Shown one piece after another: positions 1 to 64,000 of a stretch of DNA of 64,000 nucleotides. Position numbers and translations under genes: made by a program. Source of the stretch: an uncultured Maribacter sp. (GTDB taxonomy: Bacteria; Bacteroidota; Bacteroidia; Flavobacteriales; Flavobacteriaceae); assembly GCF_947495965.1 (NCBI RefSeq), contig NZ_CANMBB010000001.1, forward strand, positions 248,001 through 312,000, in the 5' to 3' direction. Each line of letters opens with the position of its first letter. Within the stretch, counting starts at the first letter, position 1. The notes beneath the pieces were generated by a model. It ran no database searches, was not told where the DNA came from, and saw only the letters and a list, made by a program, of their open reading frames with translations.

Positions 1-386
1 ATAACAATTGGAAGTTTATATTTTTTAGCTAACTGTATTTGTTCTCTAAAAGCTTCTTGCTGTTCTTTTAAAAACGTTTTATCCCAATACAAATCAATAC
101 CAATTTCACCTACCGCATAATATTTTCTTTTCTCCAATTGCTCTTCTACATGTTGCAATTCTTCTTTAAAATTTTCTTTAACATGTGTAGGGTGCAATCC
201 AGACATTAAAAAGACATTATCTGGAAAAGATTTCTCTAGCTGTAACATAGGTTCTGTATACGTTGAATCTATTGCAGGGATAAAAAATCTTTCTATTCCA
301 TTATCTATAGCATTTTGAATAACCTCTCTACGATCCTCATCAAAAGCTTCACTATATAAATGCGTATGTGTATCTGTTATAATCAT
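1..386 (-). CDS. tatD: TatD family metal-dependent hydrolase, C-terminally truncated by window edge
   Basis: Reading the minus strand from an ATG near the window start gives MIITDTHTHLYSEAFDEDRR, followed by GLHPTHVKENF and a VGEIGIDLYWD segment. These are the TatD signatures: the THTH metal-binding start, the HPTH motif and the GEIGID motif of the metallo-dependent hydrolase TIM barrel. TatD proteins are cytoplasmic metal-dependent deoxyribonucleases linked to DNA repair and quality control. About 128 of the usual roughly 255 residues are present and the rest lies off the left edge. It is divergent from the following protease gene with only 36 bp between the starts. The family call is firm; the exact substrate is not known from sequence. 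Confidence 0.9.
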   Translation of the reverse strand, partial: MIITDTHTHLYSEAFDEDRREVIQNAIDNGIERFFIPAIDSTYTEPMLQLEKSFPDNVFLMSGLHPTHVKENFKEELQHVEEQLEKRKYYAVGEIGIDLYWDKTFLKEQQEAFREQIQLAKKYKLPIV

Positions 387-422
387 CCTGTAAAAATAGC
401 GTTATCTTTATAAAAAGAATCT

Positions 423-878
423 ATGGCATCTCTGAAAAGTTTTTTAAATAAGAAAAACTATATTAAAGTACCACTAGTACTTACAGCAACAAATCATTTT
501 GAAATAGTAGCCTCATTAAATGGAGCTACTGGTCGTTTTATCTTAGACACAGGAGCATCTAACACATGTGTAGGTTTTGATAAAATTACCTTTTTTAACC
601 TTACTACCGAAGAATCTAAAATAAAGGCTGCAGGAGCAGGTGCCACAGAGATGGAAACCTTAATATCCACAAAAAACAACTTAACAATTCAGGGTTGGAA
701 AACCAAAAAACTGAAACTTGTTTTATTTGATTTACAACACGTGAACACCGCCTTAGCATCCCACAATAGCTTACCTGTAGATGGTATAATTGGTGCAGAT
801 GTACTAAAAAAAGCAAAAGCTATAATAGATTACAGCAAAAAATGTGTTTACCTAAAACAAAAAAACCTAAAGAAATAA
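423..878 (+). CDS. Retropepsin-like aspartic protease
   Basis: A 151-residue protein with the aspartic-protease active-site motif LDTGASNTCVG near residue 43 and a second hydrophobic-Gly segment (DGIIGADVLKKAKAIIDY) near residue 119. These match the single-domain retropepsin-like proteases (gag-asp_proteas / asp_protease_2 families), which work as homodimers with one catalytic Asp from each subunit. No signal peptide or membrane segment is evident, so it is probably cytoplasmic. It is monocistronic and followed at once by a hairpin terminator whose stem overlaps the stop codon. Substrate is unknown. It is common beside tatD in flavobacteria as far as I recall, which I cannot check here. Confidence 0.8.
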   Translation: MASLKSFLNKKNYIKVPLVLTATNHFEIVASLNGATGRFILDTGASNTCVGFDKITFFNLTTEESKIKAAGAGATEMETLISTKNNLTIQGWKTKKLKLVLFDLQHVNTALASHNSLPVDGIIGADVLKKAKAIIDYSKKCVYLKQKNLKK

Positions 879-895
879 TCTTTAGGTTTTTTTTT
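862..895 (+). terminator. Rho-independent terminator after the aspartic protease gene
   Basis: The 11-bp arms AAAACCTAAAG and CTTTAGGTTTT flank a 7-nt loop, and a run of T follows on the plus strand. The stop codon of the protease lies in the loop. The left A-run would give the minus strand a T-tract too, so it may also end the convergent sucAB transcript. Confidence 0.8.
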
Positions 896-915
896 AAGTT
901 ATAAGGATTAAAAAA

Positions 916-2130
916 CTACATTTCTAATGCTTTTTTAACGTTAGAATCCATTAGTATTTCTTCTGGATTTTCTAATGCTTCTTTTACTGCTACTAGGAAA
1001 CCTACAGATTCCTTGCCATCAATAATTCTGTGATCATAAGAAAGTGCCACATACATTATTGGTGCAATTGCCACTGCTCCGTCTTTTACAACTGGTCTTT
1101 CTACAATATTATGCATTCCTAAAATAGCACTTTGTGGCGGATTAATAATTGGTGTAGATAACATAGAACCAAACACCCCTCCGTTTGTAATTGTAAAGGT
1201 ACCACCAGTCATTTCATCTACAGTAATTTCTCCTTCTCTTGCACGTATGGCTAATCTCTTAACCTCTGCCTCTACTCCTCTAAAAGTTAAATTTTCAGCA
1301 TTTCTAATTACAGGAACCATTAATCCTTTTGGTCCAGAAACAGCAATACTAATATCACAGAAATCATAAGAAAGCATCTCTTTACCATCTATCATAGAAT
1401 TAACAGAAGGATACATCTCTAATGCACGTACTACCGCTAAAGTAAAGAAAGACATAAAACCTAAACCTACTCCATGTTTATTTTTAAAATCTTCTTTATA
1501 TTGTTTTCTCAATGCAAAGATAGGCCCCATATCTACCTCATTGAAAGTAGTTAACATTGCCGTTTCATTTTTAACAGAAACTAAACGTTCTGCAACTTTA
1601 CGGCGTAACATAGAAAGCTTAGACCTACTCTCTCCTCTACTACCTCCAGACGGAGTTCCCATAGATGGAACTGCACTAACCGCATCTTGTTTAGTTACTC
1701 TACCATCTTTTCCTGTTCCTTTTACAGAAGCAGCACTAACTCCTTTTTCACTAAGTATTTTCTTAGCCGCTGGAGACGCACTTCCTGTTGCATAACTTTC
1801 CTTTGCTACAGGTGCTTCTTCTTTTTTAGGAGCTTCTTTTGGCGCTTCTTCTTTCTTCTGTTCCGCTACTGCTTCACCACCTTCAGGTTTTGCAGCACTA
1901 GTATCTATTAAACAAACTACAGCACCCACCTCAACAGCATCACCAACCTCAGCTTTTAGTGTAATAATACCACTCTGCTCTGCTGGTAATTCTAAAGTAG
2001 CTTTATCTGAATCTACTTCAGCAATGGCTTGGTCTTTTTCTACATAATCACCATCTTCTACTAACCATTCTGCTATTTCTACCTCTGTTATAGACTCCCC
2101 CGGAGAAGGAACTTTCATTTCTAGAATCAT
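916..2130 (-). CDS. sucB: 2-oxoglutarate dehydrogenase E2 (dihydrolipoyl succinyltransferase)
   Basis: E2 core of the 2-oxoglutarate dehydrogenase complex: it transfers succinyl from lipoate to CoA in the TCA cycle. The N-terminal lipoyl domain has the lipoylation motif EVDSDKATLE with Lys at about residue 43. An Ala/Pro/Glu-rich linker follows (about 80-110), then a peripheral-subunit-binding domain (ASPAAKKILSEKGV... GRVTKQDAV, about 115-153), then the acyltransferase domain ending in the catalytic SYDHRIIDGKE motif (about 370-380). At 404 residues it has the standard length. It lies 23 bp downstream of sucA on the same strand, the usual operon. E3 is not in the window. The single lipoyl domain and the sucA neighbour favour SucB over pyruvate or branched-chain E2. 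Confidence 0.97.
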   Translation of the reverse strand: MILEMKVPSPGESITEVEIAEWLVEDGDYVEKDQAIAEVDSDKATLELPAEQSGIITLKAEVGDAVEVGAVVCLIDTSAAKPEGGEAVAEQKKEEAPKEAPKKEEAPVAKESYATGSASPAAKKILSEKGVSAASVKGTGKDGRVTKQDAVSAVPSMGTPSGGSRGESRSKLSMLRRKVAERLVSVKNETAMLTTFNEVDMGPIFALRKQYKEDFKNKHGVGLGFMSFFTLAVVRALEMYPSVNSMIDGKEMLSYDFCDISIAVSGPKGLMVPVIRNAENLTFRGVEAEVKRLAIRAREGEITVDEMTGGTFTITNGGVFGSMLSTPIINPPQSAILGMHNIVERPVVKDGAVAIAPIMYVALSYDHRIIDGKESVGFLVAVKEALENPEEILMDSNVKKALEM

Positions 2131-2153
2131 TACTTATCTAATTTGATGTATTA

Positions 2154-4952
2154 TTATTTCTTTTGTCTTGTTAAATTATCTTTGGTTTTATCAAAAACAT
2201 AATCTATTACTTGTTGATGTCTCATTTTAGAACGCACAGCACTACCCGCAGCTGGTGCAGCATAAAAACGTCTTGATGCCACACGAAGTTTATGAGCATC
2301 ACTAAAATGCATCATCATATGACTCCATGCCCCCATATTTCTAGGCTCTTCTTGTGCCCAAACAAAATCATCTGCATTTTTATATTTACTGATAATTGCT
2401 TTCATTTGATCTGCAGGTAAAGGAAATAATTGTTCTACTCGAACCAAAGCAACATCCTCTCTATTATCTTCCTCTTTTACCGCTAATAAATCATAATAAA
2501 ACTTACCAGTACAGAATACTACCGACTTTACTTTTGCAGCACTTACAGTAGCATCATCTATAACTTCTTTAAAACCTCCTTCAACAAACTCTTCTACAGG
2601 AGAAACTGCTTTTGGATGCCTTAGCAAACTCTTAGGTGTAAAAATTATTAATGGCTTTCTGAAATTCGCTTTCATTTGCCTACGCATAATATGAAACATT
2701 TGCGCTGGTGTACTAACATCTGCGATATACATATTATCTCTTGCACACAATTGTAAATAGCGCTCCATTCTAGCAGAAGAATGTTCCGCTCCTTGCCCTT
2801 CATAACCGTGAGGCAAAAGCATTACTAATCCGTTTTGTAATTTCCACTTATCTTCTGCTGCAGAAATATACTGATCTAGCATTATTTGAGCTCCATTACT
2901 AAAATCTCCAAATTGTGCTTCCCATATAGTTAATGTATTAGGGCTCGCCATGGCATAACCATAATCAAAACCTACCACACCGTATTCAGACAACAAAGAG
3001 TTATAAATTTGAAACTTTCCTTGATCTCCACTTATGGCGTTTAACAATAAAACCTCCTCTTCACTTTCTTCCACTTTCATTACCGCATGACGGTGAGAAA
3101 AAGTACCTCTTTCTACATCTTGACCAGACATTCTTACATCATAGCCTTCTTTTAATAAAGAGCCGTAAGCCAAAAGCTCTCCCATAGCCCAATCTAACTT
3201 ATTAGATTCGAAGAACATTTTTTTCCTATCTCTTATTAATTTTTCAACCTTTCTTAAGAATTTTTTATCTGATGGAAGCTCTGTAATTACTTTAGCAATT
3301 TCAGTTAACTCTTTAGCACTAAATGTAGTATCTATAGGTTTCATCATTTCCCATTCACGAACATTTTCAAATCCGCTCCATTCATCTGCCATGAAAGGGG
3401 TTATAACTGTTTTATCTTCTTTTCTAGAATCTACCAACTCTTCCTCTAATGAAGCTTTATATTGGTTTTCTAATTCTTTTACATAATCTGCACCTATTAC
3501 ACCTTCTGCAATTAATTTAGCCGCATAAATATCTCTTGGATTTTTATGCTTGGCTATGGCTTTATATAATTTAGGTTGCGTAAATCTAGGCTCATCCCCT
3601 TCATTATGTCCATACTTACGGTATCCTAGTAAATCTATAAATACATCTCTACTAAAACGCATTCTATATTCTAATGCAAATAGGAAAGAGTGCACTACAG
3701 CCTCAGGATCATCTGCATTTACATGTAAAACAGGGCTCAAAGTAACTTTACCAACATCTGTACAATACGTTGAAGACCTAGCGTCTAAATAATTCGTAGT
3801 AAACCCTATTTGGTTATTTACCACGACATGAATTGTACCTCCTGTTTTATACCCATCTAATGTTGCCATTTGCACAACTTCATAAACCAAACCTTGCCCT
3901 GCAATTGCAGCATCTCCATGCACTACAATTGGTAATACTTTAGAGAAATTATCCTTATAATGCGCATCTTGCTTAGCCCTTGCAATACCTTCTACAACAG
4001 CACCAACCGTTTCTAAATGCGATGGGTTTGGCGCAATATTCATTTTTATTTTATTACCATTATCAGACATACGGTCCGAGGTCCAACCCAAATGGTATTT
4101 TACATCTCCATCAAAAATCTCTTCTTCATAATCTTTTCCATCAAACTCACTAAAAATATCTTTAGCAGATTTACCAAAAATATTAGTTAAAACATTTAGT
4201 CTTCCACGGTGAGCCATTCCCATTACAAATTGCTCTACTCCCATTTCGGCAGCTCTCTCTACAATTGCATCTAACCCTGGTATTAAGGACTCATTCCCTT
4301 CTAAAGAGAATCTTTTTTGACCTACATATTTGGTATGCAAAAAGCTTTCAAAAGAAACCGCTTGATTTAACTTTTTTAGTATATGCTTTTTCCCATCAGC
4401 ATCTAGCTTAGGTCTATTATCATTAACATTTAGCCAATTTTGAATCCATTTTACGCGTTCAGGATTACGTATATACATATACTCTACACCAATAGCATCG
4501 CAATATATACTTTTTAAGTTTTTAATAATTTCTCTTAAAGAACTTGGCCCTATACCAATTATTTCTCCCGCATTAAAAACAGTATCTAAATCGTTTTCTG
4601 AAAGGCCAAAGTTTTCAATATCTAGGCTTGGAGTATACTTACGTCTTTCCCTTACAGGATTAGTCTCTGTAAACAAATGACCTCTAGTTCTATACCCATC
4701 TATTAAGCCTATTATATGAAATTCTTTTTGCAAGGATTCTGGCACTTCTATTTTTTGCCCATTGGCATCAATTATTGCTCCACTACTTGGTGCAATATCA
4801 AGCTCATCTATAGAACTCTCCATACCAAAATCAAACCCTTGAAAGAATGCTCTCCAACTTGGCTCTACACTATCTGGGCTTACTAAATATTTGTCATATA
4901 ACTCTGCAAAAAAAGAGGTATGCACAGCATTTAAAAAGGAATATTTATCCAT
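2154..4952 (-). CDS. sucA: 2-oxoglutarate dehydrogenase E1 component
   Basis: Thiamine-diphosphate-dependent E1 that decarboxylates 2-oxoglutarate and succinylates the lipoyl domain of SucB. The N-terminus (YSFLNAVHTSFFAELYDKYL... DSVEPSWRAFFQGFDFG) is the E2-docking segment typical of OdhA/SucA. The central part has IPGLDAIVERAAEMG, MGMAHRGRLNVL, the TPP-binding GDAAIAGQG and the HNEGDEPRFTQP motif. The C-terminal transketolase-like part contains DQGKFQIYNSLLSEYGVVGFDYGY. Length of 932 residues is normal. A flavobacterial -7-like element (TATTTTTG) lies about 35 bp upstream on this strand. First gene of the sucAB operon. Confidence 0.97.
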   Translation of the reverse strand: MDKYSFLNAVHTSFFAELYDKYLVSPDSVEPSWRAFFQGFDFGMESSIDELDIAPSSGAIIDANGQKIEVPESLQKEFHIIGLIDGYRTRGHLFTETNPVRERRKYTPSLDIENFGLSENDLDTVFNAGEIIGIGPSSLREIIKNLKSIYCDAIGVEYMYIRNPERVKWIQNWLNVNDNRPKLDADGKKHILKKLNQAVSFESFLHTKYVGQKRFSLEGNESLIPGLDAIVERAAEMGVEQFVMGMAHRGRLNVLTNIFGKSAKDIFSEFDGKDYEEEIFDGDVKYHLGWTSDRMSDNGNKIKMNIAPNPSHLETVGAVVEGIARAKQDAHYKDNFSKVLPIVVHGDAAIAGQGLVYEVVQMATLDGYKTGGTIHVVVNNQIGFTTNYLDARSSTYCTDVGKVTLSPVLHVNADDPEAVVHSFLFALEYRMRFSRDVFIDLLGYRKYGHNEGDEPRFTQPKLYKAIAKHKNPRDIYAAKLIAEGVIGADYVKELENQYKASLEEELVDSRKEDKTVITPFMADEWSGFENVREWEMMKPIDTTFSAKELTEIAKVITELPSDKKFLRKVEKLIRDRKKMFFESNKLDWAMGELLAYGSLLKEGYDVRMSGQDVERGTFSHRHAVMKVEESEEEVLLLNAISGDQGKFQIYNSLLSEYGVVGFDYGYAMASPNTLTIWEAQFGDFSNGAQIMLDQYISAAEDKWKLQNGLVMLLPHGYEGQGAEHSSARMERYLQLCARDNMYIADVSTPAQMFHIMRRQMKANFRKPLIIFTPKSLLRHPKAVSPVEEFVEGGFKEVIDDATVSAAKVKSVVFCTGKFYYDLLAVKEEDNREDVALVRVEQLFPLPADQMKAIISKYKNADDFVWAQEEPRNMGAWSHMMMHFSDAHKLRVASRRFYAAPAAGSAVRSKMRHQQVIDYVFDKTKDNLTRQKK

Positions 4953-4986
4953 GAATTTTTTTCTGTAACTTTAGAACAAATTTTAT

Positions 4987-4994
4987 CAAAAATA
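4987..4994 (-). promoter_or_regulatory. Candidate -7 element for sucAB
   Basis: The minus strand reads TATTTTTG, an exact match to the Bacteroidota -7 consensus TAnnTTTG, about 35 bp before the sucA start codon. I do not see a convincing TTG at the -33 position, so this is a weak call. Confidence 0.35.
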
Positions 4995-5053
4995 CAACTT
5001 TTACCATTTCTAGTAGTATATTAGGTGTTATTATTAGCAATAAATAAACATTT

Positions 5054-5575
5054 ATGATTAAAAAGAGTAAAACCTTATTAAAAAGCCTGTTTATCTTTCT
5101 TTTTTTTGCGTTTAGCAATACTTTCTGCTTTTCTCAAAACGCTACTTCACAGAGCTCATTCTGGCAAAATGTAAGATTTGGAGGCGGCATTGGCCTAGGA
5201 TTTACTAACGGAGGTTTTAACGGGTCTATATCTCCTAGCGCAATTTATGATGTAAATAATTATTTTTCTGCTGGTGTTGGTCTATCTGTAAACTATGCTA
5301 AATATGATACTAATAAGTTTTTAGCATACGGTGGCAGCATTGTTACTTTTTACAACCCATTACCTTTATTACAATTATCTGCAGAAATAGAACAATTAAG
5401 GGTTAACGAAAGTAATGCAATATTTGAAAACGATTATTGGTCTCCTGCTTTGTTTTTAGGCGCCGGGTATAGAAGCAACAATGTTACTTTTGGCATTAGA
5501 TATGATGTACTATACGATGACAACAAAAGTATTTACGCTAATGCATGGATGCCTTTTGTAAGAGTCTATTTCTAA
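5054..5575 (+). CDS. Secreted, probably outer-membrane beta-barrel protein
   Basis: A 173-residue protein with a clear Sec signal peptide (Lys-rich start, SLFIFLFFAFSNTFCFSQ, cleavage near residue 27). The mature part is built of alternating aromatic/Gly beta-strands (FGGGIGLGFTN, YFSAGVGLSVNYAKYD, YWSPALFLGAGYRSNNVTFGIRYDVLYDD) and ends in aromatic-rich WMPFVRVYF with a terminal Phe. These are the marks of a small 8-strand outer-membrane barrel. Similar orphan proteins are common in flavobacteria; the function is not known. It is divergent from sucA and convergent with the next gene. Confidence 0.6.
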   Translation: MIKKSKTLLKSLFIFLFFAFSNTFCFSQNATSQSSFWQNVRFGGGIGLGFTNGGFNGSISPSAIYDVNNYFSAGVGLSVNYAKYDTNKFLAYGGSIVTFYNPLPLLQLSAEIEQLRVNESNAIFENDYWSPALFLGAGYRSNNVTFGIRYDVLYDDNKSIYANAWMPFVRVYF

Positions 5576-5579
5576 AAAA

Positions 5580-5939
5580 CTAACCATACTTTGCCTTTAG
5601 TCTTACTTTTTGAAATTCTCTCTTTAGGATTAAAAAAGAGACTTGTTCTGCTACCTCCACAACATCTGTTACTTTAACTCCCTTAAACACTTTCTCAGGA
5701 ACATCTATAACATATAACAAATTAAGATAGTCATTAAATTTTTCCATGATGAGAAGATACAATTTCTCATGAAGCAACCTTTGTAGCTCTATATTTTTAA
5801 TATCCTCTGGCACATCAAAAGGAACATTTGCTAAAGAAAAATCTTTAGTTAGTTGCGCAACTAAATTAGCATACAACAATTCTTTTACTGCTTGTTGTAA
5901 TACCTCTTCACTATTGTTATAGTTCTCTTCCAAAAACAC
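5580..5939 (-). CDS. Conserved hypothetical cytoplasmic protein
   Basis: A 119-residue, mostly helical and acidic protein (LQQAVKELLYANLVAQLTKDF... IMEKFNDYLNLLYVIDVPEKVF). No signal peptide, membrane segment or known motif is visible. Codon use matches its neighbours, which supports a real gene. It sits immediately downstream of the galE terminator, so it may have its own promoter. I do not recognise the family. Confidence 0.6.
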   Translation of the reverse strand: MFLEENYNNSEEVLQQAVKELLYANLVAQLTKDFSLANVPFDVPEDIKNIELQRLLHEKLYLLIMEKFNDYLNLLYVIDVPEKVFKGVKVTDVVEVAEQVSFLILKREFQKVRLKAKYG

Positions 5940-5957
5940 TTATTCTCTAAAATATAA

Positions 5958-5991
5958 AAACAGGAGAAATATAAATATGTTTCTCCTGTTT
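5958..5991 (-). terminator. Rho-independent terminator of galE
   Basis: Inverted repeat AAACAGGAGAAA / TTTCTCCTGTTT with a 10-nt loop. On the minus strand it is followed by a T-rich tract, 23 bp past the galE stop codon. Confidence 0.75.
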
Positions 5992-6013
5992 AATAAAATT
6001 ACATTCCCTTTAA

Positions 6014-7030
6014 TTAACTTCTTATTTTCTGCTCCCAATCCCAAGCAGACTTCATTGCTTCATCTAAAGAATATTGAGATTTCCAACCTAAAACCTCATT
6101 TGCTTTAGTTGTATCTGCATAAGCAGTAGTAATATCTCCTGCTCTTCTATCTACTATTTTGTAATTTAATTTTTTGCCAGATACTTTTTCAAAGCTCTTA
6201 ATTACCTCCAAAACAGTACTCCCCTTTCCTGTCCCTACATTAAATACTTCATAATTATCAGAGTTTTTACCTTCTAATAATCTTTTTAATGCCAAAACAT
6301 GCGCTTTTGCCAAATCTACTACATATATATAATCCCTAACACATGTACCATCAGATGTAGGATAATCATCTCCAAAAACAGATAATTGCTCTCTAAGACC
6401 TGCACCTGTTTGTGTTATAAAAGGCACTAAATTCTGTGGCACTCCAATTGGTAATTCCCCAATCTGAACACTTGGGTGCGCACCCATTGGGTTAAAGTAT
6501 CGTAATGCTATTGCATTTAAGTTTGCATTTACTTTACAAGTATCTGCAATTATTTCTTCTCCCATTTGTTTGGTATTACCATAAGGAGATTCTGCCTGTT
6601 TTACTGGAGCACTCTCTGTTATTGGCATTTCATCTGCTTGCCCATAAACTGTACAAGAAGAGCTAAAAATAAAACTAGCTTTGTTTTTAGCTGCTAACTC
6701 TTTTAGTAGATATACTAATGTTCCTATGTTATTTTCATAATACAATAATGGCTTTTCTACACTCTCGCCAACAGCTTTTGATGCCGCAAAATGAATAACA
6801 CCTTGTACATCTGCATGCCGTTTAAAAAAATCTTCTACTTTAGATTTTTCTTTTAAATCTATTTTTTCAAATAAGGGTGTCTTTCCAGTAATAGTAGTAA
6901 TTCCTTCCAAAACTTTCTCAGAAGAATTAGAGCAATCATCAATAATTACTACTTCATAACCTTCATTTTGTAATTCTACTACCGTATGCGAGCCTATAAA
7001 CCCAAGACCTCCAGTAACTAGTATTTTCAT
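6014..7030 (-). CDS. galE: UDP-glucose 4-epimerase
   Basis: NAD-dependent extended short-chain dehydrogenase/reductase that interconverts UDP-glucose and UDP-galactose for glycan synthesis. The Rossmann motif GGLGFIGSHT is at the N-terminus. The catalytic Ser/Thr region is FSSSCTVYG, and the Tyr-Lys pair is in SPYGNTKQMGEE. LRYFNPMGAHPS and the C-terminal GTGKGSTVLEVI are typical of GalE. Length of 338 residues is normal. It follows a sugar aminotransferase gene on the same strand with a 55-bp gap, so the two may supply sugar precursors for surface polysaccharide. A clean terminator follows. Confidence 0.95.
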   Translation of the reverse strand: MKILVTGGLGFIGSHTVVELQNEGYEVVIIDDCSNSSEKVLEGITTITGKTPLFEKIDLKEKSKVEDFFKRHADVQGVIHFAASKAVGESVEKPLLYYENNIGTLVYLLKELAAKNKASFIFSSSCTVYGQADEMPITESAPVKQAESPYGNTKQMGEEIIADTCKVNANLNAIALRYFNPMGAHPSVQIGELPIGVPQNLVPFITQTGAGLREQLSVFGDDYPTSDGTCVRDYIYVVDLAKAHVLALKRLLEGKNSDNYEVFNVGTGKGSTVLEVIKSFEKVSGKKLNYKIVDRRAGDITTAYADTTKANEVLGWKSQYSLDEAMKSAWDWEQKIRS

Positions 7031-7085
7031 TTATTTTTATTTTATGGTAAATGTTTAGACTTTGCAATAATACTATTAAACCTTT

Positions 7086-8240
7086 TTATTCATTAACAAA
7101 ACCGATAACTGCATTAGTTATATAGCTAATCTGCTCATCATCTAACTCCGTATGCATTGGTAAAGAGATTACTTCCTTTACAAGTTGATTTGTTATTGTA
7201 AAATTCTCTTCTAAATACCTTTCATCTTCATAGGCTTTTTGCTTATGTAAAGGAATAGGATAATAAACACCACAAGGAATATTTTTTTCACTAAGGTGCT
7301 TTACTAATGCATCTCTTTTTCCGTTAGTTATTCTTAATGTATATTGATGAAAAACATGACAATCACAATCTTTACAAATTTTATTGCAACCATTAGACAT
7401 AGCAGGGATTACTATATTTTTCACTCCTTTAAAAACCTCTGAATACTTTCTTGCAGCCGTTCTTCTAGAATCACAATAAGCATTTAGCTTAGGCAACTTT
7501 GCACTTAAAACTGCTGCCTGTATAGAGTCTAATCTAGAGTTTACACCTACAACGTCATGGTGGTATCTTTCATACATACCATGATTAACAATACCTCTTA
7601 AGGTATGTGCTAAGGCATCGTCATTGGTAAATATTGCACCTCCATCTCCATAGCAACCTAAATTTTTAGAAGGAAAAAAACTAGTGGAACCTACATGACC
7701 AATTGTTCCTGCTTTTTGTTTACTCCCATCTTTAAAAGTATACTCTGCTCCAATAGCCTGAGCATTATCTTCAATTACAAAAAGATTATGCTTATCCGCT
7801 ATTTCTAAAATAGCATCCATATTAGCGCATTGTCCAAATAAATGTACTGGTACAATTGCTTTTGTTTTTGGAGTTATTGCTTTTTCTATAGCTACAGGGT
7901 CTATATTAAAAGTATCTAACTCAACATCTACTAAAACTGGTGTTAATTGCAACAAACCAATTACCTCAACAGTAGCTGCAAAAGTAAAATCTGCTGTTAT
8001 AACCTCATCTCCTGGTTGTAGTCCCAACCCCATCATTGCAATCTGTAAAGCATCGGTACCATTAGCACATGGTATTACATGTTTTACGCCTAAATATTCT
8101 TCTAATTCTTTCTGAAAAGCATGTACATGAGGTCCATTAATGTATGTAGAAGATTCTAAAATTTGCGTAATGGATGTATTTACTTGTTCTTTAAGAGATT
8201 GGTATTGCCCTTGAAGGTCTACCATCTGAATTTTTCTCAT
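7086..8240 (-). CDS. DegT/DnrJ/EryC1 family sugar aminotransferase
   Basis: PLP-dependent aminotransferase of the sugar-nucleotide type. It has the N-terminal VDLQGQYQSLKEQVNTSI, IPCANGTDALQIAMMGLGL, GDEVITADFTFAA and the PLP-lysine segment FFPSKNLGCYGDGGA (Lys about residue 192). The C-terminus carries CGVYYPIPLHKQKAY and SLPMHTEL. At 384 residues it has normal length. Such enzymes make amino sugars (for example dTDP-3-amino or UDP-4-amino sugars) for O-antigen or exopolysaccharide. One unusual feature is a small Cys cluster before the HVFHQYTL strand (C285, C289, C292, C294, then His), described under findings. Exact sugar substrate cannot be read from sequence. Confidence 0.9.
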   Translation of the reverse strand: MRKIQMVDLQGQYQSLKEQVNTSITQILESSTYINGPHVHAFQKELEEYLGVKHVIPCANGTDALQIAMMGLGLQPGDEVITADFTFAATVEVIGLLQLTPVLVDVELDTFNIDPVAIEKAITPKTKAIVPVHLFGQCANMDAILEIADKHNLFVIEDNAQAIGAEYTFKDGSKQKAGTIGHVGSTSFFPSKNLGCYGDGGAIFTNDDALAHTLRGIVNHGMYERYHHDVVGVNSRLDSIQAAVLSAKLPKLNAYCDSRRTAARKYSEVFKGVKNIVIPAMSNGCNKICKDCDCHVFHQYTLRITNGKRDALVKHLSEKNIPCGVYYPIPLHKQKAYEDERYLEENFTITNQLVKEVISLPMHTELDDEQISYITNAVIGFVNE

Positions 8241-8336
8241 TTGCTCTTATTAAGTGTATAAAATTACAAAAAATTAAGGCAGCTCTACCAATGATTTTAG
8301 GGAAAGAAACGTATTTTAGCAACAAACCACAAATAG

Positions 8337-9572
8337 GTGCATTTTTTTTACAATATTATAGTTTTACTAGCAGGGGTACTACTTAGAGTTATTGCTCTTT
8401 TTAGCCCAAAAATTGCCCTTTTTATAAAGGGAAGAAAAAATGTTTTTTTTACTTTAAAAAAAGAAATTAAACCAAATGACTCTGTAATATGGGTTCACGT
8501 AGCATCTCTGGGCGAATTTGAACAAGGGCTGCCTATTATTGAAAAATTAAAAAATAACTTCCCCTCTTATAAAATCTTAGTTACTTTCTTTTCTCCTTCT
8601 GGATATGAAGTTAAAAAAAATACAAATGCTGCCGACCTAGTAACCTACTTACCATTAGATACTAAACATAACGCTATAAATTTCATTAAAACCACAAGAC
8701 CCAAACTAGCTATTTTTGTAAAGTATGAGGTTTGGCCTAATTACATAAGAGAACTTCATAAAAGAAAAATCCCTACAATACTTATTTCCGCTTTCTTTAA
8801 CAAAGAACAAATTTACTTTAAAAGTTATGGTCGTTACATGCGAAATACACTATCTAAATTTACTCACATTTTTGTGCAAGATAGCAATTCTAAAATTCTA
8901 TTAGATAGTATAAATTACACCCATACTACTATAAGTGGAGACACTAGATTTGATAGAGTTTCTGAAATACTCCAAAGAGATAACACCTTAGATTTTATGC
9001 AAAATTTTAAAGGCAATTCTAAATGTTTTATTGCTGGTAGCTCTTGGCCTGAAGATGAAGAAATATTAGTAGACTATATAAATAATAATTCATCAACCTT
9101 AAAATATGTAATTGCACCACATAATATTAAAAAAGAACATATAAATAATCTAAAAAAATCCATCACAAAAACAGTAGTACTATATTCCGAAATAGAACAA
9201 ACAACTATTAACTCCTATGATGTTTTACTTGTGGACACTATTGGGTTATTAACTAAAATTTATAGTTATGCAGATATTGCTTATGTTGGAGGAGGCTTTG
9301 CTACTGGTCTACATAACACTTTAGAACCTGCTGTTTTTGGAATTCCTATTCTAATTGGTCCTAATTACTCTGGATTTAAAGAAGCAGAAGACCTTATACT
9401 ACAGAAAGGAATATTGTCCATAAAAAATACTTTAGAGTTCAAGGAAGTAATAAACCTATTACTTTCGGATAAAAAATTATATAACCAAACAAGTGATATT
9501 AACAAAAATTATGTAATTAATAATACTGGAGCAAGCATCCAAATACTAGATTACATTCGTAAAGTATTGTAA
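8337..9572 (+). CDS. waaA: 3-deoxy-D-manno-octulosonic acid (Kdo) transferase
   Basis: Inner-membrane-anchored GT30 glycosyltransferase that adds Kdo to lipid A precursor. The N-terminal hydrophobic anchor (YNIIVLLAGVLLRVIALFSPKIALF) is followed by the WaaA signature WVHVASLGEFEQGLPIIEKL (VHAxSxGE type). Later motifs are FVKYEVWPNYI, FAGSSWPEDE-like IAGSSWPEDEEI and the C-terminal VGGGFATGLHNTLEPAVFG nucleotide-sugar site. Length of 411 residues is normal. The start codon is GTG (residue 1 of MHFFYN). A small lipoprotein gene follows 18 bp later and may be co-transcribed. Confidence 0.95.
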   Translation: MHFFYNIIVLLAGVLLRVIALFSPKIALFIKGRKNVFFTLKKEIKPNDSVIWVHVASLGEFEQGLPIIEKLKNNFPSYKILVTFFSPSGYEVKKNTNAADLVTYLPLDTKHNAINFIKTTRPKLAIFVKYEVWPNYIRELHKRKIPTILISAFFNKEQIYFKSYGRYMRNTLSKFTHIFVQDSNSKILLDSINYTHTTISGDTRFDRVSEILQRDNTLDFMQNFKGNSKCFIAGSSWPEDEEILVDYINNNSSTLKYVIAPHNIKKEHINNLKKSITKTVVLYSEIEQTTINSYDVLLVDTIGLLTKIYSYADIAYVGGGFATGLHNTLEPAVFGIPILIGPNYSGFKEAEDLILQKGILSIKNTLEFKEVINLLLSDKKLYNQTSDINKNYVINNTGASIQILDYIRKVL

Positions 9573-9590
9573 CTCCTTGTTCCAATACTT

Positions 9591-9788
9591 ATGAAGTTAC
9601 CCCAGACTATATTCTTTTTTATACTTAGCTTCCTTTTCCTTTTTTCTTGTGAAAATTTTAAAAGCGATAAAAAAACAGAACCTAATATTCGTAAAGAAGC
9701 TCCTAAACCAAACCAAAATAACACTCCTTTAAACAAAAAGAAAGTTAAGAAAAAAGACACTTTAAGGCCAATAATTGCTCTAAATTAA
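9591..9788 (+). CDS. Small predicted lipoprotein
   Basis: A 65-residue protein with a lipoprotein signal (LPQTIFFFILSFLFLFSCEN; lipobox LFSC with Cys near residue 20). The short, very basic and Pro-rich mature part contains NKKKVKKKDTLRP. It sits 18 bp after waaA on the same strand. A basic, surface-tethered tail might interact with lipopolysaccharide phosphates, but that is a guess. The function is unknown. Confidence 0.5.
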   Translation: MKLPQTIFFFILSFLFLFSCENFKSDKKTEPNIRKEAPKPNQNNTPLNKKKVKKKDTLRPIIALN

Positions 9789-9974
9789 TAAATCGCTTCA
9801 CAAACACACCCTTTTTATTCACCAAGAATTAAGTGTTAAACTTTGTTATTTCATCGAAAAAACACGCATCTTACCGAAGCAACATACTAAAAACTAAGTG
9901 TTTAGTCGAAATACCCTTGAAAAATTGGTTTTATTTATTTCTAAAACATTACATTGTAACAAATAATAATAACT

Positions 9975-10103
9975 ATGGAACAGGAAATTACATTCGGTAC
10001 AAAATTACTGAACGGATTCCTTAGTTTAACCGTAATTACTTTAGTTGGTATTTTACTTACTGTAGTAGTATGTCTTATTCTTTGGGCCGTAGGTGTTTTT
10101 TAG
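9975..10103 (+). CDS. Small single-pass membrane protein (42 aa)
   Basis: An ATG starts a 42-codon frame reading MEQEITFGTKLLNGFLSLTV and continuing with one hydrophobic helix (about residues 15-40), ending in TGG GCC GTA GGT GTT TTT TAG. A strong hairpin terminator lies 68 bp after the stop codon, which supports an independent short transcript. There is no known motif. Small membrane proteins of this size often act as regulators or subunits, but nothing here shows which. Confidence 0.5.
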   Translation: MEQEITFGTKLLNGFLSLTVITLVGILLTVVVCLILWAVGVF

Positions 10104-10170
10104 ATTAAAAGCGCAGGTTTCCCCAAATTAACTTCCTATTTATTGTTTGAAATTTGATTTTAACAAATAG

Positions 10171-10201
10171 AAAAGCTCCTTTAAAAGGAGCTTTTGTTTT
10201 T
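10171..10201 (+). terminator. Rho-independent terminator
   Basis: Near-perfect hairpin AAAAGCTCCTTT / AAAGGAGCTTTT with a 2-nt loop followed by a T tract. It ends the transcript of the 42-residue membrane protein. The A-run on the left may let it also work for the opposite strand. Confidence 0.85.
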
Positions 10202-10222
10202 AAGATAGCTTGAAGAAACACG

Positions 10223-10417
10223 CTAGAGGTTTTCCTCTTTTTTAATTCTATCATCTATAGCTTTAAATACATTTATCCACTTATCATTTAAAGATATATC
10301 CTTATCTATTAAACTCTTTATATAGCTTTCTAAATCTTCAACTTCATTTTGTTTAATTAATGAATTTATCCAATTACTTTGTTTTTCAGATATTTCAAAT
10401 GTAACTTTCTTTTTCAT
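10223..10417 (-). CDS. Antitoxin-like ribbon-helix-helix protein, orphan
   Basis: A 64-residue protein beginning KKKVTFEISEKQSNWINSLI and continuing VEDLESYIKSLIDKDISL. This is the beta-strand plus two-helix pattern of CopG/ParD-type ribbon-helix-helix DNA-binding proteins, with an acidic C-terminal tail that in ParD wraps the ParE toxin. No toxin gene lies beside it: the upstream neighbour is the MarR gene and the downstream side is the terminator. Either it is a solitary antitoxin remnant or a small DNA-binding regulator. Family assignment is from pattern only. Confidence 0.5.
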   Translation of the reverse strand: MKKKVTFEISEKQSNWINSLIKQNEVEDLESYIKSLIDKDISLNDKWINVFKAIDDRIKKEENL

Positions 10418-10493
10418 GCTAAATAAAGTTATTTACAAGTAAGTTTTTATCATTAACCTTTCATAGAACACAATAAGCTTTTTACTTTATTAG

Positions 10494-10988
10494 CTATTTT
10501 TTGTCCTTATTGTAATTAATTTTCATTCTATCAATAATTGACATTTTATCAATTTCTAATTCTATACTGTCGAATAGCTCCATAACTTCTAAATGTTTAT
10601 TATTATATATGCTATCCAGGGCTTTAGAATATTCTTTCCATACAGGTTTAAGCTCCTCTAAAAGTGTAATTCCTTTATCCGACAACCCAACCAACTTAGA
10701 ACGACCATCATTCGGATTAAGTACCACATGAACTAGTTCTCTTTCTTTTAGTTCTTTTAATACATTTTTAACGGTAATATGTGTAAAACCAACTTGCAAG
10801 GCAATATCATTTATTGTCAATTTTTCTTCAGCACATGCTAGGGCATGATAAACAGGGGACCAAACAGTTTTAAAATCTATTCCCGATTCTTTATAAACAC
10901 GATCCCCTTCAGCATATAATTTTTCACTTATACGTCTAAAGGCAGAAGCACCAACTAATCTTCCAAATTGTTCAAAAGAGACATCCAT
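10494..10988 (-). CDS. MarR family transcriptional regulator
   Basis: Winged-helix regulator. The frame is open to 11054, but I choose the internal ATG that gives MDVSFEQFGRLVGASAFRRI, because a perfect 26-bp palindrome, the likely operator, would otherwise lie inside the coding region. The core reads KLTINDIALQVGFTHITVKNVLKELKERELV (helix-turn-helix) followed by the wing HVVLNPNDGRSKLVGLSDKG, the classic MarR DxRxxxxxLT-like pattern. MarR dimers repress their own gene and neighbours until a small ligand binds. No obvious target enzyme is adjacent, so autoregulation plus remote targets is likely. Confidence 0.8.
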   Translation of the reverse strand: MDVSFEQFGRLVGASAFRRISEKLYAEGDRVYKESGIDFKTVWSPVYHALACAEEKLTINDIALQVGFTHITVKNVLKELKERELVHVVLNPNDGRSKLVGLSDKGITLLEELKPVWKEYSKALDSIYNNKHLEVMELFDSIELEIDKMSIIDRMKINYNKDKK

Positions 10989-11015
10989 ATTGTTATTTAT
11001 AAAAGGCCTTTCGTA

Positions 11016-11041
11016 AATATATGAAAGTCCTTTCATATATT
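11016..11041. promoter_or_regulatory. Perfect palindromic operator upstream of marR gene
   Basis: Two 12-bp arms, AATATATGAAAG and CTTTCATATATT, are perfect inverted repeats separated by TC. The palindrome lies 28 bp before the chosen MarR start codon. Length and symmetry fit a MarR dimer site and suggest autorepression. Confidence 0.65.
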
Positions 11042-11200
11042 CTAAAAAAATCAAAATTTTTTACAAAAAAGTATTATTCTAAACAATGCTATCGTTAACA
11101 ACGGCTATTAATCCCTAACAAAACAATAAAAAAAAAGACTATTAAGAAGAAATGGCTGAGCAATTAATAAACTCATTATACAATAGCAAAAAGTATAAAT

Positions 11201-11241
11201 AAAAAAACCTCAACATTCTAAAAATAGATAGTTGAGGTTTT
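11201..11241 (-). terminator. Terminator downstream of tRNA-Leu
   Basis: Inverted repeat AAAACCTCAAC / GTTGAGGTTTT with a 16-nt loop, followed on the minus strand by a run of T. It starts a few bases after the 3' end of the tRNA. Confidence 0.75.
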
Positions 11242-11246
11242 ATTTG

Positions 11247-11328
11247 TACAGGCGGAGAGACTCGAACTCTCACACCTCGCGGCACTAGATCCTAAGTCTA
11301 GCGTGTCTACCAATTCCACCACGCCTGC
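11247..11328 (-). tRNA. tRNA-Leu (anticodon TAG)
   Basis: The minus strand folds as an 82-nt class II tRNA. The acceptor stem is GCAGGCG with CGCCTGT (one G-U closing pair) and the discriminator base is A, as expected for Leu. The D-arm reads GTGGTGGAATTGGTAGACACG. The anticodon stem-loop is CTAGA-CTTAGGA-TCTAG, anticodon TAG. A long variable arm (TGCCGCGAGGTGTGAGA region) and the T-arm GAGTTCGAGTCTC follow. CCA is not encoded and must be added post-transcriptionally. It reads codons CTA and CTN by wobble. Confidence 0.95.
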
Positions 11329-11425
11329 AAAAGGAGTGCAAATATAAAGTAAAAAATCAATTTTAAAATAATCTATCTTTAAAAAAGTTCTTTTGTATTT
11401 TTAGTCCGACTAATTAAAGCCCGTA

Positions 11426-12814
11426 ATGAAAGACATAAAAAGCTACATATCAGACAATAAAGACCGTTTCTTATCCGAACTTTTTGATCTATTAAAAATA
11501 CCATCTGTTAGTGCAGACCCTGCTTTTTCTAAAGATGTTATAAAAGCAGCACAAAAAATTAAAGAATCTTTATTACATGCAGGCTGTAATTTGGTAGAAA
11601 TTTGTGAAACAAAAGGCTTCCCTATTGTTTACGGCGAAAAAATAATAGACAAAAATCTACCTACAGTTTTAGTATATGGCCATTATGATGTACAACCAGC
11701 GGATCCTATAGAACTATGGGATTCTCCGCCATATGAACCTATAATTAAAAAAACAGACAAACACCCCGATGGTGCTATTTTTGCTCGTGGTGCTTGTGAT
11801 GATAAAGGGCAAATGTATATGCATGTTAAAGCTCTAGAATTTATGGTAAAAACCAATCAACTACCTTGTAATGTAAAATTTATGATTGAAGGAGAAGAGG
11901 AAGTTGGCAGTAACAATCTAGGCATATTTGTAGCAGAGAATAAAGAAAAACTAAAAAATGATATTATTCTAATTTCTGATACTGGAATGATAGCCAATGA
12001 CATTCCATCTATTACTACAGGTCTGCGTGGTCTTAGCTATTTAGAAGTAGAAGTTACGGGTCCTAACAGAGATTTACATTCAGGACTATATGGTGGTGCA
12101 GTTGCAAACCCAATAAACATCCTTACCAAAATGATTGCTTCTTTACATGATGAAAATAATCATGTAACCATTGCAGGATTTTATGACAAAGTAGAGGAGT
12201 TATCTAGAGAAGAACGGGCCCAAATGGCAAAAGCTCCTTTTAGTTTAGAAAATTACAAAAAAACATTAAACATTAATGCAATATATGGCGAGGAAGGATA
12301 CACTACTAATGAAAGAAACTCTATAAGACCCACCTTAGACGTAAATGGAATATGGGGTGGTTATATTGGCGAAGGTGCTAAAACCGTAATTGCAAGTAAA
12401 GCCTATGCTAAAATCTCTATGCGATTAGTTCCTAACCAAGATTGGGAAGAAATTACCCAGCTATTTAAAACCCATTTCGAAAAAATTGCACCCAAAGCTG
12501 TAAACGTAAAAGTAACACCACACCATGGCGGTCAAGGCTATGTTACTCCAATTAATACTATAGGTTATAGTGCCGCATCTAAAGCTTATGAAGCTACTTT
12601 TGGCAAAAAACCAATTCCGCAACGCAGTGGTGGTAGTATTCCTATTGTAGCCCTTTTTGAAAAAGAATTAAATAGTAAAACAATACTTATGGGCTTTGGT
12701 CTAAATAGCGATGCTATACATTCCCCAAACGAGCATTTTGGCGTATGGAACTACCTAAAAGGCATAGAAACAATACCATATTTTTATAAATATTTTACAG
12801 AACTATCTAAATAA
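11426..12814 (+). CDS. M20 family dipeptidase / metallopeptidase
   Basis: A 462-residue zinc exopeptidase of the M20 dipeptidase (CNDP-like) type. The first metal motif is VLVYGHYDVQP (His and catalytic Asp), followed by GACDDKGQMYMHVKA (bridging Asp), the base EGEEEVGS (Glu-Glu pair) and SDTGM. The dimerisation/lid domain has GPNRDLHSGLYGGAVANP. The last metal-binding His is in GLNSDAIHSPNEHFG. No signal peptide is seen, so cytoplasmic peptide breakdown is likely. Length is normal. It appears monocistronic, with tRNA-Leu upstream on the other strand and a repeat element just after the stop. Confidence 0.92.
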   Translation: MKDIKSYISDNKDRFLSELFDLLKIPSVSADPAFSKDVIKAAQKIKESLLHAGCNLVEICETKGFPIVYGEKIIDKNLPTVLVYGHYDVQPADPIELWDSPPYEPIIKKTDKHPDGAIFARGACDDKGQMYMHVKALEFMVKTNQLPCNVKFMIEGEEEVGSNNLGIFVAENKEKLKNDIILISDTGMIANDIPSITTGLRGLSYLEVEVTGPNRDLHSGLYGGAVANPINILTKMIASLHDENNHVTIAGFYDKVEELSREERAQMAKAPFSLENYKKTLNINAIYGEEGYTTNERNSIRPTLDVNGIWGGYIGEGAKTVIASKAYAKISMRLVPNQDWEEITQLFKTHFEKIAPKAVNVKVTPHHGGQGYVTPINTIGYSAASKAYEATFGKKPIPQRSGGSIPIVALFEKELNSKTILMGFGLNSDAIHSPNEHFGVWNYLKGIETIPYFYKYFTELSK

Positions 12815-12831
12815 AAAATAGCCGTTATTCT

Positions 12832-12922
12832 GGCGTTCCTAAAGGGCGGGCTTTCCGTTATATCTTTCTTTGTTAAGAAAAAAACTTAAAAAAGAAAGGA
12901 TGTCACTGCAATCCCTAACGCA
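12832..12922. repeat. Hairpin-forming intergenic repeat element (putative)
   Basis: An unusually GC-containing stretch in this AT-rich intergenic region. It runs from GGCGTTCC through AAAGGGCGGGCTTTCCG, a long hairpin (TCTTTCTTTGTTAAG paired imperfectly with CTTAAAAAAGAAAGGA), to TGCAATCCCTAACGC. The two ends share an inverted GCGTT. I recall elements of this style (GGCGGGCTTTCCG... CAATCCCTAACGC around a variable stem) scattered in Flavobacteriaceae genomes. That is memory, not a search. Only one copy lies in this window. Confidence 0.5.
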
Positions 12923-12991
12923 ATAAAAATTAAAAAAATGTAACTAATTTTCCCGATTGGCGTCCTATGTAGTTCATCAATCCATCAAATC

Positions 12992-14092
12992 ATGTTACAG
13001 CAATTTTTTATCCTCTGTTCTGGGGCAGATTCTGCTATATTAAAAACCTGCTCTAATGGAGAGCAAAATAAATATGTAGGTATAGGCGCAACAGTATTTT
13101 TTACAGCATTAATGGCATTTATTGCCTGCTCCTATGCATTATACACTGTATTTAGTACTATTTATGTTTCTATATTCTTTGGCCTTCTTTGGAGTCTTTT
13201 AATTTTTAATTTAGATCGTTTTATTGTCTCTACAATTAAGAAAAGAGACTCTTTTAAAAAAGAATTTTTACCAGCATTACCAAGAATAATTTTAGCAATT
13301 ATTATTGCCGTTGTAATCTCTAAACCATTAGAAATAAAAATATTCGAGAAAGAAATTAATCAAGTTTTATTAGAACAAAAGAATAACCTTTCCCTAGCTA
13401 ATCAACAACAAATTTTACAGCAGTATACTCCAGAGATATCTGCATTAAAAAACAATATTATTACATTAAAGAATGAGATTCTCTTAAAAGAAAAGGAAAC
13501 CAATACTTTATATGCTATTTACATTTCGGAAGCAGAAGGTACTGCTGGGACTAAACTTTTGGGCAAAGGTCCTGTTTACCAAGAAAAAAGAGAAAAACAC
13601 GATGCTTCTTTACTAGAATTACAAGCTTTAAAAGAAACCAATAATCAAAAAATTACTGTTATTGAAAAACAAATTTCAAAGCTAAAAGAAGAGTATAATA
13701 ATGCTATAAATACATCGCAACCAATTATTGATGGTTTTGATGGGTTAATGGCCAGAATCAATGCTTTGAAAAAACTGCCATGGCTCCCCTCTTTTTTTAT
13801 CTTTTTGCTTTTCTTGACAATTGAAACCTCTCCTATAATTGCCAAATTACTATCCCCAAAAGGAGAATATGATTGGAAATTAGAAGACCAAGAAAGCTCC
13901 ATAAAAACCTGGGTAAACCAAAAAACACAGCAGAGAGAACAGTTATTAGAAACAGATATATACTTAAATAACAAAATATATTCCGAAATAAAGGAAGAAA
14001 AAGAGGTCTATACATATAAAAAGGAAAAAGCAAAAGAAGTCCTTAAAAAACAGGCTAACGCATTTTATCATATACAAGTAAAACAAACATAA
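12992..14092 (+). CDS. DUF4407 membrane protein with coiled coil
   Basis: A 366-residue protein. The N-terminal part matches DUF4407 (CSGADSAILKTC, then two to three membrane helices: GATVFFTALMAFIACSYALY, IYVSIFFGLLWSLLIFNLDRF, ILAIIIAVVISKPLEIKIF). A long coiled-coil region follows (residues about 120-245: KEINQVLLEQKNNL... KQISKLKEEYNNAINT), then a fourth helix (LPSFFIFLLFLTIETSPIIAKLLS) and a charged cytoplasmic C-terminus. The F(N)LDRF and ETSPI segments are hallmarks of the family. The family's role is not known. It stands alone between a repeat and a terminator. Confidence 0.8.
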   Translation: MLQQFFILCSGADSAILKTCSNGEQNKYVGIGATVFFTALMAFIACSYALYTVFSTIYVSIFFGLLWSLLIFNLDRFIVSTIKKRDSFKKEFLPALPRIILAIIIAVVISKPLEIKIFEKEINQVLLEQKNNLSLANQQQILQQYTPEISALKNNIITLKNEILLKEKETNTLYAIYISEAEGTAGTKLLGKGPVYQEKREKHDASLLELQALKETNNQKITVIEKQISKLKEEYNNAINTSQPIIDGFDGLMARINALKKLPWLPSFFIFLLFLTIETSPIIAKLLSPKGEYDWKLEDQESSIKTWVNQKTQQREQLLETDIYLNNKIYSEIKEEKEVYTYKKEKAKEVLKKQANAFYHIQVKQT

Positions 14093-14096
14093 AAAA

Positions 14097-14122
14097 AGAC
14101 CAGTTTTGTCTAAAACTGGTCT
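14097..14122 (+). terminator. Hairpin terminator after DUF4407 gene
   Basis: Perfect 11-bp arms AGACCAGTTTT / AAAACTGGTCT with loop GTCT, beginning 5 bp after the stop codon. The T tract after it is weak (CTCTGG), so termination strength is uncertain. Confidence 0.65.
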
Positions 14123-14161
14123 CTCTGGTAAAACTTGGGGAAACTACCTGGCTATTTTTAT

Positions 14162-14281
14162 TTATAATGTACTCAAGATAATTGCCTTATCTGAAAATTT
14201 TATGTCACATATCTCATAAATTTTCTTTGCCTTATTCGTTAAAATAAAACCAGTGTATTTCTTTTTTTTCTTAGCTTTCAT
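14162..14281 (-). CDS. Possible 39-aa lysine-rich small protein
   Basis: An ATG opens a 39-codon frame starting MKAKKKKKYTGFILTNKAKK and ending FSDKAIILSTL. It is the only sensible reading frame in the 360-bp gap between the DUF4407 terminator and the next gene. The basic start and hydrophobic end look protein-like, but such a short frame can arise by chance in AT-rich DNA. The rest of the gap shows no other feature I can support. Confidence 0.3.
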   Translation of the reverse strand: MKAKKKKKYTGFILTNKAKKIYEICDIKFSDKAIILSTL

Positions 14282-14452
14282 AATTTGGGTTTTTGGTTAC
14301 TCCAAAAGTAGTTAACTATTAAAAAGTTAATTATAAATTTTAGACGAATGACCGTTTACTACCTCTCAACATTTATTTTCCTTAGTTAAAGAAAAGTGCA
14401 CTTATAGTCATAGACATAGTGCACTTTACAAAACCAACTAGTTACCTCGCTG

Positions 14453-15595
14453 TCAGGTATTGTAATGAAAAGCAATTTTTGCTAATTGCCCCACAATTTT
14501 TACAGAGTCTTTCATAGATAGTTTGGAACCATCTGCATGTACCCATCTTTTTAAAGGCTGTTCACAAATTAAACTTTGTACATTTTTCTTTCCATAATGT
14601 TTACGCATACGCATAAATATTTCCACATCAAAAAGCCATCTTGTAATAAACTTCTTAGAAAACATGTTTTCTACAATGTCTTTGTCCATTATTTTAGCAC
14701 CACATTGGGTATCATTAAATGGCATTCCAAGTATAGTTCTAATAATAAGGTTAATGGTCATACTTATTATTTTTCTGGCAGACTCCTTTGTAATATTTGC
14801 TCCCATCCTACTCATTCTAGAACCACTTACAATTTTAAAATCAGAGTTCTGAAGAGTTTTTACCAAATCATCAAAGTCTCTAAAGTCTGTAGACAAATCT
14901 GCATCTAAATATCCTATATAATCCAATTGCTCGTCTTTTGCCAAGTGTAAAACCCCTTGCCTAACCGCTTCGGCTTTACCGCCATTTTTTTCGCAATCAT
15001 AAATACTAATCGTATCTTCATTTCCTTTTCTAAGCTCTTGTAAAACCTCTAAAGTTTTATCTGTGCTACCATCATTTACAAAACATAAATGGTATCCTAA
15101 ATTACGGTGCGCAAAATCTCTAAACTCTACTCCAGATAAACGTTCTTCTTCATTATAACATGGTATAACAACACCAACACAATATTCTTGCAACATTCTA
15201 GATGAAGTTTCTTCCGTGTTTTTAACAGAAGTTTTATTATCTCCCAAAATACGCTTAACACGAGCTGCAACTTCATTTAAACTCACTGGTTTTTTCATGT
15301 AATCATCTATTCCTAGGTCAAAACCATCCATAATTACATTCTCATCTGTATTACCAGACATAACCATTATTGGAGTATCAGATTTTTGTTCTATTCTAAT
15401 ATGTTTAACCACTTCTAATCCAGACATATCTGGCATATTAATATCTACTATTACTAAATCTGGCTTAAAAGATTCAAACAAAACTTTACCATCATTACCA
15501 CAATTGGCAGTTTTAATATCATACCCTAACTCTATTAATCTCTTCTCCAGAGATAATAGTATTAGTTGTTGGTCATCAATAGCGAGGATTTTCAT
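14453..15595 (-). CDS. Response regulator receiver fused to GT2 (DPM1-like) glycosyltransferase
   Basis: A 380-residue fusion. Residues 1-115 form a CheY-like receiver: acidic pair IDDQQ, phosphoacceptor Asp51 in VIVDINMPDMSG, Thr/Ser site VMSGNT and Lys102 in MKKPVS. Residues about 140-375 form a GT2 family enzyme of the dolichyl/polyprenyl-phosphate sugar synthase type: VIPCYNEEERL, FVNDGSTDKT, NGGKAEAVRQG, the DxD motif YLDADLSTDF (231-233), SGSRMSRMG and TQCGAKIMD. These enzymes load a sugar onto a polyprenyl phosphate for use by GT-C membrane transferases. One such candidate is encoded divergently next door. Phosphorylation of the receiver may switch the transferase. No membrane helices are seen. 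Confidence 0.9.
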   Translation of the reverse strand: MKILAIDDQQLILLSLEKRLIELGYDIKTANCGNDGKVLFESFKPDLVIVDINMPDMSGLEVVKHIRIEQKSDTPIMVMSGNTDENVIMDGFDLGIDDYMKKPVSLNEVAARVKRILGDNKTSVKNTEETSSRMLQEYCVGVVIPCYNEEERLSGVEFRDFAHRNLGYHLCFVNDGSTDKTLEVLQELRKGNEDTISIYDCEKNGGKAEAVRQGVLHLAKDEQLDYIGYLDADLSTDFRDFDDLVKTLQNSDFKIVSGSRMSRMGANITKESARKIISMTINLIIRTILGMPFNDTQCGAKIMDKDIVENMFSKKFITRWLFDVEIFMRMRKHYGKKNVQSLICEQPLKRWVHADGSKLSMKDSVKIVGQLAKIAFHYNT

Positions 15596-15848
15596 AAATA
15601 CATTTTTAAGTTTTTAACATGACCCTTTTTAAGGTTCTTGTTTATTAAGTTTGGGTTTTTAAAAAAAATTTACTTTACACAAGAGGCGCACTCCTAAAAA
15701 AAACTTTTCTAATTCTCTAAAATATAGAGTGATACACATTATTTGTAAGTAATTTCTTTCATAAAACGCAAGTTATTCATCTTTTATTGTAATGTACATC
15801 TCATAAATTTATTTATATCTTTATACAGAATTGGATTTTTAATAGCTT

Positions 15849-18800
15849 TTGAAGAAAAAAACAAACACTCTCTTAATTTTAGCTCTTATAGTTGGGCTTG
15901 CCTTTCATGGTTCTGCTATTTTCTTCACTTTAGAATATACCTATGATGCATTAATACATCTTTTCTTTGCAGACCATTATGCAGATAGCTGGTTTGACCC
16001 ATGGGAATACAGATGGTATACTGGCTTTACAGTACAATCCTACCCCCCATTAGTACACCAACTCATTGGAATACTCTCATATATTGGTGGTTTAAAATTT
16101 GGAATGTATACTGTAGCATTAATTGCTATTATTTTATTCATTACAGGAGCCTATAGGTACACCTTATTAATGACTGGTAGCAGAAGAATTGCAGGTTACG
16201 GTGCTGTTATGGCCGTTTTCTCCTCTACGTTTGTTGAAACTCTACATATTTTTGGACAATTACCTAGCGTATCAGCACTTTCTATTTTGTTGCATTCCAT
16301 GACAGAAATATATTTATATATCAAAACTGGTAAAACACGCTATTTTATTACGTCGGCAACTATGCTTGCCGTGACGGTTACATCACATCATGTAACACCA
16401 CTTTTTGGTATGGTATTTTTTATTGCTCCATTAATGGGAATGACCGTAATGGATGCCGCCAGAGAAAAGGTTAATTCCTATAAAGAGCTTTCCTTTAAGG
16501 TATTCTGGGGTACTACTTTACAACACTTTTGGCGTATAGCTAAGTTTGGTGGTACTGCTATATTTTTACTTGTATTCTGTATTTTCCCTTATTGGTACAA
16601 CTCTAAAAGAAATCCAATTACTCAAGTCGCTATTCCGCATGGCTCAAGAGATAACTTCCTAGAAATAACCTCTTCAGGATTAGTTTTTTTCTTAATACCA
16701 TGGGGGGTTTTTCTATTTATTTTACCCTATTTTTTCTATAGATATTTTAGTAAAAGATACCTTTTCTTTGGGTTGTCTTTTACATTATTAACCATTTTAG
16801 GAACTGGAGGTACTACACCTATTCCGCGTTTAATGTTAGGCGAAATGGCCTTTAATATTCTTACACTAGATAGATTTACATTGTGGGCTACCATTATGGC
16901 GCTCCCCATATTTGCAGAGTTTGCATACCGGATGGTAGAAGGGGATTTAAAAACACTAGTTCAAGAAAAATTTGGTGGTGTTTACCATAGAGTTCTTGGT
17001 GGATTAATAGCTGGCGGAATGTTATTCATGGTACTTTTTACCATGACATTAGGGTATTTTAGACCGTCCCAACCCGCCAAAATTAAAATGCTACCCATTG
17101 TAAACTTTTTAGGGGCAGACTCCCATGATTCTTGGCGTTATTTACCACTAGGTTTTGGAGACCAAATGGCATGGCTTTCTGCGCAAACAAACGCTATGAC
17201 AGTAGATGGTAATTACCACTCAGCTCGTAGATTACCAGAACTTACAACAAGAGCCATAGAGCGTATAGAAAATTCTAAATTTAGGGGCGTAGAAGGCATA
17301 GGCTCCTTACAGCAATTTTTAACCGTACCAGAAAAATATAATCTAAAATATATTTTCTCTAATGATAAATTCTATGACCCTATTCTATATTATTGTGGTT
17401 GGCAACGCCTACAGCAATTAGAAAATGGAATTATGGTTTGGGAAAAACTAAATGTGGCTCCCATACCGCAAATTATGCCCAAACAAGATGTACCAACCAT
17501 AATGAAAATTATGTGGGGAATAATTCCTCTATCTACTGTGTTAATAGCCATATTTGTTAATATCCAAATGATATGGGTGCGTTTATTAAAGTCTAGAAAA
17601 TTAGAAGAACATTCTTTTATGAAACTAGAACTCCCTTATAATAAATTCCCGTCTAGACTTTTAACATTTTCGCACTGGTGGGCCTTACTCATACTAATTT
17701 GTATTGGGTACGGTATGTATATATTTTATATAAAAAACGTTACACAATTATCTCCAAACAATGTTGTAGAATCTTATTATGATGCTTTAGATTTTAAAGA
17801 GTTTTCTAGAGCACATTCCTACATAGACCCAGAAGAAAATATTGATATTGCCCAGTATATGTTAGAAGTTTCCGTTACCGATGGTATTTTAAGTTCTTAT
17901 GCTAAACTAGATTCCTTAGGTATAGAAATTTATGATGAAACTAAAAATAGCGCAAAAGCAAAAGTAGCCACAAGATGGATTACCCCTTTAGAAAATGTAT
18001 TTAATAATGACTTTCACGAACTAATAAAGAGAAAAAATAAATGGTATATAAAAACTTTAAAAGTTGATAATGATATACCTCCAGACCAACTTTTTACCGC
18101 AAACAGCACCACTTATTATAATCATGGTAGAAGAAAAATTACTACGCAAGAAACGTATCATGAAGATGTTTTAAAGCAACCTGTTTTAGAAATATTATCG
18201 GCTAAACTTGTAAAATACAAAGGCCAATATAGTATTATTGGCGAGTTACAAAACGTGGATAATACCCCAGCAGATATTGTTATTAAGGCAACACTCTACA
18301 ATGACAACAACAAAGAGCTGGCTAACTATAATGCAAAACACCAAATTAAACATAAGTTAATGCCTAAGGAAACAACAACCTTTAAAATTAACTTTGAAGG
18401 TATAGCATGGTCTTCTACCAAAGATACCTTACCTCCAACTTTTAACCCTGATGAGTTTACACCTGTTAGTTTTGAGGAGCAACCTACTAAATTTAACTTG
18501 CAATCTGCAGGGAACACAGCTAATACAGATTTATACAAACATGTAGCCCTACAAGATATGGAATACACGGAACAAGGTTTTAATGGAGTTTTATTTAATT
18601 CTGGAGTACAAGAAGTTACTATTCCGCAATTAATAATTTCTTATTATGATGCCGATAGTAATCTACTTTGGGTAGATCATAAATTTGTCACAGAAGGGGT
18701 TCGTATACAACGAAAACAATTTTTTAATTACAAACCTCTAGATCTAGATAGTTTAGAAGTAATAACCAGCGGTCTAGAAAACTGCTTTGTTAATGGTTCC

Positions 18801-18938
18801 CCAAACAAAGCTATTGCAGACAAAATATTTCCTAATAGAGAGTTAACACATGGTAAAAAACAAGCTTATCCTTTTAAAGGAAAAGGGTATGAATATTTAA
18901 AATTTGAAATTAACAGTTACATAGGTAATCCTAAATAG
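15849..18938 (+). CDS. PTPS-related polytopic membrane protein, probable GT-C type glycosyltransferase
   Basis: A 1029-residue membrane protein starting at TTG (KKKTNTLLILALIVG). About residues 5-420 are a GT-C-like helical bundle matching the 6-pyruvoyl-tetrahydropterin synthase-related membrane family: acidic loop DALIHLFFADHYADSWFDPW, YTGFTVQSYPPLVHQLIG, VTSHHVTPLFGMVFFIAPL, LGTGGTTPIPRL. Further helices lie near 560 and 610. The C-terminal third (about 640-1029) is an extracytoplasmic beta-rich region with Ig-like strands. Despite the family name it is not a pterin enzyme. I infer it uses the polyprenyl-phosphate sugar made by the receiver-GT2 protein. First gene of a three-gene run with the lipoprotein and the glycosidase. 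Confidence 0.75.
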   Translation: MKKKTNTLLILALIVGLAFHGSAIFFTLEYTYDALIHLFFADHYADSWFDPWEYRWYTGFTVQSYPPLVHQLIGILSYIGGLKFGMYTVALIAIILFITGAYRYTLLMTGSRRIAGYGAVMAVFSSTFVETLHIFGQLPSVSALSILLHSMTEIYLYIKTGKTRYFITSATMLAVTVTSHHVTPLFGMVFFIAPLMGMTVMDAAREKVNSYKELSFKVFWGTTLQHFWRIAKFGGTAIFLLVFCIFPYWYNSKRNPITQVAIPHGSRDNFLEITSSGLVFFLIPWGVFLFILPYFFYRYFSKRYLFFGLSFTLLTILGTGGTTPIPRLMLGEMAFNILTLDRFTLWATIMALPIFAEFAYRMVEGDLKTLVQEKFGGVYHRVLGGLIAGGMLFMVLFTMTLGYFRPSQPAKIKMLPIVNFLGADSHDSWRYLPLGFGDQMAWLSAQTNAMTVDGNYHSARRLPELTTRAIERIENSKFRGVEGIGSLQQFLTVPEKYNLKYIFSNDKFYDPILYYCGWQRLQQLENGIMVWEKLNVAPIPQIMPKQDVPTIMKIMWGIIPLSTVLIAIFVNIQMIWVRLLKSRKLEEHSFMKLELPYNKFPSRLLTFSHWWALLILICIGYGMYIFYIKNVTQLSPNNVVESYYDALDFKEFSRAHSYIDPEENIDIAQYMLEVSVTDGILSSYAKLDSLGIEIYDETKNSAKAKVATRWITPLENVFNNDFHELIKRKNKWYIKTLKVDNDIPPDQLFTANSTTYYNHGRRKITTQETYHEDVLKQPVLEILSAKLVKYKGQYSIIGELQNVDNTPADIVIKATLYNDNNKELANYNAKHQIKHKLMPKETTTFKINFEGIAWSSTKDTLPPTFNPDEFTPVSFEEQPTKFNLQSAGNTANTDLYKHVALQDMEYTEQGFNGVLFNSGVQEVTIPQLIISYYDADSNLLWVDHKFVTEGVRIQRKQFFNYKPLDLDSLEVITSGLENCFVNGSPNKAIADKIFPNRELTHGKKQAYPFKGKGYEYLKFEINSYIGNPK

Positions 18939-18939
18939 T

Positions 18940-20187
18940 ATGTCCTTTAAAATTTTAATAATTTTAAGCCTTTTACTACTCGGGTGTTCTGATAAAAAAG
19001 AAGAACAACCAAAGGTTACTAACACCCCAAACATTGCACTTACCACTACCCTAAATAATTCTATTGCTGGCAGTCCTATTACGCTATCATTTAAAACAGA
19101 TAACACTGCTAATGTCTACAAACTGCAAATTAAAAATGCCTACGGGAATGTTTTATTGCATCCAGAAATAACAGATTCTGAATTAATCAATTTTAACATT
19201 CCAACAAACTTTACAAGAATAGCTGGTCCTTTTCGTTGGAAACTATTATTACATGGCAAAATAATACTAAATGGTAAACACACTATTACCACTAATGCTC
19301 CTAAAGCCACATATATAGAATCGTACTTTGGCCCACGTAGTGTAACTGCTGGTTACAATGACTTTTCTATGTTAACTATATCTCCAACGGATGCTTATGA
19401 CAATCCTTTAGACAATGGTACAGAAGTAACTGTTAAATATCAATTTTTAGAAAATATAGAGGAATTAAAAATCTCTACAAAAAATTTTGTTGCTTGGTAC
19501 AATGTAGCTTCTACGTTAAAATCTGGGAGAATATTAGTAACCTCAGAATGTAACGGAACTACCTCTAAAGAACTTGCAACTATTGTTTACCCTTCTAATG
19601 CCGTAAATTTTTCTATTCGTAGTTCTAGTGCCCATAATTTTGCAGATGGGAATCAAATAATCACATTTACTTCTGATATTATTAAAGATGAATTTGGAAA
19701 CATAGTAACTAATGGCACACTTGTAACTTTTGTTATTAAAAATGAAAAAGAGGTGTATTTATATACTATTGGAACCACATTAAACGGTATTGCAGAAGCC
19801 AAAACCTTACACCCAGACAAAGCCTCTAAATGGGAAATACAAGCATTTATTACTGGTGCTGCGGAAAGTAATATTACAGAATTCAACTTTAAACCTGCTA
19901 TTAAAGACTATCCTGTTCATTTTTCAAAAGGGAATAGAAATATAGATATTGGTCCGTTTGAGAGTTTTATGAAACAGCTTATCCCCGACGGACTACTAAT
20001 ACAATTAGATATTTATGATACAAATGGAAAATTCATCGAATCTAAAAAAACAACTACCAAAGACGGAGTTTGTAATATATTCTTAGGCGAGTATTTTCTT
20101 GCCGATGGGGATTATATATTAAAATTAAAAGCTGCAGGTATAACTAAAGAGTTTACAAAGAATATACATGGCAATACAACTAAATAA
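18940..20187 (+). CDS. Ig-like domain lipoprotein
   Basis: A 415-residue predicted lipoprotein (signal FKILIILSLLLLGCSD, lipidated Cys near residue 16, followed by Asp-Lys, with no obvious surface-export motif). The mature part contains beta-sandwich repeats: SAGYNDFSMLTISPTDAYDNPLDNGTEV-like and FADGNQIITFTSDIIKDEFGNIVTNGT. These resemble bacterial Ig-like (Big/invasin) domains, which have the pattern DxxGNPV.DGTxV. It starts 1 bp after the previous stop and overlaps the next gene, so translation is coupled. It may hold or guide the polysaccharide in the periplasm or at the surface; that is inference. Confidence 0.7.
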   Translation: MSFKILIILSLLLLGCSDKKEEQPKVTNTPNIALTTTLNNSIAGSPITLSFKTDNTANVYKLQIKNAYGNVLLHPEITDSELINFNIPTNFTRIAGPFRWKLLLHGKIILNGKHTITTNAPKATYIESYFGPRSVTAGYNDFSMLTISPTDAYDNPLDNGTEVTVKYQFLENIEELKISTKNFVAWYNVASTLKSGRILVTSECNGTTSKELATIVYPSNAVNFSIRSSSAHNFADGNQIITFTSDIIKDEFGNIVTNGTLVTFVIKNEKEVYLYTIGTTLNGIAEAKTLHPDKASKWEIQAFITGAAESNITEFNFKPAIKDYPVHFSKGNRNIDIGPFESFMKQLIPDGLLIQLDIYDTNGKFIESKKTTTKDGVCNIFLGEYFLADGDYILKLKAAGITKEFTKNIHGNTTK

Positions 20188-21706
20188 AACATTATACAGA
20201 ATTGTTCTTATAACTACATTCCTAGCTATAAATGGCCTTATTATATCTGGAATAGGCGCTGTGTGGGCATTTATGAATACTGGAGCAGACAAAACTTCTA
20301 TGCTACATTTAGAAGTACCTATGGATGATGTGTATAAACCAAGTTTAGAATGGATAAATACAGAAAATCCAGGAAGACAAATGGAAGAACAAGCATTGGG
20401 AGAAATTACCAATGACTACATGAACGCTTGGCATGTTCGTAATATAGCCTACAAAAAAAATGATCGTTACGGAATTGAAGATTTTTATACCGATAGTGCT
20501 AGAGTTCGTTTATATGATAATATAGATTTAAATAAAAAAAATAAAAACTGGTATAAACGTACAACTTTAAACCACAATAGTTCTTTAGATTTTTATACTG
20601 CAGATGGCACCATGGTAGTTTTTAAAGATTATAATGTAGAGGAATACCAAGAAATATATCAAGGTGAAGAATTAATTTTAAAAGAAAAAGATACTACGAG
20701 CTACCAAGTAATGATGCTTTTAGAAGATGGCTTTTGGCGTATAAGACATCTAAAAGAAATACCTACACCAAAAGATACCACTAAAATAGAAGCGCGAAAC
20801 ATTCAAGGAAAGTTAAAAAAGGTTGAGAATATAAAAGGAATAAATTACTATCCCAAAGACTCTTCTTGGGATACTTTTGGGAAACGATTTAACGACAGTA
20901 TTATTAAAAATGACTTTAAAATAATACAGCGTATGGGATTAAATACGCTAAGAATTTTTATACAATATGAAGATTTTGGAAAAAATAAAGTTAACCCAAA
21001 AAAATTAGCATTACTTAAAAAGGTTTTAGATTTAGCACATGAAACAAATTTAGAGGTTTTAGTTACTCTTTTTGATTTTTATGGCGACTATGATGTATCT
21101 AACTGGACCTTAACCCATAGGCATGCAGAACAAATTGTTTATGCAATAAAAGACCATCCTGCACTACTAGCATGGGATATAAAAAATGAACCCGATTTAG
21201 ATTTTGACTCTCGAGGAAAAGAACGTGTTTTAAGCTGGTTGGAACAAATGATTGAAAATATAAAAAAATGGGATAAAAATCATCCTGTTACTATAGGATG
21301 GTCTTCTCCTGAAGCCGGAATAGAGCTAGGCAATAATGTAGATTTTATTTCTTTTCATTACTATAGAGAGCCTAGCAAGTTTACGGAAGCTTATAATACC
21401 TTAAGAAGTGCTATACCTACTAAACCAAAACTTTTACAAGAATACGGCATGTCTTCTTATAAAGGATTATGGAATTTTTATAGAGGAGCCGACGAACAGG
21501 GACAACTTGAATATTACAATGAAATGCAAAATATTCTTAAACAAGAAAAAGTTCCTTATATGTTCTGGACACTTTATGATTTTAAAAATGTACCTAGTTC
21601 TGTTGCAGGTAGCTTGCCTTGGAAGTCTAAAAAACAACACTTTTTTGGTTGTTTAGACTCTTTAGGCAATAAAAAACCAGCTTTTAAAGCTTTATCTTTA
21701 AAGTAA
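20168..21706 (+). CDS. Membrane-anchored GH5-like glycoside hydrolase
   Basis: A 512-residue protein with one N-terminal transmembrane helix (RIVLITTFLAINGLIISGIGAVW). A domain at about 60-200 looks like an NTF2/limb-type fold (ITNDYMNAWHVRNIAYKKND). The C-terminal TIM barrel (about 210-510) has RMGLNTLRIFIQYEDFG, LVTLFDFYGDYD, the acid/base Glu341 in IKNEPDLDF, ISFHYY and the nucleophile Glu425 in LLQEYGMSS. This is the clan GH-A layout, closest to GH5. In polysaccharide secretion loci such enzymes trim the polymer during export, as BcsZ does for cellulose. It overlaps the lipoprotein gene by 20 bp and ends at a bidirectional terminator. Confidence 0.8.
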   Translation: MAIQLNKTLYRIVLITTFLAINGLIISGIGAVWAFMNTGADKTSMLHLEVPMDDVYKPSLEWINTENPGRQMEEQALGEITNDYMNAWHVRNIAYKKNDRYGIEDFYTDSARVRLYDNIDLNKKNKNWYKRTTLNHNSSLDFYTADGTMVVFKDYNVEEYQEIYQGEELILKEKDTTSYQVMMLLEDGFWRIRHLKEIPTPKDTTKIEARNIQGKLKKVENIKGINYYPKDSSWDTFGKRFNDSIIKNDFKIIQRMGLNTLRIFIQYEDFGKNKVNPKKLALLKKVLDLAHETNLEVLVTLFDFYGDYDVSNWTLTHRHAEQIVYAIKDHPALLAWDIKNEPDLDFDSRGKERVLSWLEQMIENIKKWDKNHPVTIGWSSPEAGIELGNNVDFISFHYYREPSKFTEAYNTLRSAIPTKPKLLQEYGMSSYKGLWNFYRGADEQGQLEYYNEMQNILKQEKVPYMFWTLYDFKNVPSSVAGSLPWKSKKQHFFGCLDSLGNKKPAFKALSLK

Positions 21707-21750
21707 ATAATTTTGTTAATTTAATTATTGCGTAAAAGTATTTATACACA

Positions 21751-21784
21751 AAAAGGAAGGTAATTTAAAATTACCTTCCTTTTT
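21751..21784. terminator. Bidirectional terminator between glycosidase and GT4 genes
   Basis: Perfect inverted repeat AAAAGGAAGGTAA / TTACCTTCCTTTT with a 7-nt loop. T tracts occur on both strands. It separates two convergent transcripts of the polysaccharide locus. Confidence 0.9.
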
Positions 21785-21810
21785 CAACTAACCTAAACGA
21801 ACTCTATTTT

Positions 21811-23016
21811 TTACTTACTTTCTAAAACAGGAGAACCTGTTTTCTTAGCAATAATATTGTTAAAATGATTTATATACATTTCTGTAATTGCAGACATTGG
21901 TAAAGAACATGCTGCTTTGTAATTTGCTTTACCTAAACTTCTTCTATACGCATCATTAGTTAAGATATTTTCTATTGCGTTTGCTAAAGAATCTACACTG
22001 TCTGGCTCAAAAAACTCTCCTTTATACCCTTCCTCTCTTACTAAAATACTAAGGTCTCCTAAATCTGGTAAAGAAACTGCTTTTCCATAACTACCGGCTT
22101 GGTGCAATACACCTGAACTACCTGTTGTAGAGGTATACGGAAAAACAACTACGGCACTATCTCCAAAAATTTTAGGCACATCTTCCTCTGCTACATATCC
22201 TGTAAATCTTAGCTGAGAAACCTGCGCATATTTCTTAGCCATTTCATCTAAATATCCAGGAGTATTTGGACTATCTGTTCCTGCAATTACTATCTCAATA
22301 TTTTCAGATGTTCTTTTTCTAATTTCCTCAACAGCCTCTATTAATATTTCGACCTTTTTATAAGTTCCAAATTTTCCAAAAGCCATTACTTGTTTTGGTC
22401 CTTCTGGTAAATTATAATCTGGCTCTGGGGGAGTTTCAAAAGCTCCATGGGGAATTAAAGTAATATTTGTAGCATCATACTTTTTCTTTAATGTAGTTAC
22501 ATATTTACTAATAGTTACAGCTACAATATCTGATGCTAAAACAAAACGTGTTAACGTTGTTCCTATAAAATTATATATTCTTTGTAATAGCTTATTGTTA
22601 GTAAATCCAGCATTTGCTAAATCTACCTTTTCTAAAATATTATGTAGTAAAGATATTGTTGGTATACCACGGATTTTACATATAAAAGGTAATAATAAAC
22701 CTAATGCCGCAGGCACTTTTTTATCTCCAAACTTTAAAAACTGTAAGTTAAATAAGACCGCATCTGGTTTACTTTCAGAAATTGCTTTATTAATTCTAAA
22801 AATATTAGAATAACTGTTAAAATCCCAGGCTTCTTTTACTGTTATTTTACAACCTTTTTCTTCAAAATTTAAATCTTTAAGTTCTTTAGTTTTATCTGTT
22901 ATTAAGGTAATTTCTGTTACCTGATCTTGTAATCTAAAATGTTTTACTAAATGGTAGCCATACTCCGTTAGGGTAACCTTACTAGGTGGGTAGGCTGTTA
23001 CTATTGCTAATTTCAT
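21811..23016 (-). CDS. GT4 family glycosyltransferase
   Basis: A 401-residue GT-B fold enzyme. The start KLAIVTAYPPSKVTLTEYGYHLVKHF is the donor/acceptor glycine-type loop of GT4 enzymes. The C-terminal half has VMAFGKFGTYKKVEILIEAV, IVIAGTDSPNTPGYLDEM, LRFTGYVAEEDVPKIFGDS and VFPYTSTTGSSGVLHQAGSYG, including the ExxG-like region reduced to a Ser/Gly-rich form. It transfers a sugar from a nucleotide donor in the cytoplasm. It is the last gene of STAS-flippase-GT4. A comparable pairing of GT4 with a flippase-like protein is PelF-PelG. Polymer identity is unknown. Confidence 0.88.
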   Translation of the reverse strand: MKLAIVTAYPPSKVTLTEYGYHLVKHFRLQDQVTEITLITDKTKELKDLNFEEKGCKITVKEAWDFNSYSNIFRINKAISESKPDAVLFNLQFLKFGDKKVPAALGLLLPFICKIRGIPTISLLHNILEKVDLANAGFTNNKLLQRIYNFIGTTLTRFVLASDIVAVTISKYVTTLKKKYDATNITLIPHGAFETPPEPDYNLPEGPKQVMAFGKFGTYKKVEILIEAVEEIRKRTSENIEIVIAGTDSPNTPGYLDEMAKKYAQVSQLRFTGYVAEEDVPKIFGDSAVVVFPYTSTTGSSGVLHQAGSYGKAVSLPDLGDLSILVREEGYKGEFFEPDSVDSLANAIENILTNDAYRRSLGKANYKAACSLPMSAITEMYINHFNNIIAKKTGSPVLESK

Positions 23017-23047
23017 ATTTATAGGTTTAGGTTATAACTTGGGTATA

Positions 23048-24298
23048 TTATTCTGTTTTTTTAGATATTTTCTTTTTATTGATAAAATATATAAGTTGTA
23101 CTACTAAAAGTATAGTCATTGCAATTATTTGCATATGTACTACCATTTCTAAATTTTCATGAAAAAACGCAACTAATAGTACTTGAGACATTCCTAACAA
23201 ACCAGAAAGTATTACTGGTACGTAGTGATCTAATGACAAAAAGTAATATGCAAAGATGTTAGAGATTGCAAAGAGTGATGTTGCTAAAGCATATTGCCAT
23301 AGCAAACCTGCTACAGATACATAAGCATCTCCAAACATTAGCGTAATAATTAAATCTGGAAAAAGATAACATACTACAACTATACAGGCCGATAGTAAAC
23401 TTATATAGGAAACATATTTAAATAAAATTGGTGCAGTTGGCTCTCCGTCTTTTTGTTTTTGTACTACCGTTGGTAGTAACAACATTACAAACATCCAAGC
23501 TACAAAATAAACAACCCTACCAATTAAAGCCAATGAAGCATACAAACCAGCATCTAAAGCATTAAAATAATGTTTTACTAAAAGAACATCACTATTATTA
23601 ATTATTATTTGGGTAAGTTCATAACACGCTGTTAACCAAATAAATTGAGAAACTTTTTTTGTGTTTTCTGGTAACATTTCTCCAACTTTCTTAAAGGATA
23701 ATCCTTTAACATCTGAAGGAAATAAACCAAACAAAAACGATATTAATATTCCTAAAGCCACTAATATTCCTGGCTGCAAAGGCACTAAATAAATTAAAGC
23801 AATGGTAATTAATAACCTACTCCACATTTCTGTTTGGTAAGTAATAGATAATTTATTGAACTTTAATTGCCCTTGGAAAGTACCTCTATTTACACTCATA
23901 AAAAAGTAACAAGGTATGCCTATAGCAAAAACTACAAACATCCAATGACTTTCCGTATTAAAAATGATTTGCAACTTTTTTGCAAAAACTAATATTAGCA
24001 AACCAATAACAAGACCTACATAACTAGCTTGTTTATATATTTTGTTTCTAAAATTTTGCCACTCTTCATCTGCAAAAATAACTGCAAATTTTGCAGTTGC
24101 TAACTGAAAAGTCATTCCCATGAAAGACAATACTAGTAATAAGGTTACCAAAAGAGCTGCTTCTGCAAATGCTGCAGGGCCTAAAATTCTTCCTAAAAAA
24201 AGATTGTACAGGTAGTTACCTCCATTTACTAGAAGTACACTACCCATAAACCATTGTTCGGGGGAAACTTTTTTTAATACAAGTTTAAACGCGGTCAT
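23048..24298 (-). CDS. Polysaccharide flippase (MOP superfamily, Wzx/PelG-like)
   Basis: A 416-residue integral membrane protein with about 12 helices. The start WFMGSVLLVNGGNYLYNLFLGRILGPAAFAEAALLVTLL is the classic polysaccharide biosynthesis protein (Polysacc_synt) opening, where ILGPxxFG precedes helix 2. It ends with a Lys-rich tail (INKKKISKK). Such proteins move lipid-linked saccharides across the inner membrane. It overlaps the STAS gene by 14 bp and is 31 bp from the GT4 gene, so it is translated from the same mRNA. Confidence 0.9.
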   Translation of the reverse strand: MTAFKLVLKKVSPEQWFMGSVLLVNGGNYLYNLFLGRILGPAAFAEAALLVTLLLVLSFMGMTFQLATAKFAVIFADEEWQNFRNKIYKQASYVGLVIGLLILVFAKKLQIIFNTESHWMFVVFAIGIPCYFFMSVNRGTFQGQLKFNKLSITYQTEMWSRLLITIALIYLVPLQPGILVALGILISFLFGLFPSDVKGLSFKKVGEMLPENTKKVSQFIWLTACYELTQIIINNSDVLLVKHYFNALDAGLYASLALIGRVVYFVAWMFVMLLLPTVVQKQKDGEPTAPILFKYVSYISLLSACIVVVCYLFPDLIITLMFGDAYVSVAGLLWQYALATSLFAISNIFAYYFLSLDHYVPVILSGLLGMSQVLLVAFFHENLEMVVHMQIIAMTILLVVQLIYFINKKKISKKTE

Positions 24299-24587
24299 TG
24301 CTTAAAATATAATGCGTTTTAGTATTTTTCATAATAGAAGCTATTTTTTTGTTTTGCCTACCTATTATAGATATAATCTTATTTTTTTCTACAGCTCCCT
24401 TATATAATTTTTCTAACATATAAGCACCACTTTTATCAATAGCGCCTACCTTTTCTATATTAAGAATAATACTTTCTGATATTGGAATGATAGATTCAAA
24501 ATAATTTTTTAATGATGTCATATTCTGAGAAGATATATTTCCCAAAATTTCAAACATTCCGCTATTCTCTTTAATTTCTATTGCCAT
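24285..24587 (-). CDS. STAS domain protein (anti-sigma factor antagonist-like)
   Basis: A 100-residue single STAS domain: MAIEIKENSGMFEILGNISSQ, then SIILNIEKVGAIDKSGAYML with the Ser position that is phosphorylated in SpoIIAA-type proteins (KSGAYML), and a C-terminal helix. Such proteins act as phosphorylation-controlled switches, typically with a serine kinase and a phosphatase. Neither partner is visible in the window. Its position as first gene of the flippase-GT4 unit suggests control of polysaccharide output, by analogy with STAS-gated exopolysaccharide systems. That link is inference. Confidence 0.85.
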   Translation of the reverse strand: MAIEIKENSGMFEILGNISSQNMTSLKNYFESIIPISESIILNIEKVGAIDKSGAYMLEKLYKGAVEKNKIISIIGRQNKKIASIMKNTKTHYILSNDRV

Positions 24588-24943
24588 AGGTATTTTTATT
24601 ATTATAGGTTAAGATTTATTACCTGTACTTTTAATTACAGTATAATAGATAACGTAATTTGTTTAAAAAATTGTAAGTTTTTTCTTATTTAATTTATAAA
24701 ATATATTTAATTATTTGATAATCAATAATTTAAATATTAAAAAAATAAAAATGGAATTGTAAAATGAAGAAGATGTATATTACACATATATTTAAAATAC
24801 ACGTAAAAAACCACTTAATGCACTGTATATTAATCATTTAAATTAAAATTTTAATTTTTATATAAATATTTTATTACATAATTATCGCATATTTTAAAAA
24901 AACCTTCGTTATCACAATGTAATAAATTACTTACTTTATAAAA
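24588..24943. other. AT-rich divergent intergenic region
   Basis: This stretch separates the STAS-flippase-GT4 unit from the TPR/barrel gene and must hold both promoters. It is extremely AT-rich with long A and T tracts. I see no convincing open frame, hairpin terminator or exact TAnnTTTG/TTG pair. A weak TACTTTAT lies about 17 bp before the TPR/barrel start. Confidence 0.5.
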
Positions 24944-27016
24944 ATGCAAAAATATAGTGTCCTCCTATTTCTATTTATATCCCTTATAATAAGGTCTCAA
25001 GAAGATATGAGTAAAGGTTTTAAATTTCTTGAAAACGGAAATTTTGAAAATGCAGAGTCTTTTTTTAAAGGTATTCTAGAAAATAATCCTACAAATAAAA
25101 CAGCAAGATTATGTTATGGTAGAGCAGTTGGTTTAAGTGGAGAACCAAAAAAAGCAAATGCTTTATTTTCAGATTTACTTAAAGAATACCCTGGAGATTT
25201 TGAAGTAGAAATTAATTACAACGAATCTTATTTATGGTCTAAAGATTATGAATCTGCCAAACCATTATACAAAAAATTAGTTGCCGACTTTCCTGATAAG
25301 TTTGGTGCCGTTTTAGGATATGCAAATACTTTAAGTAATCTTAAAGAATATAAATTAGCTCTAGAATGGGTAGATAAGGCTATAGCCTTAGACCCCAAAA
25401 ACCAAAGTGCATTAGTATCTAAAAAGTATATGCGTTTAGGGTACGCAAATGAATTTGTTAATAACCAACAATATGCAGAAGGAGAGACATATTTAAAAAG
25501 CATTTTTAAAGACTTTCCTGAGGATAAAGATGCTTTAAAGAATTTAGCAAATCTTTACCTAATTACTAAGAGTGTAGAAAAAGCAAAAGAAGCCTATAAG
25601 AGATATGCAACTAATGCTAAGGATTCTATAGTTGCACTAAATGGCATTGCCCTTGCAGAACACATTGGAGAACAAGATAAAGAGGCTTTAAATATTGCTT
25701 CTAAGGCAAAAAAAGCCGTACTACCATTAAAAGATACAAAGCTAACAGAAAGCACTTATAATAGATATATACAGGCTTTAATATGGAACCAAAAATATAA
25801 AAAAGCTAGATTAAAAATAGATAGTCTTAACAAGGCAACTCCAAATAGAAATTGGATAATGGCTCTTGACGCTACTCTAGGCATGTACACAGCAAACTTT
25901 AAAAAGAGTATTGCTAATTATGATAAAATACTTAAAAATGATAGCGCTTCTTTTGATGGAAATTTAGGAAAGGCAAATGCCTTATTTGCTTCTGACAAAA
26001 TAATACCAGCATATAAAGCAGCTAAGAAAACCTTAGTTTATTATAAAAAACAAAAAGATGCTTCTAATTTTATTGAAAAATTAGATTTAAAATACACTCC
26101 CAGCGTAGAGGAGCATGCAAGCTATACTTTTGATAATGGTAAAAACACCGCTTTTTCTAGTAAAACTTCAGCAGACTTAGCGTTATCCACAAAATTTGCA
26201 TCATTCTTTTCCTATCAATTTAGAACAACAGAGAATAGTATAAATTTAAATAAAGCTACTTCTCATTTAATGACAGCTGGCTTGGAATATAAACTTATTC
26301 CAAAAACTAATCTTAAAGCTATAATTGGTATAAATAAATCTATCTCTACCGATACAGATTTTTCACAACCTGTTTTAGATATTAGGTTACAAACACAACC
26401 TTTTATTTTACAAAACTTAGACTTTATTTACACGAGAGAAGTACAGAGTTTTAATGCCGACCTTATTGAAAGAGAAATTGTTATGAATCATTATGGCTTA
26501 ACCTATAATTTAGGAACCACTTTTAATTTAGGATGGTACACACAACTTATGTACACAGAACAAACAGATAGTAACACGAGAAATTTATTATTTAGTTCTT
26601 TGTATTATAATTTATTTAAAAAACCTGCTGTAAAAGTTGGTGTTAACTATCAGTACTTAAGCTTTGCTAACCAAGTACCAACTATATACTTTAGTCCGTC
26701 TATCTACCAAGCTGTGGAATTATTCGCAGATATTAGAGGGAAATTCTCCGAAAAAACAACTGCTATGATTAGTGCTGCTTCTGGATACCAAAAGGTAGAA
26801 AAAGACCCAATGACTGTTATTTTTAGAGCAGAGACAGGTATACAACATAAATTTTCTAAAAGACTTAACGGTTCTGTATATGGCAAGTATAGTAATATAG
26901 CTTCTGCAACTGCAGCAGGGTTTCAATTTACAGAGGTAGGCTTAAAAATAAAGTGGCTTTTTACTAAACAACCATTATTCTATAATAAATTACAAAAGCA
27001 AATAGCTTTAAAGTAA
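24944..27016 (+). CDS. TPR-containing outer-membrane beta-barrel protein (YaiO/BcsC/PelB-like layout)
   Basis: A 690-residue secreted protein (signal SVLLFLFISLIIRSQ). Residues about 20-380 are tandem TPRs: GFKFLENGNFENAESFFKGILENNPTN, YKLALEWVDKAIALDPKNQ, NYDKILKNDSASFDGNLGKANALFASD. Residues about 390-690 are amphipathic strands ending in FQFTEVGLKIKWLF, a barrel of YaiO type. A periplasmic TPR scaffold joined to an outer-membrane pore is the layout of exopolysaccharide exporters BcsC, PgaA and PelB and of AlgK/AlgE. I infer it exports the polymer made by the flanking glycosyltransferases. It is divergent from STAS-flippase-GT4 and convergent with the signalling operon. Confidence 0.8.
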   Translation: MQKYSVLLFLFISLIIRSQEDMSKGFKFLENGNFENAESFFKGILENNPTNKTARLCYGRAVGLSGEPKKANALFSDLLKEYPGDFEVEINYNESYLWSKDYESAKPLYKKLVADFPDKFGAVLGYANTLSNLKEYKLALEWVDKAIALDPKNQSALVSKKYMRLGYANEFVNNQQYAEGETYLKSIFKDFPEDKDALKNLANLYLITKSVEKAKEAYKRYATNAKDSIVALNGIALAEHIGEQDKEALNIASKAKKAVLPLKDTKLTESTYNRYIQALIWNQKYKKARLKIDSLNKATPNRNWIMALDATLGMYTANFKKSIANYDKILKNDSASFDGNLGKANALFASDKIIPAYKAAKKTLVYYKKQKDASNFIEKLDLKYTPSVEEHASYTFDNGKNTAFSSKTSADLALSTKFASFFSYQFRTTENSINLNKATSHLMTAGLEYKLIPKTNLKAIIGINKSISTDTDFSQPVLDIRLQTQPFILQNLDFIYTREVQSFNADLIEREIVMNHYGLTYNLGTTFNLGWYTQLMYTEQTDSNTRNLLFSSLYYNLFKKPAVKVGVNYQYLSFANQVPTIYFSPSIYQAVELFADIRGKFSEKTTAMISAASGYQKVEKDPMTVIFRAETGIQHKFSKRLNGSVYGKYSNIASATAAGFQFTEVGLKIKWLFTKQPLFYNKLQKQIALK

Positions 27017-27093
27017 ATAACCTCAGAGAAAAACCACGAGGCATTCATAAAAAACAGCTTTTAAAATTTAAGGATGCCTAGAAACATTTAAAT

Positions 27094-27116
27094 ATTAGTA
27101 ATATAGAATTACTAAT
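27094..27116. terminator. Possible bidirectional terminator hairpin
   Basis: Inverted repeat ATTAGTAAT / ATTACTAAT with a 5-nt loop between two convergent stop codons. It is AT-only apart from one GC pair per arm and lacks a strong T tract, so the assignment is tentative. Confidence 0.4.
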
Positions 27117-27121
27117 GTTTA

Positions 27122-27838
27122 TTACTTTAAAAGATTTAAATGTTGCATAAGTTTAGGCTTATTAGACCTGCTAATAGGAACAACATTTTTGTCTATTAAC
27201 ACACTATTATCTTCTATATCTATAATTTTTGTGAAGTTTATTATATAAGAACGGTGTATTTGCAAAAAAATATCTGTAGGTAATTTTTCTTTTATTTTCT
27301 TTAATGTATTGTGTACTTTATATTCGGTTTTTTCTGTTTTTATATTAATATAATCTCCTAAGGCTTGTATTACAAGTATCTCATTGAACTTTAATTTAAT
27401 TAAGCGGTGATCTATATTTATAAATAACTCCCCTAAACCTAGAGTATTATTAGTACTGGAAGCATTTTCTATAATAGCTTGGTTTTGTATTGCCGTTTTT
27501 ACTTTATTAAGACATTTAATAAAACGGTCTTTAGTAAGGGGTTTTACCAAATAATCTACAATGGCCTCGTATTCATAAGCCTGTAGTGCTAAATCTTTAT
27601 CCGATGTTATTAAAACTATTTTGGGAGGGTTTTTTAAAGTCTCTACAAAATCAAAACCCGTAAACCCTGGCATATGTATATCTAAAAAAACAACATCTAC
27701 CTCTTGTTTATTTAAGAACTTTATTGCGTCTATTGCATTAGAAAAGTCCTCCTCTACGGATATTTCGGGGGAATCTTCACAAAATTTAGCTACCACTGCT
27801 CTAGCGGTTGCCTCATCATCTACAATAATGCATTTCAT
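27122..27838 (-). CDS. LytTR family response regulator
   Basis: A 238-residue two-domain regulator. The receiver (1-120) has VDDEA, phosphoacceptor Asp53 in FLDIHMPGFTGFDF, ITSDKD and Lys in VDYLVKPLTKDRF. The C-terminal LytTR DNA-binding domain reads IQALGDYINIKTEKTEYKVHNTLKKI... FLQIHRSYIINFTKI. LytTR regulators bind direct repeats near promoters and often control extracellular polysaccharide and virulence genes. It is the last gene of the H-NOX/FIST operon and starts 1 bp after the Hpt stop, so it is the likely output of that phosphorelay. Confidence 0.92.
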   Translation of the reverse strand: MKCIIVDDEATARAVVAKFCEDSPEISVEEDFSNAIDAIKFLNKQEVDVVFLDIHMPGFTGFDFVETLKNPPKIVLITSDKDLALQAYEYEAIVDYLVKPLTKDRFIKCLNKVKTAIQNQAIIENASSTNNTLGLGELFINIDHRLIKLKFNEILVIQALGDYINIKTEKTEYKVHNTLKKIKEKLPTDIFLQIHRSYIINFTKIIDIEDNSVLIDKNVVPISRSNKPKLMQHLNLLK

Positions 27839-27839
27839 A

Positions 27840-28163
27840 TTAAATATTTAAAATATAATTTTCTATGGTAATTAGTATCCTTAAAAAATCATCCTTAAGC
27901 TTACTATTCCCATATTTTAGTTGTTCTTCAAAACCAACTGCTAAACGATACCCTTTTTGCAAGCCTAAGATATTAAATTTATGTTTTAGTTTATGAACTA
28001 TTTCTGCGGTAGCATTATAATCTTCTTTTGCTAAACAATCTATATAGGTTTGTTTTTCTACTGGGAATTCACTTTTTATTATTCCTAAAAATTTTTGCTC
28101 AAAAGATTGGTCTCCTCCAGCCAATTCTTTTACGTAATTTAAATTTGGTTGCTCTTCACTCAT
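27840..28163 (-). CDS. Stand-alone Hpt phosphotransfer protein
   Basis: A 107-residue helical protein with the Hpt motif TAEIVHKLKHKFNILGL: His57 is the phosphoacceptor and the HxLK....G spacing is kept. Hpt proteins shuttle phosphate between receiver domains. It lies 4 bp after the second kinase and just before the LytTR regulator. Since neither kinase here has its own receiver, the phosphate donor is probably the stand-alone receiver upstream in the operon (inference). Confidence 0.85.
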   Translation of the reverse strand: MSEEQPNLNYVKELAGGDQSFEQKFLGIIKSEFPVEKQTYIDCLAKEDYNATAEIVHKLKHKFNILGLQKGYRLAVGFEEQLKYGNSKLKDDFLRILITIENYILNI

Positions 28164-28167
28164 AATC

Positions 28168-29217
28168 TTATTTTTTTATTGTAAAATAAAAAGTAGTTCC
28201 ATTTCCTAATTGGGACTCTAGCCATACTTCTCCTTCATAAATATTAATTATTTTTTTAACTAAAGCTAACCCTATACCAGTTGCATTTGCATTATTTTCC
28301 AATTTTTTAAACATATTAAATATGCTTTCTTGGTATTTTTCTGGTATTCCTTTTCCGTTATCTTTAATACTAAATTTCCAATATTCTTTTTTTTCTATGG
28401 CCTCTACTATTATTTTTCCTTCTTTTATATCTTCTGTTGCAGTAACCGCATTAATAATTAGATTTTTAAATAACTGTTCTAATTTATATTTATCCTTAAA
28501 TAAAACAGGTAATTCTCCCTCTACTACTAGTTCTATATTTTGCGGTACATATATTGTATTTTTTATTTCTTCTAATAAATGAGTTATAGAAACATTAGTT
28601 TTCTCTTCTTCATGCGCTTCTAAAGTTGCATGCCTTAATATACCATCTATTAAATTATCTACTTTGGTTAGGTTTTGTATAACTAAAGAGCAATTGAATT
28701 TACTTTCCTCCGAAAAATTTTCCTTTTCCTCTTCAGATATCCAACTCATTAAAGTATGCATATTTCTTATTGGCGACTTTAAATCATGAGAAACCATATG
28801 CGCATAATTATTTAAAGACTCATTTTGTTCTTCTAGATCTTTTAACAACTCTTTTCTTTCTGCCGTTAAGTCAATAATTCTTTCTGTCTGCTCTTCTATT
28901 CTTGCTGCTATTTTTAATGGATCTATATGTTCTTCTTCATAATCTACAGCATTTATAGAATCATCATCCATTACTTTTACTACTTTACTCAAAGAAGTAA
29001 ATACATTTTTTTGAGCTTCTATTTTTTCTCTTAGTTCTGCATTTACCATAGAAAGTTCTTTAGAACTAATAGTTGTAGATCTTTGTATCATTTCTAACTT
29101 TTCATCGTTATTATAATACGATTTACTAATGGCCAATAAAAACTCCTCCATTTCTGGTGTACCTTCTAAATCATTGGGTAAAAATTTTCTTATTTGTCTT
29201 TTTAATAAAGAGTGCAT
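28168..29217 (-). CDS. Soluble histidine kinase paired with FIST protein
   Basis: A 349-residue kinase without membrane helices. The N-terminal helical region (1-70) is followed by a coiled coil (EEQTERIIDLTAERKELLKDLEEQNESL), the HisKA box NYAHMVSHDLKSPIRNMHTL (His144) and the HATPase domain with N-box LIINAVTATED, G1 IKDNGKGIPEKY, F-box IFNMFKKL and G2 ATGIGLALVKKI. A lack of a sensor domain suggests it takes its signal from a partner. Its start overlaps the stop codon of the FIST gene (TAATG), strongly coupling the two. It is probably the FIST protein's effector kinase. Confidence 0.9.
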   Translation of the reverse strand: MHSLLKRQIRKFLPNDLEGTPEMEEFLLAISKSYYNNDEKLEMIQRSTTISSKELSMVNAELREKIEAQKNVFTSLSKVVKVMDDDSINAVDYEEEHIDPLKIAARIEEQTERIIDLTAERKELLKDLEEQNESLNNYAHMVSHDLKSPIRNMHTLMSWISEEEKENFSEESKFNCSLVIQNLTKVDNLIDGILRHATLEAHEEEKTNVSITHLLEEIKNTIYVPQNIELVVEGELPVLFKDKYKLEQLFKNLIINAVTATEDIKEGKIIVEAIEKKEYWKFSIKDNGKGIPEKYQESIFNMFKKLENNANATGIGLALVKKIINIYEGEVWLESQLGNGTTFYFTIKK

Positions 29218-30350
29218 TATTCGCTTATAAGGGTTAATGTCATGGTTTGGTTATGCAATTTACATTTTTCTTGCCCCGCAAAAGGTGCCATTTCACCATA
29301 AGAATAAAAACCAGCTACTTTTGCTTGTTCTCCAATAACTTCTATTACCTCTTCTACTTCTTCTTCTGTTCTTTGGTCCATTACAAGTTTTCTGCCCACA
29401 CAACTAACTAAAAGCCCAAATTCTGGTTTCGTTTTTCTATCTCTCATAGCAAAATTTGCTGCCGTAAAAGCGCCTTCTGCAATATCATCTACGGTTGCCA
29501 TCATTAATTGCACTTTAGACCCTACTGGCACGTCTCCTGCCAGTATCATACTATTATCCTCTTCATTTATATTTAAAATAGTACGCACTATTGTTTCTTT
29601 CTCTCCTGGCACTTTTACACTAAGCGGATATAGTAATGCTGCCTTTGGTAATTCTTTTACTTTATCGCCTAAATATTTTTTATATAAATCTAGAGCTGGT
29701 TGCCCATCTAATTCATACAATATATTATCTACAGATTTTGTTATTATTCTTTCTGGACCAAACCCTGTCCAACCTCCATAATTTGCACAACTAACCTCTA
29801 GCGTTTCTCCATAAAGTCCTATTACAATAACCTCCCCTTGTTCAGGGTTTTTATTATATGCTGCTAAAGTTTTTTCAAACCTAGAATCATCACCACAAAG
29901 TCCGCCAGAAATATTTATATTTTTTTCTAAATATTTTTCTAATCCTTCAATTAAAGTGCTGCCATTTACTGAGCTACCTTCTGATACTACAAAAACATGT
30001 TTAAGACCATCTTGAGGTAATGTTTTTAAAAGATCTACTCCTAATGCTTCGGTATTGTCTTTATAATTTTTACTATTAGCACTTGTTATTCTAAACGTAC
30101 TTTTTTCAAATTCTATAGCAGTTAAACAAATACTATTATCTATTACTTTTTCTCCTAAAATTTCGCCAGAAGTAGAGCCAAATACAATCTCGCCATCTGG
30201 AAAAAGTGATTTAATTTCTTCATAAATATGACTGTTTTCTAATAAGAATCTATTTCCAAAAACTAATACTAAAGGTTTTGTTAGTTCATCATTACTACCT
30301 AAAAAACGCCACTCTTTATTATCTTCCTTAATTGCTTGTTGTATTTTCAT
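29217..30350 (-). CDS. FIST domain sensor protein (NosP-type candidate)
   Basis: A 377-residue soluble protein with FIST_N (about 25-220: LVLVFGNRFLLENSHIYEEIKSLFPDGEIVFGSTSGEI, VFVVSEGSSVNGSTLIEGLE, ISGGLCGDD) and FIST_C (about 225-365: YELDGQPALDLYKKYLGD, SCVGRKLVMDQRTEEEVEE, AGFYSYGEMAPFAGQ). FIST proteins are ligand-sensing proteins. One group, NosP, binds haem and senses NO and is encoded beside histidine kinases. The genes on both sides here are kinases, one overlapping by 23 bp and one by 1 bp. I cannot decide from sequence whether this member binds haem. Confidence 0.88.
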   Translation of the reverse strand: MKIQQAIKEDNKEWRFLGSNDELTKPLVLVFGNRFLLENSHIYEEIKSLFPDGEIVFGSTSGEILGEKVIDNSICLTAIEFEKSTFRITSANSKNYKDNTEALGVDLLKTLPQDGLKHVFVVSEGSSVNGSTLIEGLEKYLEKNINISGGLCGDDSRFEKTLAAYNKNPEQGEVIVIGLYGETLEVSCANYGGWTGFGPERIITKSVDNILYELDGQPALDLYKKYLGDKVKELPKAALLYPLSVKVPGEKETIVRTILNINEEDNSMILAGDVPVGSKVQLMMATVDDIAEGAFTAANFAMRDRKTKPEFGLLVSCVGRKLVMDQRTEEEVEEVIEVIGEQAKVAGFYSYGEMAPFAGQEKCKLHNQTMTLTLISE

Positions 30351-31941
30351 TTTGTTTTTTTAGGGTGAAGAAAAAAGTGGTTCCTTTACCTATTTCACTT
30401 TGCAACCAAACTTTTCCTTCGTATAAATCTATAATCTTTTTAACGATAGAAAGTCCTATTCCTGTAGACCTTTCTTTATTTCCAATGGATTGAAATATTT
30501 TAAATATTTTTTCGTGATATTCTTTAGGAATACCAACACCATTATCTTTTACACTAAATTCCCAATGTGTGCCCCGATCCTCACACCCAACTTCTACCAA
30601 ACCTTTTTCCCGTTCTATATGTACTACTGCATTACTTAAAAAATTTTGTATTAATTGATGAATTTTAGTGCGATCTGCATAAATTGTAGGTAACTTATTT
30701 GCTGTTTTTACAGTTACATGATCTGGTATAAAAATTATATCTTTTATCTCTTGTACAACCTCATTTACATCAACAATAGAGTTATCTAAATTATCACTCT
30801 TTATGGTAGAGTATTTTAAAATACCATCTATAAGTTTATCCATAGATTCTACCTTATCCTGCATCATTTTTAGATTATACACCCCATTATCATCTAATTT
30901 ATCTTTATAATCTTCATACATCCAAGTAGTAAGTGCACTAATGCTTCTTAAAGGAGATTTTAAATCATGAGAAACTATATGTGCATACTCTTGTAGGCCT
31001 TTATTACTAGATTCTAAATCTTTAACTAATTGCTTTTTTTCTTCTTCTAGCTCAATTTCATGAGTTATATCTTCTATTAAAGCTACTTCATACCTTAGCT
31101 CTCCTTTAATATTCCTTACGGCACTAACTGTTGTTTTTGCAGAAAAAGAAGAACCGTCTTTTCTTAAGTATTTTTTTACTACAGAAAATTCATCTATTTC
31201 TCCTTTAATAAGTTTTTCTCTGTATTCTTTAGAAGCATTTAAACTTTCTAAAGAAGTAATTTCCATTGGGTTTATAGAGCGTAACTCCTCTTCTGTATAT
31301 CCCAACATTTTTTGCATAGTATTATTAACTTTTATCAAAGTATCTTTAGAAGTTAACCAAATACCTAACGGAGAATGCTCTACAATAATGTCTAAACGTT
31401 GCCTTTGTGTGTTTAAAAGATTTTTCATTTCTAACTCGGCAGTAATATCTCGGAATACGCCTTGTGCTCCACTTATATTTCCTTTTTTATCTTTTATTAA
31501 ACTACCATTTACCTCTATAAATTTTAGTTCATTATTTTTTGTTATTATTCCTGGTCTAAATTTTTTAATTAAACCTGTTGTATATAAAGATTTAAAAGAT
31601 GCTTTAGAATACTCTTTATAATCAGGATGAATAAGTTCTGTAAGTTTTATATTTTCTTCTTTAGAAAATCCTAAAAATTCTTCTGCTGCAGAATTCATTT
31701 TTATTATATTACCTTTTAAATCCATTATTAGATAGGGGTCAATAATGTTTACAAAAACATTATCTATCTGTGCTGTCTTTTGGTCTAAAAGATTTTCTAG
31801 TACCTTATTCGTTTGTTTTAAATGTAAACTAGCATCATACAATTCTTTAGACTTTTCCTCTAGAATTCTTTCTGCTTGTTGCCTAGCCTTCTTTTGTCGT
31901 TCTAGTGCCTTTTTAAGTAAAATAACTTCCTTACTATCCAT
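30328..31941 (-). CDS. PAS-PAS histidine kinase downstream of H-NOX
   Basis: A soluble kinase of 537 residues from the ATG chosen here (MDSKEVILLKK); a TTG five codons earlier is possible. The N-terminus is a charged coiled coil (RQKKARQQAERILEEKSKEL). Two PAS/PAC modules follow (about 65-175 and 185-290, ending QGVFRDIT and VALIEDIT). The HisKA box is YAHIVSHDLKSPLRSISAL (His about 325). The HATPase has FLSNAVVHIE, VKDNGVGIPKEY and STGIGLSIVKKI. The start ATG overlaps the H-NOX stop by a few bases. The coiled coil is of the style I associate with H-NOX partner kinases. It is the likely H-NOX-controlled kinase. Confidence 0.92.
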   Translation of the reverse strand: MDSKEVILLKKALERQKKARQQAERILEEKSKELYDASLHLKQTNKVLENLLDQKTAQIDNVFVNIIDPYLIMDLKGNIIKMNSAAEEFLGFSKEENIKLTELIHPDYKEYSKASFKSLYTTGLIKKFRPGIITKNNELKFIEVNGSLIKDKKGNISGAQGVFRDITAELEMKNLLNTQRQRLDIIVEHSPLGIWLTSKDTLIKVNNTMQKMLGYTEEELRSINPMEITSLESLNASKEYREKLIKGEIDEFSVVKKYLRKDGSSFSAKTTVSAVRNIKGELRYEVALIEDITHEIELEEEKKQLVKDLESSNKGLQEYAHIVSHDLKSPLRSISALTTWMYEDYKDKLDDNGVYNLKMMQDKVESMDKLIDGILKYSTIKSDNLDNSIVDVNEVVQEIKDIIFIPDHVTVKTANKLPTIYADRTKIHQLIQNFLSNAVVHIEREKGLVEVGCEDRGTHWEFSVKDNGVGIPKEYHEKIFKIFQSIGNKERSTGIGLSIVKKIIDLYEGKVWLQSEIGKGTTFFFTLKKQNENTTSN

Positions 31942-32476
31942 TTTGTACAATATCAAATTTAACTTCGGTACCGTCCTCTTTTATAAGTGTGTACTTTACT
32001 GTTGCTGTAGCATTAAAATGCTCAAAAGTTTTTTCTATTAAGCCATGTGCTAATCTATATAAACCTCTTGATGAGCAATATATTAAAGACATAGAGTACT
32101 GGGTAGTTTCTAATATTTTAAATGTTGGTAGTTGTGCCTCTGGGTAAAGTTTTTTTACATGCACATGAATATGGTCTTCTATAGCATAAATAAGACCTAA
32201 AGGAGATTTATAATTTTCTACAACCTCTGGATGTGCTGTTACTAAGCTATTAAATAAGAAAAGGCCAAAGGCATAGATTAAATCATCTACAGGGGCTTTA
32301 ACCTCTGCACTAAGATTTGTTATTAAACTTAGCATCTCATTAAAATCATACGTACCTATAGATGTATAGATACCTTCTGAAGGTAAATTTGAATTTTCAA
32401 TAATGGAATCAACGACTTCTAAGCCAAATTCTAACTCCACCATCTCTAAAAATTCAGTAAAAACAATTCCTTTCAT
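31934..32476 (-). CDS. hnoX: H-NOX (haem-NO binding) sensor protein
   Basis: A 180-residue HNOB-family protein: MKGIVFTEFLEMVELEFGLE, IYTSIGTYDFNEMLSLI, DHIHVHVKKLYPEAQLPTF. The proximal haem ligand is predicted at His102 and the propionate-binding YxSxR motif is Tyr133-Ser135-Arg137 (YCSSR), the key family signature. The residue matching the distal Tyr that gives O2 binding in Thermoanaerobacter H-NOX appears to be Leu (position about 142), so NO selectivity is likely; this alignment is by eye. Bacterial H-NOX proteins inhibit or tune an adjacent kinase or cyclase, here the overlapping PAS kinase. Confidence 0.93.
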   Translation of the reverse strand: MKGIVFTEFLEMVELEFGLEVVDSIIENSNLPSEGIYTSIGTYDFNEMLSLITNLSAEVKAPVDDLIYAFGLFLFNSLVTAHPEVVENYKSPLGLIYAIEDHIHVHVKKLYPEAQLPTFKILETTQYSMSLIYCSSRGLYRLAHGLIEKTFEHFNATATVKYTLIKEDGTEVKFDIVQNG

Positions 32477-32561
32477 TCCAAAAAATATATAAAATTTCTT
32501 GAATAAATGTAGGAATTATACTTCTTTTTTTAAAAATAATGTTGTGAAACTTAATATTTTG

Positions 32562-32966
32562 TTAGGCTTTAACTAGCTCGTTATTTTGCCAATACGTAAA
32601 AACACTTTCCAATTTTTTTTCGTAATCTTCATATTTTAAAGGCTTTATAACATAACCTGCTATACCAATACGGTAACATTCTAGCAAATCTGCTCTATTT
32701 TCAGATGTTGTAAGAACAATTGTAGGAAGATATTTTAAAACAGGATCTGCTTTTAATATTTCTAAGAATTCTATACCACTCATTTTAGGCATATTTAAGT
32801 CTAAAAGAATAATATCCGGCAAGACCTCATCAGACTTTAAAAATTCAAGTCCTTCTTCCCCATTTTTAGCTTCTGTAATTTTGTGCTTTAATTGTAACTT
32901 AGAAACTGTTCTATTAAGTTTCATAGTTTCAATAGCGTCGTCTTCAATAAACAGTACGTTTAACAT
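32562..32966 (-). CDS. Single-domain CheY-like response regulator
   Basis: A 134-residue lone receiver: FIEDDAIETMKLNR, phosphoacceptor Asp56 in ILLDLNMPKMSGIEFLE, Thr in VLTTSEN and Lys in VIKPLKYEDY. This is the Rcp1-like short receiver class. It lies 85 bp upstream of the H-NOX gene on the same strand and may open the operon. As the only receiver without an output domain here, it is a good candidate for the relay step between the kinases and the Hpt protein. Confidence 0.9.
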   Translation of the reverse strand: MLNVLFIEDDAIETMKLNRTVSKLQLKHKITEAKNGEEGLEFLKSDEVLPDIILLDLNMPKMSGIEFLEILKADPVLKYLPTIVLTTSENRADLLECYRIGIAGYVIKPLKYEDYEKKLESVFTYWQNNELVKA

Positions 32967-33156
32967 ATTATAAGATTTATACTACAAATTTCTTTTTTTT
33001 ATTTAATATAGTAATGAACTAACGGTAAAATGCAATTTACTATAGACGAATGGAAAATAAATAAAGATAAGAACAGAATTAACTATGCATTTAAACGATG
33101 AGAGCCTATTAAATAATAGAATAGCAAAGCCCCCTATTTGTTAATAAAATTAACAA

Positions 33157-34932
33157 TTAATCTATAATTTGCATCTTTTTAAGTAGAAATGATGCATTCA
33201 TATTCTTACAAATACCTTCTTTAAATTTATAATCAAAATGTAATTCGTTATCTATAATTTCTGCATCAAAATAATAATTTTTTACTTGCGAGAGTTCTTT
33301 TGCCACTTCACATAAACTTAAATCATGCGTTGCTATAATTCCTGTAGACTGGGAACGAACTAATTTTTCTATAAACTTTCTAGAGCCAATTGCTTTATCC
33401 GTACTATTGGTTCCTTTTAAAATTTCATCCAAAACAATAAAATAACGATCCAGCTGTATTTGATCCACAATAAACTTTAGCCTTTTTAATTCTGAAAAGA
33501 AGTAAGATTCATCATCGGTAAGCGAGTCTGTAGTTCGCATACTTGTAATTAGTTTAATAGGAGAATAATATACTTCTTTGGCACAAACAGGTAATCCTAA
33601 ATTTGCCATTACTATTTGCAAGGATACCGTTCTTAAAAAAGTACTTTTCCCTGCCATATTAGCTCCTGTAATAATAAAGAACTGTTCTTTTTGTATGTCT
33701 ATATTATTTAAAATAGTGCTCTCAGGGTTTAGTAGTGGATGCCCAGCCTCTTTTGCATTAAGAATTGTATTACTATTTTGTTCTATAATAGGATACGTAT
33801 ATTTTGGATGATTAAAAGCAAAATTCCCCAAACTGTTATAGGCATCAAAAAAAGCAATTACTTGAAACCATTTTTCTACAGATTTCCCATGAACAGCTAT
33901 CCACTTTTCTATTTTAAAGCAGGTTGTTAATCCTCTTAGAAAAAGTCCATTTCCAAATATTAAATACACCACATTGTTATTCTGGTCTAGTGCTCCTAAA
34001 TGGCGAGAAAACTCATGCAAAACTTTAGAAGTTTTTATACTTCCCGATATAATTTGTTGCTTCTTTTTTTGCAGTAATGAAGATTTAAAATTTGTGTTTT
34101 CTATGATTGTAAGTAACTGGTTGTATTGTTCAAAGGTATTCTGAACTTTTGATGCATTGGTACCCAACCTAGTTATTTTTCTGGTATATATACCTGTAAT
34201 TGCTAAACCAATAAATAACAAAATAATTAAAGAGGATTCTGGTAACTTGTCAAAAAAATAAAAACAAAGCACTCCAATAGATAAAATAGAAAAAACCAAA
34301 GGAATGTATTGCATTATTTTGGGCATAAATGGTGTGTAATTTCCCAACCATTTTTGAATTACATGTACAGAAGTCTCCGTTTTAGTCATAGATGCTATTG
34401 CATAGTATTCTTGTCGCCATTTAGGCATTTGGCTTAGCTCTTCTATAGCGTCTTGTTTTTCCTCTATAGAATTTATACCATTTTCTTTAAACAAGTCTGC
34501 CAAGGTTTCACTACCATGTACTAAAGCTGTTCTATTACAATATTGATAAAAAGAACCTCGACCAAATAAGTCTATATCTTGGCTATAGGCATGTAAAGGG
34601 TTTTTATATTCTTTACCATCTGGTAAATTATAAAAATTTCTTTTTTGAACTTCTACCTCTATTTCATTAATTGCAATAAGAGCTTTTATTTTATCTCTTT
34701 TCTTTTGTAACCCCCCATGTCGTGTAACTAAATAAAGAAATACGACTACTGTTATTAAAATAATGGCAACAATAATTCTTGTGTTACCGTAAAAAAAATA
34801 AATTCCCGCTATTGCAATACAAAAAATTAACAAACGCAACATACTAGATGCGTATAATTGCTTTTTTATACGTGCCAGTTTATCTAGATATTTACTTATT
34901 TCTTGGGTGTAAAAGGAAATTAATTCCTGCAT
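33157..34932 (-). CDS. Membrane-anchored MutS-like ATPase
   Basis: A 591-residue protein. The C-terminal MutS ATPase domain has Walker A FFIITGANMAGKSTFLRTV (about residue 424), TSMRTTDSLTDDESYFFSELKRL, Walker B YFIVLDEILKGTNSTDKAIG and the signature STGIIATHDLSLCEVA. The middle has a MutS III-like helical lever/clamp (IQKWLGNY... HEFSRHLGALDQN). The mismatch-recognition domain I is absent. Two pairs of hydrophobic helices (about 28-66 and 210-245) indicate membrane anchoring. Such proteins are annotated as MutS family in Bacteroidota, but mismatch repair is doubtful. It is the last gene of a six-gene run starting with the cyclase. Confidence 0.85.
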   Translation of the reverse strand: MQELISFYTQEISKYLDKLARIKKQLYASSMLRLLIFCIAIAGIYFFYGNTRIIVAIILITVVVFLYLVTRHGGLQKKRDKIKALIAINEIEVEVQKRNFYNLPDGKEYKNPLHAYSQDIDLFGRGSFYQYCNRTALVHGSETLADLFKENGINSIEEKQDAIEELSQMPKWRQEYYAIASMTKTETSVHVIQKWLGNYTPFMPKIMQYIPLVFSILSIGVLCFYFFDKLPESSLIILLFIGLAITGIYTRKITRLGTNASKVQNTFEQYNQLLTIIENTNFKSSLLQKKKQQIISGSIKTSKVLHEFSRHLGALDQNNNVVYLIFGNGLFLRGLTTCFKIEKWIAVHGKSVEKWFQVIAFFDAYNSLGNFAFNHPKYTYPIIEQNSNTILNAKEAGHPLLNPESTILNNIDIQKEQFFIITGANMAGKSTFLRTVSLQIVMANLGLPVCAKEVYYSPIKLITSMRTTDSLTDDESYFFSELKRLKFIVDQIQLDRYFIVLDEILKGTNSTDKAIGSRKFIEKLVRSQSTGIIATHDLSLCEVAKELSQVKNYYFDAEIIDNELHFDYKFKEGICKNMNASFLLKKMQIID

Positions 34933-34963
34933 AAAAGGGGTGTGTAATTAAATATTAGAAGTA

Positions 34964-35323
34964 TTAAGAAAGAGCATCTAACTGGGCTTTAAGCTTCTTT
35001 GTAAATTTAGAGACTACTAGTGCATAGGAATGGTCTATAAGCTCTTTTATTAAATCTTTAGGTAGTTGTTCTAAAAATAAGGTATTCCAATGTACCTTAC
35101 TCATATGATAACCTGCTATTATATCCCCATCATAAGCTTCTCTTAATTCTATTGCTCTTTCTGGGTTACATTTAAGGTTAACTTGCGGTGGCTTTCTTTC
35201 TAAAGAACATAAAGCAAACATTTTACCCATTACTTTAAAGACAAGGGTATGTTCATCAAAAGGGAACTCTTCTGTAATTCCTTTTTTTGCAATACAATAG
35301 TCTCTTAATTCTTCAACATTCAT
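34964..35323 (-). CDS. MmcQ/YjbR family DNA-binding protein
   Basis: A 119-residue protein of the CyaY-like fold: MNVEELRDYCIAKKGITEEFPFDEHTLVFKVMGKMFAL, NLKCNPERAIELREAYD and GYHMSKVHWNTLFLE. These are the standard MmcQ/YjbR blocks. Family members bind double-stranded DNA in vitro; cellular role is unclear. It is spaced 10 bp from the Dabb gene and 31 bp from the MutS-like gene, so co-transcribed. Confidence 0.9.
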   Translation of the reverse strand: MNVEELRDYCIAKKGITEEFPFDEHTLVFKVMGKMFALCSLERKPPQVNLKCNPERAIELREAYDGDIIAGYHMSKVHWNTLFLEQLPKDLIKELIDHSYALVVSKFTKKLKAQLDALS

Positions 35324-35333
35324 TAGTCCACAT

Positions 35334-35732
35334 TTACTCTGCGTTTACAGAATCATAGACAATTACTTTAGTCCATAGTTTGCTAGACTCTTCTATAAAT
35401 TTTAAATGCACATCTTCATCCTGATAATTTTGTTGCGCTTCTGCAGAAGCAAAAGAGACTATTAAAGAGAATGTAAAAGAACCATCTACCACATCTCTAC
35501 TTGCTTTTGGAGGATAACCTATAAAACTAGTTTTTGCATACTTAGATGCGTTTAAAAATTTTCTTAACGATGCAATAAAGGCTTTACGGTCTTCTTCTTT
35601 ATCGGGATTTTCTAACCAAAAATAAACGGTATGTGCAAAATTAGAATCAAATTCTTTCATGTTTTCTTTTGTCTGTCCGTAACTGTTTACGGTACTAATT
35701 AATACTATTGCAATTATAAGTAACTTTTTCAT
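35334..35732 (-). CDS. Secreted Dabb (stress-responsive alpha/beta barrel) domain protein
   Basis: A 132-residue protein with a signal peptide (KKLLIIAIVLISTVNSYGQ). The ferredoxin-like Dabb domain follows: FAHTVYFWLENPDKEEDRKAFIASLRKFLNAS, FTFSLIVSFASAEAQQNYQ, and DEDVHLKFIEESSKLWTKVIVYDS. Dabb proteins are dimeric and bind small hydrophobic or aromatic ligands. Export to the periplasm is the unusual point. It sits within a tight operon. Confidence 0.8.
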   Translation of the reverse strand: MKKLLIIAIVLISTVNSYGQTKENMKEFDSNFAHTVYFWLENPDKEEDRKAFIASLRKFLNASKYAKTSFIGYPPKASRDVVDGSFTFSLIVSFASAEAQQNYQDEDVHLKFIEESSKLWTKVIVYDSVNAE

Positions 35733-35737
35733 TTTAT

Positions 35738-36352
35738 TTATTTTTCTAATAATTTTCTTTGCGATTCTGTTAATTCAAGGGCAGAATAATCTAATTTCCA
35801 ACCTATGGTTTGTACTATACTCTCTATAACTAAAACTGCTTCTAATGCCTCTCTCCTAGCGGTATCCATTAATCCGCTTTCTGGTATTTTTTCCTCAATA
35901 TGTTTTCTTGCCTCTTTATTTAATGATGTCAAATCATCTGGTGTAAAGGAGTTAAAAAGTCCGTTTTTAATATCATAAAATTCTAATTCTGGAACAATAG
36001 ATAAAATTTCTGGTTGTGGAAACTGCTCTAAAATAATTTTTTTATTCTTAGTATCGGCATGCATAAATATTTTTTTTAAATCATACCCAATTTGCGCCTT
36101 AGCATTAATTACTATTAATGCTTTCTTTTTACTACTTACAAGACTTAAAAAACGTTCTTTTGTATTTTCATACCTATATATTTCAGCAAAGTCTCCTTCT
36201 ACAGATATTAACTTACACACACTTTTAATCTTTTCTAGTAATACGGTAGATTGGTGCGTTGTTAGTTCTTTACTTTCTTTTCTTTTAAAAATAGAATACC
36301 CCCAAAATGTACCTACAACACCAAGAAGTAATCCTAAAAAACTTTCTAACAT
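35738..36352 (-). CDS. DUF4230 membrane-anchored protein
   Basis: A 204-residue protein with one N-terminal helix (ESFLGLLLGVVGTFWGYSIF) and an extracytoplasmic or cytoplasmic domain that matches DUF4230: LEKIKSVCKLISVEGDFAEIYRY, KKALIVINAKAQIGYDLKKI, FDIKNGLFNSFTPDDLTSLNKEARKH (as YDIKNGLFNSF), IGWKLDY. The DUF is widespread and of unknown function. It is packed between DUF4260 and Dabb genes with gaps under 10 bp. Confidence 0.85.
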   Translation of the reverse strand: MLESFLGLLLGVVGTFWGYSIFKRKESKELTTHQSTVLLEKIKSVCKLISVEGDFAEIYRYENTKERFLSLVSSKKKALIVINAKAQIGYDLKKIFMHADTKNKKIILEQFPQPEILSIVPELEFYDIKNGLFNSFTPDDLTSLNKEARKHIEEKIPESGLMDTARREALEAVLVIESIVQTIGWKLDYSALELTESQRKLLEK

Positions 36353-36359
36353 AGTAATT

Positions 36360-36713
36360 TTATTTTTTTCCTATTTCTCCAAGGTGTGTAAATCTAAACC
36401 CTTTTTCATATTTTAAACCATACCCAAAAATTCTATCCAAACAAGCATGTGAAAATAGAATAGTCCCTGCTAATTGTAAAAGAGGGAATGACAAATATAT
36501 TCCAATAAAATATAATGCAATTGCCACTCCTTTATGATGAAATAAATTATAACTAAAAGCCCCTACTTTAGAATTTATTATATAACCAAGAGCTCCTATA
36601 TCTGGAGCTAAAATTAATACTAAAAAAAGCCACCAAGGATATCCTAAAATGCTAAACATAAAAATGCCAAGAAAAAACATGCAAAGTTCTTCTATTTTTA
36701 GACTATTTTTCAT
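36360..36713 (-). CDS. DUF4260 membrane protein
   Basis: A 117-residue protein with three to four helices and the DUF4260 signatures WLFLVLILAPDIGALGYIIN, YNLFHHKGVAIAL and HACLDRIFGYGLKYEKGFRFTHLG. Function unknown. Its start overlaps the end of the cyclase gene by 11 bp. Confidence 0.9.
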   Translation of the reverse strand: MKNSLKIEELCMFFLGIFMFSILGYPWWLFLVLILAPDIGALGYIINSKVGAFSYNLFHHKGVAIALYFIGIYLSFPLLQLAGTILFSHACLDRIFGYGLKYEKGFRFTHLGEIGKK

Positions 36714-37461
36714 TTGTTATAATTTTATACAAAACAGGCTTACTTGGCGATGCATCATTATGAAAAGGCGCTACCTGTATATCTAACATATAGGTACCAT
36801 CTTCAATACTATTATTTACAAAAATAAACTCTGTTATTGTTGCTTGCTTTCTTGGTTCCCCATTTATATTCCAAAATGCTTTATGTGCTACAAGTGCTCC
36901 GTTATCTTTTTCTTTATCTACAGAAGGCAAATCTATTAACAAATGTTCTATACCCTTATCTACCAAAAACAATATTGCTTCTTCTGTTAAGTATGGCGGA
37001 TTGGTATTAGAATACTGCTTTGTTTTCTTATCGCTTAAATTAGGAAGTGTTCGTATTATAATAGCTTCTCTTTTTTTATTCCCTAGAGCATATTGTAGCT
37101 GCTTCTTAGATATAATAAAATCTTTTCCCAACACCTCTGGAGCTACAGTTACCACTTCTGCCAAAAAGAAAAACTGTTTTAACTGCTCATTAATAGAATA
37201 AAATTCTTTTGTAATATGTCCTAAACACTCAGTATGTGTGCCGTGTGCATGCGGATTAAATGTTATATCATTAAAATTGGTAGAACTACCCTCGCTTACT
37301 TTCCCTATAAAATCGCCTTCTGTATGGGGTTCTATTGTTGGGTGCTTTACATACCAGGCATTTACATTAGAGGCATTCCCTTGCAATGCCATAGAAATAT
37401 CCAAAGGTTTAGATAGGTCTATTTTTACAATTTTAGTTTTATGTTGAACAGTTGCTAGCAC
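36703..37461 (-). CDS. Cyclase family protein (kynurenine formamidase-like)
   Basis: A 252-residue metal-dependent hydrolase of the cyclase superfamily. The opening IVKIDLSKPLDISMAL and the metal-binding block FNPHAHGTHTECLGHI (a variant of HxGTHxDxPxH) are visible, with LIDLPSVDKEKDNG and AHKAFW later. Family members hydrolyse N-formylkynurenine or related amides. The Asp/Pro of the core motif are replaced by Glu-Cys and Gly, so substrate may differ. First gene of the run leading to the MutS-like gene. Confidence 0.85.
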   Translation of the reverse strand: MLATVQHKTKIVKIDLSKPLDISMALQGNASNVNAWYVKHPTIEPHTEGDFIGKVSEGSSTNFNDITFNPHAHGTHTECLGHITKEFYSINEQLKQFFFLAEVVTVAPEVLGKDFIISKKQLQYALGNKKREAIIIRTLPNLSDKKTKQYSNTNPPYLTEEAILFLVDKGIEHLLIDLPSVDKEKDNGALVAHKAFWNINGEPRKQATITEFIFVNNSIEDGTYMLDIQVAPFHNDASPSKPVLYKIITNEK

Positions 37462-37595
37462 AGTTTAATTTTTTATTTTCTACGATATAACACCATAACA
37501 AGCTTAAGAAATATGTGTACAAGAATACTTTTAGAATTTAAAGAAAGCCTCACAGCATTTAAATCTTGATATTAAGTTAAAGATAAATTCTAATC

Positions 37596-38723
37596 TTATG
37601 TAATCCTAAATAAATCGGAAGCAATTCCGTCTGTTAAAAAATTACCTTTAGGAGTAACCAGTAATACATTTTGGGTTACAACTAACAAACCTTCTTCTAT
37701 ATGCTTTTTAGATTGTTGTATTATATATTCATAATATTCTTCTCCAAATTCAGATGCAACTCTATTTAAAGAAACCCCCCAAATGGTTCGCAACCCTGTC
37801 ATTACATACTCATTATACCTATCTACAGTAGTTAGTTTTTCTACTTCTGCAGGTAGCTCTCCCTTTTCTATTGCTTGTATATATTTGGGGTTATTTGCTA
37901 TATTCCAACTTCTATTTTCTCCGTTATAGGAATGTGCAGAAGGCCCTATTCCTAGATACTTTTTACCCAACCAGTACGCCGTATTATTTTTAGAAAAATA
38001 ATTAAGTTTTCCAAAGTTAGAAACCTCATACCCAATAAACCCTTCTTCCTCTAAACGTTCTTTTAAAATAAAAAAATGTTCTTGTGCCAACGCCTCGTCT
38101 AAAGGTGCTAATTGCCCTTTTTTAATAAAACTAGCCAAAGCCGTTTTTGGTTCTACCGTTAAAGCATAGCTAGATATATGTGGAATATTAAAAGACAATG
38201 CGGTTTCAATGTTTTGTAACCAACGTTCCTTTACCATATTTGGCATTCCGTAAATTAAATCGATAGAAATATTATCAAATAGTGCTGTTGCTTCTTTTAA
38301 AGATTGATGCGCTTGCTCACTAGAATGTGCTCGGTTCATTAATTTTAAATCGTCCTCAAAAAAAGACTGTACACCAATACTTAATCTATTAATGTCTGAT
38401 GCATGAAGTTGTTGTAACTTTTCAGAGGTTAAATCATCTGGATTTGCCTCTAAAGTAATTTCTGGATTCTCTACAACTTTAAAATTATCATAAACTGTTT
38501 CTATAAGTTTATTAATTTCTGAGGTATCTAGTACAGATGGTGTACCTCCTCCAAAATAAATAGTTTCTACAATGGCATCTTTAAACTCCACTTTTCGTTG
38601 TTCTAATTCTTTACCAATTGCAGAAAGCATAGCTTCTTTCTTTCCTAAACTAGTAGAAAAATGAAAGTCGCAATAATTACAGGCTTGTTTACAAAAAGGG
38701 ATGTGGATGTATATTCCGCTCAT
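37596..38723 (-). CDS. hemW: Radical SAM haem chaperone HemW
   Basis: Radical SAM family protein that inserts haem into respiratory enzymes; older annotation as coproporphyrinogen oxidase is now thought wrong for this subfamily. The Fe-S site is IPFCKQACNYCDFHFSTS (CxxxCxxC plus following C is absent, giving the HemW-type CNxCDF). TIYFGGGTPSVLD and the HemN_C domain (YNEYVMTGLRTIWGV) follow. I start at the ATG giving MSGIYIHIPFCKQ; a TTG three codons upstream would fall in the heptamer repeat. The haem-delivery role fits the cbb3 oxidase in the same window. Length of 375 residues is normal. Confidence 0.93.
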   Translation of the reverse strand: MSGIYIHIPFCKQACNYCDFHFSTSLGKKEAMLSAIGKELEQRKVEFKDAIVETIYFGGGTPSVLDTSEINKLIETVYDNFKVVENPEITLEANPDDLTSEKLQQLHASDINRLSIGVQSFFEDDLKLMNRAHSSEQAHQSLKEATALFDNISIDLIYGMPNMVKERWLQNIETALSFNIPHISSYALTVEPKTALASFIKKGQLAPLDEALAQEHFFILKERLEEEGFIGYEVSNFGKLNYFSKNNTAYWLGKKYLGIGPSAHSYNGENRSWNIANNPKYIQAIEKGELPAEVEKLTTVDRYNEYVMTGLRTIWGVSLNRVASEFGEEYYEYIIQQSKKHIEEGLLVVTQNVLLVTPKGNFLTDGIASDLFRIT

Positions 38724-38730
38724 TTTATTC

Positions 38731-38800
38731 AATTAGCAATTAGCAATTAGCAATTAGCAATTAGCAATTAGCAATTAGCAATTAGCAATTAGCAATTAGC
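38731..38800. repeat. Perfect 7-bp tandem repeat (AATTAGC x10)
   Basis: Ten exact, uninterrupted copies of the heptamer AATTAGC. The array ends 7 bp before the hemW ATG (the reverse complement GCTAATT runs into the start). It occupies the place where the 5' UTR or promoter spacer of hemW would be. A 7-bp unit is not a multiple of three, and copy-number changes would alter spacing. Confidence 0.98.
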
Positions 38801-38899
38801 AAAATTAAAATTTATATGAGAGGACTTTACTATTAAAAAAATAATTTTAAATAAAACATTAAAAGTGTTGTTCATTGTAAACTGATAATTATTAATTGG

Positions 38900-39469
38900 T
38901 CACTTTTTACTTTTTACCTTTGTTACCCGAGACTCATTTTGCTTTACAAAAGCATCCCAACCGGTATAACTTTTACCAACTTCTATTCTTCCAGAGTTAT
39001 AAAAATGACACACCGCAGCTGCGAGTCCGTCTGTGCTATCTAAGTTTTTAGGTAAGGATTTTAGGCCTAACATACTTTGTAGCATTTTTGCCACTTGCTC
39101 TTTACTAGCATTACCGCTACCAGTAACTGCCATTTTAATTTTTTTTGGTAAATACTCTGTAATAGGTATTTGTCTAGATAAACCCGCAGCCATTGCCACA
39201 CCTTGCGCTCTACCAAGTTTTAACATGGATTGTACATTTTTGCCAAAAAATGGTGCTTCTATAGCAATTTCATCTGGATGATAGGTATCTATAAGCTCTA
39301 TAGTACGTTCAAAAATAAGTTTTAGCTTGGTATAAGGATCCTTGTATTTTTGAAGTAGCAACTCATTCATTTGAACAAACTGCATCTTTTTATTTACCAC
39401 CTTAATTACTCCAAATCCCATTATGGTAGTTCCAGGGTCAATTCCTAATATAATTCTTTCGTTTGCCAA
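38900..39469 (-). CDS. ruvC: Holliday junction resolvase RuvC
   Basis: Endonuclease that resolves Holliday junctions with RuvAB. It shows ILGIDPGTTIMGFGVI (first catalytic Asp), EIAIEAPFFGKNVQSMLKLGRAQGVAMAA (Glu and the conserved loop), and DSTDGLAAAVCHFY (C-terminal Asp pair). The basic C-terminal tail is a normal extension in Bacteroidota. Length of 189 residues is usual. It begins 6 bp after a lipoprotein gene and lies upstream of hemW, with the heptamer array between. Confidence 0.96.
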   Translation of the reverse strand: MANERIILGIDPGTTIMGFGVIKVVNKKMQFVQMNELLLQKYKDPYTKLKLIFERTIELIDTYHPDEIAIEAPFFGKNVQSMLKLGRAQGVAMAAGLSRQIPITEYLPKKIKMAVTGSGNASKEQVAKMLQSMLGLKSLPKNLDSTDGLAAAVCHFYNSGRIEVGKSYTGWDAFVKQNESRVTKVKSKK

Positions 39470-39475
39470 GTTCTT

Positions 39476-39952
39476 TTAATTACTATGTAAAACTATAGGA
39501 ATTCTAAATTTTGTAGCTACAGGAATTCCTTTTTTTAATGCTGGGTCTATTTCTGGTAAGTTCTTAAGGCTTTGTGTTATTACCCCATCAAACTCTGGCA
39601 TTTCTTCTATAATTGCAGGGTCTTTTTCAATATTAAGTACTTTAATTTTTCCCATTTTATCAATTACAAATACAACATACGCCGTACTATCTACCTCAGG
39701 AGCAATGGTAAACTCAAACTCTTTTAGAGTTTCAGAAAAATGAGAAACCAATTCATTTTCAAAACAAATTCTTTGTTCCTCTTTAGTTGCTGTTTCATCA
39801 CAAGTGTAAAAAAGTGGGTAATTATCTATAGTATTCCAGTCCATTTCTAGTAATTCTTTGTTTACTAGATTTTGCGTTTTTTCTTCTTTAGATACAAAAG
39901 GATTACATGAAGCAAGGCTACATATAAACACAAAGATCCAAAGCTTATTCAT
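39476..39952 (-). CDS. Lipoprotein with TonB C-terminal-like domain
   Basis: A 158-residue predicted lipoprotein (KLWIFVFICSLASCNPF, lipidated Cys near residue 16). The C-terminal half looks like a TonB_C fold: YVVFVIDKMGKIKVLNIEKDPA followed by FDGVITQSLKNLPEIDPALKKGIPVATKFRIPI, the pattern of TonB-like domains found in many Bacteroidota lipoproteins. Its partner is unknown. It is 6 bp upstream of ruvC. Confidence 0.7.
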   Translation of the reverse strand: MNKLWIFVFICSLASCNPFVSKEEKTQNLVNKELLEMDWNTIDNYPLFYTCDETATKEEQRICFENELVSHFSETLKEFEFTIAPEVDSTAYVVFVIDKMGKIKVLNIEKDPAIIEEMPEFDGVITQSLKNLPEIDPALKKGIPVATKFRIPIVLHSN

Positions 39953-40153
39953 TGTATACTATTCTTTTGGGAAAATTACGATATTTTAAGGACTTTTAAC
40001 TTTAGTAAAATAATTTAGTAATTAACAGAAATACTTTTTTCCTGTTTTCTTATGACCAACAAAACCTATTTTCTTCCGCAACTGCTTTTTATAGACTGTT
40101 TCAAAATCAACTGTTTTTTTTAATATTGATATTAAAGTACATTAAAACGTAAG

Positions 40154-40184
40154 TTGTAAGTGTAACAATATCAAACTATTTTCG
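40154..40184 (+). promoter_or_regulatory. Predicted flavobacterial promoter of DUF456 gene
   Basis: A TTG at the -33 position is followed after 20 bp by TATTTTCG, seven of eight matches to TAnnTTTG. The spacing fits the Bacteroidota SigA-type promoter. The gene's ATG is about 20 bp downstream. Confidence 0.5.
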
Positions 40185-40203
40185 TCGTATACAAAAAGGC
40201 GAA

Positions 40204-40713
40204 ATGGATATCTTCTTAGTAATTTTAGGCTTAATATTAATGTTTGTGGGTATAATTGGTAGCTTTTTACCTGTTTTACCGGGCCCTCCAATAAGTTGGC
40301 TAGGAATTTTAGTTTTACATTTAACTTCTGTTGTTCCTAAAGAATACTGGTTATTAGGCGTAACTTTAGCTGTTGCTGTTATTATTTGGGTTCTAGACTA
40401 TGTAATCCCCATTTTAGGCGCAAAAAAATTTGGAGGTACTAAAGCTGGTATGGTAGGTACTGCTATTGGTTTAGTTTTAGGTATAGTTATACCTATTCCT
40501 GGTGGAATAATAATTGGCCCTTTTTTAGGTGCATTGGTTGGTGAGCTAACAAACAAAGTAGACAATAAAACTGCTCTTAAAGCGGCTTTTGGTTCTTTTC
40601 TGGGTTTCCTTACTGGAACCTTTTTAAAATTTGCTGTTTCTATTATTTTCCTTGTACTATTTTTTTCTAAAACGTGGGAATATAAAAATGAACTATTTCC
40701 TTTTATTAATTAA
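40204..40713 (+). CDS. DUF456 integral membrane protein
   Basis: A 169-residue polytopic protein with the DUF456 pattern: FVGIIGSFLPVLPGPPISWLGIL, LDYVIPILGAKKFGGTKAGMVGTAIGLVLGI and PGGIIIGPFLGALVGEL. Glycine-zipper helices suggest membrane oligomerisation. The function is unknown. It is convergent with the nitroreductase gene, 1 bp apart. Confidence 0.9.
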   Translation: MDIFLVILGLILMFVGIIGSFLPVLPGPPISWLGILVLHLTSVVPKEYWLLGVTLAVAVIIWVLDYVIPILGAKKFGGTKAGMVGTAIGLVLGIVIPIPGGIIIGPFLGALVGELTNKVDNKTALKAAFGSFLGFLTGTFLKFAVSIIFLVLFFSKTWEYKNELFPFIN

Positions 40714-40714
40714 A

Positions 40715-41266
40715 CTACAACCACTCTACCTTATCATTTATTGGCTTTCTAACAGCTTCTACTGGTTCCTCATCAGAATATCCCATATAGAAAAAACCAA
40801 GACATTTTTCTCCTTCATTTAGATCAAAAAACTCATCCATATATTTTATAAGTCCCGGAGAACTCCAATAGCTACCAATTCCCATTTCTGTGCAACAAAG
40901 CCACATATTCTGTACTGCCATTGCTACAGCGGCAACTTCTTCCCATTCTGGAACACTTTCTAAAGGATCTCTTTGCATACAAATAGCAATTACTGCTCCA
41001 GCCTTTTTAGGATTCTCTATAAGTTTTTTAGATTTTATTTGCTTGGGGTTTTCTGTAATATCTATGTACGTATAAGATAAAAATTCTCCCAACTCTGCTT
41101 TCTTCTCGCCTTGTAAAACTTTAAAACGCCAAGGTTCGGTTTTTTTATGACTAGGTGCCCAATTAGCAGCTTCTAGTATTTTTTCTATAGATTCTTTAGC
41201 TATTGGCTTCGTATTATATTGTGCAGGAAAAATAGAACGTCTATTCTTTATTATATCAAAAATCAT
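40715..41266 (-). CDS. Nitroreductase family protein
   Basis: A 183-residue FMN-dependent oxidoreductase: IIKNRRSIFPAQY, EAANWAPSHKKTEPWRFKVL (FMN contact region), NMWLCCTEMGIGSYWSSPGL and the C-terminal GFFYMGYSDEEP. This is closest to the small YdjA/NfnB-like group. Substrate unknown. Upstream, immediately behind its start, lies the hutH remnant on the other strand. Confidence 0.9.
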   Translation of the reverse strand: MIFDIIKNRRSIFPAQYNTKPIAKESIEKILEAANWAPSHKKTEPWRFKVLQGEKKAELGEFLSYTYIDITENPKQIKSKKLIENPKKAGAVIAICMQRDPLESVPEWEEVAAVAMAVQNMWLCCTEMGIGSYWSSPGLIKYMDEFFDLNEGEKCLGFFYMGYSDEEPVEAVRKPINDKVEWL

Positions 41267-41304
41267 TCACATTTAATTTGCTATAAAGATAAGATTTTAA
41301 GAGG

Positions 41305-41540
41305 TAGAGAAAATATTTGCTATTGAATTACTTACTGCAGCGCAAGCATTTAAATATAGAAAACCACTAAAATCTGGAATTCTATTAGATAAAATTCATA
41401 AAGAAATACGCACAAAGGTTGCCTTTGCATATAAAGACCGTATTTTTTCTGAGGATATAGAAATGGTTAAAAACAAAACTTGCAAAAGAGAGAACATATC
41501 TCTTAAAACTGTTTTTTCCAACGAATTTGAAGTATATTAA
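41305..41540 (+). pseudogene. hutH: hutH remnant (histidine ammonia-lyase C-terminus)
   Basis: An open frame without a start codon reads VEKIFAIELLTAAQAFKYRK, then PLKSGILLDKIHKEIRTKV and FAYKDRIFSEDIEMV, ending at TAA. This is the C-terminal end of histidine ammonia-lyase (AIELLxAAQAxxFRxPLKS ... KDRxFxxDIE). The roughly 430 N-terminal residues, including the MIO cofactor-forming Ala-Ser-Gly loop, are missing. The fragment starts just behind the divergent nitroreductase start. It lies directly upstream of hutI in the same orientation. I infer an old 5' deletion of the hut operon. Confidence 0.8.
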
Positions 41541-42792
41541 TGCCATGCAAAAACAAACACTCATAGGGCCATTTTCTCAAGTTGTAACCATGGCCAATTT
41601 ACCTTTAAAAGGAGCACTTAAAGATGACCAACTTCAAGTAATTCCAGAAGGCGGGATTCTAATAAAAGATACTATTATTGAAGCAATTGGAAACTTCACA
41701 GAGCTACAAGAAAAATATAAAACTGCTGAAGTAATTCCTCTAAAAGGGAAACACGTTTGTCTTCCTGGTTTCATAGATGCGCATACGCACATTTGCTTTG
41801 GAGGAACAAGAGCTAATGACTATGCTATGCGTAATGCTGGCAAAACCTATTTAGAAATAGCAAAAGCTGGTGGCGGTATTTGGGGTACAGTAACGCAAAC
41901 CAGAAAAGCTACCCAAGAGGAGCTTACCAAAAACACTATAAAAAGAGCCAATCGTCATTTAAAAAATGGGGTTACCACTATAGAAGTTAAAAGTGGTTAC
42001 GGGCTATCTATAGCTGAAGAATTAAAAATGCTTTATGCTATTGAGGATGCCAATAATGCATCACTTTCAGATTTAATTCCTACTTGTCTTGCCGCTCATA
42101 TGTTACCTAAAGATTATGAAGGCTCCGAAGAAGAATATTTAGAGGAAATATCTACACAGCTTTTTCCTTTATTGAAAGAAAAAAATCTAACTAACAGAAT
42201 AGATGCTTTTATAGAAGAAAGTGCTTTTTCTAAAGAACAAATTGCCCCATATTTTAAAAAGGCAAAAGATTTAGGTTTTGACATTACAGTGCATGCAGAC
42301 CAATTTTCTACTAGCGGTAGCCAAACAGCAATAGACAACAATGCTGTAAGTGCAGACCATTTAGAGGCAAGCACAGAAAAAGAAATTACCCTTTTAGCAA
42401 AAAGTAATGTTATCTCTATAGCGTTACCAGGTGCTTCACTAGGTTTAGGTTATGCTTTTACTCCTGCAAGAAAAATACTAGATGCTGGTGGTGCATTAGC
42501 AATTGCAAGTGACCACAACCCTGGTTCTGCACCCATGGGCGATTTACTAACCCAAGCTTTTATACTAGGAGCTTTTGAAAAACTTACTAATGCAGAAGTT
42601 TTAGCTGGAATAACACATAGAGCAGCAGCTTCTTTAAATCTGGAAGACAGAGGACAGTTAGCCAAAGGTTTCCTTGCAGATATGAGTGTTTTTCATACTA
42701 ACAATTATAACGAAATTCTATACAACCAAGGAAACTTAAAACCTTGTATGGTATGGAAAAATGGAACTTTAGTTTACGATAAGCACAAATAG
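41527..42792 (+). CDS. hutI: Imidazolonepropionase
   Basis: Third step of histidine degradation: hydrolysis of imidazolone-5-propanoate to N-formimino-glutamate. The amidohydrolase signatures are complete: GFIDAHTHICFGGTRANDYAMRN (HxH metal site), GVTTIEVKSGYGLSIAEELK, DITVHADQFSTSGSQTAI (His), DHLEAST and IASDHNPGSAPM (Asp). At 421 residues it is full length with no visible lesion. It starts at ATG inside the hutH remnant's tail, and the hutG remnant follows directly. The upstream substrate-producing genes hutH and hutU are not intact in this window, so its metabolic role is uncertain. Confidence 0.95.
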   Translation: MKYINAMQKQTLIGPFSQVVTMANLPLKGALKDDQLQVIPEGGILIKDTIIEAIGNFTELQEKYKTAEVIPLKGKHVCLPGFIDAHTHICFGGTRANDYAMRNAGKTYLEIAKAGGGIWGTVTQTRKATQEELTKNTIKRANRHLKNGVTTIEVKSGYGLSIAEELKMLYAIEDANNASLSDLIPTCLAAHMLPKDYEGSEEEYLEEISTQLFPLLKEKNLTNRIDAFIEESAFSKEQIAPYFKKAKDLGFDITVHADQFSTSGSQTAIDNNAVSADHLEASTEKEITLLAKSNVISIALPGASLGLGYAFTPARKILDAGGALAIASDHNPGSAPMGDLLTQAFILGAFEKLTNAEVLAGITHRAAASLNLEDRGQLAKGFLADMSVFHTNNYNEILYNQGNLKPCMVWKNGTLVYDKHK

Positions 42793-43163
42793 TATTTAAA
42801 ACTGCCAAAGAATTTGATGTTGATTTTGTAGCCAACGAAGATTTTAACCTACAAAACTTAGAAACAATAAATAACACTATTGATACTTTTATGAGTAAAG
42901 TAGATAAAGTTCATGTTACGATAGATTTAGATGGATTTTCCTCTGCTTACGCCCCTGGAGTAAGTGCAGCTTCACCAATGGGTTTTTCTCCAGATATTGC
43001 TCTAAAAAGTCTTCATAAAATTATAAAATCAGAAAAACTTATTTCTTTAGATTTAGCGGAATATAATCCAAAATACGACCGAGATAATCAAACTGCAAAA
43101 CTAGCTTCTTCTTTAATTCATTTTATTTTATACAACCACAACTCGCTTCAAATCAACACTTAA
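42792..43163 (+). pseudogene. hutG: hutG remnant (formimidoylglutamase C-terminal half)
   Basis: The frame is open right from the hutI stop and reads VFKTAKEFDVDFVANEDFNL, then VHVTIDLDGFSSAYAPGVSA, MGFSPDIALKSLHKI, ISLDLAEYNPKYDRDNQTAKL. These are C-terminal blocks of the arginase/formimidoylglutamase family (DLDxFxxAxAPGVSAxxPxG, AExNPxxDxDxxTA). The N-terminal half with the first Mn-binding His and DxHxD motifs is gone. An internal ATG could start a 90-residue piece, but it would lack an active site. Most likely a deletion remnant. Confidence 0.85.
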
Positions 43164-43174
43164 AAGCAAAAGAC

Positions 43175-43203
43175 AAAAAAAGCCTCCCATTATGGAAAGC
43201 CTT
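43175..43203 (-). terminator. Candidate terminator for the TolB-like lipoprotein gene
   Basis: On the minus strand GCTTTCCAT pairs with ATGGGAGGC using two G-U pairs, and a run of seven T follows. It lies about 155 bp past the lipoprotein stop codon, with the palindromes of the same gap in between, so the link to that gene is not certain. Confidence 0.55.
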
Positions 43204-43210
43204 TCATCGG

Positions 43211-43266
43211 ATAGTATCGATACTATTATCGATAACTACACTTTGTTTCAATATAAAATTGAAACA
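43211..43266. repeat. Clustered inverted repeats
   Basis: ATAGTATCGATACTAT is a perfect 16-bp palindrome and is followed at once by the palindrome TTATCGATAA. A separate hairpin with arms TGTTTCAAT / ATTGAAACA (5-nt loop) lies 10 bp further on. Their role is unknown. Confidence 0.6.
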
Positions 43267-43358
43267 CAACACAACAGTTCAAAGATACTAAAGCTTTTAA
43301 TATAAAACCATATGTTTCTAGGAACTTTATACATGGTTAGCGTGTTTTACTTTTGTAT

Positions 43359-44999
43359 TTATTTTTTAAAATTAGCACCATAAGCATTAAATGTATTGGT
43401 TACAGGACCAGTTTTACCAGTAGCTACCTCTAGCCACCAAACTTGTGTCTTATTATTTTTAAGACGTAAAGAATATACCATATACTTACCGTCTTTAGAC
43501 CATGATATATTAGGATATACAAAACCATGATCTAATAGCGCTATATTACTTGTCTTATTTGTATTTAGGTCCAAAACTACCACATTAGTAGCCCAATCAG
43601 AAGTCCCATTAATATATACAGAAGCACCTCCATTTTCTAAAAAAACCAACTTACTACCATCTGGCGACCAATCTACCACGTCGCGAATACCGGCATAACT
43701 TCTATGTACTTCATCGTGCGTTATGGTAGTGCCCGAAATATCGGAGACATACATTACATTCTTATACACATAAGCCAACCTACCAGTAGAAGACCAAACT
43801 GCATTAAAACCATTAAAACCTTCTCCTATTCTATTACCATCACTGTCAATGATATAAATAAAACATACATCATCAGACACATAAACATTACCTCTATTAT
43901 TTGCGCATACGGTTAATGCACCTTGATTTCTATCTTTATTCCAAAAACACCTTTTTACCTCAACATCTAACGCATCAGAGTTAGAAGCATCTTGAAAACC
44001 TACGTACTTTCCTGGATTACCTAACGTTTCATAAATAAACTCTTTATCCCCACTTTTTAAATCGTATTTATAAAGTTCAGATTGACTTGCTGGAATTACT
44101 GTTGGGTCTGGGCTTGGTAGAGGATTAAATGTTTTTTCTGCAATGGTTATACTAGAATTATCGTACCAAAAAGGAATACTAGTTATGTTCTCTGTAGAAA
44201 TATCTGTATAGTTAACAAAATTGCTACCATCTAAATTTAAAGTTGCCGGTATATTTTCATCTAAATTGGTAACTAAAATTTGCTCTTTAGTTATCCCAGT
44301 TGGCATAAGATCTGCCTGTATGGTATCCTCTTCTAAAGTAATACGTATATCATCAAAAGATAATTTAATTTCATAGTATGTTGCCATTTCTAACAACAAC
44401 CATTTAGGGGTTTCTCCCTGCATTGCATTTTCGATAGTTTCTTTATCCAAGGACATTTTAATTTTGGTCCAATCTTGACCAATAGCATTTTCATAAATAT
44501 TTACGAAAGTTGCATTTCTCTTTCCAAAATAATTATAGATATCTTCATTACCCATTAAACTAAAATTAAAGATATCTTCAAAATTTAAATTTATGGGTAC
44601 AGAAGATTTTACATAAAATGATATGTAAACATTATCTGGTATGGTTTGGAACTCTAATGGGTAATACGCATTGCCATTTAATGTGCCGACAAGACTATTG
44701 TAATTTTCGCAAGTGCCATCAGATTCTAGTTCCAATATTGTATTGCCGTCATAAGCTTCATTAGAATCAAGTATTTCCGTTGTTCCACAAGTTACCCAAA
44801 GGCTATTATCTTCCTCGAAACTACCATTTAACAATAAATTCTCTGAAAGTGGTTGTTTTTCTGGTATTAAACTTTTATCGTAACCAGAGGCATTGGATAT
44901 TGGCAATTCTCCTGACTCATCAATATTTTTATTTTCAGAATCTTTTTGGCAACTAATTAGTAGCCCTAAAACAAAGGCTAAAAGAGATAACTTTTTCAT
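43359..44999 (-). CDS. Large lipoprotein with TolB/WD40-like propeller
   Basis: A 546-residue predicted lipoprotein (KLSLLAFVLGLLISCQKDSE, lipobox LISC). The region about 55-220 looks like a carbohydrate-binding module fold (LLLNGSFEEDNSLWVTCG, ISFYVKSSVPINLNFED, DWTKIKMSLDKET). The C-terminal part (about 290-546) has TolB/WD40-like blades: NAVWSSTGRLAYVYKN, VVDWSPDGSKLVFLEN, NISWSKDGKYMVYSLR. Presumably it is outer-membrane attached and binds glycan or protein. The ligand is not known. It stands alone, next to the LuxR-type two-component pair. Confidence 0.7.
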   Translation of the reverse strand: MKKLSLLAFVLGLLISCQKDSENKNIDESGELPISNASGYDKSLIPEKQPLSENLLLNGSFEEDNSLWVTCGTTEILDSNEAYDGNTILELESDGTCENYNSLVGTLNGNAYYPLEFQTIPDNVYISFYVKSSVPINLNFEDIFNFSLMGNEDIYNYFGKRNATFVNIYENAIGQDWTKIKMSLDKETIENAMQGETPKWLLLEMATYYEIKLSFDDIRITLEEDTIQADLMPTGITKEQILVTNLDENIPATLNLDGSNFVNYTDISTENITSIPFWYDNSSITIAEKTFNPLPSPDPTVIPASQSELYKYDLKSGDKEFIYETLGNPGKYVGFQDASNSDALDVEVKRCFWNKDRNQGALTVCANNRGNVYVSDDVCFIYIIDSDGNRIGEGFNGFNAVWSSTGRLAYVYKNVMYVSDISGTTITHDEVHRSYAGIRDVVDWSPDGSKLVFLENGGASVYINGTSDWATNVVVLDLNTNKTSNIALLDHGFVYPNISWSKDGKYMVYSLRLKNNKTQVWWLEVATGKTGPVTNTFNAYGANFKK

Positions 45000-45108
45000 A
45001 TAATCCTATTTTACTTTATCATTTAATTGGATAAAGCAAAATATTGGTTTTTGGATAAAATGGTTAAGCACTCAAAAAAAATACCCAAAAACCAGTAGAA
45101 AAAAAGCC

Positions 45109-45741
45109 TTATATCAACTTTTTCTCGTAAGCCATTTTAACTAAACCTGCGGCATTAGACACCTTCATTTTTTTCATTATGTTTTTTCTATGGGTTTCTA
45201 CAGTTAGCTTACTTATAAATAATTCCTCTGCTATAGTATTGGTAGTTTTACCTGCAGCTATTAACTGTAATACATGTTTTTCCCTTCTAGTTAATCTTGG
45301 TGCACCTACGGTACTAAAAATGGCATCTGATAATATTTTTTTTATTTCTGAATTTAAGTATTCATTACCATTATATATTTCTTTTATTGCAAGAGCCAAT
45401 TCTTGAGATTTTACATTCTTTAACAGGTATCCTTTTGAGCCATTTTTAAGCATTTGTTTTATTATACTTGGATCACTATAATTACTTAAAGCTAAAATTT
45501 TTACGTGGGGATACGTATCGCAAATAAAAGAACAAAGCTCTATACCACTATAGTCTGGTAAATTAATATCTAACACCACTACATTTACAATAGTCGTTTT
45601 TAAAAACTTCATTAATTCTTTTCCTGTAGAAAAACTCCCCAAAATTTGTATTCTTGTGTCTGCCGCAAGTGATGCTTGTAAACCATCCTGAACTAAAGGA
45701 TGATCATCTACAACGACTACTTTAATTCCATGTATTTTCAT
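45109..45741 (-). CDS. NarL/LuxR family response regulator
   Basis: A 210-residue regulator. The receiver has VVVVDDHPLVQDGLQ, phosphoacceptor Asp58 in NVVVLDINLPDYSG, ALSNYSD and Lys in KGYLLKNVKS. The C-terminal GerE/LuxR HTH is PRLTRREKHVLQLIAAGKTTNTIAEELFISKLTVETHRKNIMKKM. It overlaps the kinase gene by 4 bp (ATGA), so the pair is cotranslated. Confidence 0.95.
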   Translation of the reverse strand: MKIHGIKVVVVDDHPLVQDGLQASLAADTRIQILGSFSTGKELMKFLKTTIVNVVVLDINLPDYSGIELCSFICDTYPHVKILALSNYSDPSIIKQMLKNGSKGYLLKNVKSQELALAIKEIYNGNEYLNSEIKKILSDAIFSTVGAPRLTRREKHVLQLIAAGKTTNTIAEELFISKLTVETHRKNIMKKMKVSNAAGLVKMAYEKKLI

Positions 45742-47723
45742 TCTATATTATCTATTTCTATATTTACGGTAGTACCATCCCCTTTTACAGAATGCATATC
45801 TATTTTCCCTTTTAAATAAGCCACCCTATTTTTTAGATTTAAAAGTCCCATTCCTTTTTCTCTTTGCTCTAATTCCATACCATCTCCATCATCTTCTACC
45901 GTAATTAAAAGCTGTTTATCTTCTAAGGAACATTCTATTAAAACCTCCTTCGCATTGGCATGTTTTATTACGTTATTAATTAACTCTTGAATAATTCTAT
46001 AAAGCATTAATAAAGTGTTTTTATCCTTTAAAGACTCTGTATTATAAAATTGAAGAACCATCTTAGTATTATTATGTTTTAATGTGCTGCAATAATCTTC
46101 TACGGCAGTTTTTAAACCGTATTTTAACAACGTTTCTGGCATTAGATTTTTGGCGATACTTCTAAGCTCGATTAAAGAATCATTTAAATTATTTAAAATA
46201 TCTTCTATGGGCAGCGTAGAACCTGTTTTGTTATTATCATTAGCAAGCTTAGATAACTTTATACTTATACCAGAGAGTCTACCTCCCAGACCATCATGTA
46301 AATCAACAGCAACCCGCTTTCTTTCTTGCTCTACGCCCTCTAGCATAGATTTAAAAACAACCCCTTCTTGTTCTGCTTTTAAAATCTGAATTTCTTGCTT
46401 TTGCGCTTGGGCTATTAATATCGATTTTTTCTGCCTATTTCTATATATTATATAGACCAAAGCAAGTAAAAATAATAACGACCCTAAAACAAAATACAAC
46501 AAATAGCTCTGCGTTTTTTTTCTTTCTAAGGTTAATGCGGTTTCATTATTACTATTTTTTAATGCTAATATTTCTCGTTCCTTTTTTTCACTTTGGTACT
46601 GGGTTTCTAAGATTGCAATCTCTTTTAGCACTTCTTCTTTATGTAAACTATCGTTTAAATCTAAATATTGATTTATATAATACAGAGCTTTTTTATAGTT
46701 ATGCTCTTTTTCTTCATATTTAGAAAGCTCTTGTAATGCATCTAATTCTAAAACGCCATTTTCACCTTGTACTTGTTCATAAAAATTATACATAGCTCTT
46801 TTACCATTTTCATGATCCCCCATTAATTTATAGGTTTCATGATAGTGCAGGTATAGCTCTCTTAAATACCTAAACATTTTATTTTTTTTAATAACCTCCA
46901 TAGATTGCCCATACCTATGTAAAGCTTCTTTAAAATTTCCTTTGGCAGACAAATATCTTCCCCAAGCTTCATGATATTGTTGCCATTGCGGAATATTTGG
47001 CATTTGCTCTAATAACTTTCCGGTTTCTTCTAAAACTACTTTACAAGAATTTAGGGAATCTAATTCTAATAAGGTGTGAGAAAACATTAAACGATCCGTT
47101 ACGAAAGCATTAGGTTCTTCTATTTTTTGATACTGCTTCTCATTATCTTTTAAGTAAAAATATGCTTTAGAATAGTCCTGAATATTTAAAAACGTAATTC
47201 CAAGATTGGTATTAATAAATGCACTTATCCTATACTGATTATATTTTTTTGCAATAGGTGCTAGCTTTAATAAATATTGTAGTTGTTTGTCATCGGATCC
47301 TTGATTAGAGTAGGTTGCACTCAAATTAAAAGTAGTTAACACCCATTGTTCTATTAATGCTTCAGTGCTATCTTTCTGCATTAAATTTTCACATATTTCT
47401 TTAGAAGTGATATAATAATTTTGCGCTATTTTCATATCGCTATAATCAAAATACGCACCACCTAATGCTGTATTTGCTTTAGCCAACCCAAAAGAATCTC
47501 GTATTTTTTTAAAATAACGCAAAGCTTCAAAACCGTAACTAAATGCTTTTGCCGAATCTCTAGAACTATATTGTTTAGACAGGTCACATAAAATATAAGC
47601 TCTTTCTGATTTAGAAACTTTATCTAACTTTTGTTCTAAACTATCTAAATATAACTGGGCCTTATTTTGTCCATTAGAGACGATAGAAACTAAAAAGAAA
47701 ACCACAAAAAAGAGTATACGCAT
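45738..47723 (-). CDS. TPR sensor histidine kinase (NarX/HisKA_3 class)
   Basis: A 661-residue kinase. Signal peptide (RILFFVVFFLVSIVSNGQ), periplasmic TPR array (about 30-380: ANTALGGAYFDYSDMKIAQNYY, ALHRYGQSMEVIKKN, KKALYYINQYLDLND), a coiled coil and one transmembrane helix (YLLYFVLGSLLFLLALVYIIYR, about 405-427). HisKA_3 with phosphoacceptor in RVAVDLHDGLGGRLSGI, then the HATPase IIQELINNVIKHANAKEV, VEDDGDGMEL and GMGLLNLKNRV. Bacteroidota use such kinases to sense envelope or carbohydrate cues. It is cotranscribed with the LuxR regulator. Divergent from the alpha/alpha-barrel lipoprotein, a possible target. Confidence 0.93.
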   Translation of the reverse strand: MRILFFVVFFLVSIVSNGQNKAQLYLDSLEQKLDKVSKSERAYILCDLSKQYSSRDSAKAFSYGFEALRYFKKIRDSFGLAKANTALGGAYFDYSDMKIAQNYYITSKEICENLMQKDSTEALIEQWVLTTFNLSATYSNQGSDDKQLQYLLKLAPIAKKYNQYRISAFINTNLGITFLNIQDYSKAYFYLKDNEKQYQKIEEPNAFVTDRLMFSHTLLELDSLNSCKVVLEETGKLLEQMPNIPQWQQYHEAWGRYLSAKGNFKEALHRYGQSMEVIKKNKMFRYLRELYLHYHETYKLMGDHENGKRAMYNFYEQVQGENGVLELDALQELSKYEEKEHNYKKALYYINQYLDLNDSLHKEEVLKEIAILETQYQSEKKEREILALKNSNNETALTLERKKTQSYLLYFVLGSLLFLLALVYIIYRNRQKKSILIAQAQKQEIQILKAEQEGVVFKSMLEGVEQERKRVAVDLHDGLGGRLSGISIKLSKLANDNNKTGSTLPIEDILNNLNDSLIELRSIAKNLMPETLLKYGLKTAVEDYCSTLKHNNTKMVLQFYNTESLKDKNTLLMLYRIIQELINNVIKHANAKEVLIECSLEDKQLLITVEDDGDGMELEQREKGMGLLNLKNRVAYLKGKIDMHSVKGDGTTVNIEIDNIE

Positions 47724-47984
47724 AACATTAAAATGTATTTATCAATATAAGAAACATTACTTTTTTAATTAAAAAAAACAACTAATATACCTGTAAACCA
47801 TTAGAAAATCATTTTATCGATATTACTGTCTCTTTTATGTTTATATAACATTAGACTAAATACGAAAAATAGAGATTAAAAAACACCTCCTTACTCTAAG
47901 ACGAAAAACCTTACATTTAAACGTGTATTTCTTTCCACTATTCCCTTGCTTCTTAAATTTGTATCAGTATTAAAATACTTTTTT

Positions 47985-49175
47985 ATGCGTAAATATGCGT
48001 TACTTTTAATTTGCATTTCTTTTGCACTAACTTCTTGTACTAAAGAAGAACTAACATTTGAAGAATTCTCTAATGACAAGTTAACTCCAGAGCTAATACC
48101 AACAGAGGATCCTGTTACTATAAATTTATCTGCAGCTGCATCTAAAACAAATACATGGGTATCTAATATGCAACAAGAAAACGGGCTTTTAGAAAGTTCT
48201 GAAAATTCTGATTTTGTTTCTTTATACGACAACTCTTTAGCTGCTTTAGTATATATAAAACAAGGAGAAATTTTAAAGGCAGAAAAAATATTTGATTTTT
48301 TTGACAGCAAACTTCAAACAGAGTTATTACATGGTTCTGGTGGGTATTATCAATTTAGAAACAATAAAGGAGAACAAGGTAGTAGAACTTGGATGGGAGA
48401 TAATGCTTGGTTACTAATTGCTCTTAATCACTACCATAAAGCTACACAGACCCAAAAATATGGTGCAATGGCAAATGGCCTTGAAGTTTGGTTGCGTTCT
48501 TTACAAATAGAGGATGGTAGTTTAATTGGTGGTTATAATGAAGATGGCTCAGAAATTCCTAAAGTAACCGAAGGTATCATAACTGCTTTTAATGCTGTTC
48601 CTGGGTATGACAACTTTCATACTAGTATTCTTTCTTTTTTAAAAACAAACCGTTGGGATAGCACAGAGAAATTATTAACTGCTTGGCCAGAAAACCCGGA
48701 TTACAAATATGCTTTAGACTTACATGGCCTAAGTATTGGTATTTTTCCTGATTTCCCTGCAGAAGCATTAACAAAATTAGACCGTTACAAAAACACTCAA
48801 GTTAATACTACAAATGGGAAGCATATTACTGGGTACGCTTTTGATGAAGATAAGGATGTTATTTGGTTAGAAGGCACCGCACAAATATTGGTTGCCTTTC
48901 AGCAAAAAAATAAAAATAAAGAAGCTAGCGATATTATAATGAATTTAGAGAAAACATTTATAAAAAGCACCTCTTCTGAAAATGCGCAAGGTATACCGTA
49001 TACCACAAATCACGGCACAACCTATGGCGCAGGTCTTCTTTGGGATCATGCAGACCTGACTCCAGCAATATCTTCCTCTGCTTGGTATCTTTTTGCGCAA
49101 TTACATTTTAGTCCCTTTACATTAGGGCAGAAAAAAAACATTCCTGAAACGGATAAATTTTGGAAAGCTAACTAA
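47985..49175 (+). CDS. Lipoprotein with (alpha/alpha)-barrel glycosidase-like fold
   Basis: Start chosen at the ATG giving MRKYALLLICISFALTSCTK, because this yields a clean lipoprotein signal (lipobox LTSC); the frame is open 13 codons further up. A perfect -7 element TAAATTTG lies 24 bp before this ATG, which supports the choice. The mature part resembles six-hairpin glycosidases: SGGYYQFRNNKGEQGSRTWMGDNAWLLIALNHYHKAT, LEVWLRSLQIEDGSLIGGYNEDG, VIWLEGTAQILVAFQ, TYGAGLLWDHADLTPAISSSAWYLFAQ. This pattern matches uncharacterised secreted Bacteroidota proteins; the sugar substrate and catalytic residues are not identified. Ends 6 bp from a convergent universal stress gene. Confidence 0.7.
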   Translation: MRKYALLLICISFALTSCTKEELTFEEFSNDKLTPELIPTEDPVTINLSAAASKTNTWVSNMQQENGLLESSENSDFVSLYDNSLAALVYIKQGEILKAEKIFDFFDSKLQTELLHGSGGYYQFRNNKGEQGSRTWMGDNAWLLIALNHYHKATQTQKYGAMANGLEVWLRSLQIEDGSLIGGYNEDGSEIPKVTEGIITAFNAVPGYDNFHTSILSFLKTNRWDSTEKLLTAWPENPDYKYALDLHGLSIGIFPDFPAEALTKLDRYKNTQVNTTNGKHITGYAFDEDKDVIWLEGTAQILVAFQQKNKNKEASDIIMNLEKTFIKSTSSENAQGIPYTTNHGTTYGAGLLWDHADLTPAISSSAWYLFAQLHFSPFTLGQKKNIPETDKFWKAN

Positions 49176-49181
49176 GCCTAG

Positions 49182-50084
49182 CTATTTAACTAGAATATTT
49201 TGCTCTTTGTTATAAGCATTAGATGGTGGCACCATTCCTAGTTCTGGAATTACTAATAAAGGTATTTGTGTATGAAAAGCGATACGTTTAACAACAGGTT
49301 CTCTTGTCATTTTTTCCATATAACTATGTTGGTAATTAAGCATAGCTAATAAATGAATATCTAACTCTGAGCTAAAAATTTCTAATGTCTTAGAGATAGA
49401 ATTTAACTCGGACACCGTATGCACATAATGCTCTACTTCTTCAAAATATTTACGAAGCATTCCTAAATTAAAATGCTGCAATTCTGTTAATGCCTTAATC
49501 TCATATTGCACATGTACAATACGGATTACAGATTTAAAAGTTTTTGCCAAAGTAATTAATGGTTGTAATTCTGATAAAGAGTAAAACCGATTAAAATCGG
49601 TTGCAAATGCCATTTCTAAAGGGCTACTATAATCAAAAAGTTCTGGTATTGCTAAAACAGGACAATTTTTAATAGATTTAATAATACGAACCGTATTACT
49701 CCCCATAAAAATTTCTTTTACACCAGAGCTACCTTTGGTTCCTGTTACTATTAAATCTATATTTTTTTCTTCTACAATTTCCTTTACTTCATCGACTAAT
49801 AAGCTAAAAGAAGATATGGTTTTAAAAGAATGTTTAGGATTATTATAACTTTTCTTTACTTTTTTTACTATTGTTTGTAAGCCTTTTTTAGAAGCCAAAG
49901 AAACGCCATCTTCAATTGGCGTCCCATTGACAGCGGCTGCCATAAAGCGGCTATTTGCTATTGCTGGAGTATAGGTATTCACTAAGAAAAAAATACATTC
50001 TTCATCTTTAAAAAGTTCCAATGCATATTTAGTTGCATTCCAAGCGTTATCCGAAAAATCGGTGGGTATTACTATTTTTTTCAT
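49182..50084 (-). CDS. Universal stress protein, two tandem USP domains
   Basis: A 300-residue protein with two UspA-like halves. The first has KIVIPTDFSDNAWNATKYAL and the nucleotide-loop motif LIVTGTKGSSGVKEIFMGSNTVRII (GxxGxxGxxxGS..xxV). The second is degenerate: it lacks the loop (LAMLNYQHSYMEKMTRE). Tandem USP proteins respond to energy or oxygen limitation. An Fnr-type box with the regulon's standard spacing lies in front of the gene, so induction under low oxygen is likely. Confidence 0.9.
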   Translation of the reverse strand: MKKIVIPTDFSDNAWNATKYALELFKDEECIFFLVNTYTPAIANSRFMAAAVNGTPIEDGVSLASKKGLQTIVKKVKKSYNNPKHSFKTISSFSLLVDEVKEIVEEKNIDLIVTGTKGSSGVKEIFMGSNTVRIIKSIKNCPVLAIPELFDYSSPLEMAFATDFNRFYSLSELQPLITLAKTFKSVIRIVHVQYEIKALTELQHFNLGMLRKYFEEVEHYVHTVSELNSISKTLEIFSSELDIHLLAMLNYQHSYMEKMTREPVVKRIAFHTQIPLLVIPELGMVPPSNAYNKEQNILVK

Positions 50085-50105
50085 GCTACTCTTTTAACTG
50101 AGTTG

Positions 50106-50148
50106 TAAAGTTATCTTTAGTGCATTTTTAAAACTATGACAAATGTCA
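50106..50148 (-). promoter_or_regulatory. Fnr-like box and -7 element of the universal stress gene
   Basis: On the minus strand CTGACATTTGTCAT contains the perfect inverted repeat TGACA-N2-TGTCA. The -7 element TAACTTTA begins 29.5 bp from the box centre, the same spacing as in the three other members. The start codon is 22 bp downstream of the -7 element. Confidence 0.75.
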
Positions 50149-50177
50149 GTTTTGGTATTTATGAAAAAAAATTAATT

Positions 50178-50867
50178 TTAGAATCCGTTTACCAAATCTT
50201 GTAGTTCTTTTTCATTGGCAATAATAATACGTTTTCCGGAAGTTTTAATATACCCTTTTTTCTTAAATTCTGATATAATACGAATACAAGACTCTGTAGC
50301 AGTACCAACCACATTAGCTATATCTTCTCTAGATAAAGTAAGGCTTAAATATCCTTCCTCATCTACTCCGTAATTATTTTTTAAATATAATAAAGCTTCT
50401 GCTACACGCTGTTTTACAGTCTTCTGAGACATGTTTACAATAACATCGTCTGCCTCTTTTAAATCATGTGCCATATGCCGTAAAACCTCTAAAGTAAAAT
50501 CAGGGTTTTTATGCATACTATCTACAATAATCTCTTTAGGTACAAAACATACTTCAACATCATTTACCGCTACAGCACTTAAATTAGTAGGTTCTTCTAC
50601 AATTACTGCACGTTGCCCCATTACTTCTCCTGTAGTTGCTAGTTTTACAATTTGGTCTTTACCGTTTGCACTTAGTTTAGAAAGTTTAGAAACACCATCT
50701 CTAACACAATATACTCCATTTAACTTCTCTCCCTCTTCAAAAAGTGCTTCTCCTTTTTTAAATTTCTTAGAAATTTTAGCATCAGAAACTTGTTTTAACT
50801 CTTCCTTATTCATTGCTCTTAAGGAATTAAATTTTCGGACTATACAATTTTCACATCTTGTTTCCAT
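50178..50867 (-). CDS. Crp/Fnr family transcriptional regulator
   Basis: A 229-residue regulator with an N-terminal CENCIVRKF motif (Cys5, Cys8), a cyclic-nucleotide-binding-type barrel (FKKGEALFEEGEKLNGVYCVRDGVSKLSK), a dimerisation helix and the HTH LTLSREDIANVVGTATESCIRIISEFKKKGYI. The recognition helix keeps the Glu and Arg that contact DNA in E. coli Fnr (E...R in TATESCIR). Cys54 and Cys107 are further candidate Fe-S ligands. It lies divergent to ccoI with Fnr-like boxes in the intergenic region, so it is the likely activator of the cbb3 genes. One half-site CTGACA lies 17 bp before its own start. Confidence 0.93.
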   Translation of the reverse strand: METRCENCIVRKFNSLRAMNKEELKQVSDAKISKKFKKGEALFEEGEKLNGVYCVRDGVSKLSKLSANGKDQIVKLATTGEVMGQRAVIVEEPTNLSAVAVNDVEVCFVPKEIIVDSMHKNPDFTLEVLRHMAHDLKEADDVIVNMSQKTVKQRVAEALLYLKNNYGVDEEGYLSLTLSREDIANVVGTATESCIRIISEFKKKGYIKTSGKRIIIANEKELQDLVNGF

Positions 50868-50925
50868 AAGTACTGCTTTTTTTACCTGACACTACAAAAT
50901 TACACCTAACAAGGTAAACAAAACC

Positions 50926-50968
50926 TGACAAATATCATGTTTTCTTTTTGCCCTTATAACAACCTTTG
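50926..50968 (+). promoter_or_regulatory. Fnr-like box and -7 element of ccoI
   Basis: CCTGACAAATATCAT matches the TGACA-N2-TGTCA pattern with one arm imperfect. AACCTTTG, seven of eight to TAnnTTTG, starts 29.5 bp from the box centre. This puts the box near -41.5, a class II activator position. Confidence 0.75.
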
Positions 50969-50997
50969 TATCAGGTATTAGCAAATGTTTAAATGAA

Positions 50998-53388
50998 ATG
51001 GAAAAATGTTACCATTGTGGCGACGATTGTACAAGCACTATAGTAGATTTTGATGAAAAAAAATTCTGCTGTAATGGGTGTAAAACTGTCTATGAAATAT
51101 TCTCTAGCAATAATTTATCTTATTATTATGATATAGAAACTTATGCAGGAGCTACGCCTAATATTATAGAAGGCAAATATGATTTTCTAGACGCGACTGA
51201 AATTACAGAGAAACTATTAGAATTTAAGGATAGTAACATACAAATAATAAACCTATACATTCCGCATATACATTGTAGTTCTTGTATTTGGGTATTAGAA
51301 AACCTGAATAAATTAAACCAACACATTAGCAATTCTCAGGTAGATTTTCCTAAAAAAACAGTCCGTATCACCTATAACCCGGAGTCTATTACTTTAAAAG
51401 AAGTAGTTTTATTATTATCGCATATTGGGTATGAACCTACCATTTCTTTAGAAGATTATAATAACCCTAAAAAAAGTACGAACAATACACTTCTTTATAA
51501 ACTAGGAATTGCAGGTTTTGCTTTTGGCAATGTTATGTTTTTATCTTTCCCCGAATATTTTGATTTAGCTTCTAGTGCTCATAACGGCGGCGAGTTTTGG
51601 CTAAATAAATACCAAGATATTTTTAGGTGGATTATGTTTGCCTTTTCGCTACCAGTAGTTTTTTATGCTGCGCAAGATTATTTTATATCGGCCTATAAAG
51701 GATTACGTTCTAAACTTTTAAATATTGATGTTCCTATTGCACTTGGAATTCTAGTTTTGTTTTTAAGGAGTACAACAGAGATTATTCTACAATGGGGACC
51801 CGGTTTTTTTGATAGCCTTACTGGGCTAGTTTTCTTTCTACTCTTAGGAAAATTTTTTCAACAAAAAACCTATTCCTTTTTATCTTTTGAAAGAGATTAT
51901 AAATCTTATTTTCCTATTGCTGTAACACGTATTCTACCCAACAAAAAAGAAGAAACCACTCAAATTTATGACATAAAAAAAGGAGATAAAATTCTTATTA
52001 GAAATGAAGAATTAATTCCTGTAGATGGCATTTTACTTAGTGCATATTCTCAAATAGATTATAGTTTTGTTACAGGAGAATCAGAACCTGTAACAAAAGT
52101 CTCAGGAGATAAAATTTTTGCTGGTGGCAAACAACTACATAGTGCCATAGAAATGGAAGCTTTAAAAACAGTTTCTCAAAGTTATCTTACACAACTATGG
52201 AGTAATTCTATTTTTGAAACCAACAAAATAAGCAGGTTCCAATCTATTACAGATAGTATTGGAAAACGTTTTACAATTGGAGTCTTAAGTATTGCTTTTT
52301 TATCTACCTTATTTTGGTTGTTGTATAATCCAAGTATGGCGTTAAATGTTTTTACAGCTGTACTTATAATTGCCTGCCCATGTGCTATTGCATTAGCTTC
52401 TCCTTTTACTTTAGGAAATATGCTACGCATTTTTGGTAAAAATAAATTCTATCTTAAAGATACCTATACTATAGAACAATTAGCTAAAATAGACACTGCT
52501 ATTTTTGATAAAACAGGTACTATTACCACAGCCAAAAAAAGCACTGCTACTTATGAAGGTTATTCCCTCACCCAGGAAGAAAAAGCTTTATTAAAAAATA
52601 CACTCCGCTCTTCTAACCACCCTTTAAGTAGGTCATTATATGGCATGCTAAAAGAACAAAATATTGTAACACTAGACGAATATGAAGAACATTTAGGAAA
52701 AGGAATAATAGGTACTAAAGAAAATGCTACGATTAAAATTGGCTCCGCAAGTTTTGTAAAAAATACTAGCACTAAAGATGCTAAAAACACATCGGTACAC
52801 ATAAGTAGTAATGATAAATACAAAGGCCGATTTATTTTTAAAAATGAATATCGAAAAGGGGTTTCTAATTTGTTTTCTAGAATGTCTAAAACCTTAAAAT
52901 TAGCCATACTTTCTGGAGATAATTCTGGAGAAAAATCTAGACTAGAAAAATTACTTCCAAAACTTACTCCGCTATATTTTAATCAAAAACCAGAAGATAA
53001 ATTAGCGTTCATAAAATCTCTTCAAGACCAAGGAAAAACGGTAATGATGGTTGGCGATGGTTTAAATGACGCTGGAGCTTTAGCACAGAGTAATGTTGGT
53101 ATTGCAATTTCAGAAAATGTAAATGTATTTTCTCCTGCATGCGATGGTATTTTAGATGCTACAAAATTTCAGGAATTATACACTTATATCTTAGCCTCTA
53201 AAAAAGCGATAAAAATTATTAAATGGAGTTTTCTGCTCTCTTTATTGTACAATGTTATTGGATTATACTTTGCCATTACGGGGCAACTAGAGCCAGTAAT
53301 AGCAGCTATATTAATGCCATTAAGTTCTATAAGCGTAGTTGCTTTTACTACAGTTGCCACTAATTTTTTAGGCAAAAAATTATATTAA
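50998..53388 (+). CDS. ccoI: Cu-transporting P1B ATPase CcoI/FixI
   Basis: P-type ATPase that exports copper for cbb3 oxidase assembly. N-terminal Cys cluster (MEKCYHCGDDCTSTI and CCNGCKTVY), HMA-like HCSSCIWVLENL, transmembrane CPC motif in IIACPCAIALAS, phosphorylation site FDKTGTITTA and hinge MVGDGLNDAGAL. Length 796 residues is normal for CcoI with the extra N-terminal zinc-ribbon-like domain. It opens the cco cluster with an Fnr-like box ahead. Confidence 0.95.
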   Translation: MEKCYHCGDDCTSTIVDFDEKKFCCNGCKTVYEIFSSNNLSYYYDIETYAGATPNIIEGKYDFLDATEITEKLLEFKDSNIQIINLYIPHIHCSSCIWVLENLNKLNQHISNSQVDFPKKTVRITYNPESITLKEVVLLLSHIGYEPTISLEDYNNPKKSTNNTLLYKLGIAGFAFGNVMFLSFPEYFDLASSAHNGGEFWLNKYQDIFRWIMFAFSLPVVFYAAQDYFISAYKGLRSKLLNIDVPIALGILVLFLRSTTEIILQWGPGFFDSLTGLVFFLLLGKFFQQKTYSFLSFERDYKSYFPIAVTRILPNKKEETTQIYDIKKGDKILIRNEELIPVDGILLSAYSQIDYSFVTGESEPVTKVSGDKIFAGGKQLHSAIEMEALKTVSQSYLTQLWSNSIFETNKISRFQSITDSIGKRFTIGVLSIAFLSTLFWLLYNPSMALNVFTAVLIIACPCAIALASPFTLGNMLRIFGKNKFYLKDTYTIEQLAKIDTAIFDKTGTITTAKKSTATYEGYSLTQEEKALLKNTLRSSNHPLSRSLYGMLKEQNIVTLDEYEEHLGKGIIGTKENATIKIGSASFVKNTSTKDAKNTSVHISSNDKYKGRFIFKNEYRKGVSNLFSRMSKTLKLAILSGDNSGEKSRLEKLLPKLTPLYFNQKPEDKLAFIKSLQDQGKTVMMVGDGLNDAGALAQSNVGIAISENVNVFSPACDGILDATKFQELYTYILASKKAIKIIKWSFLLSLLYNVIGLYFAITGQLEPVIAAILMPLSSISVVAFTTVATNFLGKKLY

Positions 53389-53419
53389 AAAAGGAGCATC
53401 TAAAAATAAATTCAAAACC

Positions 53420-53462
53420 TGACAAAAGTCATATAATAGGTAGTATAGCAGGTGTAATTTTA
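53420..53462 (+). promoter_or_regulatory. Fnr-like box and -7 element upstream of ccoS
   Basis: CCTGACAAAAGTCAT holds the inverted repeat TGAC-N4-GTCA. The -7 element TAATTTTA begins 29.5 bp from the box centre. The promoter would drive ccoS, ccoNO, ccoQ and ccoP separately from ccoI. Confidence 0.75.
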
Positions 53463-53481
53463 CCGTATAATTCAGGTAGGT

Positions 53482-53670
53482 ATGAGTGTTATATATGTGT
53501 TATTAACCATTAGTATTATTGTTGCTATTCTTTTTTTTGCAGCATTTATTCTATCCGTTAAAAATGGACAGTATGAGGATTCCTATACCCCATCTGTACG
53601 TATGCTTTTTGAAGATGAGCTAGTAGTAAAAACTACACCAAAAAAAGATTCTAAAAATAAATCCAACTAA
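53482..53670 (+). CDS. ccoS: cbb3 oxidase assembly protein CcoS
   Basis: A 62-residue single-pass membrane protein (SVIYVLLTISIIVAILFFAAFILSV) with the CcoS pattern KNGQYEDSYTPSVRMLFED (the family has GQFxDLxxPxxRMLFD). It is needed for cofactor assembly of the cbb3 oxidase. 19 bp before the ccoNO gene. Confidence 0.9.
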   Translation: MSVIYVLLTISIIVAILFFAAFILSVKNGQYEDSYTPSVRMLFEDELVVKTTPKKDSKNKSN

Positions 53671-53689
53671 ATAAAAAGAGGAATTAATT

Positions 53690-55891
53690 ATGGAAGTACA
53701 ACAGTTTTATTACGATAACAAAATCGTAAAAAATTTCCTTTACGCCACTATGTTTTGGGGTATTATAGGAATGTCGGTAGGACTTTTATTAGCCTTTATG
53801 TTTTTGTTCCCAAATGTAACAGATGGCATAGCATGGTTAAGTTTTGGTCGTTTGCGTCCTTTACATACAAACGCAGTTATTTTTGCCTTTGTGGGTAACG
53901 CTATTTTTGCAGGAATTTACTACTCTACCCAACGTTTACTTAAAGCTAGAATGTTTAGCGATTTTCTAAGTAAATTTAACTTCTGGGGATGGCAACTTAT
54001 TATTGTTGCAGCAGCAATTACATTACCATTAGGGTATACAACATCAAAAGAATATGCAGAACTGGAGTGGCCTATAGATATTGCTATAGCTTTAGTTTGG
54101 GTAGCTTTTGGGGTAAACCTAATTGGTACCATGATAAAAAGAAGACAACGTCATTTATATGTTGCCATTTGGTTTTATGCGGGCACATTTGTAACCGTAG
54201 CTGTACTTCATATATTTAATAGCTTAGAACTTCCTGTAAGTGCTTTAAAAAGTTACTCGGTTTATGCAGGAGTACAAGATGCCTTAGTACAATGGTGGTA
54301 TGGTCATAATGCCGTAGCATTTTTCTTAACTACGCCATTCTTAGGGCTTATGTATTATTTTGTTCCAAAAGCAGCAAACAGACCCGTTTATTCGTATAAA
54401 CTTTCTATTGTTCACTTTTGGTCTTTAATTTTTATTTATATCTGGGCAGGACCGCACCACTTATTATATTCTTCCTTACCAGATTGGGCTCAAAATTTAG
54501 GAGTTGCATTTTCTATTATGCTTATTGCTCCTTCTTGGGGTGGTATGATAAATGGCTTATTAACCCTAAGAGGTGCCTGGGATAAAGTAAGAACAGACCC
54601 AACCTTAAAATTTATGGTCGTAGCTATTACCGGTTATGGTATGGCAACATTTGAAGGCCCTATGCTTTCTTTAAAAAATGTAAATGCCATTGCCCATTTT
54701 AGCGATTGGATTATCGCTCACGTACATGTAGGTGCATTAGCATGGAATGGCTTTATGACTTTTGGGATGATTTACTGGTTAGCGCCAAAAATGTTTAAAA
54801 CAAAATTATATTCTAATGGACTAGCTAACTTCCATTTTTGGATAGGAACTTTAGGAATCATCCTTTATGCTCTGCCAATGTATGTTGCTGGTTTCCTACA
54901 GGCACTAATGTGGAAAGAATTTAACCCAGACGGAACTTTAGTTTACGGTAACTTCTTAGAAACTATAACCGAGATTATTCCTATGTATTGGATGCGTGCT
55001 ATTGGCGGAAGCATGTATATCATTGGAGCATTAGTAATGGTATACAACATTGTACTAACTATAAAATCTGGTGTAAAAGTAGAAGACGAATTAGCAGAGG
55101 CTGCTCCGCTTACTAGAGTTTCTAAAAAGAGAACTGCTGGCGAAACTTTTCATACTTGGTTAGAACGAAAACCAATACAATTAACCATTTTGGCAACCGT
55201 TGCTATCTTAATTGGTGGTATTATTCAAATTATACCTACTATAATGGTAAAATCTAACATACCAACAATTACCAGTGTAAAACCTTATACACCACTAGAA
55301 TTAGAAGGTAGAGATTTATATATAAGAGAAGGTTGCGTTGGTTGCCATTCGCAAATGGTTAGACCATTTAGAAGTGAAGTAGAACGCTATGGCGAATATG
55401 CAAAAGCAGGAGAGTTTGTATATGACCATCCATTCTTATGGGGTAGTAAACGTACGGGGCCAGATTTATTACGTGTAGGTGGTAAATACTCAGACAACTG
55501 GCATTTAAACCATATGTACGATCCGCAAAGTACCTCCTCTGGTTCTATTATGCCAGCTTACCAATGGTTGGTAAGAGACAAACATGACCGTAGCGACGTG
55601 CAAGCAAAAATGAAAGCTATGGTAAGTTTAGGAGTACCATATTCCGAAGAAGATATTGCTAATGCAAATGCTATAATGGCAAAACAAGCAGAAAAGATTG
55701 AAAAAAACCTTTATGCAGATCCAGATTTTGCTAAAAACTATGAAGAAGATAAAAAATATGCTGCTGAAAACGGAGAAGATTTTGTAGAAATGCGAGATAG
55801 AGAAATAGTTTCCCTTATTGCTTATCTACAACGTTTAGGAACCGATATTAAAGTTAAAGAAACAGGAGAACTAATCTCAGAAAATAAATAA
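53690..55891 (+). CDS. ccoNO: Fused cbb3 oxidase subunits I and II (CcoN-CcoO)
   Basis: A 733-residue fusion. Residues about 1-480 are CcoN with 12 helices and haem/CuB His ligands: RLRPLHTNAVIFAF, QWWYGHNAVAFFLTTPFLGLMYYFVPKA, WAGPHHLLYSSLPDW, IIAHVHVGALAWNGFM. Residues about 510-733 are CcoO, with a TM helix and the haem c site REGCVGCHSQMVRPFRSE (CVGCH at 549-553). The enzyme reduces O2 with high affinity and pumps protons. The fusion is usual in Bacteroidota. It is followed by ccoQ and ccoP in tight coupling. Confidence 0.95.
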   Translation: MEVQQFYYDNKIVKNFLYATMFWGIIGMSVGLLLAFMFLFPNVTDGIAWLSFGRLRPLHTNAVIFAFVGNAIFAGIYYSTQRLLKARMFSDFLSKFNFWGWQLIIVAAAITLPLGYTTSKEYAELEWPIDIAIALVWVAFGVNLIGTMIKRRQRHLYVAIWFYAGTFVTVAVLHIFNSLELPVSALKSYSVYAGVQDALVQWWYGHNAVAFFLTTPFLGLMYYFVPKAANRPVYSYKLSIVHFWSLIFIYIWAGPHHLLYSSLPDWAQNLGVAFSIMLIAPSWGGMINGLLTLRGAWDKVRTDPTLKFMVVAITGYGMATFEGPMLSLKNVNAIAHFSDWIIAHVHVGALAWNGFMTFGMIYWLAPKMFKTKLYSNGLANFHFWIGTLGIILYALPMYVAGFLQALMWKEFNPDGTLVYGNFLETITEIIPMYWMRAIGGSMYIIGALVMVYNIVLTIKSGVKVEDELAEAAPLTRVSKKRTAGETFHTWLERKPIQLTILATVAILIGGIIQIIPTIMVKSNIPTITSVKPYTPLELEGRDLYIREGCVGCHSQMVRPFRSEVERYGEYAKAGEFVYDHPFLWGSKRTGPDLLRVGGKYSDNWHLNHMYDPQSTSSGSIMPAYQWLVRDKHDRSDVQAKMKAMVSLGVPYSEEDIANANAIMAKQAEKIEKNLYADPDFAKNYEEDKKYAAENGEDFVEMRDREIVSLIAYLQRLGTDIKVKETGELISENK

Positions 55892-55894
55892 GCT

Positions 55895-56086
55895 ATGTTC
55901 AAATTTGTAAAAGGATATATGGAAACTATAGATGGTGTTGCAACATACCCAATGCTATCCTTACTAATCTTCTTCTTATTTTTTGTTGTTCTTTTTTTAT
56001 GGGTAATAACCGCATCAAAAGAACATATAGAAGAAGTAAGTAATATTCCATTAGAAAACGATAACCATAACCAATCTAAAGAATAA
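55895..56086 (+). CDS. ccoQ: cbb3 oxidase small subunit CcoQ
   Basis: A 63-residue protein with one membrane helix (PMLSLLIFFLFFVVLFLWVITASKE) and a short acidic tail, located between ccoNO and ccoP as usual. Short, poorly conserved CcoQ proteins are identified mainly by position. Confidence 0.8.
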   Translation: MFKFVKGYMETIDGVATYPMLSLLIFFLFFVVLFLWVITASKEHIEEVSNIPLENDNHNQSKE

Positions 56087-56091
56087 ATACT

Positions 56092-56985
56092 ATGAAAAAT
56101 ATAGCACCTTGGTGGATAAGAGTTCCTGTAATTTTCTTCCTTGTTTTTGGAATAATGGAATATTACATAGATTCTGTAGATAAACCTGCATTTATAGAGT
56201 ACCCTGTTAGCTTAGTTTTTTTACTATTAGTATTACTTCTTTTAATTGCAATAGAAATAATAATAAAAGCAATAGAAAATGTACTCTACCAAACCCTTTC
56301 TGAAGAGGCAAAAAAAAGATATATAGAATCCAAAAACCAACAACAAGAATGGGCTTATGGTTCTAAAATATACAAGAAACTTACTGGCAACAAACCAATA
56401 GAAAAAGAAGGAGAAATTGTTCTAGACCATAATTATGATGGCATTAGAGAGTTAGACAACACTTTACCGCCTTGGTGGGTTTATATGTTCTACGGCACTA
56501 TAATCTTTGCTGTAGTTTACTTACTTCGCTTTCATGTTTTTAATGATTATGATCAAGATTTAGAATATGAGCAAGAAGTTGCCGCAGCACAAATAGCAAT
56601 AGAGGAATATAAAAAAACAGCTAAAGATTTAGTAGATGCTAGCACGGTAGAGCTATTAACAGAGGCTTCTGATATTAAGGCCGGTCAAGCCATTTTTACC
56701 GCAAACTGTGTTGCTTGCCACATGGCCGATGGTGGTGGGGGTATTGGACCTAACTTAACCGATAAAAACTGGATTCTTGGCGGCGGTATTAAAAATGTAT
56801 TTAATACCATTTCTGAAGGTGGACGAGACGGCAAAGGAATGGTTGCATGGAAACAAAACTTAAAACCTGCAGAAATTGCACAAGTAGCAAGTTACGTTTT
56901 AGTAGAAATTAATGGTAAAGAACCTGCTAATCCTAAAGCTCCCGAAGGGGACGTTTGGGAGGCCCCAGACACAACGCAAGAATAA
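56092..56985 (+). CDS. ccoP: cbb3 oxidase cytochrome c subunit CcoP (mono-haem)
   Basis: A 297-residue protein with two helices (VFLLLVLLLLIAIEIII, YMFYGTIIFAVVYLLRF), the CcoP-type LDHNYDGIRELDNTLPPWWV segment and a C-terminal cytochrome c domain. It has only one CxxCH (CVACH, 206-210) with GPNLTDKNWILGGG and axial Met in GKGMVAWKQNL. Proteobacterial CcoP proteins usually carry two haems. Together with CcoO this gives two haem c per complex. Five bp after ccoQ. Confidence 0.93.
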   Translation: MKNIAPWWIRVPVIFFLVFGIMEYYIDSVDKPAFIEYPVSLVFLLLVLLLLIAIEIIIKAIENVLYQTLSEEAKKRYIESKNQQQEWAYGSKIYKKLTGNKPIEKEGEIVLDHNYDGIRELDNTLPPWWVYMFYGTIIFAVVYLLRFHVFNDYDQDLEYEQEVAAAQIAIEEYKKTAKDLVDASTVELLTEASDIKAGQAIFTANCVACHMADGGGGIGPNLTDKNWILGGGIKNVFNTISEGGRDGKGMVAWKQNLKPAEIAQVASYVLVEINGKEPANPKAPEGDVWEAPDTTQE

Positions 56986-57027
56986 CTACCAAACAATTCT
57001 AATTCTTAACATAAAGAAAGGTTTGTA

Positions 57028-58443
57028 ATGGCGAAAAACGAAAATTTTAGAGACACAATTGGCACCATCAATGAAGAGGGTAAACGTGCTTGGATTTTTC
57101 CTAAAAAACCAAGTGGTAAATTCTATGATTATCGCAAATGGGTAAGCTATGGTCTTCTATTATTTTTAGTTGCTTCTCCTTTTATTAAAATAAACGGAAA
57201 TCAGTTTTTACTATTTAATGTCTTAGAAAGACGTTTTAATATATTCGGATTTCCTTTTTGGCCTCAGGATTTTCATTTGTTTGTAATCTCAATGATTATT
57301 GGTGTAATTTTTATTGCACTTTTTACTGTTGCTTTTGGTCGTATTTTTTGTGGATGGATGTGCCCACAAACTATTTTTTTAGAAATGGTTTTTAGAAGAA
57401 TAGAGTTTTGGATTGATGGTGACCGGGGTGCACAAATAAAACTAGAAAGACAGCCTTGGAATGCAGAAAAAATAAGAAAACGAGTTCTAAAATGGTTTAT
57501 ATTTTTCATCATTTCCTTTCTTATTGCTAACGTTTTTCTTGCCTATTTAATTGGTAGTGACCGCCTAATACAATATGTAACAGACAACCCTTTAAACCAC
57601 ATAAGCACCCTTGTTTCTTTGTTAATATTTACAGGAGTTTTCTACTTTATTTTTGCGTGGTTTAGAGAGCAAGTTTGCATTATTGCATGCCCATACGGCA
57701 GAATGCAAGGCGTACTTTTAGACAATAAATCTATTGTAGTTGCATATGACCATAAAAGAGGAGAAGGCGAAAACGGCAGAAAAAAGTTTAGGAAAAACGA
57801 AGACCGTTCTGCACTTGGTAATGGCGATTGTATAGACTGTTTTCAATGTGTAAATGTTTGCCCAACGGGTATAGATATTAGAAACGGAACACAACTAGAA
57901 TGTGTAAACTGTACTGCTTGTATAGATGAGTGCGATACTATTATGGAAAAAGTAAATCTTCCAAAAGGATTAATACGCTATGCAAGTGAAGATAATATAG
58001 AGAAAAAAGCAAAATTTAAGTTTACACCAAGGTTAAAAGGATACTCTGCTGTACTTTTTATTTTAATTGGAATTCTTGCCGGGATGCTTTTTTTAAGAAA
58101 TGAAGTAGAAGCAAATATTTTACGATTACCTGGCCAATTATACGAACATAAAGAAGGAAATATTATTAGTAATGTGTACACCTACAAACTAGTAAACAAA
58201 ACTTCTAAAAATATTGATGATATAAGCTTTAAACTCTTATCTCATAAAGGTACTATAGAGCTAGTTCGCCATGACAATTTTACGGTGCCTGCACAAGAAT
58301 TAGCAGAAGGAACTTTATTTATAGAAATAAATAATGCAGCCTTGAATGGCGATAAAGACAAACTAAAAATAGGAATATTTAGTAAAGATAAACTCATTGA
58401 AACTACAACGGCTCGTTTTTTAGGACCTAGAAGTTATAAATAG
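57028..58443 (+). CDS. ccoG: Cytochrome c oxidase accessory protein CcoG
   Basis: A 471-residue membrane protein (about five helices) for cbb3 copper assembly, related to RdxA/FixG. It has the N-terminal CGWMCPQTIFLEMVFRRIE, the central CIIACPYGRMQG and two 4Fe-4S motifs CIDCFQCVNVCPTGIDIRNG and CVNCTACIDECDTIM. The C-terminal periplasmic Ig-like part (YTYKLVNKTSKNIDDISFKL) is normal for the family. 42 bp after ccoP. Confidence 0.95.
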   Translation: MAKNENFRDTIGTINEEGKRAWIFPKKPSGKFYDYRKWVSYGLLLFLVASPFIKINGNQFLLFNVLERRFNIFGFPFWPQDFHLFVISMIIGVIFIALFTVAFGRIFCGWMCPQTIFLEMVFRRIEFWIDGDRGAQIKLERQPWNAEKIRKRVLKWFIFFIISFLIANVFLAYLIGSDRLIQYVTDNPLNHISTLVSLLIFTGVFYFIFAWFREQVCIIACPYGRMQGVLLDNKSIVVAYDHKRGEGENGRKKFRKNEDRSALGNGDCIDCFQCVNVCPTGIDIRNGTQLECVNCTACIDECDTIMEKVNLPKGLIRYASEDNIEKKAKFKFTPRLKGYSAVLFILIGILAGMLFLRNEVEANILRLPGQLYEHKEGNIISNVYTYKLVNKTSKNIDDISFKLLSHKGTIELVRHDNFTVPAQELAEGTLFIEINNAALNGDKDKLKIGIFSKDKLIETTTARFLGPRSYK

Positions 58444-58464
58444 CAAATAATAAAAAGAAAAAGT

Positions 58465-58911
58465 ATGAAAATTAATTGGGGAACCGGAATTGTTATCGCA
58501 TTTATAGGCTTTATAGGCTTTATTCTCTTTTTTGTTTTTAAAATGAGTACCGATCATAAAGCTAATCATGATTTAGTAATTGAAGAATATTATAAAGCAG
58601 AACTAGGCTATCAAAACGAAATAGATGCTACCATTAATGGAAAAAGTATAAAAATAGAATTTGTAAAAACATCCGAAGGTTTATCTATTAAATTTCCAAA
58701 AAATATTGAAGAAGAAAATATTACAGGTAACATATCCTTTTACAGACCATCTAATAAGCACTTGGATTTTGACTTACCATTACGTCTGTCCAATTCACAT
58801 TTGCTCATACCTGACAAACGCTTGTTAGATGGTCGCTGGGATATTAAAATATTCTGGAATTATAACGAAAAAGACTACTTACATAAAAAAAGCATTACTT
58901 ATATAAAGTAA
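58465..58911 (+). CDS. ccoH: FixH/CcoH family protein
   Basis: A 148-residue protein with one N-terminal helix (GIVIAFIGFIGFILFFVFK) and the FixH domain: NHDLVIEEYYKAELGYQNEIDAT, ISFYRPSNKHLDFDLPL, LLDGRWDIKIFW. FixH helps assemble the cbb3 complex. It sits 21 bp after ccoG. Confidence 0.93.
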   Translation: MKINWGTGIVIAFIGFIGFILFFVFKMSTDHKANHDLVIEEYYKAELGYQNEIDATINGKSIKIEFVKTSEGLSIKFPKNIEEENITGNISFYRPSNKHLDFDLPLRLSNSHLLIPDKRLLDGRWDIKIFWNYNEKDYLHKKSITYIK

Positions 58912-58915
58912 AAAA

Positions 58916-59620
58916 ATGATACTATCTGCCTTATTATTGGGACTTATGGGAAGTTTGCACTGCGTAGGCATGTGTGGTCCCATTGCATTTATGCTCCCGG
59001 TAGATAGAGAAAGTAATCTTAAAAAATTTACACAAATTTTTATTTACCACTTTGGAAGGTTATTAGCCTATAGCATTATGGGGCTTTTATTTGGACTTTT
59101 AGGCAAGAGCTTACAAGTATTTGGTTTACAACAAAAACTCTCCATTATTATTGGTGTAGTAATGATATTGGTAATTCTTATTCCCTATAAAACGTTTCAT
59201 AAATACAATTTTTCTACCCCCATTTACAAAGTAATAAGCAAGGTTAAATCGCAACTAGGAAAAGAATTACAAAAGAAGACTCCAGATACTTTTTTAACCA
59301 TAGGTTTTTTAAATGGTTTTCTCCCTTGCGGATTGGTATATATGGCATTATTTGGCGCAATTGCTATGGCTAGCATTTGGGAGGGCTCTTTATACATGGT
59401 ACTTTTTGGTATAGGCACTATTCCTTTAATGACTACTACTATTTATTTTAGTAATTTATTAAAAGGCGTTACTAAGCAAAAGGTGCAAAAATTAATTCCA
59501 ACTTTTGTAATTATAATAGGAGTTCTATTTATTTTAAGAGGACTAGGTTTGGGCATACCGTATATTTCTCCAAAACCAGTTACCGAAATTGTTTCTGCAA
59601 AAATGGAATGCCATAATTAA
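58916..59620 (+). CDS. SafE/DsbD_2-type membrane protein of the cco operon
   Basis: A 234-residue polytopic membrane protein beginning ILSALLLGLMGSLHCVGMCGPIAFMLP with a conserved CxxxC pair. This matches the sulfite exporter TauE/SafE or UreH-like/DsbD_2 group that sits beside CcoI-CcoG-CcoH in many genomes. Copper handling or thiol transfer during cbb3 assembly is the usual suggestion but is not shown by sequence. It lies 4 bp after ccoH. Confidence 0.8.
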   Translation: MILSALLLGLMGSLHCVGMCGPIAFMLPVDRESNLKKFTQIFIYHFGRLLAYSIMGLLFGLLGKSLQVFGLQQKLSIIIGVVMILVILIPYKTFHKYNFSTPIYKVISKVKSQLGKELQKKTPDTFLTIGFLNGFLPCGLVYMALFGAIAMASIWEGSLYMVLFGIGTIPLMTTTIYFSNLLKGVTKQKVQKLIPTFVIIIGVLFILRGLGLGIPYISPKPVTEIVSAKMECHN

Positions 59621-59647
59621 CTATCTTCCCATTTTAATAGATAGAAT

Positions 59648-60040
59648 ATGTCCAAAAAGAAAGATATTCAAGATAGAAACGATGTAAAATTGCTTGTACA
59701 TACTTTTTATGATAAAATAAGAGTACATGAGATTTTGGGGCCAATTTTTAACACCATAATTACAGATTGGGATACGCATTTAAATCTATTAACCGATTTT
59801 TGGGAAACCCAACTCTTTCTAAAACGTAAATACCATGGAAATCCTGTTACAGCGCACCAAGAGGTAGATGCTAAAACTAATAGTACTATTACTTCTGAAC
59901 ATTTTGGTTTGTGGTTAAATACCTGGTACGCTACTATAGATGCTTTGTTTGATGGAGAAACCGCCTGGATTGCAAAAAATAGAGCGCAAAAAATGTCTAC
60001 CATGTTGTTCATGAAAATGTTTGAGAGTAGAAAAAATTAA
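59648..60040 (+). CDS. Group III truncated haemoglobin
   Basis: A 130-residue trHb III (Ctb-like) globin: RNDVKLLVHTFYDKIRVHEILGPIFNTII, TDFWETQLFLKRKYHGNPVTAHQEVD and ITSEHFGLWLNTWYATIDALF. The proximal His is most likely that in EHFGLWL, with the distal region in the first helices. Such globins bind NO or O2 and are linked to nitrosative stress and microaerobic growth. It lies 27 bp after the SafE-like gene and probably closes the cco operon, so it may detoxify NO near the oxidase. Confidence 0.92.
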   Translation: MSKKKDIQDRNDVKLLVHTFYDKIRVHEILGPIFNTIITDWDTHLNLLTDFWETQLFLKRKYHGNPVTAHQEVDAKTNSTITSEHFGLWLNTWYATIDALFDGETAWIAKNRAQKMSTMLFMKMFESRKN

Positions 60041-60063
60041 GGTAATTAAACTCGTCAAAGAAC

Positions 60064-60106
60064 TGACATATATCATATTCTAAGAGCCAGAATAGTAGAA
60101 AATTTG
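60064..60106 (+). promoter_or_regulatory. Fnr-like box and -7 element of the 590-residue protein gene
   Basis: ACTGACATATATCAT matches the TGACA-N2-TGTCA pattern with one imperfect arm. AAAATTTG, seven of eight to TAnnTTTG, starts 29.5 bp from the box centre. The start codon lies 40 bp downstream. Confidence 0.7.
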
Positions 60107-60146
60107 CAGTTGGTTATTTTCATAAAACTGCAAAACAAAAATATTC

Positions 60147-61919
60147 ATGGCAAATACACATTCTTTTCATATTCCTGTAATGGGAATTGGGTTTACTATA
60201 GATTCTCCTTTAAAGGTTTCTCACTTAGGAATAGATTCTGTTATCTCTTTAGTAGATGATATTTTATTAGAAAAACTACGCAAAATGTATTGCGAGATTT
60301 CTAACTTACCCTATGCAGAAATTACAGATAAAACAGAAGATTTTAGGGCTTTAAGAATAACATCATACTTAAATCTTATTCAAAATTTAGCCGAAGAAAA
60401 GTTCCAAGCACTAAAGGTGGCGACCCAAGAATCTAGCTCCGAAATAAAAAAATACTTTTCTATTTTACCAGACACTTCCTACTTAAAAAAAGAATTTAAT
60501 AAACGAACTAAAACCAATTTCAATCTAGAGGAAATTAAAAATTGGTTAAAAGAAAATCTTACTATGGGTAGTATTGATGTTAATATTATGACCAAAGTAG
60601 ATAAAGACAATTATATAAAAAACAAACAACTCCCAACAGAATATAACGATGCACATGCCGCACTTAGAGGGTATGCTAATAGTAACGTTAATTCTTCTCT
60701 TATTTTATCGGCAGGGATGAATCCTAGATTGTATAGTTATATAGAACAATTTGATGATTTTTTTCCTGACAAAAACGGATACATTAAAAAGAAAATTGTT
60801 CTTAAAGTAAGTGACTATAGGTCTGCCTTAATACAAGGTAAATTTTTATCTAAAAAGGGGCTCTGGGTGTCGGAATACCGTATAGAATCTGGTTTAAACT
60901 GTGGCGGACATGCATTTGCTACAGATGGGTATTTAATGGGGCCTATATTAGAGCAATTTAAAAAAGAGAAAGAAGATTTAGCTGCAAATATTTATGCTAT
61001 TTTAATTCCTGCTTTAGAAAGAAAAAACAAAGCTATACCACAAAACATACTTCCTATTAAGCTAACTGCACAAGGTGGTGTTGGCACTGCGGAAGAGCAT
61101 AATTTTATTTTAAACCACTACCAAGTAGATTCGGTTGGTTGGGGTTCTCCTTTTTTATTAGTTCCAGAAGCTACAACAGTAGATAAAGCTACGGTAGACA
61201 AACTTACTACTGCTAAAGAAAATGATTTATACTTAAGTAATATTTCGCCTTTAGGAATTCCTTTTCACAGCCTAAAAGGCAACACAAAAGATGTAGAAAA
61301 AGCTACCAACATACGTAAAGGAAGACCAGGAAGTTCTTGCCCTAAAAAGTTTGTTTCTCTAAACAAAGACTTTAAAGAATCTGGTTTGTGTACGGCATCT
61401 AGACAATACCAACATTTAAAAATAAAAGCCTTAGAAAAAGAGGAATTATCTAAAGAAGCCTACGAAAAAAAATACGCAAGAATTATAGAAAAATCTTGTA
61501 CATGTGTTGGTTTAGGAACCTCTGCTTTACTAACATATGGTTTAAGTACAAAGACCGAAGGAGATGGGGTATCTATATGCCCTGGCCCTAACATGGCCTA
61601 TTTTTCTAAAACCATGAACCTTAATGAAATTACCGACCATATTTATGGGCGTAAAAATGTAATTAGCAGAAAGGACCGCCCTCATATGTTTATTAAAGAA
61701 CTAGGTATTTACCTTTCCTTTTTTAAAGAAAAAATTAAGGAGACTAACACCCTAAGTACTCCTAAGCAAATTAAATATTTAATTACATTTAGAAATAACT
61801 TATTAGAAGGTATAAACTATTATAAATCTCTCTTTAGTGAAGATATTAATTTTCTAAAAGAGCTAACTAAACAGGAGACTAAATTCAATGAGTTATCCAT
61901 TATATTAGAAGACCTCTAA
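60147..61919 (+). CDS. Unrecognised Cys-rich 590-residue protein, putative TIM-barrel metal/flavin enzyme
   Basis: I do not recognise a characterised family. The N-terminus reads HSFHIPVMGIGFTIDSPLKV followed by LGIDSVISLVDDILLEKLRK. Later segments ESGLNCGGHAFATDGYLMGPIL, LTAQGGVGTAEEHNFILNHY (310-314 GGVGT) and VGWGSPFLLVPEA resemble the phosphate-binding end of FMN TIM barrels such as nitronate monooxygenase. Six Cys gather in the C-terminal half: Cys252, 398 (SSCPKKF), 415 (GLCTASRQY), 451 and 453 (KSCTCVGLG), 478 (ICPGPNM). They could hold an Fe-S cluster. No signal or membrane segment is seen. Its Fnr-type promoter points to a low-oxygen function. Confidence 0.6.
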   Translation: MANTHSFHIPVMGIGFTIDSPLKVSHLGIDSVISLVDDILLEKLRKMYCEISNLPYAEITDKTEDFRALRITSYLNLIQNLAEEKFQALKVATQESSSEIKKYFSILPDTSYLKKEFNKRTKTNFNLEEIKNWLKENLTMGSIDVNIMTKVDKDNYIKNKQLPTEYNDAHAALRGYANSNVNSSLILSAGMNPRLYSYIEQFDDFFPDKNGYIKKKIVLKVSDYRSALIQGKFLSKKGLWVSEYRIESGLNCGGHAFATDGYLMGPILEQFKKEKEDLAANIYAILIPALERKNKAIPQNILPIKLTAQGGVGTAEEHNFILNHYQVDSVGWGSPFLLVPEATTVDKATVDKLTTAKENDLYLSNISPLGIPFHSLKGNTKDVEKATNIRKGRPGSSCPKKFVSLNKDFKESGLCTASRQYQHLKIKALEKEELSKEAYEKKYARIIEKSCTCVGLGTSALLTYGLSTKTEGDGVSICPGPNMAYFSKTMNLNEITDHIYGRKNVISRKDRPHMFIKELGIYLSFFKEKIKETNTLSTPKQIKYLITFRNNLLEGINYYKSLFSEDINFLKELTKQETKFNELSIILEDL

Positions 61920-61931
61920 AATACCTGTGAG

Positions 61932-62225
61932 TTATCTTATTATTAAAAATTTTGAGTTATCATTAGCCTCCACCCAATGTTCTATATCCTTTGGGAAACT
62001 AAAACTTTGCTCTTTCTTTAGACTATAAATTTCATTATTTATATGAAAGGAAATATCTCCTTCTAAAACTACTAATTGAGCATCTGTAGGAGAGCTGTGT
62101 TTTGGAAAAACGGCCAATTTTTCCATACTTATGCTAAGAATCTCTAAAGTATCGGTTTTTGCTAGTTTACTTATTTGTAAACCGTTAAACTTTGCTTCTC
62201 TTATACTATTATTTATTTTGTACAT
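61932..62225 (-). CDS. Small cupin-domain protein
   Basis: A 97-residue single-domain cupin: ILSISMEKLAVFPKHSSPTDAQLVVLEGDISFHINNEIYSLKKEQSFSFPKDIEHWVEAND. The usual metal-binding HxH of motif 1 is reduced to one His, while a Gln (AQLVVLEG) and His (EHWVEA) remain. Probable small-molecule binding or metal site. It lies downstream of the second universal stress gene on the same strand, separated by a terminator. Confidence 0.75.
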   Translation of the reverse strand: MYKINNSIREAKFNGLQISKLAKTDTLEILSISMEKLAVFPKHSSPTDAQLVVLEGDISFHINNEIYSLKKEQSFSFPKDIEHWVEANDNSKFLIIR

Positions 62226-62250
62226 AATCCTATTATTTTAAATTTTACAT

Positions 62251-62286
62251 AAAAAAGGGGAAGGCCAACTACAACCTCCCCCTTCA
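62251..62286 (-). terminator. Terminator after the second universal stress gene
   Basis: On the minus strand a G/C stem of about six pairs (AAGGGG with CCCCTT, plus inner pairs) is followed by a T-run before the cupin gene. It likely ends the hemN-usp transcript. Confidence 0.65.
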
Positions 62287-62315
62287 CATCAACTAAATGT
62301 ATATAAAATTAGTCC

Positions 62316-63137
62316 TTACATTTTAAAAGTTACTACAGGCATATCTGCATGGTTTACAATATCTTCTCCTATACTGCCCATAAAAAAATGAGACAGACCT
62401 TTACGACCATGTGTAGGAATCCCTATAATATCTGCACTACTAGCTTCACTATAATTTAAAATCCCTTCTTCTACACTATAATCGTTATATATAGTAACCT
62501 CAGCTCCTATATTTCCTTCTTGCAAAAAAAGATTAATTTTCTCATAAGCATCTGAAGTACTTAAAAAATTATCTCCAGGGACATTTATATATACCAAGTC
62601 TAATTTTGCACGTAACATAGCTGCAAAATCTTTTGCCTTTTTAAATGCAGGTAGTTTATCTAATTCAAAATCTGAAGCAAAAACAAAACGATCTATCTTA
62701 AAGTTTACGTGCTCTTTTTTAATTACCAAAACAGGAATTTCAGCATTTCTAACCACTTTTTCTGCATTAGAACCTATGAATATTTCTTTTAACCCATCAG
62801 TACCATGAGAGCCCATAATAATCATATCTGCATTGTGCTTTTTGGCTACCTCATTAACTTCAGAAAAAACTTTAAAATGCTTAATTATTGGCGTTATTGT
62901 ACTATCTGCTACATAGTCTTTATTTAAAAAATCTTTGAAACGTTTTTCCGCAAGTTTTAAAAAGAACACCGTTTGTTCTGGATGCATTCCTGCCTCCGAT
63001 GAAATTAAAGCAGAGTTAAGTTCTAACATATGCAATGCTAAAATTTCTGAATCGTGCTTTTTTGCGATAGAAACAGCCACTTTTAGTGCATTTTCTGACT
63101 GTTCTGAAAAATCTATAAGAACTATTATTTTTTTCAT
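62316..63137 (-). CDS. Universal stress protein, two tandem USP domains
   Basis: A 273-residue protein with two complete USP halves: KIIVLIDFSEQSENALKVAVSIAKKHDSEILALHML and IIMGSHGTDGLKEIFIGSNAEKVVRNAEIPVLVIKK, then VFASDFELDKLPAFKKAKDF and IIGIPTHGRKGLSHFFMGSIGEDIVNHADMPVVTF. Both carry GxxGxxGxxxGS-like ATP loops. It starts 11 bp after the hemN stop, so it is probably cotranscribed with hemN under low-oxygen control. Confidence 0.93.
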   Translation of the reverse strand: MKKIIVLIDFSEQSENALKVAVSIAKKHDSEILALHMLELNSALISSEAGMHPEQTVFFLKLAEKRFKDFLNKDYVADSTITPIIKHFKVFSEVNEVAKKHNADMIIMGSHGTDGLKEIFIGSNAEKVVRNAEIPVLVIKKEHVNFKIDRFVFASDFELDKLPAFKKAKDFAAMLRAKLDLVYINVPGDNFLSTSDAYEKINLFLQEGNIGAEVTIYNDYSVEEGILNYSEASSADIIGIPTHGRKGLSHFFMGSIGEDIVNHADMPVVTFKM

Positions 63138-63148
63138 AGTGGTAGGGT

Positions 63149-64000
63149 TTAAATTGTCATTGAAAATAATTTTGTTTCTGGTGCTTTTCTATACAAATGC
63201 ACATCAAAAGCCATGCATATATTTCTAATAAAAGGCTTTCCTTTTTTGGTTACTTCCAATTTGTTGTCAGAAATAATCACTAAATTATCTAAGTGCATTT
63301 CCTTTAGGTTTTCTAAAACGGTATCTACATCATTAAAACTCATTGTTTCATAGGCCCAAGAAGTTTGGTAAGTACACATAAGGTTTAAAATATGCTTTCT
63401 TATTACTTGGTCTTCTTTGGTTAAGATATGTCCTCTATAAATTGGAATTATATTATTGTTTACCAAGTGCTTATACTCCTCTATACTTTTTACATTTTGC
63501 GCAAAACTATACCAACTATCGCTAATACTAGATGCCCCTAAACCAACCATAAGTTGGGTTTTAGATGCCGTGTACCCCATAAAATTACGATGCAATTTCC
63601 CTGATTTCATGGAGGTATATAAACTATCATTAGAAAGTGCAAAATGGTCCATTCCTATTTCTGTATATCCTACTTGTGCTAATAATTTTTTACCCTCTTC
63701 ATACTGCGCTCTTTTTTCCTCTGCAGATGGTAAATCTGTATCCTTATATCCTCTTTGTCCATTACCTTTTAACCATGGCACATGTGCGTAACTGTAAAAT
63801 GCTAAACGGTCCGGTCGCAACTCTTTAGTTTTTAAAATAGTTTCCTTAACGTGGTCTAAAGTTTGGTGCGGTAAACCAAAAATAATATCATGTCCTACAG
63901 AGGTGTACCCTATTTCTCTAGCAATTTCTGTGACCTTTTTTACATTTTTAAAAGGTTGTACTCTATGTATTGCTTTTTGTACGGTTTCATTATAATCTTG
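63149..64000 (-). CDS. hemN: Oxygen-independent coproporphyrinogen III oxidase, N-terminus off window
   Basis: The C-terminal 283 residues of radical SAM HemN, which makes protoporphyrinogen without O2. The open frame continues to the right edge (FGLPHQTLDHVKETI, IGYTSVGHDIIF). It then reads RPDRLAFYSYAHVPWLKGNGQRGY, IGMDHFAL, HRNFMGYTASKTQLMVGLGASSISDSWYSFAQN and KGKPFIRNICMAFD. The Fe-S motif lies beyond the edge. The full ORF would be about 450 residues. Haem synthesis under low oxygen fits the cbb3 neighbourhood. Confidence 0.95.
   Translation of the reverse strand, partial: QDYNETVQKAIHRVQPFKNVKKVTEIAREIGYTSVGHDIIFGLPHQTLDHVKETILKTKELRPDRLAFYSYAHVPWLKGNGQRGYKDTDLPSAEEKRAQYEEGKKLLAQVGYTEIGMDHFALSNDSLYTSMKSGKLHRNFMGYTASKTQLMVGLGASSISDSWYSFAQNVKSIEEYKHLVNNNIIPIYRGHILTKEDQVIRKHILNLMCTYQTSWAYETMSFNDVDTVLENLKEMHLDNLVIISDNKLEVTKKGKPFIRNICMAFDVHLYRKAPETKLFSMTI

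Follow-up and report, generated by a model that had tools for sequence, protein, structure and literature searches.

An operon of an uncultured Maribacter sp. (GCF_947495965.1, contig NZ_CANMBB010000001.1) bears on the question of why H-NOX and FIST sensors are found together in bacteria. In the window, the 64,000-nucleotide stretch of DNA analysed here, seven packed minus-strand genes at positions 27122-32966 encode, in order, REC–H-NOX–HK1–FIST–HK2–Hpt–LytTR (Table 1). A sequence-only reading had described a run of seven ORFs with tight gaps and overlaps, and ORF positions together with Pfam assignments confirmed it: the intergenic gaps from REC to LytTR are 85, -23, -23, -1, 4 and 1 bp, where the first -23 bp overlap (H-NOX/HK1) assumes the TTG start listed for HK1, the likelier start being an ATG at 31941, five codons further on. 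No terminator-like site turned up within the operon in a consensus scan. We consider it likely that the operon is a modular phosphorelay into which two inputs plug, and in which H-NOX–HK1 and FIST–HK2 would both feed REC, and through it Hpt and LytTR.

Table 1 Positions of the operon's genes, modules and putative operator in the window
Feature	Coordinates	Strand	Basis and key residues
Lone receiver (REC), 134 aa	32562..32966	-	Response_reg; phospho-Asp56, Lys108
H-NOX haem NO sensor, 180 aa	31934..32476	-	ORF, HNOB; His102, Y133xS135xR137
HK1, H-NOX-side histidine kinase	30328..31956	-	PAS x2 + HisKA + HATPase_c; phosphoacceptor His330 (TTG-start numbering)
Module n1, HK1 residues 6-78, candidate H-NOX docking element	31723..31941	-	95.6 bits
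FIST/FIST_C sensor, 377 aa	29217..30350	-	ORF, Pfam; conserved C317, Y351, E353, C363, H366
HK2, FIST-side histidine kinase	28168..29217	-	HATPase_c; phosphoacceptor His144 (SHDLKSP)
Module n2, HK2 residues 1-117, candidate FIST docking element	28867..29217	-	129.1 bits
Hpt histidine phosphotransfer protein	27840..28163	-	His57
LytTR response regulator	27122..27838	-	Receiver (Asp53, Lys99) + LytTR DNA-binding domain
Putative LytTR operator, two direct CATTCRTCKAYAST-type repeats 21 bp apart	33018..33052	-	14/14 + 9/14

The earlier reading had also held that H-NOX and FIST usually lie in separate operons, and had proposed a genome search for the two together. In the host family (Flavobacteriaceae) this search found them combined as H-NOX–HK1–FIST–HK2 in 53 of 101 H-NOX loci (the window plus 100 fetched of 109 places, with 8 left out), so the generalization fails there; of the other 48 loci, 34 lack just the FIST–HK2 pair. 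Chance adjacency was rejected because, of the 55 loci with a FIST within this set of 101, 53 keep the HNOX-HK-FIST-HK order. The FIST–HK2 pair appears and disappears as a unit at one slot: on a core tree of 81/101 loci (45 with the pair and 36 without), 10 changes are forced by the starred branches, and the cassette is co-inherited with the core (r = 0.93, 0/2000 shuffles, 45 operons). Gene-family distances were not discriminating as a pairing test, with all pairs at 0.65-0.87.

The window H-NOX scored 124.8 bits against the Pfam HNOB model (cut-off 25.5). Its proximal haem His and YxSxR motif, previously described as intact, are both present and near-invariant among the 101 relatives (H102 97/101, Y133 101/101, S135 101/101 and R137 95/101), and its nearest solved structures were 6BDE and 6BDD (197.5 and 194.7 bits, respectively).

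The description of the FIST protein as NosP-type was not borne out. The protein carries both domains of the two-domain criterion for NosP (Pfam FIST, 141.8 bits; FIST_C, 127.2 bits). Against the NCBIfam NosP equivalog model it scored 68.5 bits for a cut-off of 450, similar to eight other FISTs (46-98 bits) and markedly lower than two NosP-like plasmid proteins (355 and 366 bits), themselves below the cut-off, and by this test we rejected its identification as NosP. An AlphaFold2 model (pLDDT 94.7) gave FBXO22 chains as top fold matches, while searches of the PDB for a relative returned 0 matches with the single sequence at E 0.01 and three weak matches only with a profile (best E 0.45).

Both sensors might nevertheless read NO; FIST would then be a NosP-like haem protein and the operon would take two NO measurements, for instance with different affinities. 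Haem-based NO sensing with control of kinases is reported for NosP proteins of the FIST family (PMC12570481, PMC8846402), and the window FIST keeps His366, found in 10/11 diverse FISTs. We regard this double measurement as doubtful, though with an appreciable chance of being correct. On the other side of the balance stand the NosP scores and the FBXO22 matches, the want of an assignable haem ligand, since the conserved His and Cys are common to FISTs at large, and the report of a FIST domain as a haem sensor as well (PMC8846402). As judged from its sequence, haem or NO sensing by the window FIST is not supported.

All four phosphosites of a split phosphorelay (HK, REC, Hpt and response regulator) are present and conserved: the phosphoacceptor His in 153/153 HK1 and 111/111 HK2 sequences, D56 and K108 of REC in 96/96 each, H57 of Hpt in 92/92, and D53 and K99 of the LytTR receiver in 88/88 each. 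Both domains of the LytTR regulator exceed their cut-offs (Response_reg 67.4 bits, LytTR 71 bits), the Hpt domain lies under its Pfam cut-off (20.2 versus 24.6 bits), and HK2 gave no Pfam match to HisKA, although its phosphoacceptor motif is nevertheless there. Direct HK-to-REC transfer is common, the kinases here have no fused REC, and relays devoid of sensors still retain the lone REC, all of which could fit a lone REC that is a regulator or phosphate sink, with the kinases acting on LytTR directly and Hpt draining phosphate to REC. We judge this arrangement unlikely, as REC, Hpt and LytTR are retained together with all phosphosites and are the parts of a four-step relay.

Within the window's genome the HK1 and HK2 cores are mutual nearest kinases, with 41% identity to each other and at most 32% between either and 22 other kinases. 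Their clades join in a kinase tree with a support of 0.93 (0.84 for the HK1 clade), the HK2 side also holding four HK1-labelled kinases and two outside H-NOX kinases, and the DHp residues R+7, L+12, W+15 and M+42 are common to both. In raw identity to the window HK1 core, three FIST-adjacent kinases of Saprospiraceae (43-45%) exceed HK2, and intra-operon duplication is therefore not certain. The same proximity could speak for two independent pathways that share an operon for co-expression only, HK1 signalling to Hpt–LytTR and HK2 to another regulator, as could the FIST–HK pairs without Hpt–LytTR outside the host family and the detached FIST–HK2 units, adjoining neither Hpt nor LytTR, of two genomes in which a five-gene operon is retained elsewhere. 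Such a separation appears quite improbable given the joined clades and common DHp face residues, the position of HK2 between HK1-FIST and Hpt in 52/53 loci with the HNOX-HK-FIST-HK order, and the restriction of the window operon's response regulators to REC and LytTR; no response regulator was matched near the detached units in the two genomes. The earlier proposal that two sensor–kinase pairs converge on one Hpt–LytTR relay gains support from the modules, the related cores, the conserved relay and the unit behavior of the cassette, and such convergence is probably what the operon encodes. The detached units also fit a modular relay with a plug-in FIST–HK2 pair.

The N-terminal modules n1 and n2 differ from each other, and no Pfam domain covered either in the proteins scanned. 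Their profiles matched 154/154 HK1 and 111/111 HK2 sequences, respectively, counts that are not independent because these same sequences served to train the profiles. Outside the training set, n1 was present in 6/9 further kinases adjacent to H-NOX, two of these six belonging to the same family, and in 1/24 FIST-adjacent kinases (borderline, 14 bits), and it was found in 0/111 HK2 and in 0/46 ORFs at the remaining kinase loci in the window's genome. Fifteen further H-NOX loci (8/18 plasmid H-NOX matches and 7/7 H-NOX places in 20 named genomes) carried n1 in the gene directly after H-NOX in 13 cases (Bacteroidota, Alpha-, Beta- and Gammaproteobacteria), these genes being annotated as kinase, EAL or GGDEF, with no other match among 1679 ORFs at E 0.01. 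For n2, matches were obtained in 23/24 FIST-adjacent kinases, with a Nostoc protein (L135) as the single miss, and in 8/8 other FIST-adjacent proteins (of five scanned, GGDEF-EAL 2 and SpoIIE 3), giving 31/32 after related FISTs. The output to which n2 is joined in these proteins is a kinase, a hybrid kinase, GGDEF-EAL or SpoIIE; no n2 match occurred in 154 HK1 or nine H-NOX kinases. Kinases beside a second FIST type carried n2 in 14/14 cases at 32-46 bits, and FISTs at a greater distance (L135, L275-L277, L302-L305) had no n2 match next to them. Where FIST is divergent, in two operons, n2 is divergent too (27.6 and 41.8 bits, versus a median of 139.6), while the low n2 score of L110 accompanies a short ORF.

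Relays from genomes without H-NOX offer a further view of n1. Seven of 17 loci fetched were used (L363, L364, L368, L371, L372, L374 and L377), in which n1 scored 26, 16, 27, 48, 4, 13 and 4 bits, compared with a median of 98 and a minimum of 31.5 bits in HK1 (n = 154). The module is eroded, scoring below the HK1 minimum, in 6/7 relays, and in 4/5 of those with a normal kinase core; L371 is the exception. In L371 and L372 the kinase and REC lie on the opposite strand to Hpt-LytTR, and some of the H-NOX-less assemblies are just 82-90% complete. Dropped from this set were five loci truncated at a contig end or lacking a readable start, L373 and L375 (REC in a different place, kinase not HK1-like and no n1 match listed), and L376, L378 and L379 (Hpt without a kinase). 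L171, with n1 at 51 bits, was kept apart because an H-NOX lies elsewhere in its genome. Weak n1 cross-matches of 12-18 bits also occurred in 11/14 kinases beside the second FIST type, and low n1 scores are therefore not specific. Together, these data show that n1 and n2 track H-NOX and FIST across phyla and make them candidate docking modules, adjacency and tracking not being proof of docking.

LytTR proteins recognize operators made of paired direct repeats, spaced by about two turns of the helix. The repeat pair upstream of the window operon scored 23, with a poor second repeat (9/14), compared with at most 20/28 for shuffled upstream regions. Among 96 loci in which REC adjoins H-NOX, pairs scoring at least 23 precede 73 operons, 70 of the 73 with the 21-bp spacing. 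The double repeat is probably a LytTR operator, and its presence ahead of 73/96 operons suggests autoregulation by LytTR. A search for further targets in the window's genome gave 27 single-site matches with up to two mismatches, equal to the 27 in the control, the sole exact match being at the operon itself, and no operator site was seen at the window's neighbouring STAS/flippase genes.

Gene co-occurrence of H-NOX and FIST is not novel in itself: a published neighbourhood network already places FIST near group-1 H-NOX genes (PMC8738867). In Shewanella oneidensis, an HnoX-HnoK-HnoB system is described (PMC8846402). There, as is predicted for the window, H-NOX controls a kinase and a FIST-family protein (NosP) joins the same network, but the output is c-di-GMP turnover, whereas the window combines two sensor–kinase pairs, Hpt and LytTR in one operon with 0 c-di-GMP enzymes among its seven genes. 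That NosP and H-NOX converge in this species is reported in the title of Nisbett 2019. The sensor genes of the Shewanella network are not known to share an operon. Vibrio cholerae has NosP-VpsS-LuxU, and other vibrios have H-NOX-HqsK-LuxU (PMC6769237, PMC8738867). These resemble the relay proposed for the window in that sensor and kinase feed a phosphotransfer protein (LuxU there), and differ in using hybrid kinases tied to a quorum-sensing relay. No vibrio operon is known to combine H-NOX with NosP. In the NosP-NosK-NosR operon, a FIST protein again lies beside a kinase in which no sensory domain is recognised and about 130 residues precede the DHp domain, but the sensor is NosP, the output is a degenerate HD-GYP, and the three genes include no H-NOX, Hpt or LytTR (PMC12570481). 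No published H-NOX operon with LytTR was recognised among the open-licence papers searched.

In the relay that we favor, NO on the haem of H-NOX would set HK1 activity via n1 and FIST would set HK2 activity via n2; both kinases would phosphorylate the lone REC, which would pass the phosphate via Hpt to LytTR, the step order from REC to Hpt to LytTR being the textbook one. LytTR would bind the double repeats and control its own operon and, in relatives, may also control nearby genes that encode a T9SS-sorted protein and a STAS/polysaccharide-flippase pair, so that its output could be a surface or matrix response; sites lie upstream of DUF6923 and STAS genes of relatives. In the marine bacteria that share this conserved cluster, a single relay fed by two sensors would allow two cues to be integrated. 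More tentatively, with chances close to even, the operon may integrate two cues by means of sensor cartridges that can be exchanged, in which n1 (for H-NOX) and n2 (for this branch of FIST) plug soluble sensors into varied outputs; in the window both would plug into related kinases of one relay, and NO would be integrated with a non-NO FIST signal; the same docking modules would then serve kinase, hybrid kinase, GGDEF-EAL and SpoIIE phosphatase outputs. As candidate docking modules, n1 and n2 could provide a sequence rule by which soluble sensors of different phyla are matched with their effectors, and the conserved putative operator a ready reporter for relay output.

A natural series exists on one core, with both sensors, H-NOX only, or neither, and each sensor's contribution is therefore measurable. 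Kordia algicida OT-1 (L190) has the same seven-gene order, with proteins 39-66% identical to those of the window, n1 and n2 at 106 and 157 bits, and a double site of 24/28. PDB entry 6BDD matches its H-NOX at 179/179 residues and 6BDE differs at one; for an H-NOX belonging to this very system, crystal structures are already available.

ORF calls and Pfam searches bore out the positions and domains of the seven-gene operon described in the sequence-only reading, which runs in transcription order from a lone receiver (REC) through H-NOX, a first histidine kinase (HK1), FIST and a second kinase (HK2) to Hpt and LytTR. The intergenic distances, 5' to 3' along the transcript, are +85, −23, −23, −1, +4 and +1 bp, and a consensus scan found no terminator-like sites within the operon. 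HK1 was listed with a TTG start; the ATG at 31941, five codons later, is likelier. Pfam finds no HisKA domain in HK2, whose SHDLKSP phosphoacceptor motif is identical to that of HK1. The Pfam score of Hpt is 20.2, under the cut-off of 24.6; His57 of this protein is conserved in every one of 92 relatives, and the phosphosites of REC, Hpt and LytTR are invariant in the relatives' alignments.

Features of the window and of two variant loci
Feature	Coordinates	Strand	Position
Seven-gene operon	window 27122-32966	−	
STAS, polysaccharide flippase and glycosyltransferase genes	window 21811-24587	−	downstream of operon
Convergent TPR protein	window 24944-27016	+	downstream of operon
Hpt-containing protein, 226 aa	L091:5723-6403		second, variant H-NOX locus
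Protein with nitrite/sulfite reductase half-domain and rubredoxin domain	L334:1549-2988		immediately upstream of sensorless relay operon

The window's genome holds a single H-NOX match and a single FIST match. Across 299 sampled genomes of the family, H-NOX occurs in 105, FIST in 87 and both in 68. The occurrence of both sensors in one operon, first noted in this genome, recurred widely: FIST lies in the H-NOX gene run at 55 of 101 family loci (100 of 109 H-NOX places in family genomes, plus the window), 53 of them in the order HNOX-HK-FIST-HK. The complete seven-gene order is found at 47 of the 101 loci and a five-gene version, REC-HNOX-HK-Hpt-LytTR, at 34. H-NOX was present in 27 of 395 genomes sampled across the phylum; among 20 further H-NOX loci from this sample, 12 lie outside the family, one of which (L148) has the seven-gene order. 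Named genomes were scanned with a FIST alignment, and the best 80 loci of a longer match list were sorted by gene content. H-NOX and FIST share a run at 46 of them (genera include Kordia, Maribacter, Cellulophaga, Aquimarina, Winogradskyella and Leeuwenhoekiella), 21 are FIST-kinase units in runs without H-NOX (Saprospiraceae, Cytophagales, Chitinophagaceae and others), at 8 FIST precedes some other protein, and 5 belong to the family but are truncated or have no H-NOX in the run. Five of those eight proteins were scanned, giving two GGDEF-EAL (Alteromonadaceae, Aliikangiella) and three SpoIIE proteins. Given this spread across the family and the named genomes, the arrangement is mainly a trait of the family and not an oddity of one genome.

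FIST appears among the group-1 neighbours in a published network of H-NOX gene neighbourhoods that draws its nodes at ≥20% of genomes, the group-1 taxa being unnamed in the part of the text consulted (PMC8738867). We recognised no earlier account of this operon, of its operator or of the kinase modules n1 and n2 discussed below in the open-licence literature searched. The operon is of good interest because relays carrying both sensors, H-NOX only or neither sensor form a natural series within its family.

FIST and HK2 form a cassette. Among the 101 loci, FIST without HK2 is confined to two odd cases (L052, which has another arrangement, and L078, where FIST is broken), and a second kinase after H-NOX without FIST to one (L131). 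On a FastTree phylogeny of REC, H-NOX, Hpt and LytTR from 81 operons, the presence of FIST-HK2 cannot be explained with fewer than 18 changes, and starred branches force 10 of these; in 45 complete operons cassette distances track core distances (r 0.93, reached by 0 of 2000 shuffles). Vertical inheritance with repeated loss of FIST-HK2 as a unit fits these patterns best. Detached units also exist, as FIST-HK2 (L273) or HK1-FIST-HK2 (L274); because the five-gene operon sits elsewhere in both genomes (L034, L049), signalling in trans from these units to the same relay is plausible.

The two kinases begin with mutually different modules, n1 (the first ~70 residues of HK1) and n2 (the first ~118 of HK2), which are candidate docking elements for H-NOX and FIST, respectively. 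Tested on proteins outside its training set, the n1 profile matched 6 of 9 other H-NOX-adjacent kinases, two of these six being members of the same family. Its single match among 24 FIST-adjacent kinases was borderline, and 46 ORFs of the genome's other kinase loci gave none. The n2 profile, tested likewise, matched 23 of 24 kinases next to FIST, all 8 of the other FIST-adjacent proteins and none of 9 H-NOX-adjacent kinases. At 13 of 15 further H-NOX loci from Bacteroidota and Proteobacteria, n1 lies in the gene immediately 3' of H-NOX (two matches weak, E 4e-3 and 4e-4), which where annotated encodes a kinase (ATP-binding), an EAL or a GGDEF protein; no other of 1679 ORFs matched at E 0.01. 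Beside a second FIST type, n2 was found in 14 of 14 kinases (32–46 bits), with a weak n1 cross-match (12–18 bits) in 11; FISTs that are more distant (L135, L302-L305, L275-L277) had no n2 next to them.

In seven usable relays from genomes lacking H-NOX, n1 scored 26, 16, 27, 48, 4, 13 and 4 bits, against a reference of 154 HK1 with H-NOX (median 98, minimum 31.5 bits). Kinase-core scores lay in the normal range in five of the seven (259–283; median 278), four of which fall under the n1 minimum, and were lower in the remaining two. Two operons (L058, L100) carry in the same slot a divergent FIST, ~20% identical and without His366 and Cys363, and their n2 differs as well (27.6 and 41.8 bits versus a median of 139.6). 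Natural losses agree with a putative pairing of n1 with H-NOX and of n2 with FIST.

A tree of 315 kinase cores groups 146 of 153 HK1 in a single clade (0.84) and 110 of 111 HK2 in a second (0.94); the two join (0.93), with the genome's 22 other kinases all outside. Four kinases labelled HK1 fall on the HK2 side, as do two outside H-NOX kinases. The window's HK1 and HK2 cores are 41% identical (next kinase of the genome, 32%), and the HK1 core is closer still, at 43–45%, to three Saprospiraceae FIST-adjacent kinases. Residues R+7, L+12, W+15 and M+42 of the DHp domain are common to HK1 and HK2 and missing from most other kinases of the genome; in work on EnvZ and HK853, DHp positions of this sort reportedly set partner choice. 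A sensorless REC-HK-Hpt-LytTR relay occurs in genomes without an H-NOX match (L363, L364, L368, L374, L377). The relay seems to be the core, to which the sensors look like additions.

Two direct repeats of CATTCRTCKAYAST lie upstream of the operon in 73 of 96 regions (score ≥23 of 28), compared with 0 of 96 shuffled regions (maximum 20), and are spaced by exactly 21 bp in 70 of the 73. Across the 101 loci (1.59 Mb) we counted 123 pairs; controls gave none with the reversed motif or with three column shuffles, and 1–11 at four other spacings. With ≤3 mismatches, the pair occurs in 24 of 120 genomes (control, 0), of which 22 have H-NOX and two carry the sensorless relay. We take the pair as a putative LytTR operator, which, lying upstream of its own operon, would imply autoregulation.

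Elsewhere in the loci, 33 of 39 sites are no more than 400 bp upstream of an ORF on the same strand. Nine nearby proteins were scanned, comprising two with DUF6923 and a T9SS sorting domain (~850 aa, directly after LytTR in relatives), two STAS, three polysaccharide-flippase-like and two without a match. In the window, the STAS, flippase and glycosyltransferase genes bear no operator site, the second repeat of the operon's own operator is weak, and no further target in the genome rose above control; we therefore infer a surface or matrix output from relatives only. Operator-like sites accompany a STAS/flippase pair in relatives, where the pair lies past a convergent ORF similar to the window's.

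FIST had been called NosP-type, after the FIST-family haem NO sensor, a label that the NosP model does not support. Its predicted structure is confident (pLDDT 94.7), with FBXO22 as the nearest solved fold (TM 0.47–0.57, query-normalised), followed by weak matches to Toblerone-fold hydrolases. The conserved residues C317, R320, Y351, G352, E353 and H366 are common to FISTs at large and therefore identify no haem pocket. Convergence of NosP and H-NOX is reportedly known in Shewanella; that the present FIST reads NO or haem seems rather doubtful.

Several variant loci were also observed. The second FIST type (L259-L267, L269-L272; 374–404 aa) is paired with a 575–616 aa kinase that matches n2 and a receiver profile, with no H-NOX in the neighbouring ORFs shown, and four FIST genes run beside a single ~366 aa kinase without n2 at L276 and L277. 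Fusions of n2 to GGDEF-EAL (L215, L234) or SpoIIE phosphatase (L207, L222, L226) each follow a FIST gene. At L278 (same region as L052), FIST is directly followed by H-NOX and by a hybrid kinase of 1156 aa that matches n1 (32 bits), an alternative way of joining H-NOX and FIST. Lutibacter oricola (L171) has two RECs, HK1, FIST, HK2, Hpt and LytTR, its H-NOX being elsewhere in the genome, and L078, close to the end of a contig, is a copy that is truncated or has decayed (broken FIST of 140 aa, internal stop in the H-NOX match). In L091, Hpt forms the C-terminal part of the protein, whose N-terminus appears degraded-receiver-like by eye, Pfam finding Hpt only. ORFs sized like the L334 reductase-rubredoxin protein precede several other operons.
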